The notes beneath the pieces were generated by a model that did no database searches, was not told the DNA's origin, and was given only the letters and a program-made list of their open reading frames with translations. The translations under genes and the position numbers were made by a program. This document shows, piece after piece, positions 1-41,386 of a DNA stretch of 41,386 bases. The DNA is taken from assembly GCA_030613505.1 (NCBI GenBank), contig JAUWLW010000003.1, positions 1 to 41,386 of the forward strand, read 5' to 3'. Positions within the stretch are counted from its first letter, which is position 1. Every line of letters starts with the position of its first letter. This stretch comes from Candidatus Zixiibacteriota bacterium (lineage in GTDB: Bacteria; RBG-13-66-14; B26-G2; WVWN01).

Positions 1-36
1 CTAAACAGCCCTTTCAAAAAACAGGAGGAGCGACGA

Positions 37-828
37 ATGAAGAAAACAGTTGTTATCATCTTAGCACTGGCCTTAGCCGCCGGGACCGCGTTCGCGGCCC
101 TGGGCACAATAGTCGCATCTTGGCCCTCGCCTGCGAATTACCCCATCGCCGCGGCGCGACCGAACAACGCGGCGTATTTTTGGCTCTACTGCAACACCTC
201 GCCCTACAGGATCTGGCAGGTCAACGCCGAAACTGGCTCTATAGTCACCTCCTACGTATCGCCGTTCACCAGCGCCACCCGCGGCCTTTCGTACAACTAC
301 AACGGCGGCGGCGGCTTGCCCAGCGGCAGCTACCTCTGGATAGGCAATTACTCCACCGACCGCATCTACCGCTGCAACTACGGCACCGGTAGCATCTACG
401 CCTCCATCCCGGCGAACCACGACATGTACGGCGGCCTCGCCGTTATGGCGACCGCCGACGGGGGCGCGGCCCCGACGCACATGCTGTCCTCCGACAGCTC
501 CCCCGCCATGACCTGGCGCCAGCACTTAACCACCGGCAGTATTTACAACTCGTTTGCGACCACGGGCGTCTACGACATCGCCTGGGACTGGCGCAATAAA
601 CTCGTCTGGCACAGGAACGGCAGCACCATATACGGGCGGACCACTACCGGTTCCGTCCAGGCGTCGTTCTCGTTCACGCGCGGCCCGGCGCTGGCGTTCT
701 CTTACTTCGGCCAGTACCTCTGGCTGGGTTCGACCACCGGCTACCACCGCATCTTCAAGATCCACTGCCCCATCAACGTCTCCGTCACGCCCACGTCGGT
801 GGGTAAAGTCAAGGCGATATTCAAGTAA
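37..828 (+). CDS. Secreted beta-propeller-like protein with C-terminal VKAxF[KR] tag
   Basis: 263 residues, function unknown. Residues 1-20 form a signal peptide (MKK, hydrophobic core, AFA cleavage site), so the protein leaves the cytoplasm. The body carries four repeats of a [T]-G-S-[IV]-x-x-S-[FYW] unit (TGSIVTSY, TGSIYASI, TGSIYNSF, TGSVQASF), each after an aromatic-rich stretch such as LWIGNYSTDRIY. This is the look of a WD/NHL-like beta-propeller; that fold is inferred. The last 14 residues, VTPTSVGKVKAIFK, match the ends of the proteins at 2099-2872 and 18804-19550. The body is clearly paralogous to 2099-2872 (shared LW-G, DRIY and AWD-RN segments). An AGGAGG ribosome site at 23-28 sets the start; the promoter lies outside the window. 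A hairpin terminator follows at 851-877, so this is probably the end of its transcript. Confidence 0.85.
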   Translation: MKKTVVIILALALAAGTAFAALGTIVASWPSPANYPIAAARPNNAAYFWLYCNTSPYRIWQVNAETGSIVTSYVSPFTSATRGLSYNYNGGGGLPSGSYLWIGNYSTDRIYRCNYGTGSIYASIPANHDMYGGLAVMATADGGAAPTHMLSSDSSPAMTWRQHLTTGSIYNSFATTGVYDIAWDWRNKLVWHRNGSTIYGRTTTGSVQASFSFTRGPALAFSYFGQYLWLGSTTGYHRIFKIHCPINVSVTPTSVGKVKAIFK

Positions 829-850
829 CTGGAAACAACGTGCCTAAAGG

Positions 851-877
851 AGCCGCCCCTCCCGGGCGGCTTCTTTT
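851..877 (+). terminator. Rho-independent terminator after first propeller gene
   Basis: Perfect 8-bp stem AGCCGCCC / GGGCGGCT (851-858 with 864-871), 5-base loop and a T-rich tail (TCTTTTT). The same stem sequence is used at 1921-1946. Confidence 0.85.
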
Positions 878-996
878 TCACGGTGAAAAGGACCGGGTAC
901 GCGGACGTTGGTCTGTAAAAGGCCGGCTACCCGGCGGAGAGAAGTAGGCAAAAGAGGCCGAACGCAAAGCCGGCCGTGGACGACCGTAGGAAACGA

Positions 997-1025
997 TTGA
1001 ACCCCGGCCGATAGTTTTGTAATAT
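997..1025 (+). promoter_or_regulatory. Sigma70-type promoter for the tandem small secreted proteins
   Basis: TTGAAC (997-1002) and TAATAT (1020-1025) are separated by exactly 17 bases, about 35 bases upstream of the start codon at 1060. Visual match only. Confidence 0.6.
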
Positions 1026-1059
1026 GTGCCGTAATAACGACCGCCCAAGGAGGTGGCCG

Positions 1060-1452
1060 ATGAGGACCTTAATATTATGTCTATTGGTAATGGCGCTTGG
1101 GCTCGCGTCGACGGCGGCCGACGACGTCGCGGGCGAATATACCGGCTTCGGCAAACAGCCCTATAGCGGCCAGCGGTACGCCTGTGAGGTAAACATAACC
1201 AAAACGGGGGACGTATATAAAATTCTTTGGTCCTTCGAAGACGAGTTCGGTTACGACGGCGTAGGCATCGTAAAGGACGGACGCCTGTGCGTGGGGTACG
1301 CGGCCCACGTCGGATACGGCGTAGCGCTATATAAAATCGAAGCCGACGGCGTGTTGGACGGCGTCTTCGGCCTGCCCGGCTTCAAGGAAACGGGAAGCGA
1401 AAAACTATATCCGGAAGAGAGCAACCGGGCCGGAGGTGAGGCCAGTGAATAA
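1060..1452 (+). CDS. Small secreted protein, first of a tandem paralogous pair
   Basis: 130 residues, function unknown. The chosen ATG at 1060 has an ideal AAGGAGG at 1048-1054 and begins directly with a signal peptide (MRTLILCLLVMALGLASTAA); an upstream in-frame ATG at 1024 would sit inside the promoter -10 element and spoil the signal peptide. The mature part has the pattern GEYTGFG, YACEV-I, G-VYKI-W, GVGI, G-L-VGY, Y-I-ADG-LDG, ending TGSEKL. The next gene has the same pattern, so the two arose by duplication. The pattern resembles a widespread small secreted beta-domain of unknown function; I cannot name the family. The stop overlaps the next gene's start by 8 bases, so translation is coupled. 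Confidence 0.75.
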   Translation: MRTLILCLLVMALGLASTAADDVAGEYTGFGKQPYSGQRYACEVNITKTGDVYKILWSFEDEFGYDGVGIVKDGRLCVGYAAHVGYGVALYKIEADGVLDGVFGLPGFKETGSEKLYPEESNRAGGEASE

Positions 1453-1879
1453 AAAGTTCTGCTTAGTTCTTATGGTTGCGGCCTTAGCCGCGGTAATCGC
1501 GTCTTGCCGGAAACCCGCCGAGGAGATAAAGGGCCCGGAGACGGCCGCGTCCGAAACCTCCGCTGAAACGGCGGCCAACGTGATATTGGAAGGTATATAC
1601 GTAGGCGGCGGCGCCGACGCCGACGGCAACGCCTACACCTGCGAAGTCGAAATAACGCCGGCTCGGAACGTGTATTGGGTTACTTACAGCGTCGGCGACA
1701 GAATCCCCTACCCCGGCGTCGGCCTAAGGCGCGGCGACCTATTCGTCGTCGGCTATCGGGACGACCGGGAGGTATACGGCGTCGTCGCGTACACGATAAA
1801 ACCGGACGGCTCGCTCGAGGGAATCTCCGCCGACCAGGACAGCACGAAAACCGGCACGGAGACGTTGAGGAGAAGATAA
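1445..1879 (+). CDS. Small lipoprotein, second of a tandem paralogous pair
   Basis: 144 residues, function unknown. The GTG at 1445 is preferred to the in-frame GTG at 1436, because 1436 falls within the GGAGG ribosome site (1432-1436). The N-terminus is a lipoprotein signal: hydrophobic stretch then lipobox IASC, giving a lipidated Cys near residue 20. A short Ala/Glu/Thr linker leads to the same domain as in the upstream gene: GIYVGGG, YTCEVEI, VYWVTYS, GVGL, L-VVGY, YGVVAYTI-PDGSLEG, and a TGTETL ending. The upstream copy lacks the lipobox Cys, so one paralogue is predicted to be soluble in the periplasm or secreted and the other membrane-anchored. It overlaps the upstream gene by 8 bases and is followed by a terminator. 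Confidence 0.75.
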   Translation: MNKKFCLVLMVAALAAVIASCRKPAEEIKGPETAASETSAETAANVILEGIYVGGGADADGNAYTCEVEITPARNVYWVTYSVGDRIPYPGVGLRRGDLFVVGYRDDREVYGVVAYTIKPDGSLEGISADQDSTKTGTETLRRR

Positions 1880-1914
1880 GCCTCGCGAATTATCGGTATA
1901 AGCTTATTTCCAAA

Positions 1915-1946
1915 GAAAAAAAGCCGCCCCGGAGGGCGGCTTTTTT
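1915..1946 (+). terminator. Rho-independent terminator after lipoprotein pair
   Basis: Stem AAGCCGCCC / GGGCGGCTT (1921-1929 with 1934-1942), 4-base loop, preceded by A-rich and followed by T-rich sequence, so it may work in both directions. Confidence 0.9.
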
Positions 1947-1985
1947 CCGTTTGGAGAGAACGCGCTAAATAATCCGCCGGTAAAT

Positions 1986-2014
1986 TTGACTCAGGCCGAT
2001 TAATGCGCTATATT
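1986..2014 (+). promoter_or_regulatory. Sigma70-type promoter for second propeller gene
   Basis: TTGACT (1986-1991), 17-base spacer, TATATT (2009-2014). The leader to the start codon at 2099 is about 80 bases. A second TATAAT at 2061-2066 has no convincing -35 partner. Confidence 0.65.
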
Positions 2015-2098
2015 CTTAATGTGAAGCTTTAATAAATACGACGAAAACGTCACCTCCGACTATAATACGGGCGAAGCCCGAGAGGAGGTAAACTTCTT

Positions 2099-2872
2099 AT
2101 GAAACGCTTGGCGTTTATTTTAACGGCGCTGGTAATTATCGCCGGTTCTACCTCCCTGGCGCGTTTGGGCGACGTAAAGAGATCCTTCCCGGCGCCGGGC
2201 AACCAGGTCCGCGGCATGGCCCGCTCGACCATACGTTTGTTCGTAATCGATTACGGGAGCGCCACTAGGGTCTATCGCTTGTCCCCCGTCACCGGGTCCT
2301 CGTACGGCTCGTGGACCACATCTTTCAGCAATAAATGCTCCGGCCTCGCATTCTCCGACGGCGGCGTCCTCTGGATAGGCTGCGACGGCGAAGACCGCGT
2401 CTATAAATGCAAAGCCCTTACGGGGAGCGTTTATTACCACTGGAACGCCGGCCACCAACCCTACGGCGTAGCGCCGTTTTGCAATTCCGACGGCGGCATC
2501 GGCACCACCGCCATCTTCACCTCCGACTCCGCGCCGTCGTTCTGTTGGCGCCACAATATGACAAGCGGCAGCATTCTCTCGTCCTTTGGGATGGCGAGCG
2601 CAAGCTCCTTCGACATAGCCTGGGACCAGCGCAACAACCTCATATGGAAAGGCTCCCTCCCGAACGTGGTCTACGGGTACAATACCGCCGGTTCCGTCGC
2701 GGCTTCGTTCACCGTGCCCGGCCACTCCCCCCGCGGCCTGGCGTACTACAACCAGTACCTCTGGGTCGGATGCGACGCCAACGACCGCATCTACCAGGTC
2801 CATTGCCCGGGCGACATCACGTCCGACGTTTCGCCCGCTTCCTTCGGCGAAGTTAAAGCTTTATTCCGTTAA
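2099..2872 (+). CDS. Secreted beta-propeller-like protein with C-terminal VKAxFR tag, paralogue of 37-828
   Basis: 257 residues, function unknown. Signal peptide at residues 1-21 (MKRLAFILTALVIIAGSTSLA). Repeats of a G-S-x-x-x-S-[FW] unit (TGSSYGSW, TGSVYYHW, SGSILSSF, AGSVAASF) alternate with LWIGCDGEDRVY and LWVGCDANDRIY strands, giving at least four blade-like units. This and the collinear AWD-RNN-IW region show common ancestry with 37-828. Both also have an HCP triplet about 20 residues before the C-terminus. The final 14 residues, VSPASFGEVKALFR, form the tag shared with 37-828 and 18804-19550. The start has a GAGGAGGT ribosome site at 2081-2088. It is a single-gene transcript with its own promoter and terminator. 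Extracellular or surface location is inferred from the signal peptide only. Confidence 0.85.
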   Translation: MKRLAFILTALVIIAGSTSLARLGDVKRSFPAPGNQVRGMARSTIRLFVIDYGSATRVYRLSPVTGSSYGSWTTSFSNKCSGLAFSDGGVLWIGCDGEDRVYKCKALTGSVYYHWNAGHQPYGVAPFCNSDGGIGTTAIFTSDSAPSFCWRHNMTSGSILSSFGMASASSFDIAWDQRNNLIWKGSLPNVVYGYNTAGSVAASFTVPGHSPRGLAYYNQYLWVGCDANDRIYQVHCPGDITSDVSPASFGEVKALFR

Positions 2873-2885
2873 GAGGGTATCGCTG

Positions 2886-2917
2886 AAAAAAAGCCGCCCC
2901 GCAAGGCGGCTTTTTTC
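2886..2917. terminator. Bidirectional terminator between convergent genes
   Basis: AAAAAAAGCCGCC, CCGCAA loop, GGCGGCTTTTTT. The A/T-flanked stem serves the + strand propeller gene and the - strand M50 gene that ends at 2935. Confidence 0.9.
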
Positions 2918-2934
2918 GTCGTAAATACGGACGC

Positions 2935-3648
2935 TTATAGGCTGAACATCGCCGCGTAAAAGTACCAAAGTTCATTGAGCGAAAAGCCCGTAGACAGGCG
3001 CATCAAGACTTTTATCGGCGGCATTACGAACCACTGGAAAAAGGGAAACCCTATTGACGGCCCGAGGAATATCGCCAGAAAGAAGACGATGAGGACGGTC
3101 CGGCCATAGCGACCGATGAAGCGGCCGTACGACGCCGCGGCGGCGCGCGGTAAAATGGCCCACAACACGTTCGAGCCGTCGAGCGGCGGTATCGGTAACA
3201 GGTTGAATATGGCGAGTATGAAATTTATATAGACGGCGTTGAACAATACGAGGTAGACGAGACGAAGCCAGGAGGACTCGAAAGCCGCCGGCGTCTTGAG
3301 CGCGTACGCGAATATAACGCCCAACCCTATCCCCAGCACGACCCCCAGCACGAGGTTCGACACCGGCCCCGCGAGCGACGTAATCAATATTCCTTTGCGC
3401 GGGTCGCGGAAGTTCCGCGCATCAACCGGCACCGGCTTCGCCCATCCGATGCGCGCGACGAAGAGGGCTACCGTGCCCAGAAGGTCCAGGTGCTTCAACG
3501 GGTTGAAGCTCAGCCGCCCCGCCAGCTTAGCCGTCGGGTCGCCGAGGCGCCAGGCCGCGTAGCCGTGGCAAAATTCGTGCACGACGAGGCCGAAGAGTAT
3601 CCCCGGCGCCAGGTAAAGCTTATCGAGCCACCAATCGGGGGTAAACAT
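2935..3648 (-). CDS. Site-2 protease family (M50) membrane metalloprotease
   Basis: 237 residues, several membrane segments. The zinc motif HEFCH is at residues 24-28 inside the first hydrophobic stretch (His24, Glu25, His28), and the third metal ligand lies in the LLPIPPLDG segment (Asp157), in the usual order for M50 intramembrane proteases. It is short and has no PDZ domain, unlike RseP, so it belongs with the small YwhC/Rip3-like M50 proteins whose substrates are mostly unknown. It is the last gene of the envelope operon, 3 bases after the Xer recombinase stop, and ends just before a terminator. Substrate unknown. Confidence 0.88.
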   Translation of the reverse strand: MFTPDWWLDKLYLAPGILFGLVVHEFCHGYAAWRLGDPTAKLAGRLSFNPLKHLDLLGTVALFVARIGWAKPVPVDARNFRDPRKGILITSLAGPVSNLVLGVVLGIGLGVIFAYALKTPAAFESSWLRLVYLVLFNAVYINFILAIFNLLPIPPLDGSNVLWAILPRAAAASYGRFIGRYGRTVLIVFFLAIFLGPSIGFPFFQWFVMPPIKVLMRLSTGFSLNELWYFYAAMFSL

Positions 3649-3651
3649 AAC

Positions 3652-4590
3652 CTACTTCCTCGGGTGATATTTGTCGTGGAATTCTTTAAGGCGTTTCGTA
3701 TCTAAATGGGCGTAAATCTGTGTGGTCGTTATATTTGCGTGTCCCAATAATTCTTGGACGGTTCTTATGTCGGCGCCCGCTTGTACGAGATGGGTCGCGA
3801 AGGTATGCCGAAAAAGGTGCGGCTTAACACCCGGGACGCCGGCCAGCGCCGCATACCTTTTGACGGTTTTCCACAACAGCTGCCGACTAACGTGCCGGTC
3901 GCGGCCTCGCGGCGACGGGAAAAGGTACGGCCCCTCCCCTTTACCCGCCGCGTCCAACAAACTTAAATATTTTTCCACGTAACCCTTCGCAACGGCGCCG
4001 AACGGCACTAGGCGCTCCTTTCCTCCCTTCCCCCGAACCCGCAGAAGCACCAGGTTCAAATCCACCTCCGCCCGCTTCAAGCCAACTAGCTCGCTTGCCC
4101 TCAGGCCACAACCGTACGCCAGCGCGAGCATCGCGACGTCGCGCGACGTGTTCAACATTATTTTCGCGTTCCCCGACGCTTCCGCGGCGTCAAGTGCTCG
4201 AGCCGCCGCGCCGATTATCCCCTCCACCTCGTCGACGTGAAGGTAATCCGGAAGCCGCGACGGCGTCTTGGGCGACTCCACGAATTCCAGCGGCGACGCC
4301 TCGACCTCACCCTCGTCGCAGAGATAACGGTAAAAGACGCGCAACGAAGACAGCCGCCGCGAGAGTGACGTCGCCGCGGCGCCCCCGGCCGAAAGCTTCC
4401 GTACGTACGCCACGACGTCCGCCAACGCGGCGCTGCGGAAATCGCCGCAAAAAGCGACGAAGTCGTTGACGTCCCGTACGTACGCGGCGACCGTGTTTTC
4501 CGCCAGGCCGCACTCGGCGATTAGGTAAGCTTTAAAGCCGCGGAGAGCCGTCGCAACATCCCGGCCGGCCGTCTCGTCGCCGCCGATCAT
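3652..4590 (-). CDS. Tyrosine recombinase of the XerC/XerD family
   Basis: About 312 residues, standard Xer length. N-terminal SAM-like core-binding domain (about 1-100) and C-terminal catalytic domain with GCGLRASELVGL (first Arg), the beta-hairpin Lys in GKGGKERLVPFG, HLFRHTFATHL (His-x-x-Arg), LLGHANITTTQIYAHLD (His and nucleophilic Tyr). Family members resolve chromosome dimers at dif with FtsK. The ATG at 4590 overlaps the upstream stop as ATGA; the GTG at 4596 is less likely. No repeats, phage or integron features adjoin it, so it looks like the housekeeping Xer. Whether it works alone or with a partner cannot be told here, so I give no C/D letter. Confidence 0.9.
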   Translation of the reverse strand: MIGGDETAGRDVATALRGFKAYLIAECGLAENTVAAYVRDVNDFVAFCGDFRSAALADVVAYVRKLSAGGAAATSLSRRLSSLRVFYRYLCDEGEVEASPLEFVESPKTPSRLPDYLHVDEVEGIIGAAARALDAAEASGNAKIMLNTSRDVAMLALAYGCGLRASELVGLKRAEVDLNLVLLRVRGKGGKERLVPFGAVAKGYVEKYLSLLDAAGKGEGPYLFPSPRGRDRHVSRQLLWKTVKRYAALAGVPGVKPHLFRHTFATHLVQAGADIRTVQELLGHANITTTQIYAHLDTKRLKEFHDKYHPRK

Positions 4591-5171
4591 ACCCACCCCG
4601 ACGCGAAGAAAGGGTTCGACCTTTTCTCACGGGCGACCGTGGTTCGCTCGCCGTGGCCGGGATAGATAATCGTGTCGCCGGCTAAGGAGAAGATACGCTC
4701 GCGGATCGAATTAAATAGTGCCTCGGCCGAGCCGCCCGGCAAATCTGTGCGTCCCACGCCTTCCGCGAAAAGGGTGTCGCCCGAAAAAAGTACGCCCGGC
4801 GCGTAAAAACACGAAGAGCCAAGCGTGTGACCCGGCGTTGCGATTACCGTCAAAGAGATGTCGCCGAATTCGAGGCGGTCCCCGTCGTTTAACAGCCTCG
4901 CGGGCCGGACGCCGACATATCCTTCCAACGACGCCAGGTCCCGGCGAGGAGCCATAAAAGGCGCGCCGGTTTCGGCAACCAGTTCGTCCACGGCGCCGAC
5001 GTGGTCCGAGTGCCCGTGGGTTACCAATATCGCCGCAACCTCCCGACCGCCGACGGCCTTTAAAACCCTATTCGCTTCTGCGCCGGGGTCGATAACTACG
5101 GCGTCCCCCCCAGCTGAGACAACGTAGCAGTTGGCCGCGAGCGGCCCGACAACTAACCCTTCCACTTCCAA
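4587..5171 (-). CDS. Metallo-beta-lactamase-fold hydrolase, glyoxalase II-like
   Basis: 194 residues. Metal site residues are all visible: THGHSDH (His52, His54, Asp56, His57), PGHTLGS (His115), SGDTLF (Asp132) and YPGHGE (His173). This is the compact YcbL/GloB-like group that hydrolyses thioesters such as S-lactoylglutathione or similar; the real substrate is not decided by sequence. The full-length start at 5171 is a TTG, with GAGGAA upstream; an in-frame GTG two codons later (5165) is an alternative. It lies between lpxI and the recombinase, separated by 2 bases from lpxI and overlapping the recombinase by 4. Confidence 0.88.
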   Translation of the reverse strand: MEVEGLVVGPLAANCYVVSAGGDAVVIDPGAEANRVLKAVGGREVAAILVTHGHSDHVGAVDELVAETGAPFMAPRRDLASLEGYVGVRPARLLNDGDRLEFGDISLTVIATPGHTLGSSCFYAPGVLFSGDTLFAEGVGRTDLPGGSAEALFNSIRERIFSLAGDTIIYPGHGERTTVAREKRSNPFFASGWV

Positions 5172-5173
5172 AG

Positions 5174-6007
5174 CTAGCGTTCCTCTACGCCGACGACGGT
5201 AATTTTACCGCCGTTGGCCGCGGCTACCACTTCCTCGGGATCGATCAAAAAAGAGGAGCCGGCCTCCAGAGCCAATACTTTCAAACCGCCCGACAACACC
5301 AGCCTGAGCGTCGCAAGGCCCACCGTCGGTATGTCGAAGCGACGGTCCTGACCAGGTTTCATAGCCTTTACGACGACGCCGCCCTTGCCCTCCGCCAATA
5401 TCGCGCCCCGGCGCACCGTCTCGTCGGTGCCCTCCAACGCCTCCGCCGCCAGGACCGCCTTGTTGCGCACGACTATCGTTTGGCCGATACCCAAGGACGC
5501 GAGCCCACGCGCTTTCTCCAGGCCGAATGCTATGTCCTCGTACTCTTTTTTGGTCGGCTTACGTTTCGTATAAACTCTAGGTTGAACGACGTACCGCTCG
5601 AGGACATCGGTCTGGGCGAGCACGTCGAACCCCTCTTTTTCAAGTTCGCGGACGAGCTCTGCCATTAACTTGTCGTCGGTAAAGTCGCGAACGCGCGCCA
5701 GAATTTTCACGGCCCGAGCGTCGAATTTCAACCCTGCCAACACGGGCGCCTTTTCGACCTTGCCGGCGAAGACGCAATACCGCGCGCCGTTTTGTTTTAA
5801 TAATCTTATCGTTCTGCCGGCCTGCCCCAAGCTTACGCGCTCGACGTGGATCCGGTCCTTCAACCGGCGCGCCGCGTCGTCGGTTACGCAAACGGCGAAG
5901 ACGCCGGCCACGCCCTCGGGATGGCGAATAACGGCCTCTTCTACGATCAAAAGCGGCATTTGGCCCGATCCCGCGATTACGCCTATTTTCCCGTTAAGCT
6001 TTTCCAC
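5174..6007 (-). CDS. lpxI: LpxI, UDP-2,3-diacylglucosamine pyrophosphatase
   Basis: 277 residues, matching the LpxI (DUF1009) family length. It hydrolyses UDP-2,3-diacylglucosamine to lipid X and UMP, the fourth step of lipid A synthesis, in lineages lacking LpxH. Evidence: N-terminal GVIAGSGQMPLLI, the conserved middle QTIVVRNKAVLAAEALEGTD and the C-terminal KAMKPGQDRRFDIPTVG block, which holds catalytic-domain residues. It follows lpxA by 62 bases in the same operon, as in many LpxI genomes. The full-length frame begins with GTG at 6007 without a clear ribosome site, so the exact start is uncertain by a few codons. Confidence 0.93.
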   Translation of the reverse strand: MEKLNGKIGVIAGSGQMPLLIVEEAVIRHPEGVAGVFAVCVTDDAARRLKDRIHVERVSLGQAGRTIRLLKQNGARYCVFAGKVEKAPVLAGLKFDARAVKILARVRDFTDDKLMAELVRELEKEGFDVLAQTDVLERYVVQPRVYTKRKPTKKEYEDIAFGLEKARGLASLGIGQTIVVRNKAVLAAEALEGTDETVRRGAILAEGKGGVVVKAMKPGQDRRFDIPTVGLATLRLVLSGGLKVLALEAGSSFLIDPEEVVAAANGGKITVVGVEER

Positions 6008-6069
6008 AGCGAGCTATTTTCATGCTAACAAGTTACTTTAACGCTTACTTGTAACCGCTTAATAATAAG

Positions 6070-6843
6070 TCATTTTAGGATACCGCGTTTCGTTCGCTTA
6101 AGGAAATCGATAACGTCGCGGACTTCGGCGACCTGGCCCAGCTCGGCTTCCAGCCTCTCGACGGCTTGGGCCGTATTAAGGTCCTCGCGGTATATTATAT
6201 GGTACGCGCGCTTAAGAGCCGTCCTCGTTTCCACCGGGAAGCCGCAGCGTTGGAGCCCCACGACGTTAATGCCGGCGACTCGCGTGGGGTCGCTGGCCGT
6301 CAATCCGTACGGAATTACGTCCTGGCTGACGCGGCTCATGCCACCAATATAAGCGTGCTTGCCTATGTGCGAGAACTGGTGCACAGCCGAAAGGCCGCCG
6401 ACGAAAGCGAATTCGCCAATTTCCACGTGGCCGGCGACCTGCGCGCAGTTAGCCAAAGCGACGTTATCTTCCAATACGCAATCGTGTGCGACGTGGGCGT
6501 AAGCCATTAATAGGCAATTATTTCCTACTTTTGTAGTTCCCGAGGCCTTCGTGCCACGGTTAATAGTAACGAACTCGCGTATCGTCGTACCATCGCCTAT
6601 GGTCACGTCCGACTCTTCGCCTTCGAACTTCAAATCTTGCGGAATCGTCCCTAAAACGGCGTGCGAGAAGACACGACACTTCTCCCCCAAAGCGACGGGA
6701 CCTTCGAGCACCGCGTGCGGCCCGATGGCCGTACCCGCGCCGATAACGGCGGGCCCACCAATAATCGCGTACGGCCCGACCACAACGCCTTCACCCAATT
6801 CGGCGTGGCTGTCGACGATAGCCGTTCTATGTATATCAACCAT
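6070..6843 (-). CDS. lpxA: LpxA, UDP-N-acetylglucosamine O-acyltransferase
   Basis: 257 residues, normal length. First step of lipid A synthesis: transfer of a 3-hydroxyacyl chain from ACP to the 3-OH of UDP-GlcNAc in the cytoplasm. The N-terminal two thirds are hexapeptide repeats (left-handed beta helix), for example AIVDSHAELGEGVVVGPYAI. The catalytic His is in HVAHDC (His120). The LpxA signature QDVIPYGLTASDPTRVAGIN separates it from LpxD, and a helical C-terminus follows (VIDFLKRTKRGI). It lies 108 bases downstream of lpxC-fabZ, where a possible internal promoter is seen (6910-6938). Confidence 0.96.
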   Translation of the reverse strand: MVDIHRTAIVDSHAELGEGVVVGPYAIIGGPAVIGAGTAIGPHAVLEGPVALGEKCRVFSHAVLGTIPQDLKFEGEESDVTIGDGTTIREFVTINRGTKASGTTKVGNNCLLMAYAHVAHDCVLEDNVALANCAQVAGHVEIGEFAFVGGLSAVHQFSHIGKHAYIGGMSRVSQDVIPYGLTASDPTRVAGINVVGLQRCGFPVETRTALKRAYHIIYREDLNTAQAVERLEAELGQVAEVRDVIDFLKRTKRGILK

Positions 6844-6909
6844 TTATTATTCGCCTTTTCGACGTATTATTAACATCAACTATTTACGCTTAAGCCTTTG
6901 ATATGTCGC

Positions 6910-6938
6910 AGTTTACGGCTAGCGGAATTAATTTTCAA
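6910..6938 (-). promoter_or_regulatory. Possible internal promoter upstream of lpxA
   Basis: On the minus strand TTGAAA (6933-6938), 17-base spacer, TAAACT (6910-6915), in the 108-base gap between lpxC-fabZ and lpxA. Weak evidence; could give separate control of lpxA-lpxI and the genes after it. Confidence 0.35.
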
Positions 6939-6951
6939 CATATGACGAAGT

Positions 6952-8286
6952 TTAGCCGGCGTTTTCTTTGTTAGGATCTTTATCGACCAGACACGCTTTG
7001 AATTCGCCCTCCGCGACGACTTTGTTGCCGACGAACGCCTCGCCCCGCATTACGGCAATTTTCCCTTTGAATTTCAAAGGAACGAGTTTAAATACGACCT
7101 GGTCGCCGGGGACTACCGGCTGCCGAAACTTAACCTTATCTATTCCCATGAAGTAGATAAGCGTGTTCGCCGGGTCTTCGACGGTCTGCATAAGCAGCAC
7201 GCCGCCGACTTGCGCCATAGCCTCCACAATTAATACCCCCGGCATCACGGGCGCCCCGGGAAAATGGCCGGCAAAGAACGGCTCGTTGAAAGTAACGTTT
7301 TTCAAACCCACGACGTACTCGCCCGGGCGGTAATCGACGATGCGGTCGACAAGTAAGAACGGATACCGGTGCGGCAGGTACTTCATTATCTCGCCGATAT
7401 CGTAAAGTGTCTTCGCGGGGTCGAACTTCGGCGCACGGCTTCTCTCCTCCATATACTTCTTCACGCTCCTTATCATACCGACGTTGACGGCGTGGCCGGA
7501 ACGCATCGCGATGATATGTCCTCTGAAGCGAGCGCCGAAAAGCGCAAGGTCGCCCATTAAATCCAGAATCTTATGCCGCACCGGCTCGTCGTCAAAGCGA
7601 AGGCCGTCCTCGTTGAGCGGGCCGTTGTCTCCCACGACGACGGCGCACTCCAAAGTACCCCCCTTTATCAACCCGGCGCTGCGAAGCATTTCGATTTCGC
7701 TCTCCAAGGCGAACGTCCGCGCGGGCGCTATCTCTTCTACGAAGTTATCCTCCCCCACGTCGAAAGTATAGAATTGGGATTTTAAGTACGGGTGTTCGAA
7801 CTTAATCGTGAAAGAGATCCGGAGGTTGTCCTCGGGGACGATGGTCATCTCGGCGCCGTCTTGCTTGTAGTCAAAAGGTTTATCCAATACGATCAACCGG
7901 CACGGTTCGTCCTGTTCTACGATCCCGGCGTCTAGAAGCGCCCGCGCGAATACGGCGCTCGAGCCGTCCGTCGCCGGCGGCTCGGGCCCGTCTATCTCGA
8001 CCAGGAGGTTATCGACGCCCAACCCGGTGGCCGCGGCGCACAGGTGTTCGACGGTGTAGACCGTTACGCCGTCTTCCGTCAACGTCGTCCCCCGGCTCGC
8101 CCCCGTAACGTTCTCGACGCGCGCGCAAACGCGCGCCCTACCGTCGAGGTCGACCCGGTCGAATACCACGCCCGTATTCGGCGGCGCCGGTTTAAACGTC
8201 ACGCGCGCCGGCTCGCCGGTATGAAGGCCGACGCCCTCGAGCGATACTTCTTTCGTAATGGTTCTCTGTTTCTCTTCGATTAACAT
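6952..8286 (-). CDS. lpxC-fabZ: LpxC-FabZ fusion: UDP-3-O-acyl-GlcNAc deacetylase plus 3-hydroxyacyl-ACP dehydratase
   Basis: 444 residues joining two enzymes. Residues 1-285 are LpxC, the zinc deacetylase of the committed lipid A step: zinc ligands VEHLCAA (His81), HKILD (His238, Asp242) and the general acid/base region SGHAVN (His265). Residues 295-444 are Fab[13 protein letters not shown], catalytic [11 protein letters not shown] (His341) and VEAMAQVGG (Glu355). FabZ competes with LpxA for 3-hydroxyacyl-ACP, so a fusion ties fatty acid elongation and lipid A synthesis to one polypeptide level. Such fusions are known in Bacteroidota and related groups. The genes flank as lpxD upstream and lpxA downstream, 9 and 108 bases away. 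All catalytic residues are intact. Confidence 0.97.
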
Positions 8287-8295
8287 AGTCGTCCG

Positions 8296-9324
8296 TTACT
8301 TACCTCTCTTCAATTCGGCCATTTCTTTCTCGAGCTCCTTTACGCGTTTGAAGTACTTCTCTAAGAGGGCGATGCGGCCTTCGCGCTTCTTGACATCTTT
8401 TAAGGGGCGGGCCGGCCGGCCAAAAACGATCTCGCCGTCACGGAGCGATTTGGTAACGCCGCTCTGGGCCGCTAAGATCGCGCCGTCCCCTATTTCGATA
8501 TGAGGAACGATGCCCACCTGGCCGCCCAAAACGCAGTATTTCCCCAACACCGTCGACCCGGCTATTCCCGTTTGAGCCGCTATCAAAGTCCCTTCGCCGA
8601 TCTTTACGTTATGGGCTATTTGGATCAGATTATCGAGCTTGGAACCGCGGCCTATCCGCGTTTCGCCCATCGTCGCCCGGTCGATAGCGCAATTGGCTCC
8701 GATCTCGACGTCGTCCTCGATTACGACGACGCCGATTTGCGGGATCTTGTGGTGAACCTTCCCTTCGGTCGCGAAGCCGAAACCGTCCGAACCGATTACG
8801 GCCCCCGAATGTACGACACAACGGTCGCCTAGCGTAACTCGCTCCCGGATCGTCACGTTCGGGTATATCAGGCAATCCGCCCCTACGGCCGCCCCTCGGC
8901 CTACGTACGTCCCGGCGCCCAACGTCGTACGGTCGCCGATCACGGCGTCTTCCCGCACCGTCACGAACGGGCCCACGGCTACGCCCTCACCGATTTTCGC
9001 CTTTTCGTGAATATACGCGAGCCCCGACATACCCTCGGGAGTCTCGGTAGGCGGCGCGAACATTACGATGACCTTGGCAAAGGCCGCGTACGGGTTCGGC
9101 GTTTTTATTAGCGTTAAACCCGCGGCTTCGGTCTCGGGCGCGACGACCACCGCCCCCGCCCGCGTCGTTTTCAAAGCCGCCCTGTACTTGGGATTGGTAA
9201 CGAAGGTTACTTCGTCGGGACCGGCCTCTTTTATACCGTTAACGCCCCGCATCACGGCGGCGCCGTTACCCGCCACCTGACCACCGACCGCCGCCGCGAG
9301 TTCGTCGACCGTATATTCCGGCAT
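8296..9324 (-). CDS. lpxD: LpxD, UDP-3-O-acylglucosamine N-acyltransferase
   Basis: 342 residues, usual length. Third lipid A step: N-acylation of UDP-3-O-acylglucosamine. The N-terminal uridine-binding domain (about 1-100) contains GPDEVTFVTNPKY. Hexapeptide repeats form the middle, with the LpxD signature GSKLDNLIQIAHNVKIGEG (catalytic His in IAHN) and a family-typical GSDGFGFA. The C-terminal 30 residues are a charged coiled-coil (LEKYFKRVKELEKEMAELK). It follows ompH/skp by 20 bases and precedes lpxC-fabZ by 9, matching the common skp-lpxD-lpxA order. Confidence 0.97.
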   Translation of the reverse strand: MPEYTVDELAAAVGGQVAGNGAAVMRGVNGIKEAGPDEVTFVTNPKYRAALKTTRAGAVVVAPETEAAGLTLIKTPNPYAAFAKVIVMFAPPTETPEGMSGLAYIHEKAKIGEGVAVGPFVTVREDAVIGDRTTLGAGTYVGRGAAVGADCLIYPNVTIRERVTLGDRCVVHSGAVIGSDGFGFATEGKVHHKIPQIGVVVIEDDVEIGANCAIDRATMGETRIGRGSKLDNLIQIAHNVKIGEGTLIAAQTGIAGSTVLGKYCVLGGQVGIVPHIEIGDGAILAAQSGVTKSLRDGEIVFGRPARPLKDVKKREGRIALLEKYFKRVKELEKEMAELKRGK

Positions 9325-9344
9325 AGTGGCTACCCCGGCGGGCG

Positions 9345-9887
9345 CTATTTGCTTATACCCGCTTCTTCGTTCAACTCGTTTATTATATCTTCCGTAACGT
9401 CACTTTTTTCGTCGGCGTAAAGCAAAATCGCCGCATAATCGAAAACGACTTCGTAGTCTTCCTTCACAGCGTACGATGCGATTTTCTCGTAAACCTTTTT
9501 ATACACCGGCTCGAAGGCGTCGCGTTCGATCCGTTTATACTTCGCTAGTACCGAACTACGGAAATCAAGGGCTTCCTCGTACGTAACCTTATACGCGTCT
9601 ACCGTTTCCGCCTTGGCCTCGGGAGTCAACGGGCCGTCCGATTTCTCCTCCAACGCCTTCAATTTCTCCTGGTACTCTTCCATCTTGGCGGCATCTTCGA
9701 CGCGGGCCTCGTCTATTTTATTCTTGGCCTCGTCCCGGGCTTCCTTGAATAGAACGTACTCGTCCACTACCCGTTCCATATTAACGTACGCGTACTTAAA
9801 CACCTTATCATCTTCGGCCGCGTTTACGACAACCGGCGCGGCCAACGCCGCAACCAACGTTAAAGACAAAAGCCATCTTAACCGCAT
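9345..9887 (-). CDS. OmpH/Skp family periplasmic chaperone
   Basis: 180 residues. ATG at 9887 is chosen because it starts a signal peptide (MRLRWLLSLTLVAALAAPV, VNA cleavage) and has AGGAG 8 bases upstream (9896-9900); a longer frame would add 11 polar residues. After FKYAYVNMERVVDEY, a typical OmpH beginning, comes a long charged helix (residues about 45-100; KNKIDEARVEDAAKMEEYQE) that would form the tentacle-like coiled coil, then a C-terminal strand-rich piece (YEVVFDYAAILLYAD). Family members are trimeric chaperones holding unfolded outer membrane proteins. Placement before lpxD is classic. Confidence 0.93.
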   Translation of the reverse strand: MRLRWLLSLTLVAALAAPVVVNAAEDDKVFKYAYVNMERVVDEYVLFKEARDEAKNKIDEARVEDAAKMEEYQEKLKALEEKSDGPLTPEAKAETVDAYKVTYEEALDFRSSVLAKYKRIERDAFEPVYKKVYEKIASYAVKEDYEVVFDYAAILLYADEKSDVTEDIINELNEEAGISK

Positions 9888-9924
9888 CGCGTCCACTCCT
9901 CTTGGGATCCGGAGCTCCAATGAC

Positions 9925-11148
9925 CTAATCCTCGCGGCCTCGTTTCCCGAGCCACGCTTCCAGACCCACGATCGACAAGTAAAAGTCGAACATCTCCTCT
10001 TTCAACTCGCGGGACGGCGAATCGCCCCGACGGCTATATTCCAACGCGACATCGAGTCGACTGTTCTCGTTGTTTCTGAACAGGTATCCCGCACCCACCG
10101 CTACACCCGTTTTGGCGAATTCGCCGTGCTCGGTAGAATACCAAGGCACGTACGACACGCCGGCACGGAAAGGCATCCGCCACAGGAAGAAAGATTTCCG
10201 AGCCGCCGTCAACCGCCCTTCGGCGCCGGCGTGAAACTCGACGGTATCGCGATAACCCAAACCCTCGCCGTCGACGGCAAACCGCGACCACGCCGTATAG
10301 CGCACGTCCGCGGCAAACCGGCCGCGCGGGCCGACGACGTACGCCGCCCCCAATCCCGCCGACCACGGCATCGCGAACCGGTGATCTTCCTCGTACTGCG
10401 TAGCGTACTCCGTAAAAACTGTTTCGTGCACGCGGTGGGTGCTGAATACCTCCAACTGCGCGCCCACCGAGAACTTATCCGTTACTAAATAGCCAGCCCC
10501 CAGAGCCCCCTTTACGCCTTTATATGCCGCCTCCAGGGTCTCCTCGATGCGTGAATAACCCTTTTCTTTGAATTCCTTGGTATATATTTCCTTGGGCGCG
10601 CCGAAGTCGTAGCCGGCAACGCCGCCCACGTACCACCGTTCGCCAAGGCGGCCCGCCAACCCCGCCGAAAACGAATAGACGGACCCGGTACCCTTGCGCC
10701 GACTAGTCCCCACAACCACGCCTTCGTATTCGAGCGGCCTCGTCAATTCGTAATTCTGGTTGAGCTCCTGGCGCAAGGCAAGCGACAGGGCGAGTGAACT
10801 CGACACCGGTATCGCCAATTCCGCCCGAGGTATGTCGTACGTAATTTCTACGCTCCTCCCCGCCGGCGTCTCGTACGAGTTGTACCCCCGGTACAAGGTG
10901 ACGCTAAAAACCGCACGCCCGTACGAAGCCGGTACCGCCGGGTTCGCGCCGTTAACGTTCGAACCGTCGAATAGACCTAACGCCGCGCCCCCCATACCGA
11001 CCGCGCGCGCGTCAAGGTCTATACCGGGCTCTCCCGGCGTACCCGCAGCCAAAATCGTATTGGCCAACGCCGGGCAAGCGACGAGTGCGAGCGCCGCCGA
11101 CGCAATAAGTACGATATATAATAACATCCTTTTCGAATCGGCCGCCAC
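9925..11148 (-). CDS. PorV/FadL-like outer membrane beta-barrel protein
   Basis: About 407 residues. The GTG at 11148 has GGAG at 11157-11160 with 8-base spacing and gives a good signal peptide (SKRMLLYIVLIASAALALVACPALA); the ATG at 11127 lacks a ribosome site. The mature start reads DLDARAVGMGGAALGLFDGSN--NPA, the hallmark of PorV/UPF0164-type barrels, which share a fold with FadL. The rest is alternating strands with many aromatic ends, consistent with a 14-strand barrel. PorV-type proteins in Bacteroidota shuttle type IX secretion substrates by binding their C-terminal domain; whether this one does is open. The gene overlaps the stop of the upstream lipoprotein gene's coding region by no more than a few bases and is co-transcribed with it and with ompH/skp. 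Confidence 0.75.
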   Translation of the reverse strand: MAADSKRMLLYIVLIASAALALVACPALANTILAAGTPGEPGIDLDARAVGMGGAALGLFDGSNVNGANPAVPASYGRAVFSVTLYRGYNSYETPAGRSVEITYDIPRAELAIPVSSSLALSLALRQELNQNYELTRPLEYEGVVVGTSRRKGTGSVYSFSAGLAGRLGERWYVGGVAGYDFGAPKEIYTKEFKEKGYSRIEETLEAAYKGVKGALGAGYLVTDKFSVGAQLEVFSTHRVHETVFTEYATQYEEDHRFAMPWSAGLGAAYVVGPRGRFAADVRYTAWSRFAVDGEGLGYRDTVEFHAGAEGRLTAARKSFFLWRMPFRAGVSYVPWYSTEHGEFAKTGVAVGAGYLFRNNENSRLDVALEYSRRGDSPSRELKEEMFDFYLSIVGLEAWLGKRGRED

Positions 11149-11153
11149 TATCA

Positions 11154-12467
11154 CTACTCCGTCGGCGCGTACCACGGTTCCGGCGGCAACGTATACTCGA
11201 TCTCCAGGAACGGTCTCCGGGCCGGGTCGCCGTTGTCTTTGGCCGCGAAACGTGGGAAAGCCTGCGCCGTGCTCTCGTCGGGCGCTTTTATGACGAGGCC
11301 GTAGTTGGGGTGCTTACCGGAGATCCACTCTTGGACGAGGGAGTTAACGTATAGGTCCACGTAACCCGGCGGTTCTTTCATAAACTCGCGGTCAATATAA
11401 GCGTAGTTATCGTGGAACTTCTGGAGCTCGAGTACATCCTGCTTCGCGCCCTCCTCGAACGCGGCAGTCAAGCGGTACACGGCGATACGAACGCGTTCGT
11501 CCCTGGCGGCAGGTAGATAAAAAAGGCGGAGCCGGGCCCGGGCCACCGACGCCGTCGCCGGGATACCGGTAGCAGCCGGTGAAAGGTTAAAATATAGCAA
11601 CACGCGGCGGGCGTAGCCGTTAAAAGAGCCGAAATCTAAGAACTCGTCGTAGCCGTGAACCTCGCCGCCGCCGAATTCGCCGCCGTACTCCGTTATGAAA
11701 CAATCCTTTTCGGGTAAAAGGACGCGATAAACTTTCTCGCCCTCGTCGTCTACGTAGGCGATCTCGAGGCGGGGCGCGTTAACCTTGCTGTACTGGTTGG
11801 TGGAGTAAAATTCCTTTATGCCCGCCCCAGCCGACTCCTCCTCGTCCTTCAACTTTAAAACGACGCCGTAATTACGGTACGGGTTAGCAAGCCACTCCAG
11901 CCCCAGCGCGGTAACGTCGAAGTTTACGTACTGGCGCTGGTACGAAGGTCGACCGATGACGGCATCGGCCACGGCGGGCCCATAGTCGCCGCCCTCTACG
12001 CTCCAATTCTCCTTGCGGCTCGCCCGCCACCACGTCGCGCGGTCCTCGTCGAAGTCGCGCCGGAGCGGCCGTACTTCGATAGTTACGTCGCCCTCGGCGT
12101 AAATATCGTCGTTCAAGCTGCCTGAAACGCGAAGATACGGCAAACTTAGGAACACGCCGCGGATTTTACTAATGGATACCTCTTTCGGAACGTCCCCAAC
12201 GTCGAAGTGTAAAAGGGTGCGGCTCCGAAACCGGTCGGGCGCGCCGTAACTCCCGACGGCCAGACGGTAATGCCGGCCGGTGGGGGCAAAGATGTCGTAA
12301 AAAGTGTCGCGCCACCCGACGTCGGCGGGATATAACGTTACTTTCTTAACCGGCCGATCCGGCGGTTGAAACCCTACCGGGTCGCTGGTAGGAGCGCCGC
12401 ACGACAACGCGACGAGTATACCCGCCGCCCAAAAAAGGCGGCGCGAAATTGAACTACCTTTCGTCAT
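11154..12467 (-). CDS. DNRLRE-domain lipoprotein
   Basis: 437 residues. Lipoprotein signal with lipobox ALSC (lipidated Cys about residue 23) followed by a short GAPTSDP linker. Two successive beta-sandwich units of the DNRLRE type are seen: unit 1 (about 45-235) has RSRTLLHFDV, YVNFDVTALGLEWL, NYGVVLKLKDE and LEIAYVD; unit 2 (about 255-430) has YARRVLLYFNLS, ARARLRLFYL, VDLYVNSLVQEWI, NYGLVIKAPDES and FLEIEYTL. These domains occur in surface proteins and often bind carbohydrates or pack against other domains; activity is unknown. It is the first gene of the envelope operon, with a promoter 46-73 bases upstream, and is followed at once by the PorV-like barrel, so a surface partnership is plausible. 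Confidence 0.82.
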   Translation of the reverse strand: MTKGSSISRRLFWAAGILVALSCGAPTSDPVGFQPPDRPVKKVTLYPADVGWRDTFYDIFAPTGRHYRLAVGSYGAPDRFRSRTLLHFDVGDVPKEVSISKIRGVFLSLPYLRVSGSLNDDIYAEGDVTIEVRPLRRDFDEDRATWWRASRKENWSVEGGDYGPAVADAVIGRPSYQRQYVNFDVTALGLEWLANPYRNYGVVLKLKDEEESAGAGIKEFYSTNQYSKVNAPRLEIAYVDDEGEKVYRVLLPEKDCFITEYGGEFGGGEVHGYDEFLDFGSFNGYARRVLLYFNLSPAATGIPATASVARARLRLFYLPAARDERVRIAVYRLTAAFEEGAKQDVLELQKFHDNYAYIDREFMKEPPGYVDLYVNSLVQEWISGKHPNYGLVIKAPDESTAQAFPRFAAKDNGDPARRPFLEIEYTLPPEPWYAPTE

Positions 12468-12512
12468 CGGGAATATACCAAAAGCCGCTTCCCGCGGCGC
12501 TACGGTCTAGAA

Positions 12513-12540
12513 ATTATCATAATTCGGGACGACGTGTCAA
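12513..12540 (-). promoter_or_regulatory. Sigma70-type promoter of the envelope/lipid A operon
   Basis: Minus strand: TTGACA (12535-12540, consensus), 16-base spacer, GATAAT (12513-12518, five of six). It would drive the ten genes from 12467 down to 2935. Confidence 0.7.
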
Positions 12541-12550
12541 CGTCGAAAAG

Positions 12551-12569
12551 CCGGGGCGTGACGCCCCGG
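12551..12569 (-). terminator. Terminator after the NHL-repeat lipoprotein gene
   Basis: Perfect 8-bp stem CCGGGGCG / CGCCCCGG with a 3-base loop; on the minus strand it is followed by CTTTTCG. It lies 44 bases after the stop at 12613 and separates the selB-rocD-NHL run from the envelope operon promoter. Confidence 0.8.
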
Positions 12570-12612
12570 TAAAAGCATCGCTTGGTTTGGAACTTTGGAA
12601 CTACTATCAACG

Positions 12613-13545
12613 TTAACGGAAGTATTGTACCCAGCAGCAATAAGCGTCGACGACGTAAATAACGCACCGTTCGTTTATAGTTATACCGTACGGGTTAATA
12701 AACTCGCCCCTTCCAACGCCGCCGGAACCGAACTCCCCGACGAAACTCCCGTCCGACGTAAAATACTGGACGCGCCTGTTGCCGTTATCGACGACGAACA
12801 CGGTCCCGCCGTAGCCGACCGCGACCGCCATAGGCCCGTCAAACTCGCCGGGGCCGGAGCCGCTACTACCCCAACCGCCGAGGTAAGAACCGGTCGACGT
12901 GAAATATTGAACGCGGTCGTTCCCGGTATCGGCTACGTACACGTTACCGCGGGGCCCGAAGTTAATACCCAACGGCAACTGGAATTCGCCGGCCTCTTCG
13001 CCCCACGCGCCCCATCCTCCTATATACTTTCCCTCGGCGCCAAAATATTGTACGCGGCCGTCGTAATCTATTACATATACCGCCCCCCCTGGTGAAACGG
13101 CTACCGCCGCCGGCCCGACGAAGTGGCCTTCGCCTTCACCGTACGAACCCCAAGAACCTAACAAGCTACCCGCGCTGGTAAAATAAACGATGCGGTTCTT
13201 ACGCTGATCGCCGACATAGACGACGCCGTTCGGCGCAACGGCTATGCTCCTCGGTGACCACTCGTTGGGCAATAAATCCCATTTACCCAGGAAACTACCC
13301 GCCGGCGTAAAATATTGAACCCGGTAATTATACGTATCGGCTACGTAAACGTCGCCGTTAGGGGCAACGGCTACGCCGTACGGTTTGTAAAACTCGCCGT
13401 CGTCGTGTCCCGGGCAACCCCACCTGGCGATAAACGCCGGCACCTTGCCCTTGACGTCGCCGAGCGGCGTTTCCTCGGAACACGCCACAATAACGACGAC
13501 AGCGGCCACGGCCCCCAATTTAAGAAACGTAATTACTATTTTCAT
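12613..13545 (-). CDS. NHL-repeat beta-propeller lipoprotein
   Basis: 310 residues. Lipoprotein signal with lipobox IVAC (Cys at about 22). Six NHL repeats, each with the pattern P-G-[IV]-x-[VI]-x-x-x-G-x-[VI]-[YF]-V-x-D and N-R-[VI]-Q-Y-F, fill the mature protein, for example VAVAPNGDVYVADTYNYRVQYF; the final one ends at the C-terminus (VIYVVDAYCCWVQYF). Six blades should close a propeller with central-channel binding. Ligand unknown. It follows rocD by 22 bases with an AAAGGGGGG ribosome site, although no functional link to rocD is evident, and a strong terminator follows. Unlike the propeller-like proteins at 37-828 and 2099-2872 it lacks the C-terminal tag. Confidence 0.87.
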   Translation of the reverse strand: MKIVITFLKLGAVAAVVVIVACSEETPLGDVKGKVPAFIARWGCPGHDDGEFYKPYGVAVAPNGDVYVADTYNYRVQYFTPAGSFLGKWDLLPNEWSPRSIAVAPNGVVYVGDQRKNRIVYFTSAGSLLGSWGSYGEGEGHFVGPAAVAVSPGGAVYVIDYDGRVQYFGAEGKYIGGWGAWGEEAGEFQLPLGINFGPRGNVYVADTGNDRVQYFTSTGSYLGGWGSSGSGPGEFDGPMAVAVGYGGTVFVVDNGNRRVQYFTSDGSFVGEFGSGGVGRGEFINPYGITINERCVIYVVDAYCCWVQYFR

Positions 13546-13567
13546 CGCGCCCCCCTTTAACTTACTG

Positions 13568-14800
13568 CTACTTGGCCGCGCCGACCTCTTCGAGGACGTC
13601 CGCGCCGAGGACCGCGGCCAAGCGCTCGAGCCCCAAATCTATTTCATCTTTGGTAATCACGAGCGGCGGCGCCAGGCGTATTACGGTATCGTGGGTCTCT
13701 TTGACCAACAGGCCGAGGCGCAACAGCGCTTCGCAGAACCGCCGCGCGCCGCCGGCCTCCTCTTTCAATACGATCCCGGCCCATAGACCCTTACCTCGTA
13801 CCGTGTCCACGTAGTTACTTTTTATCTTGCGCAGCTCGTCGAGGAGGTACCCGCCCAGCTCGGCCACGCGGCCACACAGGTCTTCGTCCACGATAACCTT
13901 GAGCGCCTCCCGCGCGACGGCGCAACCCAGCGGGTTGCCGCCGAAGGTGGAGCCGTGGTCGCCGGGCTCGAAGACGTCCATCACCGCGGCGTCGCTCAGC
14001 GCGGCCGAAACCGGGTACATCCCGCCCGCTAGCGCCTTGCCCAAAACGATTACGTCCGGCCGTACGCCCTCGTGCTCGCAACACAGCATTTTACCGGTTC
14101 GGCCGAGGCCGCTCTGTATCTCGTCCACGACCAGGAGGACGCCGTTTGCGGCGCAAATTTCTCGCGTTGCGGCCAGATAACCTTCAGGCGGCACGACGAC
14201 GCCACCTTCCCCCTGCAACGGCTCGACGAGGAGGCCTACGGTGTTGGGCGTTATAGCGGCCTCGAACGCCCCCAGGTCGCCGTACGGTATTAGCTTGAAG
14301 CCGGGAGCGAAGGGGCCGAAGCCGTCGCGGTATTGGGGCTCGGAGGAAAAGCCGACGATGGTCGTCGTCCGGCCGTGGAAGTTACCCTCGCAGACGACGA
14401 TCTCCGCTTCGCCGTCCGGCACCCCCTTTACCTTGTAGCCCCATTTTCGGGTCATCTTTATCGCCGTCTCGACGGCCTCCGCGCCCGAGTTCATCGGGAG
14501 TACTTTCTCGTATCCCAAAAGCTCGCAGAGCTCCTTCTCGAACAACGGGAGCTGGTCGTTGCGAAAAGCGCGCGACGTCAGCGTGAGCCGGGCGGCCTGT
14601 TTCTGCATAACAGCCACCAGGCGCGGGTGGCAATAACCCTGGTTTAGGGCCGAGTACGCGGCCAGGAAGTCGAGGTACTTTTCGCCGTCGACGTCGTAAA
14701 CCCAAACACCCTCGCCGCGCGTCAGCACGACGTCCAACGGTTTGTAGTTGCGAGCTCCCCATCTATCCTCGTACGATATCAGTTCCTTCGCGCTTACCAT
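13568..14800 (-). CDS. rocD: Ornithine aminotransferase (class III, PLP)
   Basis: 410 residues, the usual OAT length. Converts ornithine and 2-oxoglutarate to glutamate-5-semialdehyde and glutamate. Class III aminotransferase features: [49 protein letters not shown] lysine in [17 protein letters not shown], and [15 protein letters not shown]. The N-terminus [17 protein letters not shown] is characteristic of ornithine rather than acetylornithine aminotransferases. It begins 20 bases after selB; AGGAGG lies 14 bases upstream of the ATG, longer than ideal. Arginine catabolic partners are absent from the window. Confidence 0.93.
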
Positions 14801-14820
14801 AATACGGCGTGAAACCTCCT

Positions 14821-16761
14821 CTATGCTTGTGCTTCCTTCAAGTAACGGGCCGAAAGGCGATGCGTACCGCCTTCCCGCACCGTTATGCCCCGCTCGTAGA
14901 AGTAATCCAAAAGGGCGGTCGCTTGCTTGCGCGACAGCTCGTGCATCTCCTTGTACTCCGCGGCACGGACGGTCCCGTGGCCCCGTAAGTATCGTACGAG
15001 TTCTTCCCTCTTCGTTTCCACGAAATCCGGCGTAGCTATAATCTTTTCGGGCAACATTACCAGCATGCCGCGGGTTAGCGCGAACTTCAACATCGTCGCG
15101 CCCTGGACGTAACCGGCCAGGTATTGCTCGACCTCCTCCTTACTTCGCATCGGTGGTCCGCTGTTCACCAATTCCTCCAACGCCGCCAGGGCCTCTTTGT
15201 GGTCGGGCGAGAGGGTGGGCACCGCGCCGGGCAGCCGATAACCGCCGCCGAAAGCCTCGAGTCGGCCTTCCGCCGCGAGCTTCTCGAGCAGGGCCGCGCA
15301 TCCTTCCGGCGAAAGCTCGTAACTCAACCTGGCCCGCACCTCCTCCCGCGGAACCGCCTCCCGGATCGGGTCCCGCGCGAGGGCGCTCCGCACCGCCGCC
15401 ACCGCGGCTTCGTTGATCGCCTCCAGGTCCTTGGCCGGAACGTACTCCGGGCATAGCCGCGCGGCCACGCCCTCGTCTACTAACTCGTCGAGTAATTCTC
15501 CCACTTCGGCGCGCGGAACGGTGGTAAGTACGCAAGCCAACTCGGCCGGCCGGTACGCGCGTTTTGGGCCGCGCGCGCGGGTGAAGAGGGTGCGGAGAAG
15601 GGCCGAGGGGTTCCCCTCCGCCGCCTCCAACTTCGCGAGGTCATCCAAAACCCACTGCTGCCGTCGATGGGGGGTAGGAAACGGGTCCAGGATCTTCCCC
15701 CCGCCCAAAAGCCGGAGGGTGGAAGGATCCCTTATTACGAAAGGTTCGTAGCGGATAGCCGCCATCGGCTCTTCAAGTACTAACTGGGCGAAATGACTCT
15801 CGCCCGCTTCGCCGACGTCGGCGTCGAGAAAAAGGAGTCGCCCCATAGCCTCCGCCGTCCCCTTGTTGAAGCGGACCCGCGAGCGGTGGCGTATCGGGCC
15901 GGCGTCCAGATTCAATTTTAAATCCAACCGTCCCGTCGGCGCGAGCAAACCGGGCTCCGCTAGCTCGTAGCCCCTTTGTATTTCCTCCTGGTCGACGCCC
16001 GCGACGTTCAGCGCGGCCCGCATACCCACCGTCACCACGTCGACGTTTTGAAGGCGGCTTTGGACGCCGCGAACGCGGACCTTACGGCCAAGCGGTTGAA
16101 TCTCCAGCTCGTCCTTGACGTGGACTTTGCCCGAAGCTACCGTACCGGCCACGACCGTACCGAAGCCCCGCATCGAGAATACGCGGTCGATCGCCATCCG
16201 GAAGGCACCCCCGGCAGGCCGCGGCGGGACCTTCGATAACGCGTCCCTGAGCGCCGAGCGGACCCCCTCGACCCCTTCGCCCGTGACGGAAGAGACCGCC
16301 ACGAGCGGGGACCCGTCCAAGAAAGTGCCGGTGAAAAATTTCGCCAGGTCTTCGCGGACAAGCTCGAGCCAATCGTCGTCGACGAGGTCCTTCTTAGTTA
16401 TGGCGACGACGCCGTTCTCGACGCCCAGGTGGCGGAGAATGGCGAGGTGCTCACGCGTCTGGGGCATAACGCCCTCGTCCGCGGCGACGACGAACAGCGC
16501 CAGGTCGATGCCGGCGACGCCGGCGACCGCGGTCTTAATAAAGCGCTCGTGGCCCGGAACGTCGATAAAGGTCGCGACGACGCCGTCGCCGAAATCGGCG
16601 TGGACGAAGCCGAGGTCTATGGTCATCCCGCGTTCTTTCTCTTCCGGCAGGCGGTCCGGGTCTTCACCCGTCAGCGCGCGCACGATGGCCGATTTGCCGT
16701 GGTCGACGTGGCCCGCGGTCCCGATGGTGTACGCGCGAGTTCGCTCTGTCTCCTCTACCAT
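14821..16761 (-). CDS. selB: SelB, selenocysteine-specific elongation factor
   Basis: 646 residues, full length. Delivers selenocysteinyl-tRNA to ribosomes at UGA codons marked by a SECIS hairpin. GTPase domain: GHVDHGKS (17-24), [15 protein letters not shown] and TKKD. EF-Tu-like domains II/III follow to about residue 350 ([19 protein letters not shown]). Winged-helix repeats fill residues about 380-646; the last has the RNA-binding look ([17 protein letters not shown]). Presence implies a selenoproteome, but selA, selC, selD and in-frame UGA genes are not in this window. The -10 element lies only 8 bases before the ATG, so the message may be leaderless. Confidence 0.95.
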
Positions 16762-16769
16762 CGAACTTG

Positions 16770-16798
16770 AGTTTAGCTTAAAAGGCGTACGAAATCAA
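16770..16798 (-). promoter_or_regulatory. Sigma70-type promoter of selB-rocD-NHL
   Basis: Minus strand: TTGATT (16793-16798), 17-base spacer, TAAACT (16770-16775). Eight bases separate the -10 element from the selB ATG at 16761, predicting a transcript start at or within two or so bases of the start codon. Confidence 0.55.
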
Positions 16799-16824
16799 CA
16801 TCCGCCGCCGGGTAAGCAACGTTG

Positions 16825-16853
16825 TTGAAAACGCGACCCTTTTCATATACAAT
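16825..16853 (+). promoter_or_regulatory. Sigma70-type promoter of the parvulin-like foldase gene
   Basis: TTGAAA (16825-16830), 17-base spacer, TACAAT (16848-16853), 41 bases upstream of the ATG. It is divergent from the selB promoter. Confidence 0.65.
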
Positions 16854-16894
16854 TTATAAAAAATACTACAACTGTAGCGAAAGTGGAGGCTCTG

Positions 16895-18688
16895 ATGTTG
16901 TTAAGGATGATTATCGCCGGCGTCGCACGCGTAACGTTGCTTACCGCCGCTATATTCCCCATTATAGCGCCGCCGGGGGCGGCCTGCGCCGATGCCGACG
17001 TCCTTGCGACGGTAGACGGCGCTCCGGCCGTAACGTGGGACGACGTCTATTTCTATTATCGCGACGCGGCCGGTACTGCGCCCCAAGCTGAAATAACGGC
17101 AAAAGAGGTTGCGGATACGGTCGACACGTTGGTTACGGCGGAAGTGATTTTGCGGGAAGCCGAGGAAAAAGGGTACGCCGACGAGGAAAGCCTCCAAAAG
17201 GGCTTTGCGGGGTACCGACGGAAACTGCTACGTGAAATGCTAGGCGAAGCGCTCGCCCGAGAAACGACCGTCGCCGAAGAGGAGGTCAGGTCGGCTTACG
17301 AAAAAGATACTGACCGTCGAACCTGTTCGGTGGTCGTGGCCAAAACCCGCGACGAGGCCAGGGCGGCGTACGACGAATTAATATCCGGCCGCCCTTGGGA
17401 GGACGTCAAAAGGAAATATTGCTTTACCGAAAAAAGCGGCGAAAGCGGCACGTACGGCAATTTCGCTCTGCCTTTCGATGGAACCGCCGTCGCGAGCGTA
17501 GTATACAACACTCCCGTAGGTAAATACGGGCCCCCCGTAACGCTACCTTTTGACGTTCGGTGGTACATCTACAGGGTCGAGGGTACGGTTCCAGGACGAC
17601 GCGATACGTACGAGGAAGGCCGCGACGAAATCGAGAAAGCCCTCGTAACGGCCGAGACGCTGGCACGGATGGAGCAACTAGTGGAAGCGCAGCGCCCCAC
17701 GCGCATCATTACCCGGAACGCGGAAGTCTGGAAGGACCTACAGGCGTTACCGGTTGAAGCGTTCGTAGAGAAATGGGGAAAGGAAGACGTTACGGTCTCC
17801 GAAGTCGAGGGCGTTCCGGTAAACGGCGAGGATTTCGTTGGCGGGATCTTGGACTACTTTTCTGTCGACGTCGATACGCTTGAAGCGTACCGGGACGACG
17901 ACCCGGCCGATTTCGCTTACGTAGCCGAACGCTTGTTGAAAAGACTGGAAGACTACGTTATTTTAGAACTCGAGGCGCGGCGGCGCGGGATTGACGAGGA
18001 CCCGGAATTCGCTCATCGCTATAAAAAATATCGGGCCGGCATTTTAATGGATTTCTTCTCCAATAAGGAGTTCAAGGCGAAACTCCCGGACATAACGGAC
18101 GCGGACGTCGAACGTTACTACGAGGTACATAAAGAGGAATTCGCTATATACGAACACGCCGAGGTCTATTTGCTGGTGGCTTCCGGGCGCGACGACGTCG
18201 AAGCCCTACACGGCCAAATCGCACGAGCCGATGACCCGGTAGGGACAGCCGCATCACACGCCGCGGCGCGCGCCGCCGTGACAGGAAGCCTGAGCGCGAC
18301 CGATACGGGACAGGAAGAATTCTACGGGGTCGTAAAGGTCATGCGTGAACCTCGCGTCGCGGAAGGGGAAGACCCGTTTGCCCCGGAGCTAAGGGTCCGC
18401 GTTTTCCCCTTCGCAGGAGTGAATCAGGTAAGCGAGGTTTTCCAAACGGCCGACGGCCGGTGGGCGCTCTACATAACGCTCCGCTACGAACCTTCCCGGC
18501 AACAAACGCTCGAAGATCCCGGCGTGGAGTTCGAGTGTTCCCGAAGAGCGTGGGCCGATTACTACGGAAGCGATGAAGTCGACGAATTATCGCGCCGCTG
18601 GCTGGCGTCGCTCCGAGAGAAACACAAGCTCGAATTCGCCCGCGAAAAGTTTGAGGAGGTCGCCGCCCGGTTAAACGCGTCGAAATAA
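16895..18688 (+). CDS. Periplasmic parvulin-like (PpiC/SurA-type) peptidyl-prolyl isomerase
   Basis: About 597 residues. ATG at 16895 is preferred, with GGAGG at 16885-16889; the GTG at 16883 precedes that site. A signal peptide (residues 1-33, APPGAACADA) leads to a SurA-like start, VLATVDGAPAVTWDDVYFYY, followed by a helical N-domain (TAEVILREAEEKGY; RRKLLREML). A parvulin-type region covers about 140-235 (ARAAYDELISGRPWEDVKRKYC, then SGTYGNFALPF). A second half repeats the plan (LEDYVILELEARRRGIDEDPEF, FAIYEHAEVYLLVASG), suggesting two chaperone/PPIase units, the second degenerate. Expected role: folding or transit of outer membrane and secreted proteins. Single-gene transcript. Confidence 0.8.
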   Translation: MLLRMIIAGVARVTLLTAAIFPIIAPPGAACADADVLATVDGAPAVTWDDVYFYYRDAAGTAPQAEITAKEVADTVDTLVTAEVILREAEEKGYADEESLQKGFAGYRRKLLREMLGEALARETTVAEEEVRSAYEKDTDRRTCSVVVAKTRDEARAAYDELISGRPWEDVKRKYCFTEKSGESGTYGNFALPFDGTAVASVVYNTPVGKYGPPVTLPFDVRWYIYRVEGTVPGRRDTYEEGRDEIEKALVTAETLARMEQLVEAQRPTRIITRNAEVWKDLQALPVEAFVEKWGKEDVTVSEVEGVPVNGEDFVGGILDYFSVDVDTLEAYRDDDPADFAYVAERLLKRLEDYVILELEARRRGIDEDPEFAHRYKKYRAGILMDFFSNKEFKAKLPDITDADVERYYEVHKEEFAIYEHAEVYLLVASGRDDVEALHGQIARADDPVGTAASHAAARAAVTGSLSATDTGQEEFYGVVKVMREPRVAEGEDPFAPELRVRVFPFAGVNQVSEVFQTADGRWALYITLRYEPSRQQTLEDPGVEFECSRRAWADYYGSDEVDELSRRWLASLREKHKLEFAREKFEEVAARLNASK

Positions 18689-18750
18689 CCCGGGCGCGCT
18701 ACGACCTCTTGTGCGCGTTCCCGTAGAGAAAAACGCCCTTCCGATATAAA

Positions 18751-18776
18751 CGAAAGCCCCCGTACGGGGGCTTTCG
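18751..18776. terminator. Bidirectional terminator between convergent genes
   Basis: Perfect 12-bp inverted repeat CGAAAGCCCCCG / CGGGGGCTTTCG around a TA centre, between the foldase gene (+) and the tagged secreted protein gene (-). Confidence 0.85.
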
Positions 18777-18803
18777 CTTCACAATTAGGCCGTGATTACG
18801 TGA

Positions 18804-19550
18804 TTACCGGTACATCGCCTTGACTTTGCCGAGCGAAGCGGGTTCGACGCCTACGTTATAGCCGTCCCACATGAAATTAAGGATGTTGGCGTAGAGTGTC
18901 TGCACGGAAACTAGTTTGCAGTGAATCTTGTAGCCGCTGATTACGCCGTGTTTGTCGGGCGCTACGCAAATCCCGGCCTGCCCGGGAGTCGACGTGGCGG
19001 TCCAGCCCGTTACCGCCGGGGTAGCGGTAGTGAGCGTTAATGGGTGGCCGGCGGTACCGACGCCCGCGTTGCCGTATGTCCAGCTGGTAATACCCTTGCA
19101 AATAGGGTGGCTTGCGACCCACGTGTAATGCGGTTTCGGCGGCATCGTTAAACGGCGCGTGCAAGTGACGCCCATTGCGCTTTTGATGGGGTTTTCGAGG
19201 CTGTAGTGCATACCCCAGTCGTTGAAGAAGAACGGCCCACGTTTCTTGTTGTACCAATCGGCCATAGCCTGGTAATCGGAAGTATTCAACGACCGATAGT
19301 TGTTGGTGGCATAGAGAGCCATATCCCAGGGCCCTCCGGTTTTCAAAGCCGAGACAAACGCGGAAATTTGGTTATCGGTGTACGACGTGACCGCGGATTT
19401 TGGGAAAGTAGTTTTTATGGTCGGGACGAAGTACGAGCCGTAGCCGCCCAATATGCCGTAACAGACGAGGATTTTACCAGGGTCCGCCGCCTGCGCCAAC
19501 GCCGCCGTGCCGCATAGCAACGCTACGGTAATTACGAAAATCTTCCTCAT
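18804..19550 (-). CDS. Secreted protein of unknown function with C-terminal VKAxYR tag
   Basis: 248 residues. Signal peptide at 1-22 (MRKIFVITVALLCGTAALAQA). The mature protein starts KILVCYGILGGYGSYF, then DMALYATNNYRSL, GPFFFNDWGMHYSL and a late HPLTLTTATPAVTGW; the order of strands suggests a Rossmann-like or class I amidotransferase-like fold, but no catalytic triad is evident, so no function is assigned. The body is unrelated to the propeller-like proteins near the left edge, yet its last 14 residues, VEPASLGKVKAMYR, are the same tag. Good AGGAGG 5 bases before the ATG. Its promoter (19602-19630) abuts the rnpB 3' end. Single-gene transcript. Confidence 0.85.
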   Translation of the reverse strand: MRKIFVITVALLCGTAALAQAADPGKILVCYGILGGYGSYFVPTIKTTFPKSAVTSYTDNQISAFVSALKTGGPWDMALYATNNYRSLNTSDYQAMADWYNKKRGPFFFNDWGMHYSLENPIKSAMGVTCTRRLTMPPKPHYTWVASHPICKGITSWTYGNAGVGTAGHPLTLTTATPAVTGWTATSTPGQAGICVAPDKHGVISGYKIHCKLVSVQTLYANILNFMWDGYNVGVEPASLGKVKAMYR

Positions 19551-19601
19551 TATATCCTCCTCTCAATCGGTTATTAAACGCCAAACCTACCTACCGGTTT
19601 A

Positions 19602-19630
19602 ATTTTATACAAGCCGGGCCAACTTGTCAA
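19602..19630 (-). promoter_or_regulatory. Sigma70-type promoter of the tagged secreted protein gene
   Basis: Minus strand: TTGACA (19625-19630, consensus), 17-base spacer, TAAAAT (19602-19607). The leader to the ATG at 19550 is about 45 bases. The -35 element begins about 11-20 bases after the RNase P RNA 3' end. Confidence 0.75.
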
Positions 19631-19641
19631 GCCTTTTTTTC

Positions 19642-20042
19642 GCAACCTGCGGAAGGCGCCCTGTAATCCGGGTTCTGTATCCCTCCTTGCGGAGGGACGG
19701 CGGCCATTCATCTGGGCCGGACGTCGCCGCCCGGCTCGAGCGGCCTACCCGCGGCGGCGCGTTCTCTCGAACGCTTGACCCGGGCCGGTCCCGCCGCCTA
19801 TTCGGCCTTGCTTCGGGTGGGGTTTGCCTTGCCGGCGTCGTTGCCGAAGCCGCGGTGAGCTCTTACCTCGCCTTTTCACCCTTGCCTGTGCGCCGCGCGA
19901 AGCGGGCCATCGGCGGTATGTTTTCTGTGGCACTTTCCGTCGCCTTGCGACGCCCGGGTGTTACCCGGCACCCTGCCCGGCGAAGCCCGGAATTTCCTCG
20001 GCCTGCGCTTTACGCGCGGCCGCGGCCGCCCGGGCACCTTCC
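19642..20042 (-). ncRNA. rnpB: RNase P RNA, bacterial type A
   Basis: About 400 nucleotides, the catalytic RNA that matures tRNA 5' ends. The ends pair as helix P1: 5' GGAAGGUGCCC (20042-20032) with 3' GGGCGCCUUCC (19661-19651), one G-U pair. Universal core blocks are present in order on the minus strand: GAGGAAATTCCGGGC (about 20000-19985), GGGCAGGGTGCC, GGAAAGTGCCACAGAAA, CCGCCGATGGCCCGC (about 19918-19904), AGGCAAGGGTGAAA, GAGGTAAGAGCTCACCG, AGCAAGGCCGAATAGG, GGCCCAGATGAATG (about 19718-19705) and ACAGAACCCGG (about 19678-19668). The layout matches the ancestral A type. The 3' end is estimated; no strong T-tailed terminator was seen. Confidence 0.96.
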
Positions 20043-20049
20043 AATTTAA

Positions 20050-20078
20050 TTTATAGCATATTTCCGGCGGATATGGAA
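20050..20078 (-). promoter_or_regulatory. Promoter of rnpB
   Basis: Minus strand: TATAAA (20050-20055) lies 7 bases before the predicted first RNA base at 20042. The -35 element TTCCAT (20073-20078, 17-base spacer) is weak. The spacing to the P1 helix supports the assignment. Confidence 0.5.
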
Positions 20079-20132
20079 CCCCTAGACGCAAGTAATTTGA
20101 AGGCCAAGAAGAACCCGGTAGGAAAATAGTGT

Positions 20133-20161
20133 TTGCACATCAATACAAAACATGTTATATT
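20133..20161 (+). promoter_or_regulatory. Sigma70-type promoter of rpmE
   Basis: TTGCAC (20133-20138), 17-base spacer, TATATT (20156-20161), 37 bases upstream of the rpmE ATG. It is divergent from rnpB. Confidence 0.75.
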
Positions 20162-20198
20162 ACCCGTCGAGTTTTTAAGTAAAAGGCAGAAAAACAAA

Positions 20199-20642
20199 AT
20201 GAAAAAAGACGTGCACCCCGAGTACGAGCTGGCTATCGTCCGCTGCGCTTGCGGCAACGAAGTCGAGATAAGGATTACCCGACCCGGCGTTAGCGTCGAA
20301 ATCTGCTCCAACTGCCACCCGTTCTACACCGGCAAGCAGAAACTCGTCGATACCGCGGGCCGCGTCGACCGTTTCCGTAAACGCTACGGCCTGGCCGAGG
20401 ATGGCTCCACGACCGAAGCCATTGCCCGCGGCGAAAAATTGCGTAAAGACAAAGAAGCACGCACCAAGAAAGAGAAACCCGCGGAAGCGAAGCCTGAACC
20501 TAAACAGGCCAAGGCCAAAGCTAAAGCCGACCCCGCCGAAAAGCCACCCGCCGAGGCTAAAGCTAAACCGGCACGTCGAAAAACGGCGGAGAAGAACGAA
20601 AGCTCGCCGGCTACAAAAAGTAAAACGAAACCCGCGGACTAA
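20199..20642 (+). CDS. rpmE: 50S ribosomal protein L31 with long basic C-terminal tail
   Basis: 147 residues; typical L31 has about 70. The start at 20199 follows the promoter and gives [19 protein letters not shown]; a longer frame from 20133 would begin inside the promoter. Residues 1-68 are L31 of the zinc-binding type: Cys16, Cys18, Cys36 and Cys39, then [20 protein letters not shown]. From about residue 70 the sequence is a low-complexity Lys/Ala/Pro/Glu tail ([20 protein letters not shown] and similar) with no predicted fold. The tail could add RNA contacts on the ribosome; this is inference. Single-gene transcript with its own terminator. Confidence 0.93.
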
Positions 20643-20666
20643 AACCGGCAGCGAAATCTATTTAAA

Positions 20667-20692
20667 AGGACGGCCACAAGGCCGTCCTTCTT
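20667..20692. terminator. Terminator between rpmE and tolC (convergent)
   Basis: Stem AGGACGGCC / GGCCGTCCT around ACAA, followed by a pyrimidine-rich TCTTCG on the + strand and an A/T-rich flank on the - strand. Confidence 0.75.
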
Positions 20693-20712
20693 CGTATTAC
20701 GGTTTTTAATCG

Positions 20713-22062
20713 TTAATAGTTGAGCTCGTCCAGTTCGCCGCGCGCGCGGCGCATGTTTAATTTCGCGAGCGCGTAGCCGCGTAACGACTGGTAATAACCG
20801 AGGCGGGCTTGCGTGAGCGCGGCTTGCGCGTCCAACACCTCGAGGTTGGACATCAAACCCGCATCGTAGCGCGCTAGCGCGATCTCCTGGCCCCGTTCCG
20901 CCAGCGTTACGTTGTCCTTTTGCGAACGCACCGTCGCCTCCGCCGTCTTCAACGCGTCGTAGGCGCCCCTCACCTCTACGTCGATGCTCTCAGATAAGCG
21001 AGCTTTGCTAAGTTCCGCTTTATAAAGGTCGGCCCGCGCTTGTCGGACGCGACCCCGCGTCGCGAAGCCGTCGAAAATCGGCCAGGAGACCGATAAGTTC
21101 AGCGTCGTTTGGTCGTACCAATCGTCGCGGAAATTTAAATTGGCCAGCTCGTTGGCATACTCGGAAAAGGCGGCCATGAAATATACCGACGGGTTATCGC
21201 CGGCCCGGGCTATTTTAACGTTGGCCTCGGCCAATCGCCTCGTCAACTCGAACCGCGCCAACTCGGGCCGCCTTTCATCGGCGACCGCCAACGATTCCTC
21301 CAGATCGTATATCTCGATTTCGTACGAGAGCCTATCCGTTAAAGCGAGCTCGGCATCGGGCGGGAGGTTCAACAGCATTAGTAAATACCGAATGGACGCC
21401 ATCCGCTGGTCTATCGCCTCTCGTTGCGCCGTCTCCAGGTTCGTGAGTTCGACTCGCGCCCGCAAGACGTCGTATTCGGAAACGAGGCCGGCGTCGTATC
21501 GGTCTTCCGTCGACTGGACGTGGTTGAGAGCGACGGCTACGCCGGTATCTGCGACGCCCACCGCCTCGTCGGCAAGGACGGCGTCGTAATACGCCTTGAC
21601 TATGTTGTAAATCGTATCCGAATGCTTCTGGCGGAGTTGCTCGTCGGCCAGCGCGAAATAAGATTTCGAAACGCCGTACGCGGTCCAAGCTCGGCCGCCC
21701 TGGTATAAAGGTTGAGTGGCCGTAATACCCACGTTCATATTCTCGTTGTACCCCGCGGCGAACTCGATATCCTCGGACGGGAAGCCCTCGCCGAACGTGT
21801 TCTCTTCGAGAATCAACGTCGGCAGGCCGAAGATCTTCGTAGCGGACGCGTCGATCGTCACCTGCGGGAATAGGGCCGACTTAGCCTCGGTTATTTGCGC
21901 CGTCGCCCTGGCGACGTCTTCTTGGGCGCCGAGGTAGTCCTCGTCGACTTCGAGGGCGCGCTCTACCGCGTCGGCGAGCGAAAGCTTCAACGGCGCCTCC
22001 TCGGCGAAGGCAACCGAACCGACGCAGGCGGCGCAAAAGGTCAGTAATTTTAAAACTCTCAT
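20713..22062 (-). CDS. TolC-family outer membrane efflux protein
   Basis: 449 residues. The ATG at 22062 overlaps the tetR stop as TAATG and has GGAGGAG just upstream; it opens a signal peptide (MRVLKLLTFCAACVGSVAFA). The mature protein shows the internal duplication of TolC/OEP proteins: LSLADAVERALEVDEDYLGA-Q, LFPQVTIDASATK, NVGITATQPLYQGG in half 1, and RRPELARFELTRRLAEANVK, NLSVSWPIFDGFATRGRV, EVLDAQAALTQARLGYYQS in half 2. It forms a trimeric outer membrane channel for drug efflux or type I secretion. No adaptor or inner-membrane pump gene adjoins it in the window; the TetR regulator is its only partner. Confidence 0.93.
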   Translation of the reverse strand: MRVLKLLTFCAACVGSVAFAEEAPLKLSLADAVERALEVDEDYLGAQEDVARATAQITEAKSALFPQVTIDASATKIFGLPTLILEENTFGEGFPSEDIEFAAGYNENMNVGITATQPLYQGGRAWTAYGVSKSYFALADEQLRQKHSDTIYNIVKAYYDAVLADEAVGVADTGVAVALNHVQSTEDRYDAGLVSEYDVLRARVELTNLETAQREAIDQRMASIRYLLMLLNLPPDAELALTDRLSYEIEIYDLEESLAVADERRPELARFELTRRLAEANVKIARAGDNPSVYFMAAFSEYANELANLNFRDDWYDQTTLNLSVSWPIFDGFATRGRVRQARADLYKAELSKARLSESIDVEVRGAYDALKTAEATVRSQKDNVTLAERGQEIALARYDAGLMSNLEVLDAQAALTQARLGYYQSLRGYALAKLNMRRARGELDELNY

Positions 22063-22715
22063 TACTCCTCCGGAGCGTCCGGGCGTAGCCACCGTACGCC
22101 GTCCAGATAAATATCGCACAACATATCAGCTCCGTCGGTAAGCCTTTCGGCGCCTCCGTATCGAAGCATATATACGGAATAATAATGAACAATACCTAAA
22201 AGCAGGAACCCGAGGAACCTCGCGTCGTATTCCTTTAATAGGCCGTCGCGGATTCCGACCGCGAACTTCGCCCCCAAGAGATCGCCTAACTCCCCGAGAC
22301 GCTTCATCACTACGCCGTGCAATCTCTCAACTACCTCGGGCTTGCCGGTTTCGCGATACGCCATCGCCGCACGATAGAAATCGGCGCGCGATTCGAAAAA
22401 TTCCAGGAAAACGCGGATAACCGCTCGAGCCGTGGCGGTAGCGTCCGCTTCCTCCGCCAACGCTTCCTTCGTCCGCGCCAGAACGTCGTCGAATTCGTAC
22501 TCGACGAGTTCGGCGAAGAGCTCGGCCTTCGAGTCGAAGTAACTGTACAACGTACCCTTAGCGAACTCCGCCTCGCGGGCCACCTCGTCGAGCGTGGCGC
22601 CCTCGTAGCCGTGCGCGCCGAAGACCTTCCGGGCCGCCGCTAATATCTCCCGGCGCCGCGCCAACTTCTCGCGCTCGCGCCGGCTTAATCCTTTATTATC
22701 ATCTTCCATCGCCAT
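22062..22715 (-). CDS. TetR/AcrR-family transcriptional regulator
   Basis: 217 residues. The N-terminal helix-turn-helix is classic: RREILAAARKVFGAHGYEGATLDEVAREAEFAKGTLYSYFDSKAELF, at about residues 20-65 (quoted in parts: ARKVFGAHGYEGATLDEVAR, then KGTLYSYFDSK). The C-terminal helical domain (FFESRADFYRAAMAYRETG) is the FadR/YcdC-like ligand pocket type; ligand unknown. It is predicted to bind the palindrome at 22722-22733, 7 bases upstream of its own start, and so control itself and tolC, whose start overlaps its stop by one base. Confidence 0.93.
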   Translation of the reverse strand: MAMEDDNKGLSRREREKLARRREILAAARKVFGAHGYEGATLDEVAREAEFAKGTLYSYFDSKAELFAELVEYEFDDVLARTKEALAEEADATATARAVIRVFLEFFESRADFYRAAMAYRETGKPEVVERLHGVVMKRLGELGDLLGAKFAVGIRDGLLKEYDARFLGFLLLGIVHYYSVYMLRYGGAERLTDGADMLCDIYLDGVRWLRPDAPEE

Positions 22716-22721
22716 AAAATA

Positions 22722-22733
22722 GACCGGCCGGTC
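22722..22733. promoter_or_regulatory. TetR-type operator palindrome
   Basis: GACCGGCCGGTC is a perfect 12-base palindrome between the predicted promoter (22768-22796) and the tetR start, within an overall TTGACCGGCCGGTCTA context like known AcrR-type sites. Binding is inferred. Confidence 0.7.
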
Positions 22734-22767
22734 AAAGAATAAACTATTCGGGCCGGTTACTGAACTA

Positions 22768-22796
22768 ATCGTAGCATAAATACCTTTTTAATACAA
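22768..22796 (-). promoter_or_regulatory. Promoter of tetR-tolC
   Basis: Minus strand: TTGTAT (22791-22796), 17-base spacer, TACGAT (22768-22773). The operator lies in the leader downstream. Confidence 0.55.
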
Positions 22797-22807
22797 TAAT
22801 ATAAGGC

Positions 22808-22835
22808 AAAAAAAGCCGGCGTCAAAGCCGGCGTT
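22808..22835 (-). terminator. Terminator of gap-pgk
   Basis: Minus strand: GCCGGC, TTTGAC loop, GCCGGC, then seven T. It lies 22 bases after the pgk stop at 22857. Confidence 0.8.
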
Positions 22836-22856
22836 TGAATTCACGCTCCTTTGCTA

Positions 22857-24029
22857 TTACCGGCTTAAGACCTCTATGGCCGCCAACGGTTTACCTTCCA
22901 AATACTTCAACGACGCGCCGCCACCGGTCGAAATGTGGCTAAGGCGGTCGGCGACGCCGAATTGGCGCGCGGCCTGGACCGTCTCGCCGCCCCCCGCGAC
23001 GGTTACCGCGCCGGATTCCGCGATCGCCCGGGCGACAGCTTCCGTCCCGTCGGCAAAGGCCGGGACCTCGAATACGCCCATAGGACCGTTCCAGAAGATC
23101 GCCCCGGCGTCCACGGTACCGGCGGTAAACCGCTGGATCGTCTCCGAGCCGATGTCGGCGCCGACGTAGCCCTCCGGGATGGAGGCACAGTCCACGGCCC
23201 GGGCGGATGCCGGTTCGTCGAGCGCCCTCGCGACGACGTGGTCGCCCGGCAGCTCGACTTTCTCGCCGGCCTCATCCAACACCTTTTTCGCATCGGCCAG
23301 GAAGTCATCTTCCACCAACGACGAGCCGACGTCGTAGCCTTGCGCCTTAAGGAAGGTATAGGCCATGCCGCCGCCGATCAGGAAGTGGTCCACCGTACCC
23401 AGCATATTGGTTACGACGGCAAGTTTGGTGCTTAGCTTAGCTCCCCCGAGCACGAACACCAGCGGCCGCGGCGGGTCCTCCAACAGCCTATCGAAGTACT
23501 GAATCTCTTTGGTCAAGAGGTAGCCGGCAACCGCCGGCTTGACGAGCTCGGCGACGCCGTAGTTCGACGCGTGTTTGCGGTGGGCCGTTCCGAAGGCGTC
23601 GTCGACGAAGACGTCCGCGAGCGCCGCAAGGCCCTTGGCGAAGGAATGGTCGTTCTCGGTCTCGCCCGCCCAGAAGCGCGTGTTCTCGAGCACAAGGACG
23701 TCGCCGTCGGCAAGGCGGTTCGCCGCTTTCTCCGCCGCCGGGCCGACGCACGTCTCGACGAACGCGGCGTCGCGGCCCAATTTCTCGCTCAAAACCGCGG
23801 CGACGGGCCCCAAGCTAAGCTCCGGCCTGACCTCGCCCTTGGGTCGGCCGAGGTGCGAACAGATTATGACGCGCGCGCCGTCGCCGACCAGTTTTCTGAT
23901 AGTAGGAAGCGTCGCCACGATGCGCGTTTCGTCCGCCACCCGCCCTTCCTTCAGCGGCACGTTCAAGTCCGCGCGTACCAGCACGCGCTTGCCGGCGACG
24001 TCGACGTCGTCTATGGTCTTTACTTCCAT
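22857..24029 (-). CDS. pgk: Phosphoglycerate kinase
   Basis: 390 residues, normal length. Glycolysis/gluconeogenesis: 1,3-bisphosphoglycerate + ADP to 3-phosphoglycerate + ATP. Motifs: VLVRADLNVPL near the N-terminus, SHLGRPKG, VLENTRFWAGE, FVDDAFGTAHRKHAS, the hinge/nucleotide domain with VLGGAKLSTKLAV and IGGGMAYTFLKAQG, FWNGPMGVFE, and the C-terminal GGGETVQAARQFG and HISTGGGASLKYLEG. It starts 7 bases after gap and ends in a T-tailed hairpin, forming a gap-pgk operon. Confidence 0.98.
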   Translation of the reverse strand: MEVKTIDDVDVAGKRVLVRADLNVPLKEGRVADETRIVATLPTIRKLVGDGARVIICSHLGRPKGEVRPELSLGPVAAVLSEKLGRDAAFVETCVGPAAEKAANRLADGDVLVLENTRFWAGETENDHSFAKGLAALADVFVDDAFGTAHRKHASNYGVAELVKPAVAGYLLTKEIQYFDRLLEDPPRPLVFVLGGAKLSTKLAVVTNMLGTVDHFLIGGGMAYTFLKAQGYDVGSSLVEDDFLADAKKVLDEAGEKVELPGDHVVARALDEPASARAVDCASIPEGYVGADIGSETIQRFTAGTVDAGAIFWNGPMGVFEVPAFADGTEAVARAIAESGAVTVAGGGETVQAARQFGVADRLSHISTGGGASLKYLEGKPLAAIEVLSR

Positions 24030-24036
24030 AACGTCC

Positions 24037-25109
<1,073 letters not shown>

Positions 25110-25118
25110 CGCACAAAT

Positions 25119-25241
25119 TTACGCAGGCTTCCGCCCGCGAATCGAATAAAAAATGCTCGAGCTCGTCTTATAAAGATCGCCGCTCTCCTCGATGATGCGG
25201 CGGTGGCGCTCGTCGGTCCAGTCGACTCTCTTGCTACTCAT
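25119..25241 (-). CDS. Possible 40-residue small protein overlapping the DUF2723 gene
   Basis: ATG at 25241 overlaps the upstream TGA stop as ATGA, with AAGGG a few bases upstream, the usual arrangement for translational coupling. The product is 40 residues, starts MSSKRVDWTDERHRRIIEES and ends SIFYSIRGRKPA, is charged, and has no signal peptide or membrane segment. I do not recognise it. It could instead be the eroded C-terminal remnant of a larger enzyme, since the FYSIRGRKP ending looks like the end of some methyltransferases. Coding status is not proved. Confidence 0.4.
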   Translation of the reverse strand: MSSKRVDWTDERHRRIIEESGDLYKTSSSIFYSIRGRKPA

Positions 25242-27193
25242 TTCCCTTCGTCGGAATCCCACGGACGGAGTATCTCGAAAATATAGAACGGCCCTAATCC
25301 ATGGTGAGAATAATACAAAGGTCCATCCGCGGCTCGCCAGTCGGAAGTTAACGGTACGAATATTATACCAGAACTCCGAATGGAGTATACGTCTTCACCT
25401 ATCTCCACGTGTAACCCGTCAAGGCCGTAGGGAGCGTCGCCGTCGCACCCGAATCCGATAACGGACGTCGGAGGAGGCGCTAACTTATCGGGGCAAACAA
25501 ACCCCCCGGCGCACGCGCCCCATTTCGCCGCGGCGTAAACTCCCACGCCGTTTTTCTTCCTCCTCCCTGCCAAAAAAACGCAGGTACCGGTTCTGCGTTC
25601 GAGCGGGAAATCGGTGCCCGTTTGACGCCAATAGTACGTTTGCCACCCCCAAATATTTACCCGGCGCGCGACCGTAAAAGGAACTGCGTCACCGATAACC
25701 GCGCAGAACCGGCCGCCGGGAGGTAGTGACGTAATTGCCCGCGCCAGGAATTCCCCCGGAACCGACTCCCGGCGTAAACCCGGCCGGAAGTCTATACTCG
25801 GCCATTCGTTTATGAAATACGCCGCCCGTTCCGGCGTCCAGCGGGGACGGTTCGACCCTATTTCGTCGAAATGGTAAAGGTCCCCCGCCCATAGGCGGGC
25901 CGGCGCTTCCTCCCACGAATCCAAGGTTACGGAATATAAGCCGACGTCCTGCCGGTAATCCAGTACGGAACGATAGTAGACTACCGGCATTAAAACGTGG
26001 TGCTCTGCCAGAACCGCGGCCTCGTACGGCATAATTTTATAAGTTTCTCGGGCTAAACAATCGAAACTTACGTCGTTCGTGTGGTCGACCGCTTCGCAGT
26101 TTTTAACCAGATAATATAGTGGCATTATAAAAAGAACCAACGGGACTATTACACGGGCCCCCCACCACCGCCCGGTAATAGCCTTCGTTATCCATTCGGC
26201 TCCTTGGGCCGCAAACGTAAAAAATAGAACCAGCGGTATAATTAAATATGGCTCGTCGGAAGCGTAGGGGTAGGCGACGTACGCCCAGAGGAACCCAGCG
26301 GTTGTGACCGCGAGCGCCCCTGCGATCAACCCCCACTTCCTGCCCTGGACGATAAAGGCGGCCACGCCCGCGGGGACCAATAGGAGTAGGCCGTACTTCA
26401 TCTGGAAGATTAATCCACCCAAAACGTCTTTACTTAAACTTTTCGCCTCGCCGAAGCCGGTAGTAAAGAAATCGTAGCGCCAGATTTTAAATAACTCGTT
26501 GTACACCCGGCCCCACGTGATTAAACGCGTTTGCCCGTACTGGTCCCCGAAATAATCGTTCCTTAAAACGAAATGAATATAAACCGAAATGCCTAATAAG
26601 AAAACGCACGTCGCCGCGGCGGCCCCGCGCTTTCCGGTTAATATAAATACGGCCGCGAGTAACGGCGCGAACAGGGCAAAAGAAACCCGGTTTCCCAGCG
26701 ACAACGTAAATACAAAAACCGCTACTAAGAAGTACCGGGGATCCTTTTTAATTATACCTTCAAACAATAAGTATAGTAATACCGCGGCCGCGAGCGCCTC
26801 GAGGCCAAACGCTTCCGCGCCGGCAGCGGCCGTACCCCAATATGCCGGCGTTAACGCGAACGCCAGCGCCAGCGGCACTCCGACCGCGGGACGAACGCAT
26901 ATAACCCGCCAAGAAGCCCATAACACGGCGACGGCCGCGGCGGCGAATACCGCGTTTAAAAACCCGGCGAAATAAGCCGGATTAACGGCGACCAAGTGGG
27001 GTAAATAAAGTACTTGGTTGAGGAACGGATACCCCGGGTAATGGCCGGGCGCCAGGAAACCGGGCATTACCACAAACTCGCCTAAATCGGACCCGCCTAC
27101 TACCGGGCATAAGCGATATACGTACGCGATCAACGCCGCAGCGAAAACGGCGACCGCGCATCCCAAAACCCTAACCCGGACGCCAACCGCCAT
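25238..27193 (-). CDS. DUF2723-family polytopic membrane protein (glycosyltransferase-like)
   Basis: 651 residues with about 11 membrane segments in the first 400 and a soluble C-terminal third. The first loop has the family hallmark SDLGEFVVMPGFLAPGHYPG, equivalent to the acidic-substrate loop (D-S-G-E ... H-P-P-G-Y-P) of DUF2723 and of GT-C/protein O-mannosyltransferase-like enzymes, although the usual DSGE is here DLGE. The later part (FDCLARETYKIMPYEAAVLA, LPPGGRFCAVIGD) is the periplasmic domain. Likely role: transfer of a sugar from a lipid carrier to an envelope acceptor; not proved. It starts 125 bases after the neighbouring hypothetical gene, with AGAGG before the ATG. Confidence 0.8.
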   Translation of the reverse strand: MAVGVRVRVLGCAVAVFAAALIAYVYRLCPVVGGSDLGEFVVMPGFLAPGHYPGYPFLNQVLYLPHLVAVNPAYFAGFLNAVFAAAAVAVLWASWRVICVRPAVGVPLALAFALTPAYWGTAAAGAEAFGLEALAAAVLLYLLFEGIIKKDPRYFLVAVFVFTLSLGNRVSFALFAPLLAAVFILTGKRGAAAATCVFLLGISVYIHFVLRNDYFGDQYGQTRLITWGRVYNELFKIWRYDFFTTGFGEAKSLSKDVLGGLIFQMKYGLLLLVPAGVAAFIVQGRKWGLIAGALAVTTAGFLWAYVAYPYASDEPYLIIPLVLFFTFAAQGAEWITKAITGRWWGARVIVPLVLFIMPLYYLVKNCEAVDHTNDVSFDCLARETYKIMPYEAAVLAEHHVLMPVVYYRSVLDYRQDVGLYSVTLDSWEEAPARLWAGDLYHFDEIGSNRPRWTPERAAYFINEWPSIDFRPGLRRESVPGEFLARAITSLPPGGRFCAVIGDAVPFTVARRVNIWGWQTYYWRQTGTDFPLERRTGTCVFLAGRRKKNGVGVYAAAKWGACAGGFVCPDKLAPPPTSVIGFGCDGDAPYGLDGLHVEIGEDVYSIRSSGIIFVPLTSDWRAADGPLYYSHHGLGPFYIFEILRPWDSDEGK

Positions 27194-27318
27194 AATTATC
27201 TGCCTCTTGCCTAACGCGGAAACCTACGTACTCTACCCAACCGCCCACCTAGCCGGCGTTTACGGGACCCGCAAAACTTCGACGACGGTACCCCCGCCGT
27301 CGCTAAACCCGCCTAATC

Positions 27319-28029
27319 TTAATTATAACTCAACGCCGCGGCGAGCTCGCGCCCTTTTAATAATGCACCCTCGCGTTTGAAAGGTTCGAACGCGACGGAC
27401 ATCAATACGACGTTGTCGTACCCACGGCCTACGAAGACGAAGTACTCGCCGTCGTACCCCTGGCGCTCGCGCTCGGCGGCGGTATAACGGTAACAACCCT
27501 CGACGCCGACGTCGGCAAGGTTCGCCTCGAGGCGCGAAGGCGCGACGTACGCCAGCGGCGTCGCCTCGAGCGCAGCCTTATCCGTTATCCGTTCGGCGTA
27601 AGCCTTTGCGTGCGCAAACAACAACTTGCGGTCGCCGCCGTACCAGAAATATTGGCCCGGGACTTCCGCTTCGCGGCGGAGGCGGATTTGCTTACTACCG
27701 TCCGCGCTCTCCAAGAAATACTCGAAGGGCGGCGCCTCCGCGGAACGTTCTTCAGGCGTTTTGACCTCGTAGCCGAGCGGCAGCGTTATCTCGAGGCCGC
27801 GGCCGTAGAAATGAACGGTCCCATTTTCGTCGAGCGACAATCGGTAGGCCTCGTTGACCGGTAGCTTATCCTCTTCGCGGCCTATTTTGCCGGCTTCGCG
27901 CCGGGCGTCGCCCCAAAACTCCCTACCGAGCGGCGAAAAACTCAGGCCGGCAAGCAGACAAGAGCCGGCTAGACACGCCACCAGCAAGACGGCTACGCTA
28001 AGCCAAACGGAGAATTTTTTCGCATCCAT
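27319..28029 (-). CDS. Hypothetical membrane-anchored or lipidated envelope protein
   Basis: 236 residues, family not recognised. One hydrophobic segment at residues 7-28 (VWLSVAVLLVACLAGSCLLAG) either anchors the protein or acts as a lipoprotein signal (LAGSC lipobox, Cys24). The outer part has a strand-rich start (YRLSLDENGTVHFYGRGLEI), then ITLPLGYEVKTPEE and YRYTAAERERQGYDGEYFVF, with an overall look of small periplasmic beta domains of unknown role. It begins 15 bases after comF and is probably in the same transcript. Confidence 0.65.
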   Translation of the reverse strand: MDAKKFSVWLSVAVLLVACLAGSCLLAGLSFSPLGREFWGDARREAGKIGREEDKLPVNEAYRLSLDENGTVHFYGRGLEITLPLGYEVKTPEERSAEAPPFEYFLESADGSKQIRLRREAEVPGQYFWYGGDRKLLFAHAKAYAERITDKAALEATPLAYVAPSRLEANLADVGVEGCYRYTAAERERQGYDGEYFVFVGRGYDNVVLMSVAFEPFKREGALLKGRELAAALSYN

Positions 28030-28044
28030 ACGGAAGACGATACC

Positions 28045-28731
28045 CTACAAGCCGGCACCGGCTACGGCCAAAGCTACGGCGCCGTCGGCCCCCGCGTTAC
28101 GCAGAACGGCCGCGCACTCGCGTACCGTCGCGCCGGTCGTTATGACGTCGTCGAGCAACAAAACGCGCCTCCCGGAAAAATCCTCGCGCGCGGCGAAAGC
28201 GCCGCAGACGTTAACAAGCCGCTCCTCCCCCGTAAGTTCCACTTGCGGCCTTGTATACTTCGTCCGGGCCAGGCCGCGACGCCGGAATTCCAAACCCGTC
28301 GCGGTAGCTACGAGGCTTGCGATTTCCTCGGCCTGGTTGAAACGGCGTTCCCGCAGCCGGCGCGGGTGGAGGGGAACCGAGACCAACGCATCCAAGCGGT
28401 AATGTTCTTTAAGAGTCGCGGCCAGCGGCCGAATCGCCTCCGCAAGCAGCGGCGCCATCCTCATCTTGCCGCCGAACTTAAGGAGGCGCACGGCCTCACC
28501 CGCCGGCCCGTCGTACGGGCACCGTGCGAACCGCGGCCCGTCGCCGCCGAGAAGACACGCCTCCCGCCAACCGCCCGGGAGCGGCGCCGTCATTTCATCC
28601 CGACACGTCCCACACAAAAGCCGGGCGGGGCCGTCGAGCTCGACGCCGCACGCCCGGCAACGCGACGGGAAGAAGAACGACTCCAGGCCGCGAACGAGAT
28701 CCCAGAGGAGGCTTTTTAACGCCCCTCCCAC
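28045..28731 (-). CDS. ComF-family protein (phosphoribosyltransferase-like)
   Basis: 228 residues, family length. N-terminal zinc-ribbon Cys pairs FFPSRCRACG and LLCGTCRDEM, the diagnostic YDGPAGEAVRLLKFGGK, then LVSVPLHPRRLRERRFNQAEEIA, RTKYTRPQVELTGEERLVNV, and the PRPP-loop VLLLDDVITTGATVREC. ComF proteins aid natural transformation in some bacteria, with helicase ComFA and PriA, but are widespread in non-competent ones. Start is GTG with AAGGGCGG upstream. It follows nfnL by 12 bases; no competence genes adjoin. Confidence 0.92.
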   Translation of the reverse strand: MGGALKSLLWDLVRGLESFFFPSRCRACGVELDGPARLLCGTCRDEMTAPLPGGWREACLLGGDGPRFARCPYDGPAGEAVRLLKFGGKMRMAPLLAEAIRPLAATLKEHYRLDALVSVPLHPRRLRERRFNQAEEIASLVATATGLEFRRRGLARTKYTRPQVELTGEERLVNVCGAFAAREDFSGRRVLLLDDVITTGATVRECAAVLRNAGADGAVALAVAGAGL

Positions 28732-28743
28732 CGACCGCCCTTT

Positions 28744-30174
28744 CTATTTATCGGTAAGGTACGCGTCGATACCTCGCGCCGCCCGTTTACCGGCACCCAT
28801 AGCCGATATTACGGTCGCGCCGCCGGTTACGATATCGCCGCCGGCGAAGACGCCCTGGACGCTCGTCATACCCGTTTCCTCGTCAACTTTTATGGTACCC
28901 CATTTCGTCAGCTCGAGTTCGGGAGTCGTCTCAGGGATAATGGGGTTGGGGTACGTTCCCACGGCGACGACGACCATGTCACACTCCACCTCGAATTGGG
29001 ACCCTTCGCACCGCACGGGGCGGCGGCGGCCGCTCTCGTCAGGTTCGCCGAGCTCCATCCGGCAAAGTTCCATGCCGCGCACCCAGCCGTCGTCGGTACC
29101 CAGGACGCGGTCGGGCGCCACGAGGAAGTCGAATTGTACGCCCTCCTCGCGGGCGTGGTGGATTTCCTCTATACGCGCCGGCATCTCTTTCTCGCCGCGT
29201 CGGTAGTATATCTTGGCCGTCTCGGCACCCATCCGAAGCGCCGTCCGCACGGAATCCATAGCCGTGTTGCCGCCGCCGATGACGGCTACGTTCTTACCGG
29301 CCCATATCGGCGTGTCGTATTCCGGAAACTCGAAGGCCCGCATCAAATTTATCCGCGTAAGCCACTCGTTGGCGGAGTAAACCCCTATCAAATTCTCGCC
29401 GGGGACTTTCATCCAGCGCGGCAGGCCCGCGCCGGTACCTATGAACGCCGCCTCGAATTCTAACTCCCCTAACAACTCTTTAATTGTGAATACTTTACCG
29501 ATTACCATGTTACACTCGACCTTAACGCCCAGGCTCTTAACGTAATCGACTTCCTGGTCGAGGATAGCCTTGGGAAGACGGAACTCGGGGATGCCATATC
29601 GAAGGACGCCGCCGGCAGCGTGGAACGCCTCGTACAACGTGACGTCGTAACCCATCCGCGCGAGGTCGCCCGCGGCGGTAAGGCCCGCCGGCCCCGAGCC
29701 TACGATTGCAACTTTCTTGCCCTTGGTTGGTGCGATCTCGGTGGGAGGCGCTACGCCGTGTTCGTAATCGTAGTCGGCGATGAAGCGCTCCAGGCGGCCT
29801 ATGGCGACCGACTCGAACTTCTTGGCGAGGACGCATACCTTCTCGCACTGGTCCTCCTGCGGGCATACCCGGCCGCACACTGCGGGAAGGTTGTTGAACG
29901 ACTTCATTACCCTGATAGCTTCGGCGAAATCCTCCTCCGCGATGGCCTCGATGAAACCCGGTATGTCAATTTCAACGGGGCACCCGTCGATGCACACGGG
30001 CTTTTTACACTGTAGGCACCGACGCGCTTCTTCGACTGCCGTTTCTACGTCGTACCCGTAGGGCACCTCGTTAAAATTGCGAATACGTTCGGCCGGCGGC
30101 TGTTCCGACATAGGATATTTCTTCTCGACTACCTTCTTCTTGGCAGGTTTTTCGTTGTTCCCGTTTCCGGCCAT
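28744..30174 (-). CDS. NfnB/GltA-like large subunit of NADH-dependent ferredoxin:NADP+ oxidoreductase
   Basis: 476 residues. ATG at 30174 overlaps the small-subunit stop as TAATG, so the longer GTG-type frame starting at 30303 is rejected. N-terminal Fe-S domain: CLQCKKPVCIDGCP and VCGRVCPQEDQCEKVC bind two [4Fe-4S] clusters. FAD-binding VGSGPAGLTAAGDLARMG (about 160-180) and NADP-binding VIGGGNTAMDSVRTALRMG follow; C-terminal GVFAGGDIVTGGATVISAMG. With the neighbour it makes the Nfn/SudAB type flavin-bifurcating transhydrogenase, exchanging electrons between NADPH, NAD and ferredoxin. Glutamate synthase small subunit alone is excluded by the NfnA partner gene. Confidence 0.92.
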   Translation of the reverse strand: MAGNGNNEKPAKKKVVEKKYPMSEQPPAERIRNFNEVPYGYDVETAVEEARRCLQCKKPVCIDGCPVEIDIPGFIEAIAEEDFAEAIRVMKSFNNLPAVCGRVCPQEDQCEKVCVLAKKFESVAIGRLERFIADYDYEHGVAPPTEIAPTKGKKVAIVGSGPAGLTAAGDLARMGYDVTLYEAFHAAGGVLRYGIPEFRLPKAILDQEVDYVKSLGVKVECNMVIGKVFTIKELLGELEFEAAFIGTGAGLPRWMKVPGENLIGVYSANEWLTRINLMRAFEFPEYDTPIWAGKNVAVIGGGNTAMDSVRTALRMGAETAKIYYRRGEKEMPARIEEIHHAREEGVQFDFLVAPDRVLGTDDGWVRGMELCRMELGEPDESGRRRPVRCEGSQFEVECDMVVVAVGTYPNPIIPETTPELELTKWGTIKVDEETGMTSVQGVFAGGDIVTGGATVISAMGAGKRAARGIDAYLTDK

Positions 30175-31013
30175 TACTTCGAACCTCGGTCCTTCTCGAA
30201 ACGCTCGAGGGCTTGTTTTTCCTGGGGGACGTAACGGCACTGGCGCCTTTTCGTCTCTACCCAATCGACGTTGTGCCCGTCGAAGACGGGCCCGTCTACG
30301 CACGTAAACTTAGTCTCGCCGCCCACCGTAACGCGGCACGAACCGCACATTCCGGTCCCGTCCACCATAATCGTATCCAAGCTTACCAACGTGGGCAGGT
30401 CGTGTTGGGCCGTAAGTCTACACACCGCTTCCATCATCGGTATGGGCCCTACCGCCAGGCAGGTATCGAATTTTCGGCCTTCGTCGAGAAGCAATTTCAA
30501 CTGGTCCGTTACGAAACCGCGTAGGCCGTACGAGCCGTCGTCCGTCGTCACGAAGAGCTCGTCGCTGTGGGCCCGCATCTCTTCCTCGAGAATGACGAGG
30601 TCTTTGCGGCGGGCGCCGATAATGGATACGACGTAGTTGCCGCCGGCCTTGAGCGCCCGGACCTTCGGGTAAATAGGCGCGACGCCGAGGCCGCCGCCCA
30701 AGCAGGCTACGGTCCCCAACCGGCCCAGGTCCAAATGTCGACCGAGCGGGCCGACGAAATCGGATATCTCGTCGCCCTCCCGGAACGTCGCCAGGTGGTA
30801 CGTCGTCTTTCCGACTTTTTGGAATATAATGGTAACTGTTCCCGCGTCGCGGTCGAAATCGGCGATGGTGAGCGGGATTCTCTCGCCCTTGCCGTCCAAC
30901 CGCAGGATTATGAATTGGCCCGGTTCGCATTTCCGGGCTATGTGGGGCGCCGCGACCACCATGCGTACCGATTCCGACGTGATATCGTCGCGAGCAAGAA
31001 TCTTGTAGGCCAT
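30174..31013 (-). CDS. NfnA/SudB-like small subunit, FAD/NAD and [2Fe-2S] protein
   Basis: 279 residues. FNR-like fold: FAD domain CEPGQFIILRLDGKGERIPL with IPLTIADFD, NAD domain GTVACLGGGLGVAPIYPKVR, SIIGARRKDLVILEEEM and FDTCLAVGPIPMM. The C-terminal [2Fe-2S] site is seen as MCGSCRV and FTCVDGP (DGTGMCGSCRVTVGGETKFT), where Nfn-type proteins use one Asp and three Cys. Related subunits are sulfide dehydrogenase SudB and dihydroorotate dehydrogenase PyrK; the direct coupling to a GltA-like large subunit favours Nfn. In the window it follows pgsA by 44 bases. Confidence 0.92.
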   Translation of the reverse strand: MAYKILARDDITSESVRMVVAAPHIARKCEPGQFIILRLDGKGERIPLTIADFDRDAGTVTIIFQKVGKTTYHLATFREGDEISDFVGPLGRHLDLGRLGTVACLGGGLGVAPIYPKVRALKAGGNYVVSIIGARRKDLVILEEEMRAHSDELFVTTDDGSYGLRGFVTDQLKLLLDEGRKFDTCLAVGPIPMMEAVCRLTAQHDLPTLVSLDTIMVDGTGMCGSCRVTVGGETKFTCVDGPVFDGHNVDWVETKRRQCRYVPQEKQALERFEKDRGSK

Positions 31014-31057
31014 TTACGACTCCACTCTTTTAAAAGAACGGTTCTTACAAAGGGGCG

Positions 31058-31612
31058 TTAAATCGGAGTTGCGCGCTTTCCGGACAAAGCCCGATAAAAA
31101 TCGTACCCGTACGACGCCGACGAAATTATTATCGCCGCGACGACGAGCCACAACAATAACGTCGTAAGCCACCACGGCGCGGACAGCACGGCCGCGACGC
31201 AGTAGCAAACCATGAGCAAGGCCGCGGCCTTGCCCCAAAAATTCGCCAGTATGACGACGCGCTTGCGGGAAATCACTAGCCACGCCGAAATAATAATAGC
31301 GACGTCGCGTGCCACGACCGCGGCGAAGATCCACCACGGTACGCCGTACTTCAATACCAGAATCAGGCCGACGCCGGCGATGGCGACCTTGTCCACTACC
31401 GGGTCCAGCTTTTTACCGAAGTCCGTTATCTGGCCCAACGCCCGGGCGACGAGGCCGTCCAGGATATCGGTCAACGCCGCGGCGACGAGGAAGCCGACCG
31501 CGACGCCGATAAATTCTTTATGCCACAGGAAATAGGCGCCCACTGCCGCCAACGGCAGCCGCGCGAGCGTGAGCACGTTCGGGACGTTCCAACGCGACGC
31601 TCCTACGCTCAC
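31058..31612 (-). CDS. pgsA: CDP-diacylglycerol-glycerol-3-phosphate 3-phosphatidyltransferase family
   Basis: 184 residues with about four to five membrane segments. The CDP-alcohol phosphatidyltransferase motif D-G-x2-A-R-x8-G-x3-D-x3-D is complete in DGLVARALGQITDFGKKLDP. N-terminal NVPNVLTLARLPLAAVGAYF is typical PgsA. Makes phosphatidylglycerol phosphate for membranes. Overlaps ndk by 4 bases (ATGA). Substrate choice within the family (PgsA versus CLS/CDP-inositol type) is inferred from length and the N-terminus. Confidence 0.88.
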   Translation of the reverse strand: MSVGASRWNVPNVLTLARLPLAAVGAYFLWHKEFIGVAVGFLVAAALTDILDGLVARALGQITDFGKKLDPVVDKVAIAGVGLILVLKYGVPWWIFAAVVARDVAIIISAWLVISRKRVVILANFWGKAAALLMVCYCVAAVLSAPWWLTTLLLWLVVAAIIISSASYGYDFYRALSGKRATPI

Positions 31613-32013
31613 GACGCTCCAAAGACGACGGCTATTTCGTGCGCCGCCGAGATTGGGCTGTCCGAGCCATGGACGGCGTTGCGTTCGACGGACTCGCCGT
31701 ACTTACGCCGCATGGTCCCCGAAGCGGCCTGCGCCGGGTCCGTCGCGCCCATTAACTCCCGCACCCGGGTAATGGTAGAATCGCCGGCGAGGACCATCGC
31801 TACGACCGGGCCGGACGTAATGTACTCTATTAAACTCGCGAAAAAAGGTTTATCGCGGTGTACGTCGTAGAAGGCTTCGGCTCTCGCGCGCCCGAAGCGC
31901 TGCATCTCGAGCCGTTCGATTTCAAACCCTTCGCGCTCCATAACGGCGACGATTTCGCCTACCAGGCCGCGCGCTACGGCGTCGGGCTTAACCATGAAGA
32001 GCGTCTTTTCCAT
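31609..32013 (-). CDS. ndk: Nucleoside diphosphate kinase
   Basis: 134 residues, slightly shorter than the usual 140-145. Catalytic phospho-His is in RNAVHGSDSP (His115); N-terminal TLFMVKPDAVARGLVGEI; GPVVAMVLAGDSTITRVREL and TDPAQAASGTMRRKYG are family signatures. Equilibrates NTP pools by a ping-pong phosphohistidine mechanism. Begins 12 bases after korC and overlaps pgsA, so it shares the Kor transcript; the pairing of ndk with a CoA-thioester producing system is seen in other anaerobes near succinyl-CoA synthetase, absent here. Confidence 0.96.
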   Translation of the reverse strand: MEKTLFMVKPDAVARGLVGEIVAVMEREGFEIERLEMQRFGRARAEAFYDVHRDKPFFASLIEYITSGPVVAMVLAGDSTITRVRELMGATDPAQAASGTMRRKYGESVERNAVHGSDSPISAAHEIAVVFGAS

Positions 32014-32025
32014 AAACCTCTCGCG

Positions 32026-32598
32026 TTATACGATGTCGTAGTCGGCTACCGCTTTCTCGCGGGCGGACGCGGCTTCGCGGGCCGCCTTGAAACCTTCTTC
32101 CAAGGCTTTGCGGTTCACGTCCAGCGCCGCTTGGGGTATCCGCTGCTCCAGCGCCCCGGCCGCGGCTTTCTTCGATACCACGCCTTTGAGTTCCACCAAC
32201 GCCCCCAACGCCACGACGTTGGCCACGATTTCGCGACCCAACCGCTCTCTGGCGATTTTGGTGAACGGTATGGAGTAGAAGTCGGGGAACGTTACCATCG
32301 TTACGAACGTCGCGTCCGCGATCAACGTACCCCCATCCGCCAACGAGGCGGAGTACTTATCCACCGAGAGCTGGTTCATAGCCACGAGGATGTCGAGGTG
32401 GTCCGGCTTGGGGAAGACGATGTCCTCGTCGGATATGATGACGTCGGACCGGCTGGCACCGCCCCGAGCTTCAGCGCCGTAACTTTGGGTCTGGATAACT
32501 TTCTTTTTGTCGAATACGGCCGCGGCGTCGGCGAGTATCAAACCCGCCGTCAACAAGCCCTGGCCCCCGTAGCCGGCGAATCTCACGACAATCATCAT
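32026..32598 (-). CDS. korC: 2-oxoacid:ferredoxin oxidoreductase, gamma subunit
   Basis: 190 residues. N-terminal IVVRFAGYGGQGLLTAG is diagnostic for the gamma subunit of 2-oxoacid oxidoreductases, followed by TQSYGAEARGGASRSDVIIS and VFPKPDHLDILVAMNQ. Contributes the CoA-binding domain. The ATG at 32598 overlaps the korB stop, and GGGGGAG precedes it. KorC/VorC distinctions are not visible by eye; the KOR label follows from the alpha subunit. Confidence 0.9.
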   Translation of the reverse strand: MMIVVRFAGYGGQGLLTAGLILADAAAVFDKKKVIQTQSYGAEARGGASRSDVIISDEDIVFPKPDHLDILVAMNQLSVDKYSASLADGGTLIADATFVTMVTFPDFYSIPFTKIARERLGREIVANVVALGALVELKGVVSKKAAAGALEQRIPQAALDVNRKALEEGFKAAREAASAREKAVADYDIV

Positions 32599-33443
32599 TT
32601 CTCCCCCGCGGCTAGGTCGGCTATCAACTTATCGTACAATTCGGTGAACTCCGGGTAGTCGCGGTCCGCCAAGACGCCGGTGAGTAATTTCCCTTCCAAT
32701 TCCTCCGGTTTCGTCTTGGCCGCGGCCTTGACGTTCACCGTATTATCCCGTTGCCAATATAACATCTCCACCGGCGACTTAAACTTGTTGAACCGGCCGT
32801 AATACGTCGGGCACTGCGATACTACCTCGACGAAGGCGAACCCCTTCTTGCGTAATGCTTGCACCACGAGCTTCTCGATCTGGCGGGCGTAGTAGACGGC
32901 GCCCCGCGCAACGAAGGCCGCCCCGGCGCCGGCGGTAAGGTCGCAGAGGTCGAACGCGCGCTCGAAGTCGCCGTAGCGGGCGGTGGACGCGATTTTTCCC
33001 TGGGGCGTCGTCGGCGACGCCTGCCCCCCGGTCATGCCGTAGATGCTATTATTTATGCATACAACGGTCAAGTTAATGTTCCGGCGACAGGCGTGGATCA
33101 AATGATTGCCGCCGATGGCGGCGACGTCGCCGTCGCCTGTAACAACGATTACTTCCAGCTCCGGGCGAGCCAGTTTGATTCCGGTGGCGAACGCGATCGG
33201 GCGGCCGTGCGTGGTATGCAACGTGTTGAAGTCGACATAAGTGGGCATGCGGGAACTGCACCCTATGCCCGAGACCATAACGACGCGGTCACGGTCGAGC
33301 TCGCAGCCGGCGATAGCGCGGATTACGGCGCCCATGGTGGTACCGATACCGCAGCCCGAGCACCAGATGTGCGGGAACTTTTTCTTCTGACGCAAGTATT
33401 CATGCATCAGCTCCGAAGGGTTAAATTCGCGCGGTTTCTCCAC
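32595..33443 (-). CDS. korB: 2-oxoacid:ferredoxin oxidoreductase, beta (TPP) subunit
   Basis: 282 residues. Binds thiamine diphosphate: FPHIWCSGCGIGTTMGA, GIGCSSRMPTYVD, VVTGDGDVAAIGGNHLIHA (the GDG ... NN motif) and CINNSIYGMTGGQASPTTP. Cys residues CSGCG bind the proximal cluster in related enzymes. Lies between korA (1-base overlap) and korC (4-base overlap), forming a tightly coupled complex. Converts 2-oxoglutarate or another 2-oxoacid plus CoA to acyl-CoA, CO2 and reduced ferredoxin; can run backwards in reductive pathways. Confidence 0.95.
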   Translation of the reverse strand: MEKPREFNPSELMHEYLRQKKKFPHIWCSGCGIGTTMGAVIRAIAGCELDRDRVVMVSGIGCSSRMPTYVDFNTLHTTHGRPIAFATGIKLARPELEVIVVTGDGDVAAIGGNHLIHACRRNINLTVVCINNSIYGMTGGQASPTTPQGKIASTARYGDFERAFDLCDLTAGAGAAFVARGAVYYARQIEKLVVQALRKKGFAFVEVVSQCPTYYGRFNKFKSPVEMLYWQRDNTVNVKAAAKTKPEELEGKLLTGVLADRDYPEFTELYDKLIADLAAGEK

Positions 33444-34576
33444 TAAGCCGTTCCTCCCGGCCGGGCGAGCTCGGCGATTACGTCCAGGATCTGACGCGGG
33501 GTGATGGCCTCGCCGTCCACGCGGCTGATGGGCACTACCTGGGTACGGCCGCAGACGGCGCGGTCGAACTCGCGGACCAGCTGCCCCAGGTTCATCTCCG
33601 GTACAATGATAGCCTTGGCCGATTCTGCGACCCGCTCCACCAATTTAAAACAGAAAGGCCAGATCGTCTTCATGTTTACGAAACCGGCGCGGTAGCCTTG
33701 GGCGCGAGCCTGCATTACCGCGGCTTCGGCGGACCGCGCGCAAATACCGTAAGCCGCTACGACTACTTCGGCGTCCGCTAAATGCACTCGTTCCACTTGT
33801 ATTATCTCAAGCCGGAACCGGTCCATCTTGCGCTTGAGGTTGCGAACGGCGCGGTCTACCTCGGCCGGAACGGTGGTGGCGAAGCCGGCGCGGTCGTGCG
33901 TAAGGCCCGTGACGTGGAAGCGGAAGCCGGTGCCGAAGGGCGCGAGGGGCGCGACGTCGGTGGTGGAATCGTCGTACGGGTAGTACCACTCGGGCGGGAC
34001 GTGGGGCGCTTCGCGGTCCACGACGTCGACCTTCTCCGGCAGCGTTACGTCCTCGCGCATATGCGCCACGACTTCGTCAGGCAAGAGGATTACCGGCGTC
34101 CGGAATCTCTCGGCCAGGTTAATCGCCCGCACCGTCAAAACGTAACAATCGAGGACCGACGACGGCGCCAGGACGATAGCCGGATGGTCGCCGTGCGTAC
34201 CCCAGCGCGCCTGCATGACGTCGCCCTGGGAGGGATGGGTGGGCAGGCCGGTACTCGGGCCGCCGCGCATAACGTTGACGACCAGACACGGGACTTCGGT
34301 CATGTAGGCGTAGCCGAGGTTCTCCTGCATAAGCGAGAAGCCGGGGCCGCTGGTAGCCGTCATCGCCTTCAATCCGGTGAGCGACGCACCGATGACCGCG
34401 GCCAGCGAGCCGATCTCGTCCTCCATCTGGAGGAACTTACCGCCCACCTTCGGAAGCTCCACCGACATTATCTCGGCAATTTCGGTAGAAGGCGTAATTG
34501 GGTAACCAGCGAAAAACCGCACGCCGGCGTCGAGCGCTCCCCGGGTAATCGCTTCGTTGCCTTGCATCAAAACCAT
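33443..34576 (-). CDS. korA: 2-oxoacid:ferredoxin oxidoreductase, alpha subunit
   Basis: 377 residues. QGNEAITRGALDAGVRFFAG then YPITPSTEIAE opens the pyrimidine-binding domain, with MEDEIGSLAAVIGASLTG and GPGFSLMQENLGYA as KorA hallmarks; RGGPSTGLPTHPSQGDVMQ and WGTHGDHPAIVLAPSS are further matches. The C-terminal third (VVAAYGICARSAEAAVMQAR, NLGQLVREFD) is the domain III of the family. Start chosen at ATG 34576; ATG at 34567 is also possible. Co-translated with korB. Most similar by eye to 2-oxoglutarate enzymes, but branched-chain (Vor) use cannot be excluded. Confidence 0.92.
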   Translation of the reverse strand: MVLMQGNEAITRGALDAGVRFFAGYPITPSTEIAEIMSVELPKVGGKFLQMEDEIGSLAAVIGASLTGLKAMTATSGPGFSLMQENLGYAYMTEVPCLVVNVMRGGPSTGLPTHPSQGDVMQARWGTHGDHPAIVLAPSSVLDCYVLTVRAINLAERFRTPVILLPDEVVAHMREDVTLPEKVDVVDREAPHVPPEWYYPYDDSTTDVAPLAPFGTGFRFHVTGLTHDRAGFATTVPAEVDRAVRNLKRKMDRFRLEIIQVERVHLADAEVVVAAYGICARSAEAAVMQARAQGYRAGFVNMKTIWPFCFKLVERVAESAKAIIVPEMNLGQLVREFDRAVCGRTQVVPISRVDGEAITPRQILDVIAELARPGGTA

Positions 34577-34630
34577 CTATATACGGTTCACTTCCTTCGC
34601 CGCTCGCCAACACGCTAAAACGGGGACGCT

Positions 34631-34918
34631 TTATTTATTTTTAGCCCACTCGTCTTCGGTGCTGCGCTTATGCGCCTCCTTCAACTCCTCGTCGTGCAGC
34701 GGGTCTTCGAACCACCCGATGGCGAAATCGGGACACATTATTTCGCACGTGCCGCAGTTGATGCAGTCCTGCGGCCGCGCAACTATCGGCTTGCCGTCGG
34801 TTCCGGTATCGAACACGTGTTTAGGGCATAGCGCGATGCATATGCCGCACGCTTTACACCACGCCTCGAAGTAACCGAGGTGTTTGCCCCTAACATTTAT
34901 TATCTCTTTAACCACCAT
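34631..34918 (-). CDS. korD: 2-oxoacid:ferredoxin oxidoreductase, delta subunit (2x[4Fe-4S] ferredoxin)
   Basis: 95 residues. Two cluster motifs CKACGICIALCP and CINCGTCEIMCP are spaced as in KorD/VorD, with GYFEAWCKACG at the start, which is typical of this subunit. Passes electrons from the TPP site to external ferredoxin. Separated from korA by 54 bases and from pduT by 23. All four Kor subunits are complete and in the order D-A-B-C. Confidence 0.95.
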   Translation of the reverse strand: MVVKEIINVRGKHLGYFEAWCKACGICIALCPKHVFDTGTDGKPIVARPQDCINCGTCEIMCPDFAIGWFEDPLHDEELKEAHKRSTEDEWAKNK

Positions 34919-34941
34919 ATCGAATTCGGCCGCCCTACGAC

Positions 34942-35499
34942 CTAGATAAGTTTATCGAAAACTTCCTGGTAAGGGGCGGGAATAACGGCGGTCGCGACGA
35001 GCAGGCCGCGCTTCGCCGCTTCCGCGGCGCCCGCCGCTACCGCCGCAGCTACGGCCGCCGTCTCCCCCACCATGGTCACGAAACCTTTTCCGCCGATGCC
35101 GGTCCCGAGCCTAATTTCGACGAGCGTGACCGGCGCCGCTTTCACCGCGGCGTCCGCGGCCAACAGCGAGGAGGCTAGAGAGAACGTCTCCACGACCCCC
35201 AACGCGGCCTTCTCGGGCACGACCACCGTCCCGGCCGCGGCCGCCATAACTTGCTCGTGAACGTTAGGGATTACGAAGTCGTCGACGTAATGCCCTCGCC
35301 CCATTTCCTTGCCCGCGGCGACCGCCGATTTCACCGCGGCCACGGCCCCCGCGACGAGCCCTATATACTTCCCGGAGCACGACGTCCGCGACGCCAGGAG
35401 CCGCACCTCGGCTTCCTTAACCATCGCGTCCACCGCCTCGATGCCGCGGGCGATGGACGAGAACTCTACTAAGCCTATGGCCTCTTCGCGCGCCGCCAA
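34942..35499 (-). CDS. pduT: PduT-like tandem BMC-domain shell protein (BMC-T) with Fe-S pore
   Basis: 185 residues, two BMC domains (1-90 and 95-180; AIGLVEFSSIARGIEAVDAM and ALGVVETFSLASSLLAADAA). Shell trimer subunit. PduT carries a [4Fe-4S] cluster at the trimer axis through a Cys in the first domain; here Cys41 in RTSCSGKYIG is at that place. This is the shell electron port that pairs with PduS. The start is a TTG at 35499 with AAGGA 7 bases upstream; no better ATG gives the complete first strand. It follows the TPR gene with no gap. Confidence 0.9.
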   Translation of the reverse strand: MAAREEAIGLVEFSSIARGIEAVDAMVKEAEVRLLASRTSCSGKYIGLVAGAVAAVKSAVAAGKEMGRGHYVDDFVIPNVHEQVMAAAAGTVVVPEKAALGVVETFSLASSLLAADAAVKAAPVTLVEIRLGTGIGGKGFVTMVGETAAVAAAVAAGAAEAAKRGLLVATAVIPAPYQEVFDKLI

Positions 35500-36201
35500 C
35501 TACTCGTCCTTCTTCCCCTCTCTTAAAATTTTTCTGTATTCCTTGGCGCGGTTGACCCATTCCAATTGGTTAGGGTCGTCGGCCGCGGCTTCTATAAACG
35601 TATCGTAAGCCGTAACCGCTTCTTCGACCTTCCCCATATCCTCGTACGCCAGCGCCATATTGTAGTAACAATCCACGTAGTCCGGGTCGAGCGCGAGCAC
35701 TTTTTCGTACTCCTTCACCGCGTCTTTCGGTTTATCGAGATTACGGTAAGCGTTCCCCAGATTATAACGCGCTACGGCGTCGTCGGCGTCGTGTTTAAGG
35801 GCGTCTTTATATTCCAACGCCGCCTTATTGTAATCGCCGCGCCGGTAATGGACGCTCCCCAATTCGGTGTGAGCCCGGTGTAACTCCGGTTTCAACGTAA
35901 GCGCCTCGCGAAGCACGTCTTCCGCTTCGTCCAAACGACCGAGTCGCAACGCCATCCGGCCGAGGCCGTACAGAGCGTCCGGGTAATTGTGGTAAATCTC
36001 AACCGCCTTGCGATAAGCCTGGCTCGCCGATACCCACGACGCATCCTTCTCAAACCCGACACCATCCAGATAAAAGGTGTACGCTTCTTTAAATCTCGCC
36101 AGGTCTTCGGGGTCGATATCCGCTTTCTCGAGGTCGGGTTTTTCGTAACCCGCCGCGGCCGCGGCCAGCGCGACAATTAACACGGCCGTTTTCCTCCACA
36201 T
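35500..36201 (-). CDS. Secreted or periplasmic TPR-repeat protein
   Basis: 233 residues. ATG at 36201 is chosen: AAGGAG (36211-36216) is 9 bases upstream, whereas the ATG at 36210 abuts it. Residues 1-18 form a signal peptide (MWRKTAVLIVALAAAAAG). Five TPR units follow from about residue 50, such as YPDALYGLGRMALRLGRLDE, DAVARYNLGNAYRNLDKP and YVDCYYNMALAYEDMGKVEE. Partners unknown. It sits between pduS and pduT, both microcompartment proteins that stay in the cytoplasm, so an exported TPR protein here is unexpected. It may be an unrelated gene that shares the transcript. Confidence 0.85.
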   Translation of the reverse strand: MWRKTAVLIVALAAAAAGYEKPDLEKADIDPEDLARFKEAYTFYLDGVGFEKDASWVSASQAYRKAVEIYHNYPDALYGLGRMALRLGRLDEAEDVLREALTLKPELHRAHTELGSVHYRRGDYNKAALEYKDALKHDADDAVARYNLGNAYRNLDKPKDAVKEYEKVLALDPDYVDCYYNMALAYEDMGKVEEAVTAYDTFIEAAADDPNQLEWVNRAKEYRKILREGKKDE

Positions 36202-36230
36202 ATAGAACATCTCCTTAACCGCCGGGCGCG

Positions 36231-37538
36231 TTACGCGGCCTGTGTCCTGTCTATTACTACTCTCTTCGCGTCGGCCGTCGCCACCCGACCGGCGACGCTC
36301 GCGTAAACCGGCACGCCAAAATCATCGCCCGCCCCCGGCGCCGCTATCTTTTGCCCAACGTCCACGCGGTCCCCTTCTTTCACGAGGATGGTCGGCGTTG
36401 GAGCGTAGGGCTGCGTAACGTTTATTATTACGCACCGCGGTTCGGTTCGTAGATTGCGCGACGGCGCGGGGCGGTCGTAAGCCGCCACGTCTATGCGCTT
36501 CTTCAAACGGCTCGCCGGTACGTTGCGGCCGGGGCGATCCGCGTGGACCTGCCCCAAGCCTTCCGCTTTCTCCGCGTCTCGAAGGCGCCCGCGGAGATGG
36601 TTCTGTACGCGGCGCGGCGATATGGCCATGGGGCACGCGTAAAGCTCGCACAGGCCGCAACCGGTACACCCCGCGGCATTGGCGAAGAACGAAGGCTCCG
36701 CCTCCTCTCCCCACGTAAAGAAACGCCTCATAGAGAGGTGAGGCGTAACGTCGTACCCCAGGAGGTACCGCGGACAAAGTTCGGTGCAGTCGCGGCACTG
36801 CGTACAGGCGCTGCCGGCTACGGTCCTAACGTGCTGCAGCGGCAGGCGCGCCCGAACGACGACGGGGTGGCCTTTCGGTAAAACCATTATAACGCCGGTC
36901 GTTAACTTTACGCCGTATTGCTCGGCGTCTATCTCCTCGCCCATCATGGGGCCGCCGTCGAATACGACGTAATCGGGCGCCGTGGCACCGCCCGCCTCCT
37001 CGAGTAAAAAGGACGCCGTCGCACCCAACGGCGCCTCCGCGACGAAAGGTTCCGCCACCGCGCCCGCCACCGCCAGCCAAGTGGTCTCCGCGCGCTTTCC
37101 GCGCGTCGCCCGGGCGACGTTGAGCACCGTCTCCGCGTTCGATACCACGACGCCGACGTCCGGCGGAACGCCGGCCGCCGGCACGCGCCGGCCGGAAACG
37201 TCGTATACGAGCAAAGCTTCGTCGCCGGCGGGATAGGTCTCCGCGAGAGGATGGACCTTTACGCCTCCGTATAAGGCGGCGAGCTCGCGGGCGCGCGTTT
37301 CCTTAACCGCAAGCACGACTTCTTCGGCGCCGAGCTCGTCGCGTAGCGCCGCGGCACCCAATACTATATCCGCGGCCCTATTTCTAAGGATGGTTTCATC
37401 TTTACTGGAAAGCGGCTCACACTCGGCGCCGTTGATAATGATAATATCCGCCCGGCGTCTATACTTCACGTGGGCGGGGAAGCCGGCGCCGCCCGCCCCT
37501 AGTATCCCCGCTTCTCTGACCGTTTCGACGAAGCTCAT
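36231..37538 (-). CDS. pduS: PduS-like Fe-S flavoprotein (RnfC-related, BMC cobalamin/electron reductase)
   Basis: 435 residues. RnfC-like flavin/NADH domain: GAGGAGFPAHVKYRR, INGAECEPLSSKDETILRNR, DGGPMMGEE. Two [4Fe-4S] clusters: CTQCRDCTELCP and CTGCGLCELYACP (C-x2-C-x2-C-x4-C in the second, as in known PduS). C-terminal biotinyl/barrel-sandwich-like segment EGDRVDVGQKIAAPG. Known PduS reduces cobalamin or carries electrons through PduT in 1,2-propanediol compartments. Genes pduS, TPR, pduT and korD run in the same direction. Its start has no good ribosome site and lies 17 bases after the OLD-like gene stop, so translation after the insertion may depend on coupling. Confidence 0.92.
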   Translation of the reverse strand: MSFVETVREAGILGAGGAGFPAHVKYRRRADIIIINGAECEPLSSKDETILRNRAADIVLGAAALRDELGAEEVVLAVKETRARELAALYGGVKVHPLAETYPAGDEALLVYDVSGRRVPAAGVPPDVGVVVSNAETVLNVARATRGKRAETTWLAVAGAVAEPFVAEAPLGATASFLLEEAGGATAPDYVVFDGGPMMGEEIDAEQYGVKLTTGVIMVLPKGHPVVVRARLPLQHVRTVAGSACTQCRDCTELCPRYLLGYDVTPHLSMRRFFTWGEEAEPSFFANAAGCTGCGLCELYACPMAISPRRVQNHLRGRLRDAEKAEGLGQVHADRPGRNVPASRLKKRIDVAAYDRPAPSRNLRTEPRCVIINVTQPYAPTPTILVKEGDRVDVGQKIAAPGAGDDFGVPVYASVAGRVATADAKRVVIDRTQAA

Positions 37539-37555
37539 TATTTTATATTACCGAA

Positions 37556-39289
37556 TTACCCTTCGGCTTTTTTTGCCGTAAGCAAAATCGCGTCTAAAAC
37601 CTTAATAATTTCTTTATCGACCTCAGCGGCCTCCATATACCTAACCAATAAGTAATATTGGCCTTTCCTCAATTCTACAGGAATATCCAATTCTTTAAAG
37701 TAATATTCGAAAACCCTATCTAAAAAGCGGTCGGTTATTTTTTCGTTAAACCAGAAATCGTCATCTTCAGAATCGAATACGTACGGCGGTACTACTTTTT
37801 GGATAGCGGTTTCCATTGCAGTATGCCGCTTTTCTCTAATCGGTTCTGCGAACATATCTTCGTATTCAACGTCATCGGCATAACGATATAAAACGTCTGG
37901 GAGGAGAAGGTAATTCTCTATCTCGTTCCTACTCCAAACTAACTCCTGTAAACCAGTCCGGCCCTCCGGGTCTAAAACGATTCGGTCGTAGACTGCAATA
38001 CCGTGTAAATCAGGGACTCCTTCTTTCAAGCCATAAAAATGATTCTGCGCAGCACGGGGTTCGTTTCCCACGTATTTTACGAACGGCCTTTCTAAATATT
38101 TCCCGGCGGGATGGCCCGTTATTTTCGAAAACTCCTGAAGTATAGATAAATCCGTAGACCCTTCACAGTATAGAATCCATCTTTTCATTTGGGCTTGGTA
38201 GTATTGGTCGAAACCTATCCAAGATAACGCTTTTTGTAATTGAGACCCCCCGTCAACCAAAACGTGAGGTGGCCCCAAGAAAGCTACAACCGTATCGTTA
38301 CCCGCCGCCTCGTTTAAAACAACTTCTGAATGCGTCGCGATTATTAATTGGCTTCCGCTTTCCGAAGCTACCTCCCGCAATACGCGGTATATTTCTCTTT
38401 GCCGTAAAACCTCAAGATGTGCATCAGGTTCGTCGAACAAGACGACCGAACTCGGGTGACTTAACATATAAGCCAGCAGTAATAATACCTGCTGGAAACC
38501 CCTACCCGACACCGACAAGTCCAGGGTTGCGCCGTCGAGGTCAACGTAATCCATGTTTATTTCGCCCCGGACTTTATCGTAGTCTGGGGGATTAACGGTT
38601 ACCCCGAATAATTCCCTTACCGAATCTTCCAACTTACCCCACTTTTCTTCGTTGGGGTTTTCAATATCGCCCTCGGGATAAAGAACATCAAAACATAGAT
38701 TTCTTAATACTTGCGCCGTTTGGCCTTCGCCGATTAAAACATTAATTCCACCTTTAGTTAGTTTCGTTTCAGAAATCGCCAAACCCGACATCGGCGATAA
38801 ATAAGCTACGCTAATATCGCTGGCTTGTTCCGGGACTTCCATCCTTTCGTTACCCGTTTTGTCTTTTCGCAACGGTCGGCAATATATCGTTTTTGAATCA
38901 CGGTACTCAAGTTCTATACCGCATTCCCACTTACTACCTTTCGTTATACCCTCTACGATAATTTCAATTAACCGATTTTTCGGTATCCATTTTCCCTTTT
39001 TATTTTTGTGGGCTTCCCTTACCGATTTATTTCGCCATAAAAGGTTCGCTTCTTTCACTGGTACGCTAATGAGTTCGCCAACACCAATGGCGACGCCGGT
39101 TTTGATTTTCGCCGTCGATTTCGCCCTCTTTTTTAGCCAGTTTTTAACGCTCGTTTCCCACAGGGATAAAACTTGCAATGCAGAAGTCTTCCCTGAATCG
39201 TTAGGGCCAACGAAAACGACAGGATCACCTAATTCGATTTCCACATCTTCGAACCTTTTAAACTTTTTTATTATAACTTTCGTAAGCAT
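37556..39289 (-). CDS. OLD-like AAA ATPase with TOPRIM nuclease domain
   Basis: 577 residues. ATG at 39289 has GAGGG 5 bases upstream; a GTG at 39301 overlaps that site. ABC-type ATPase (1-365): Walker A VFVGPNDSGKTSALQ (about 27-41), signature-like LSVSGRGFQQVLLLLAY, Walker B VLFDEPDAHLEV and switch His in ATHSEVV. C-terminal TOPRIM-like part: WILYCEGSTDLSIL (catalytic Glu), GIAVYDRIVLDP (Asp pair), and WSRNEIENYLL, a signature of AAA-TOPRIM nucleases. Members of the family act in phage or plasmid defence, alone or with a helicase; no helicase adjoins. The gene is visibly richer in A/T than its neighbours and splits the microcompartment gene run, suggesting lateral transfer. Confidence 0.85.
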   Translation of the reverse strand: MLTKVIIKKFKRFEDVEIELGDPVVFVGPNDSGKTSALQVLSLWETSVKNWLKKRAKSTAKIKTGVAIGVGELISVPVKEANLLWRNKSVREAHKNKKGKWIPKNRLIEIIVEGITKGSKWECGIELEYRDSKTIYCRPLRKDKTGNERMEVPEQASDISVAYLSPMSGLAISETKLTKGGINVLIGEGQTAQVLRNLCFDVLYPEGDIENPNEEKWGKLEDSVRELFGVTVNPPDYDKVRGEINMDYVDLDGATLDLSVSGRGFQQVLLLLAYMLSHPSSVVLFDEPDAHLEVLRQREIYRVLREVASESGSQLIIATHSEVVLNEAAGNDTVVAFLGPPHVLVDGGSQLQKALSWIGFDQYYQAQMKRWILYCEGSTDLSILQEFSKITGHPAGKYLERPFVKYVGNEPRAAQNHFYGLKEGVPDLHGIAVYDRIVLDPEGRTGLQELVWSRNEIENYLLLPDVLYRYADDVEYEDMFAEPIREKRHTAMETAIQKVVPPYVFDSEDDDFWFNEKITDRFLDRVFEYYFKELDIPVELRKGQYYLLVRYMEAAEVDKEIIKVLDAILLTAKKAEG

Positions 39290-39441
39290 CTTGTCCCTCA
39301 CCTTTTAATAATTTTGTAGGGTCCGGTCTTTTAACCGAAAAATACAAAAACAATTAGCGTCTAAATTAAGCCTTTCGACGCGTTATTAGTCCGCTGGATA
39401 CCCACGACGGTAAAAAATACCTCCGAGGTAATCCTAGCGTT

Positions 39442-39714
39442 TCAAGCCGGCAGGTCCACCGAATCTACGACGCCCACAACGGCCGCCGAGACGGCCGCGG
39501 CGTCGTCGCCGACGGCGAGCCGCGCCGCTCGCCCCACGGCCACCACGACGCGATCGCCGACGCCGGCGTCCACAACGTCGGCAGCAACCCACAGCTCGGC
39601 CGTCCGTTTAAGGTCTCCGTCGAGCGGCCGCAAGAGGAGCATTTTTAGCGCGCGCACGCTCTCGACTTTTCGCGTTGCCCAAACGCTACCCACAACTTCC
39701 GCAATACGCATCAT
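39442..39714 (-). CDS. EutN/CcmL-family BMC vertex (pentamer) protein
   Basis: 90 residues, family length. RIAEVVGSVWATRKVESVRA with LLLRPLD, VVDAGVGDRVVVAVGRAARL and VVGVVDSVDL match BMC-P/EutN proteins, which cap the twelve corners of the shell. It starts with ATGATG (39714 or 39711) and is 104 bases after pduL. Only one pentamer protein is in the window. Together with BMC-H (40666) and BMC-T (34942) it completes the three shell classes needed to close a compartment. Confidence 0.92.
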   Translation of the reverse strand: MMRIAEVVGSVWATRKVESVRALKMLLLRPLDGDLKRTAELWVAADVVDAGVGDRVVVAVGRAARLAVGDDAAAVSAAVVGVVDSVDLPA

Positions 39715-39818
39715 ATCATCGTTACCCCGGTGACGAAGCGGCTTACGAGACGGTAGGGAACCGCGTTAAAATCGTTATAAGCCGCCGCGATTTGCCGCCA
39801 TTTTTTAATTATAACTTA

Positions 39819-40649
39819 TTATTGACTTTTGAGCAACTCTGGGAAGTATTTCCGCACCGCGTCCCGCGCGTACGGCGTAAGAATCGCCCCGGACAACGAC
39901 GGCACCGTCCCCTTGCGGTAGGCTTCAATTACATCCTCTTCCGTTATCAACGCCCGCTCGGGTCGGCGCGAAGCCGACTCACGAGCGGTGCGCGGCGCCG
40001 GAGGGTTTCCGACTACGACCGTCGCCACGTCACCCGTACTGGCGCCGCAGGCGTTCGCCTCGTCCCGGTCAACGTGTAGCTCCAACGCGGCGTTTTCGCT
40101 CACCCTCACCAAAACGTCGTCGAAGGTAACTCGCCGCAACGGCGTGCCCATTACGGCCGAGACGTCGGCGCCGTCGACGAAGCCGTAACGTTCGGCGTCG
40201 GCGGGCGTGGCGTGTAAATGCCGCCGCGCGACCACGCCTCCTTCCGGTAGGCGGACCACGCCCGCCGGCCCGGCCAGGACGACGGCAAAGCGTTCGCCGG
40301 CGCGTACGTCGCCGGGCGCGCCTAGCGTTTCCAGGTCGCTGGCCAGCAACTCCACCACCGTCTCCGGGCGCGTAGGCCCCACGACGCGTACGTTGGGGAC
40401 GGAAGCGCGTAGCCCCGCGACGGTGACGACCTCGCCGGCGCTGAATTGGCCCGGCTGGACGAGAGGCGCACGTACGGATAGTTCCGCGCCCGCGCCGAAG
40501 AGCGTTGCGAGGTCCCCGGGCGTCAAGTGTACGTGTCGGGCGGAAACGCCCACCTGCGCTTCGAACGTCCGGACGGCGTCGGCTCGCAATCGAGCTAAAA
40601 CCACCGAGGTCGCCGCCCGGACCAAAGCCTCTTGATCGTCGGCGGCCAT
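39819..40649 (-). CDS. pduL: PduL-type phosphate acyltransferase with C-terminal BMC-targeting-like tail
   Basis: 276 residues; ordinary PduL has about 210. Converts acyl-CoA and phosphate to acyl-phosphate and CoA within microcompartments. Zinc/active-site blocks: VSARHVHLTPGDL, GPTRPETVVELLASD, VARRHLHATPADAERYG and LHVDRDEANACG. Residues 1-25 form an amphipathic helix (EALVRAATSVVLARLRADA) of the encapsulation-peptide type. After the PduL core a Pro/Arg-rich linker (about 210-228) leads to a tail ALITEEDVIEAYRKGTVP then SGAILTPYARDAVRKYFPEL, which resembles the N-terminal part of EutQ and of other BMC proteins. Both ends may direct packaging. 16 bases from the BMC-H gene. Confidence 0.9.
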   Translation of the reverse strand: MAADDQEALVRAATSVVLARLRADAVRTFEAQVGVSARHVHLTPGDLATLFGAGAELSVRAPLVQPGQFSAGEVVTVAGLRASVPNVRVVGPTRPETVVELLASDLETLGAPGDVRAGERFAVVLAGPAGVVRLPEGGVVARRHLHATPADAERYGFVDGADVSAVMGTPLRRVTFDDVLVRVSENAALELHVDRDEANACGASTGDVATVVVGNPPAPRTARESASRRPERALITEEDVIEAYRKGTVPSLSGAILTPYARDAVRKYFPELLKSQ

Positions 40650-40665
40650 GAACCTTTATCCTGAA

Positions 40666-40971
40666 TTACGCCTTCTTGGCCGGTAGGACTTCCTCCGGCA
40701 ATATAAACTCTACCGCGTCGTCCGGGCGCGGGATTACATGGACCGAGACGAGTTCGCCGATCTTGGCGGCGGCTGCGGCGCCCGCTTCGGTCGCGGCCTT
40801 CACGGCCCCGGTCTCGCCGCGGACCATCACGCTCACGAGGCCTCCGCCGACGCGAACCTTATCCATGAGCCGCACGCTTGCAGCCTTCACCATCGCGTCC
40901 GCCGCTTCGATCGCCGCCACCACACCGCGGGTCTCGATCATCCCGAGAGCCATCTCCGTTCTGGCAGGCAT
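40666..40971 (-). CDS. BMC-H (PduA/EutM-like) hexameric shell protein
   Basis: 101 residues. Single BMC domain: [60 protein letters not shown] and [15 protein letters not shown], the strongest match to PduA/EutM/CcmK-type proteins. These hexamers tile the shell facets; the central pore is lined by the GGG loop, where PduA has GSG, so pore size and charge could differ. Start ATG 40971 with AAAGGAG upstream. It lies immediately after the partial membrane gene. Assignment to the family is firm. Confidence 0.96.
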
Positions 40972-41034
40972 CCTCGCTCCTTTCGCGTCGAGGTGAAAAT
41001 AGGTTGCCTACGTTCACCGAATTATTAAAACCTA

Positions 41035-41386
41035 TTAATCCAGTATCTCGCGGAACCGCACCTTTCGAAACCATAAATAAAAAATCATCGCAAAACCCAC
41101 TACGGCGTAAATCGTATAAAATGCCATATACGCGGTAAAATCGTAATATCTCGTAAAATCCTCGACCGCGTCCACGCCGTATCGCCGCGCGAGAGGGAAA
41201 AACAACAATCCCTGCATCCCCATATACGCCAAGATGCCGCCGACGATGAACCCCAGACGCCGTCCCCAGTCGCGATAGGCCCAGATGCCGACGGCGGCCG
41301 CGACCAGAAAAGGCGACCACAGCAGGTCCGTCAAAAGGGTCATTCCGGTCAACGCCTGGAATACGGGCGTCCCCTCCAGCGGCATG
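41035..41386 (-). CDS. Hypothetical polytopic membrane protein (5' part outside window)
   Basis: At least 116 residues, family unknown. The right window edge truncates the reading frame: an in-frame Met is at 41385, but the gene may extend further. About three to four membrane segments are visible (LWSPFLVAAAVGIWAY, GFIVGGILAYMGMQGLLFF, AYMAFYTIYAVVGFAMIFYLWF). It is 63 bases upstream of the BMC-H gene, in the same direction, so it may be co-transcribed with the microcompartment. No functional claim. Confidence 0.6.
   Translation of the reverse strand, partial: MPLEGTPVFQALTGMTLLTDLLWSPFLVAAAVGIWAYRDWGRRLGFIVGGILAYMGMQGLLFFPLARRYGVDAVEDFTRYYDFTAYMAFYTIYAVVGFAMIFYLWFRKVRFREILD

Follow-up and report, generated by a model that had tools for sequence, protein, structure and literature searches.

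A short C-terminal tail shared by unrelated exported proteins in Coatesbacteria and other FCB-group candidate phyla, and its likely role in sorting

The closest described systems are the C-terminal domains (CTDs) of type IX secretion, in which motif D (PxGxYVV) lies in the last 22 residues and is accompanied by motif E (KxxxK; PMC5445135). Reduced C-terminal signals are also accepted by the type IX system, as described for Prevotella intermedia (PMC11969387) and for HBP35 (PMC3120885, PMC5445135), and distinct CTD classes use distinct shuttles (PMC12618676). A separate group of short C-terminal tags (PEP-CTERM, GlyGly-CTERM and MYXO-CTERM) pairs a motif with a membrane helix and a basic tail, and is read by intramembrane sortases or proteases. 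Here we describe a shorter tail found in a window of 41,386 nucleotides, meaning the whole stretch of DNA that was analysed, which corresponds to contig C63 in a genome of 2.86 Mb and 93% completeness, whose phylum is taken as Coatesbacteria.

Tagged proteins in the window

Three ORFs of the window terminate in the tail (Table 1). An earlier reading of the sequence alone had described these three endings, which are exactly as it gave them, and all three proteins carry Sec signal peptides. It had also held that the tag follows divergent bodies, which stands for the protein at 18804-19550, whose body showed no BLASTP link to the window propellers at 1e-4 after trimming of signal and tag. The two propellers are homologous to each other (40% identity), leaving only two independent body types within the window. 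Searches with the three proteins returned no real Pfam or NCBIfam match. The model of the 2099-2872 protein matched glutaminyl cyclase, NHL and YncE folds in the PDB, and a relative of the 18804-19550 protein with 52% identity is likewise tagged (L079:696-1421).

Table 1 Coordinates of the tagged window proteins, their predicted signal peptides and their C-terminal tags
Feature	Position	Strand	Basis
Exported beta-propeller-like protein, 263 aa, tagged	37..828	+	ORF; 40% identity to the 2099-2872 protein
Predicted Sec signal peptide MKKTVVIILALALAAGTAFA	37..96	+	K/R n-region, hydrophobic core, AFA site; crude predictor
C-terminal tag VTPTSVGKVKAIFK plus stop	784..828	+	ORF; pattern searches
Exported beta-propeller protein, 257 aa, tagged	2099..2872	+	ORF; AlphaFold pLDDT 65; PDB propeller matches
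Predicted Sec signal peptide MKRLAFILTALVIIAGSTSLA	2099..2161	+	Sequence; crude predictor
C-terminal tag VSPASFGEVKALFR plus stop	2828..2872	+	ORF, pattern search; residues 241-257 low-confidence in model
Exported protein, 248 aa, tagged, unrelated to the propellers	18804..19550	-	ORF; BLASTP
Predicted Sec signal peptide MRKIFVITVALLCGTAALAQA	19488..19550	-	Sequence; crude predictor
C-terminal tag VEPASLGKVKAMYR plus stop	18804..18848	-	ORF; pattern search

Other genes of the window were noted in passing. An NHL propeller at 12613-13545 (minus strand) has a lipobox (VIVAC) and ends in VQYFR without the tag, unlike its tagged NHL paralogues, and lipobox-like signals also occur on the untagged exported proteins at 1436-1879 and 11154-12467. 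From its sequence, the gene at 6952-8286 (minus strand) looks like an LpxC-FabZ fusion, and those at 34942-35499 and 39819-40971 (minus strand) resemble BMC-shell and PduL genes, which suggests a bacterial microcompartment.

Sequence, spread and carriers of the tag

The consensus tail of the window genome, V-x-P-[AT]-S-[LVF]-G-[RK]-V-K-A-[LI]-[FY]-[KR]-stop, spans about 14 residues and terminates approximately 117-128 genes, with no match for the reversed pattern. An unanchored search with the strict pattern V.P[AT]S.G[KE]VKA gave 13 matches genome-wide (reversed control, 0), and the described position flush with the stop held for 13/13. The stop-anchored form G-x-[VI]-[KR]-A-x-[FY]-x-stop found 117 matches (reversed control, 0) and a looser unanchored pattern 128 (control, 0); among 100 matches listed for the latter, the codon in the place of the stop began with TA or TG in 95, as judged from its first two bases. 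Tagged genes are scattered across dozens of contigs, frequently as tandem runs. Neither Pfam nor NCBIfam contains a model that matches the tag as a tag, in agreement with the expectation that it has no named family, and a literature search, with most subscription papers outside its reach, found no description of the motif or of secretion tags in these phyla, nor any experimental work on the tag in these bacteria.

Conservation in the window genome was 0.85 for V-14, 0.99 for P-12, 0.98 for S-10, 1.00 for G-8, 0.91 for K-5, 1.00 for A-4 and 0.88 for L-3; the other consensus positions are L/V/F-9, R/K-7, V/I-6, F/Y-2 and R/K-1. Across all lineages G-8, K-5 and A-4 are invariant or nearly so, an invariance partly imposed by the search patterns, and S/T-10, V/I-6 and F/Y-2 are conserved, which is too strict for a nonspecific tail. 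Other phyla carry a W variant, [TA]-[ST]-W-G-x-[IV]-K-A-x-[FY]-[RKQNH]-stop, in which W-9, G-8, K-5 and A-4 were demanded by the search pattern; at the pattern-free positions V-14 and E-13 are preferred and P-12 is not conserved. Overall, 179/227 tags end in K-x-x-x-[KR]-stop, and their periodicity clearly prefers neither helix nor strand.

Within the phylum of the window genome, 14/14 genomes examined contained the tag, with 1 to 128 matches each compared with 0-2 in controls. A scan of named genomes with the W form revealed, among the matches listed, records labelled Eisenbacteria, Krumholzibacteriota, Delongbacteria, Zixibacteria and Coatesbacteria, a handful named Gemmatimonadetes, Acetofilamentum or simply bacterium, and a single record assigned to Gammaproteobacteria. 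Such labels can be wrong: relatives of two records belong to minor phyla represented by 7 and 5 genomes, of which 7/7 and 4/5 were tag-positive. As a control, 4/299 Pseudomonadota genomes had one match each; three of these look random, and the fourth is the Gammaproteobacteria-labelled record (L202), a 3.2 kb contig that is probably misbinned, from a genome without SprA.

Signal peptides were found on 198/212 complete tagged ORFs (~93%) versus 247/672 untagged ORFs from the same loci (37%), taken from stretches around tag matches and scored with one crude start and signal rule for both sets; because this rule is lenient, the contrast counts rather than the absolute numbers. The remaining ~7% of tagged ORFs had no signal peptide by the crude predictor. 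After removal of signal and tag, the bodies formed 71 clusters at an E value of 1e-4, with Pfam matches to NHL, PD40, GDSL lipases, LTD (lamin-tail), right-handed beta-helix, MAM, cytochrome c7, CBM96 and CBM20, among others, and further family matches to pectate lyase and plastocyanin-like proteins, while many bodies had no family match at all. In one tagged Eisenbacteria family (L151, L154, L160 and L166) the signals are lipobox-like (VGLVGCSNSSGPS), so its members may be both tagged and lipidated.

Structure models place the tail outside the folded body. A tagged NHL propeller was modelled with a mean pLDDT of 90.6. Values exceed 90 over almost the entire stretch of residues 17-304, and only the signal peptide and the C-terminal 14 residues score less than 50, which identifies the tail as an appendix to the fold. 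The propeller model of the 2099-2872 protein (pLDDT 65) is likewise poor in the tail. Since the tag is a low-confidence helix in this weak model (2099-2869) but a coil in the strong NHL model, we claim no structure for it.

The sequence-only reading had taken the tag for a sorting or secretion signal, and its carriers neither fall into one homologous family nor, for the most part, lack signal peptides, nor does the tag lie away from the C terminus. With 71 body clusters, signal peptides on 198/212 ORFs and a C-terminal position, a role as a C-terminal sorting signal is well supported. It probably represents a new class of linear C-terminal peptides for secretion or surface sorting, present in several FCB candidate phyla, served by a receptor or shuttle of its own and outnumbering the classical type IX domains in this Coatesbacteria genome.

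Type IX machinery and competing explanations

SprA was detected in 34/35 tag-positive genomes tested (23/23 plus 11/12), with 32/35 over the curated cut-off, and in 0/14 control genomes; the tag genomes out of line were one with a weak SprA match only and one without SprA. In the window genome SprA lies on contig C76 (G000:C76:35796-44258, equivalent to L252:5797-14259) and is followed by two ExbB/TolQ-like and then two ExbD/TolR-like genes, which are candidates for a type IX motor replacing GldL/GldM. PorV-family proteins and a PorU-like sortase were each present in 10/10 genomes tested, the latter over cut-off in 5. The window genome has ten PorV-family matches, and its PorU-like gene (C8:1656-5228, below the curated cut-off) adjoins one of them (C8:5335-6225), a neighbour pair that recurs in G003, G017 and G019. 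Type A CTD proteins occur in 23/23 genomes tested, with 48 matches in the window genome. Together, SprA, PorV-family, PorU-like and type A CTD genes make a type IX system very likely in the window genome, where the new tag is a second and more numerous C-terminal signal beside type A CTDs. Their presence in the same genomes also shows that the comparison with type IX secretion had been apt.

Two further observations concern PorV-family genes. At L265:2-880 and L265:1311-3218, a tagged NHL gene lies immediately upstream of one of them (C83:1533-2360), which in this one case is a possible cognate shuttle. Within the window, a gene at 9925-11175 (minus strand), beside an OmpH-like gene, encodes an outer-membrane barrel whose resemblance to NCBIfam BamG (E 3.8e-36) stays under the cut-off and which is faintly similar to the PorV family.

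We propose that tagged proteins would cross the inner membrane via Sec, as the signal peptides seen in their sequences indicate, and would fold in the periplasm with the ~14-residue tail remaining free, as suggested by the structure model. A receptor would then bind the tail and take the protein through the outer membrane or place it on the cell surface, the likeliest candidate being the SprA translocon together with one of about ten PorV-family shuttle proteins. Known reduced signals and the precedent of type B CTDs with PorP/SprF shuttles lead us to propose that the tail may be a third, minimal type IX signal class beside type A and type B CTDs, delivered by a PorV-family shuttle to SprA. 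A short linear sorting signal, most likely read by type IX (SprA plus a PorV-type shuttle), is therefore our best explanation, and our confidence in it is evenly divided. Its link to type IX draws on co-occurrence and analogy, and recognition by SprA and PorV, any cleavage, PorU-dependent anchoring and the final location are inferred.

The co-occurrence of SprA and tag may merely reflect shared FCB-group ancestry, as descent of the tag-positive lineages from a common ancestor could by itself account for it. Alternatively, type IX would be only a fellow traveller of these lineages and the tag a sorting or anchoring signal read by a different system, be it a dedicated outer-membrane or surface receptor or a processing enzyme, an explanation that we regard as possible and hold tentatively. 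The tag is strictly conserved without any CTD motif, its ending differs from that of CTDs, and classical CTDs in 23/23 genomes mean that the type IX machine needs no second signal. Against such a system, the phyletic ranges of tag and SprA closely agree, and no alternative machinery came to light in passing.

The tail might instead be a signal for periplasmic handling, for example as the ligand of a PDZ protease or chaperone or as a processing site, with no part in outer-membrane transport. An aromatic and basic end flush with the carboxyl terminus would make a plausible C-terminal ligand, and the tail is disordered in the models; however, it is hard to see why over 100 exported proteins of one genome should be marked for degradation, and known degradation motifs are far less conserved than the tag, making this unlikely. 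A beta-signal for BAM insertion of outer-membrane proteins is highly improbable: an aromatic residue at -2 and a degree of alternation among the hydrophobic residues recall one, but the bodies are soluble (propellers, GDSL, cupredoxin, cytochrome) rather than beta-barrels and the tail ends in a basic instead of an aromatic residue. Finally, the notion that the tail is simply the final element of the propeller fold, passed down within a single large family, has practically no likelihood and is refuted: although the largest cluster (73 tagged proteins, among them the two window propellers and the NHL proteins) consists of propellers, seventy further clusters of unrelated folds carry the tag, the propeller is already whole in the model before the tag begins and the NHL lipoprotein at 12613-13545 is untagged.

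If our interpretation of a type IX sorting signal is true, sequence alone would suffice to define which proteins are exported or surface-located in several uncultured phyla, and more than 100 hypothetical proteins in such a genome would gain a name. It would also widen the range of type IX secretion, which the literature describes mainly from Bacteroidetes, to these phyla and provide a peptide signal for outer-membrane transport smaller than any known so far, which could serve as a display tag and help to establish what a type IX shuttle recognises.

Relation to described C-terminal signals

The tag had been described as shorter than type IX CTDs and different in sequence, which the profile and motif searches bear out. 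TIGR04183 gave no match to the three window proteins up to an E value of 5 and none below ~0.004 among representatives of the 71 tagged clusters, and motif D (PxGxY) was found in the last 40 residues of 0/227 tagged sequences. The tag does have the form of motif E (K-x-x-x-[KR]-stop), but not the Ig-like beta-sandwich, as judged from the confident NHL model; conversely, 0/8 classical CTDs of the window genome had a motif E-like KxxxK ending. Lacking the CTD fold, motif D and a TIGR04183 match, the tag is ruled out as a type A CTD.

Type A CTDs (TIGR04183, Por_Secre_tail) nevertheless resemble the tag in their C-terminal position on unrelated Sec-exported bodies, in numbering dozens per genome, in a basic residue at the end and in occurring in the same genomes. 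They differ in length (~70-100 residues, compared with ~14), in having an Ig-like fold, where the tag is disordered in models, and in containing motif D. The tag is also shorter than, and different in sequence from, both the short CTDs of P. intermedia (43-55 residues with motifs B, D and E; PMC11969387) and the minimal signal of HBP35 (22 residues with motifs D and E; PMC3120885, PMC5445135). PEP-CTERM, GlyGly-CTERM and MYXO-CTERM are, like the tag, short C-terminal homologies on many unrelated exported proteins; in contrast to them, the new tag has no hydrophobic or membrane helix and directly follows the folded body. Type B CTDs (TIGR04131), with 150-235 residues and five motifs, are unlike the short tag, but with their PorP/SprF shuttles (PMC12618676) they set the precedent for a second signal class that has a shuttle of its own.

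Follow-up and report, generated by a model that had tools for sequence, protein, structure and literature searches.

The window, meaning the whole stretch of 41,386 nucleotides analyzed here, encodes three secreted proteins that carry a similar short tag at the C terminus, namely a 248-aa protein and two proteins at the left edge, P1 and P2 (Table 1). Directly next to the gene of the 248-aa protein, and on the same strand, lies a complete RNase P RNA of the bacterial class A type, at 19648–20041 (-).

Table 1. Tagged proteins of the window, their tags, and an untagged protein for contrast.
Feature	Position	Strand	Basis
Gene of the secreted 248-aa protein with C-terminal tag	18804..19550	(-)	ORF
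Tag of the 248-aa protein (last 14 residues), VEPASLGKVKAMYR	18807..18848	(-)	BLASTP, family consensus
Signal-peptide-like N terminus of the 248-aa protein, about residues 1-22	19485..19550	(-)	Sequence, crude hydropathy rule
P1, tagged secreted protein homologous to P2	37..828	(+)	ORF, BLASTP
Tag of P1, VTPTSVGKVKAIFK	784..825	(+)	Sequence; served as search query
P2, tagged secreted beta-propeller protein	2099..2872	(+)	Two-sequence model, Foldseek
Tag of P2, VSPASFGEVKALFR	2828..2869	(+)	BLASTP
Untagged NHL-repeat protein, lipobox-like N terminus (VIVACSE), end ..WVQYFR	12613..13545	(-)	Natural contrast

In a BLASTP comparison of the three window proteins, P1 proved homologous to P2 (37% over 269 columns, E 9e-53). 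The first-pass annotation had claimed that the 248-aa protein has only its tail in common with them, and BLASTP agrees: its last 14 residues align with those of P2 without a gap (9/14 identical, E 0.004), and beyond the tail a single chance-level piece was found (E 3.5). The match to P1 is limited to a 42-residue C-terminal piece (E 0.001), 8 of the 14 tail residues being equal when counted by hand. Once the last 16 residues were removed from the 248-aa protein, the similarity to P1 and P2 was gone (best E 1.4).

The 248-aa protein was matched neither by Pfam (E<=1) nor by NCBIfam (E<=5), and a PDB search with a profile of its homologs, which are present in six genomes (G000, G001, G005, G007, G011, and G013), returned nothing at E<=1. 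Modelled alone, the protein reached a pLDDT of 31, and this useless model was excluded from the fold searches; a ThuA/GATase-like body was an impression from reading the sequence and is not claimed. A two-sequence model of P2 (mean pLDDT 65) found its best Foldseek match in the glutaminyl cyclase 3mbr (E 1.8e-9), together with many NHL and WD propellers. The tails had also been expected to form the same small folded beta unit, which the P2 model does not bear out: residues 241-257 have pLDDT below 50 and a weak helix call only, and the P2 tail is apparently flexible in this model.

Used as a query, the P1 tail matched at least 129 times in the window's genome, a lower bound because P2 itself was missed, and a search with a profile of the Leu form of the tag scored at least 150 candidates. 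In the stretches fetched around the matches, 132 ORFs end in the tag (134 pattern matches minus two plainly non-tags), with the consensus [AG]-V-x-P-[AT]-S-[LVIF]-G-[RK]-V-K-A-L-[FY]-[RK]-COOH. Lys or Arg occupies position -4 in all 132 of these, and Gly is found in 130; position -1 is Phe or Tyr in 127, 125 have Ser at -9, and 124 have Pro at -11. Of the 132, 126 end in ..VKALF plus one residue followed by the stop. To count the strict motif [ST][LFVIMW]G.[VIL]K[AS].[FY], the fetched stretches were read as 2970 distinct stop-bounded ORFs with 385,355 residues in total, in which it occurs 119 times within three residues of an ORF end and 0 times elsewhere; as the stretches were picked for tag matches, the 119 terminal occurrences are selected and the zero elsewhere is not. 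The reversed sequences of the same ORF set contained the motif neither terminally nor elsewhere. By a crude hydropathy rule, 101/132 tagged ORFs have a signal-peptide-like start, and several of the other 31 look truncated by contig or stretch ends. One paralog group of genome G000 (loci L015, L036, L062, and L064) has tags ending in Tyr-Tyr (..VKALYY) rather than Phe/Tyr-Arg, a possible sub-dialect inside one genome.

That the tail is a movable module, as the first-pass annotation had further suggested, is supported by the diversity of the bodies. Single-linkage BLAST clustering placed 124 tagged bodies longer than 80 aa in 13 clusters (92, 18, 2, 2, 2, and eight singletons), of which the largest includes the propellers and, by its linkage, joins dissimilar members. 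Most of the bodies scanned have no Pfam match over cut-off, and those found were to cupredoxin, InhA-like MAM, and PSII_BNR families, the cupredoxin and InhA-like MAM bodies being unrelated to propellers. Among 30 NHL-type proteins with a signal-like start, 27 carry the tag by pattern, one the variant SLGRVKTLFR, and two no tag, one of the two being the lipobox-bearing protein of the window; an ending in ..VQYF.. such as it has precedes the tag in tagged NHL proteins. A lipobox-like N terminus was observed by a loose pattern in 5/30 of these NHL proteins. Another (GGGCANP, by eye) was noted in a tagged protein of locus L139 (genome G082), which is possibly both lipid-anchored and tagged, judging from its sequence.

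The window's organism is a relative of Coatesbacteria, as judged from loci whose proteins are related to one tagged family, the nearest named of which belong to Coatesbacteria bin961 and to a bin labelled Zixiibacteriota. The Leu-form profile gave from 125 to at least 150 matches in each of four genomes of the genus, then 53, 26, and 8 in other members of the order or class; the phylum's other family yielded 0-4. The drop in that family arises because the homologs there end in a Trp-form variant: homologs of the 248-aa protein have an inserted domain of about 130 aa and end in TTWGAIKAGF and similar sequences (..TTWGAIKAxF), so that the tag stays at the very end despite the domain that precedes it. 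Correspondingly, a Trp-form profile matched 21-49 times per genome in all seven genomes of this family. Taken together, the homologs with the extra domain and the Trp-form counts indicate that the tag remains terminal and its dialect shifts by lineage.

Type IX secretion (T9SS) machinery is encoded in G000, the window's own genome, in which SprA scored 311 bits against TIGR04189 (equivalog cut-off 200), a PorU-like protein 416 bits, just under the cut-off of 420, and a PorV-family protein, encoded by the gene adjoining the PorU-like one, 131 bits (cut-off 90). The SprA_N domain was not listed when the cut G000 SprA protein was scanned against Pfam by hmmscan at E<=0.001, unlike in the genome-level SprA_N search, and this model is weak in the phylum (E 0.008 in G004). 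It matched 12/14 genomes of the phylum, the exceptions being G002 (78% complete), which has at least 150 tag matches, C25 peptidases, and 13 PorV-family matches, and the tag-bearing G012 (70% complete). The PorV family was over its cut-off in 33/33 tag-bearing genomes examined, with 6-18 matches each. In addition, matches to the T9SS type A domain and C25 peptidases were both found in 14/14 genomes of the phylum.

A mixed tag profile (E<=0.05, about 24 candidates scored per genome) was then applied to 386 genomes and matched 67, comprising 14/14 of the phylum and 53/372 outside it, where 19 genomes had at least four matches. SprA_N matched 113/386 genomes (101/372 outside the phylum), including 49/53 of the tag-matching genomes outside the phylum (Fisher p 5e-28) and 19/19 of those with at least four tag matches (Fisher p 5e-12). 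The association also holds by family (11/11, p 7e-7), kinship being handled by counting families alone, and shared ancestry of the SprA-bearing lineages may account for part of it. The four tag-matching genomes lacking an SprA_N match comprise three with a single marginal and partial match (E about 0.03; G021, G056, and G088, in frames of 50, 1172, and 607 aa, respectively) and G116 (98% complete), which has two tag matches and whose relative G253 has both tag and SprA_N. At the threshold used, 52 of the 101 SprA-positive genomes outside the phylum had no tag match.

When 30 genomes with a single tag match were re-examined, many of the matches proved to be one conserved small protein ending in TWGSIKAMFR or close to it, which we read from its sequence as a probable signal peptide followed by an FN3-like body. 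This protein is common to 14/16 loci from SprA-positive, single-match genomes, the 14 coming from ten families and 15 of the 16 loci having been picked for alike-looking proteins; examples lie at L277:2763-3155, L278:7403-7834, L281:8023-8469, and L284:5038-5454, with ten more. No Pfam family was over cut-off in the four such proteins scanned, and clustering of the neighbours in the 16 loci revealed no recognisable conserved neighbour that points to T9SS.

The tag and the type A domain are interchangeable ends in two pairs of adjacent paralogs. In genome G112, the neighbours L234m7190, which bears the tag and ends in SVEHTTWGGIKSLFR, and L234m6006, which bears the type A domain, are 37% identical over 479 columns, the similarity beginning at the signal peptide and running through the whole body. 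In genome G352, the tagged L231m1897 and the type A-bearing L231m2642 match at 44% over 195 columns, the length of the shorter gene. From their sequences, the G112 pair appears beta-helix-like and the G352 pair lamin-tail-like. We regard this exchange of ends as the most telling result for a link between the tag and T9SS. More broadly, comparison with 95 type A bodies gave a match for 21/289 tagged bodies, in 8 cases to one and the same beta-helix protein. By a domain model built in this analysis, the type A domain was present in 0/302 tagged ORFs.

Like the tag, the type A domain (TIGR04183/PF18962) is C-terminal, movable, and found on Sec-exported cargo in SprA-bearing genomes, but it is an Ig-like domain of 70-100 residues as against about 14 for the tag. 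Between its end (..TRRLVVSR) and the tag there is neither a clear alignment nor clear homology; comparison by eye of the tag with the first or last strand of the domain yielded no verdict, and the tag is not claimed to be a shortened type A domain. The three window proteins had no TIGR04183 match in NCBIfam and no Pfam match, and are thus not assigned to type A. The type B (TIGR04131/PF13585) and type C domains are likewise alternative C-terminal signals of one system, but they are about 100 residues or longer, and no match to either was found in the tagged proteins scanned. Tails of PEP-CTERM/exosortase, LPXTG/sortase, MYXO-CTERM, and GlyGly-CTERM proteins resemble the tag in that they too are short regions of homology at the very C-terminal end of many unrelated exported proteins. 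Those tails have a transmembrane helix and a basic end, whereas the tag has no hydrophobic helix and nothing follows ..VKALF plus one residue in 126/132 ORFs. Cargo peptides of encapsulins and microcompartments are also short C-terminal targeting peptides; they work in the cytoplasm, whereas most of the tagged proteins begin with a signal-peptide-like stretch. A likeness to the outer-membrane beta-signal was weighed by hand and set aside, as the spacing did not fit. In none of the proteins scanned was the tag covered by a Pfam or NCBIfam family, and no description of it was found in a literature search outside subscription papers and preprints. A scan of viral_contigs gave no relative.

The tag is a real and widespread element, strictly terminal, common to unrelated bodies, conserved as protein, and associated with SprA-bearing genomes. 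We consider it probable that it is a movable C-terminal sorting signal, in effect a minimal T9SS export signal, with the dependence on T9SS being the part that we infer. The signal-like starts of the tagged ORFs and the strictly terminal tag correspond to the signal peptide and C-terminal sorting signal expected of T9SS cargo, and the SprA of genome G000 to the translocon. A tagged protein would cross the inner membrane by Sec, and in the periplasm its tail would be recognised by SprA and a PorV-family carrier. In published reports, 22 residues from the end of the HBP35 domain are enough for export and the last 13 are needed, notably the motif-E lysines (PMC10202324, PMC4804311), a Lys conserved in the domain contacts PorV (PMC10994853), and the type B signal has its own carriers (PMC10202324). 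As the type A domain occurs in all genomes of the phylum and about half of the SprA-positive genomes outside it have no tag match, the tag is not required for T9SS. A broader proposal, on which our judgment is evenly divided, is that a minimal code some ten residues long, [ST]-[WLVI]-G-x-[IV]-K-[AS]-x-[FY], is an old T9SS signal in a class of its own, present in at least 11 families beyond Coatesbacteria, single-copy in some lineages and on more than 100 proteins per genome in Coatesbacteria, and that the Ig-like domain is dispensable for type IX export.

Several other explanations have to be set against a T9SS signal. The most serious, which we nevertheless consider unlikely, is that the tag serves a separate, undescribed sorting or anchoring pathway, involving a dedicated protease, transpeptidase, or outer-membrane receptor, and that the presence of T9SS in the same lineages is coincidental. 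Such a pathway would fit the tag-rich G002 and G012, which gave no SprA_N match, the presence of a type A domain in every genome of the phylum, and the absence of a clear sequence likeness between that domain and the tag; it leaves unexplained why, outside the phylum, SprA_N accompanies the tag in every tag-rich genome and in nearly all tag-matching ones, and why adjacent paralogs swap the tag for a type A domain. The same two results, the alternation on adjacent paralogs and the tracking of SprA, would be unexpected if the tag retained proteins in the periplasm or marked them for turnover or chaperone binding instead of export, a reading that suits a short, flexible, cationic C-terminal peptide and the lipobox-like N termini of some tagged proteins, but that we hold to be very improbable.

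Two further explanations concern the nature of the tail itself. A mobile element or repeat at the DNA level, merely read as protein, might be suggested by more than 100 loci with unrelated genes upstream, but codon analysis of 126 tags whose aromatic residue is followed by one more led us to reject it as having practically no chance of being correct. The 42-base coding stretches are distinct in 126/126 cases, with a mean DNA identity of 64% and a third-position entropy of 0.8-1.9 bits; both TCN and AGY codons are used for Ser, the stops are TAA in 59, TAG in 54, and TGA in 13 cases, and the 30 bases after the stop show no conservation. A scan of viral_contigs gave no relative. It is also highly improbable, though slightly less so, that the 248-aa protein, P1, and P2 have one fold throughout and that the tail alone is still recognisable: apart from the homology of P1 and P2 to each other nothing was found in its support, P2 models as a beta-propeller, and other tagged bodies are cupredoxin or InhA-MAM over Pfam cut-offs. 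For the 248-aa protein, which has no confident structure, the case against one fold rests on sequence comparison.

If T9SS reads the tag, about a dozen residues would suffice as the signal for export by this complex outer-membrane machine, and what the system recognises would become directly testable. A surface or secreted fate could then be assigned to hundreds of hypothetical proteins now without annotation, and the dialects of the signal, such as the Leu and Trp forms, would differ among related lineages.

Elsewhere in the window, the gene at 9925-11175 (-) was considered as a PorV and rejected (16.5 bits for the PorV family, cut-off 90); it encodes a FadL-like outer-membrane protein related to BamG (125 bits, cut-off 250) and belongs to a gene run that also includes OmpH/Skp-like and Lpx-like genes, both named by sequence reading. 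Bacterial-microcompartment shell-like proteins, recognised by eye, are encoded at 34942-35499 and 40666-40971 (-), near 2-oxoacid oxidoreductase-like and Rnf-like genes.
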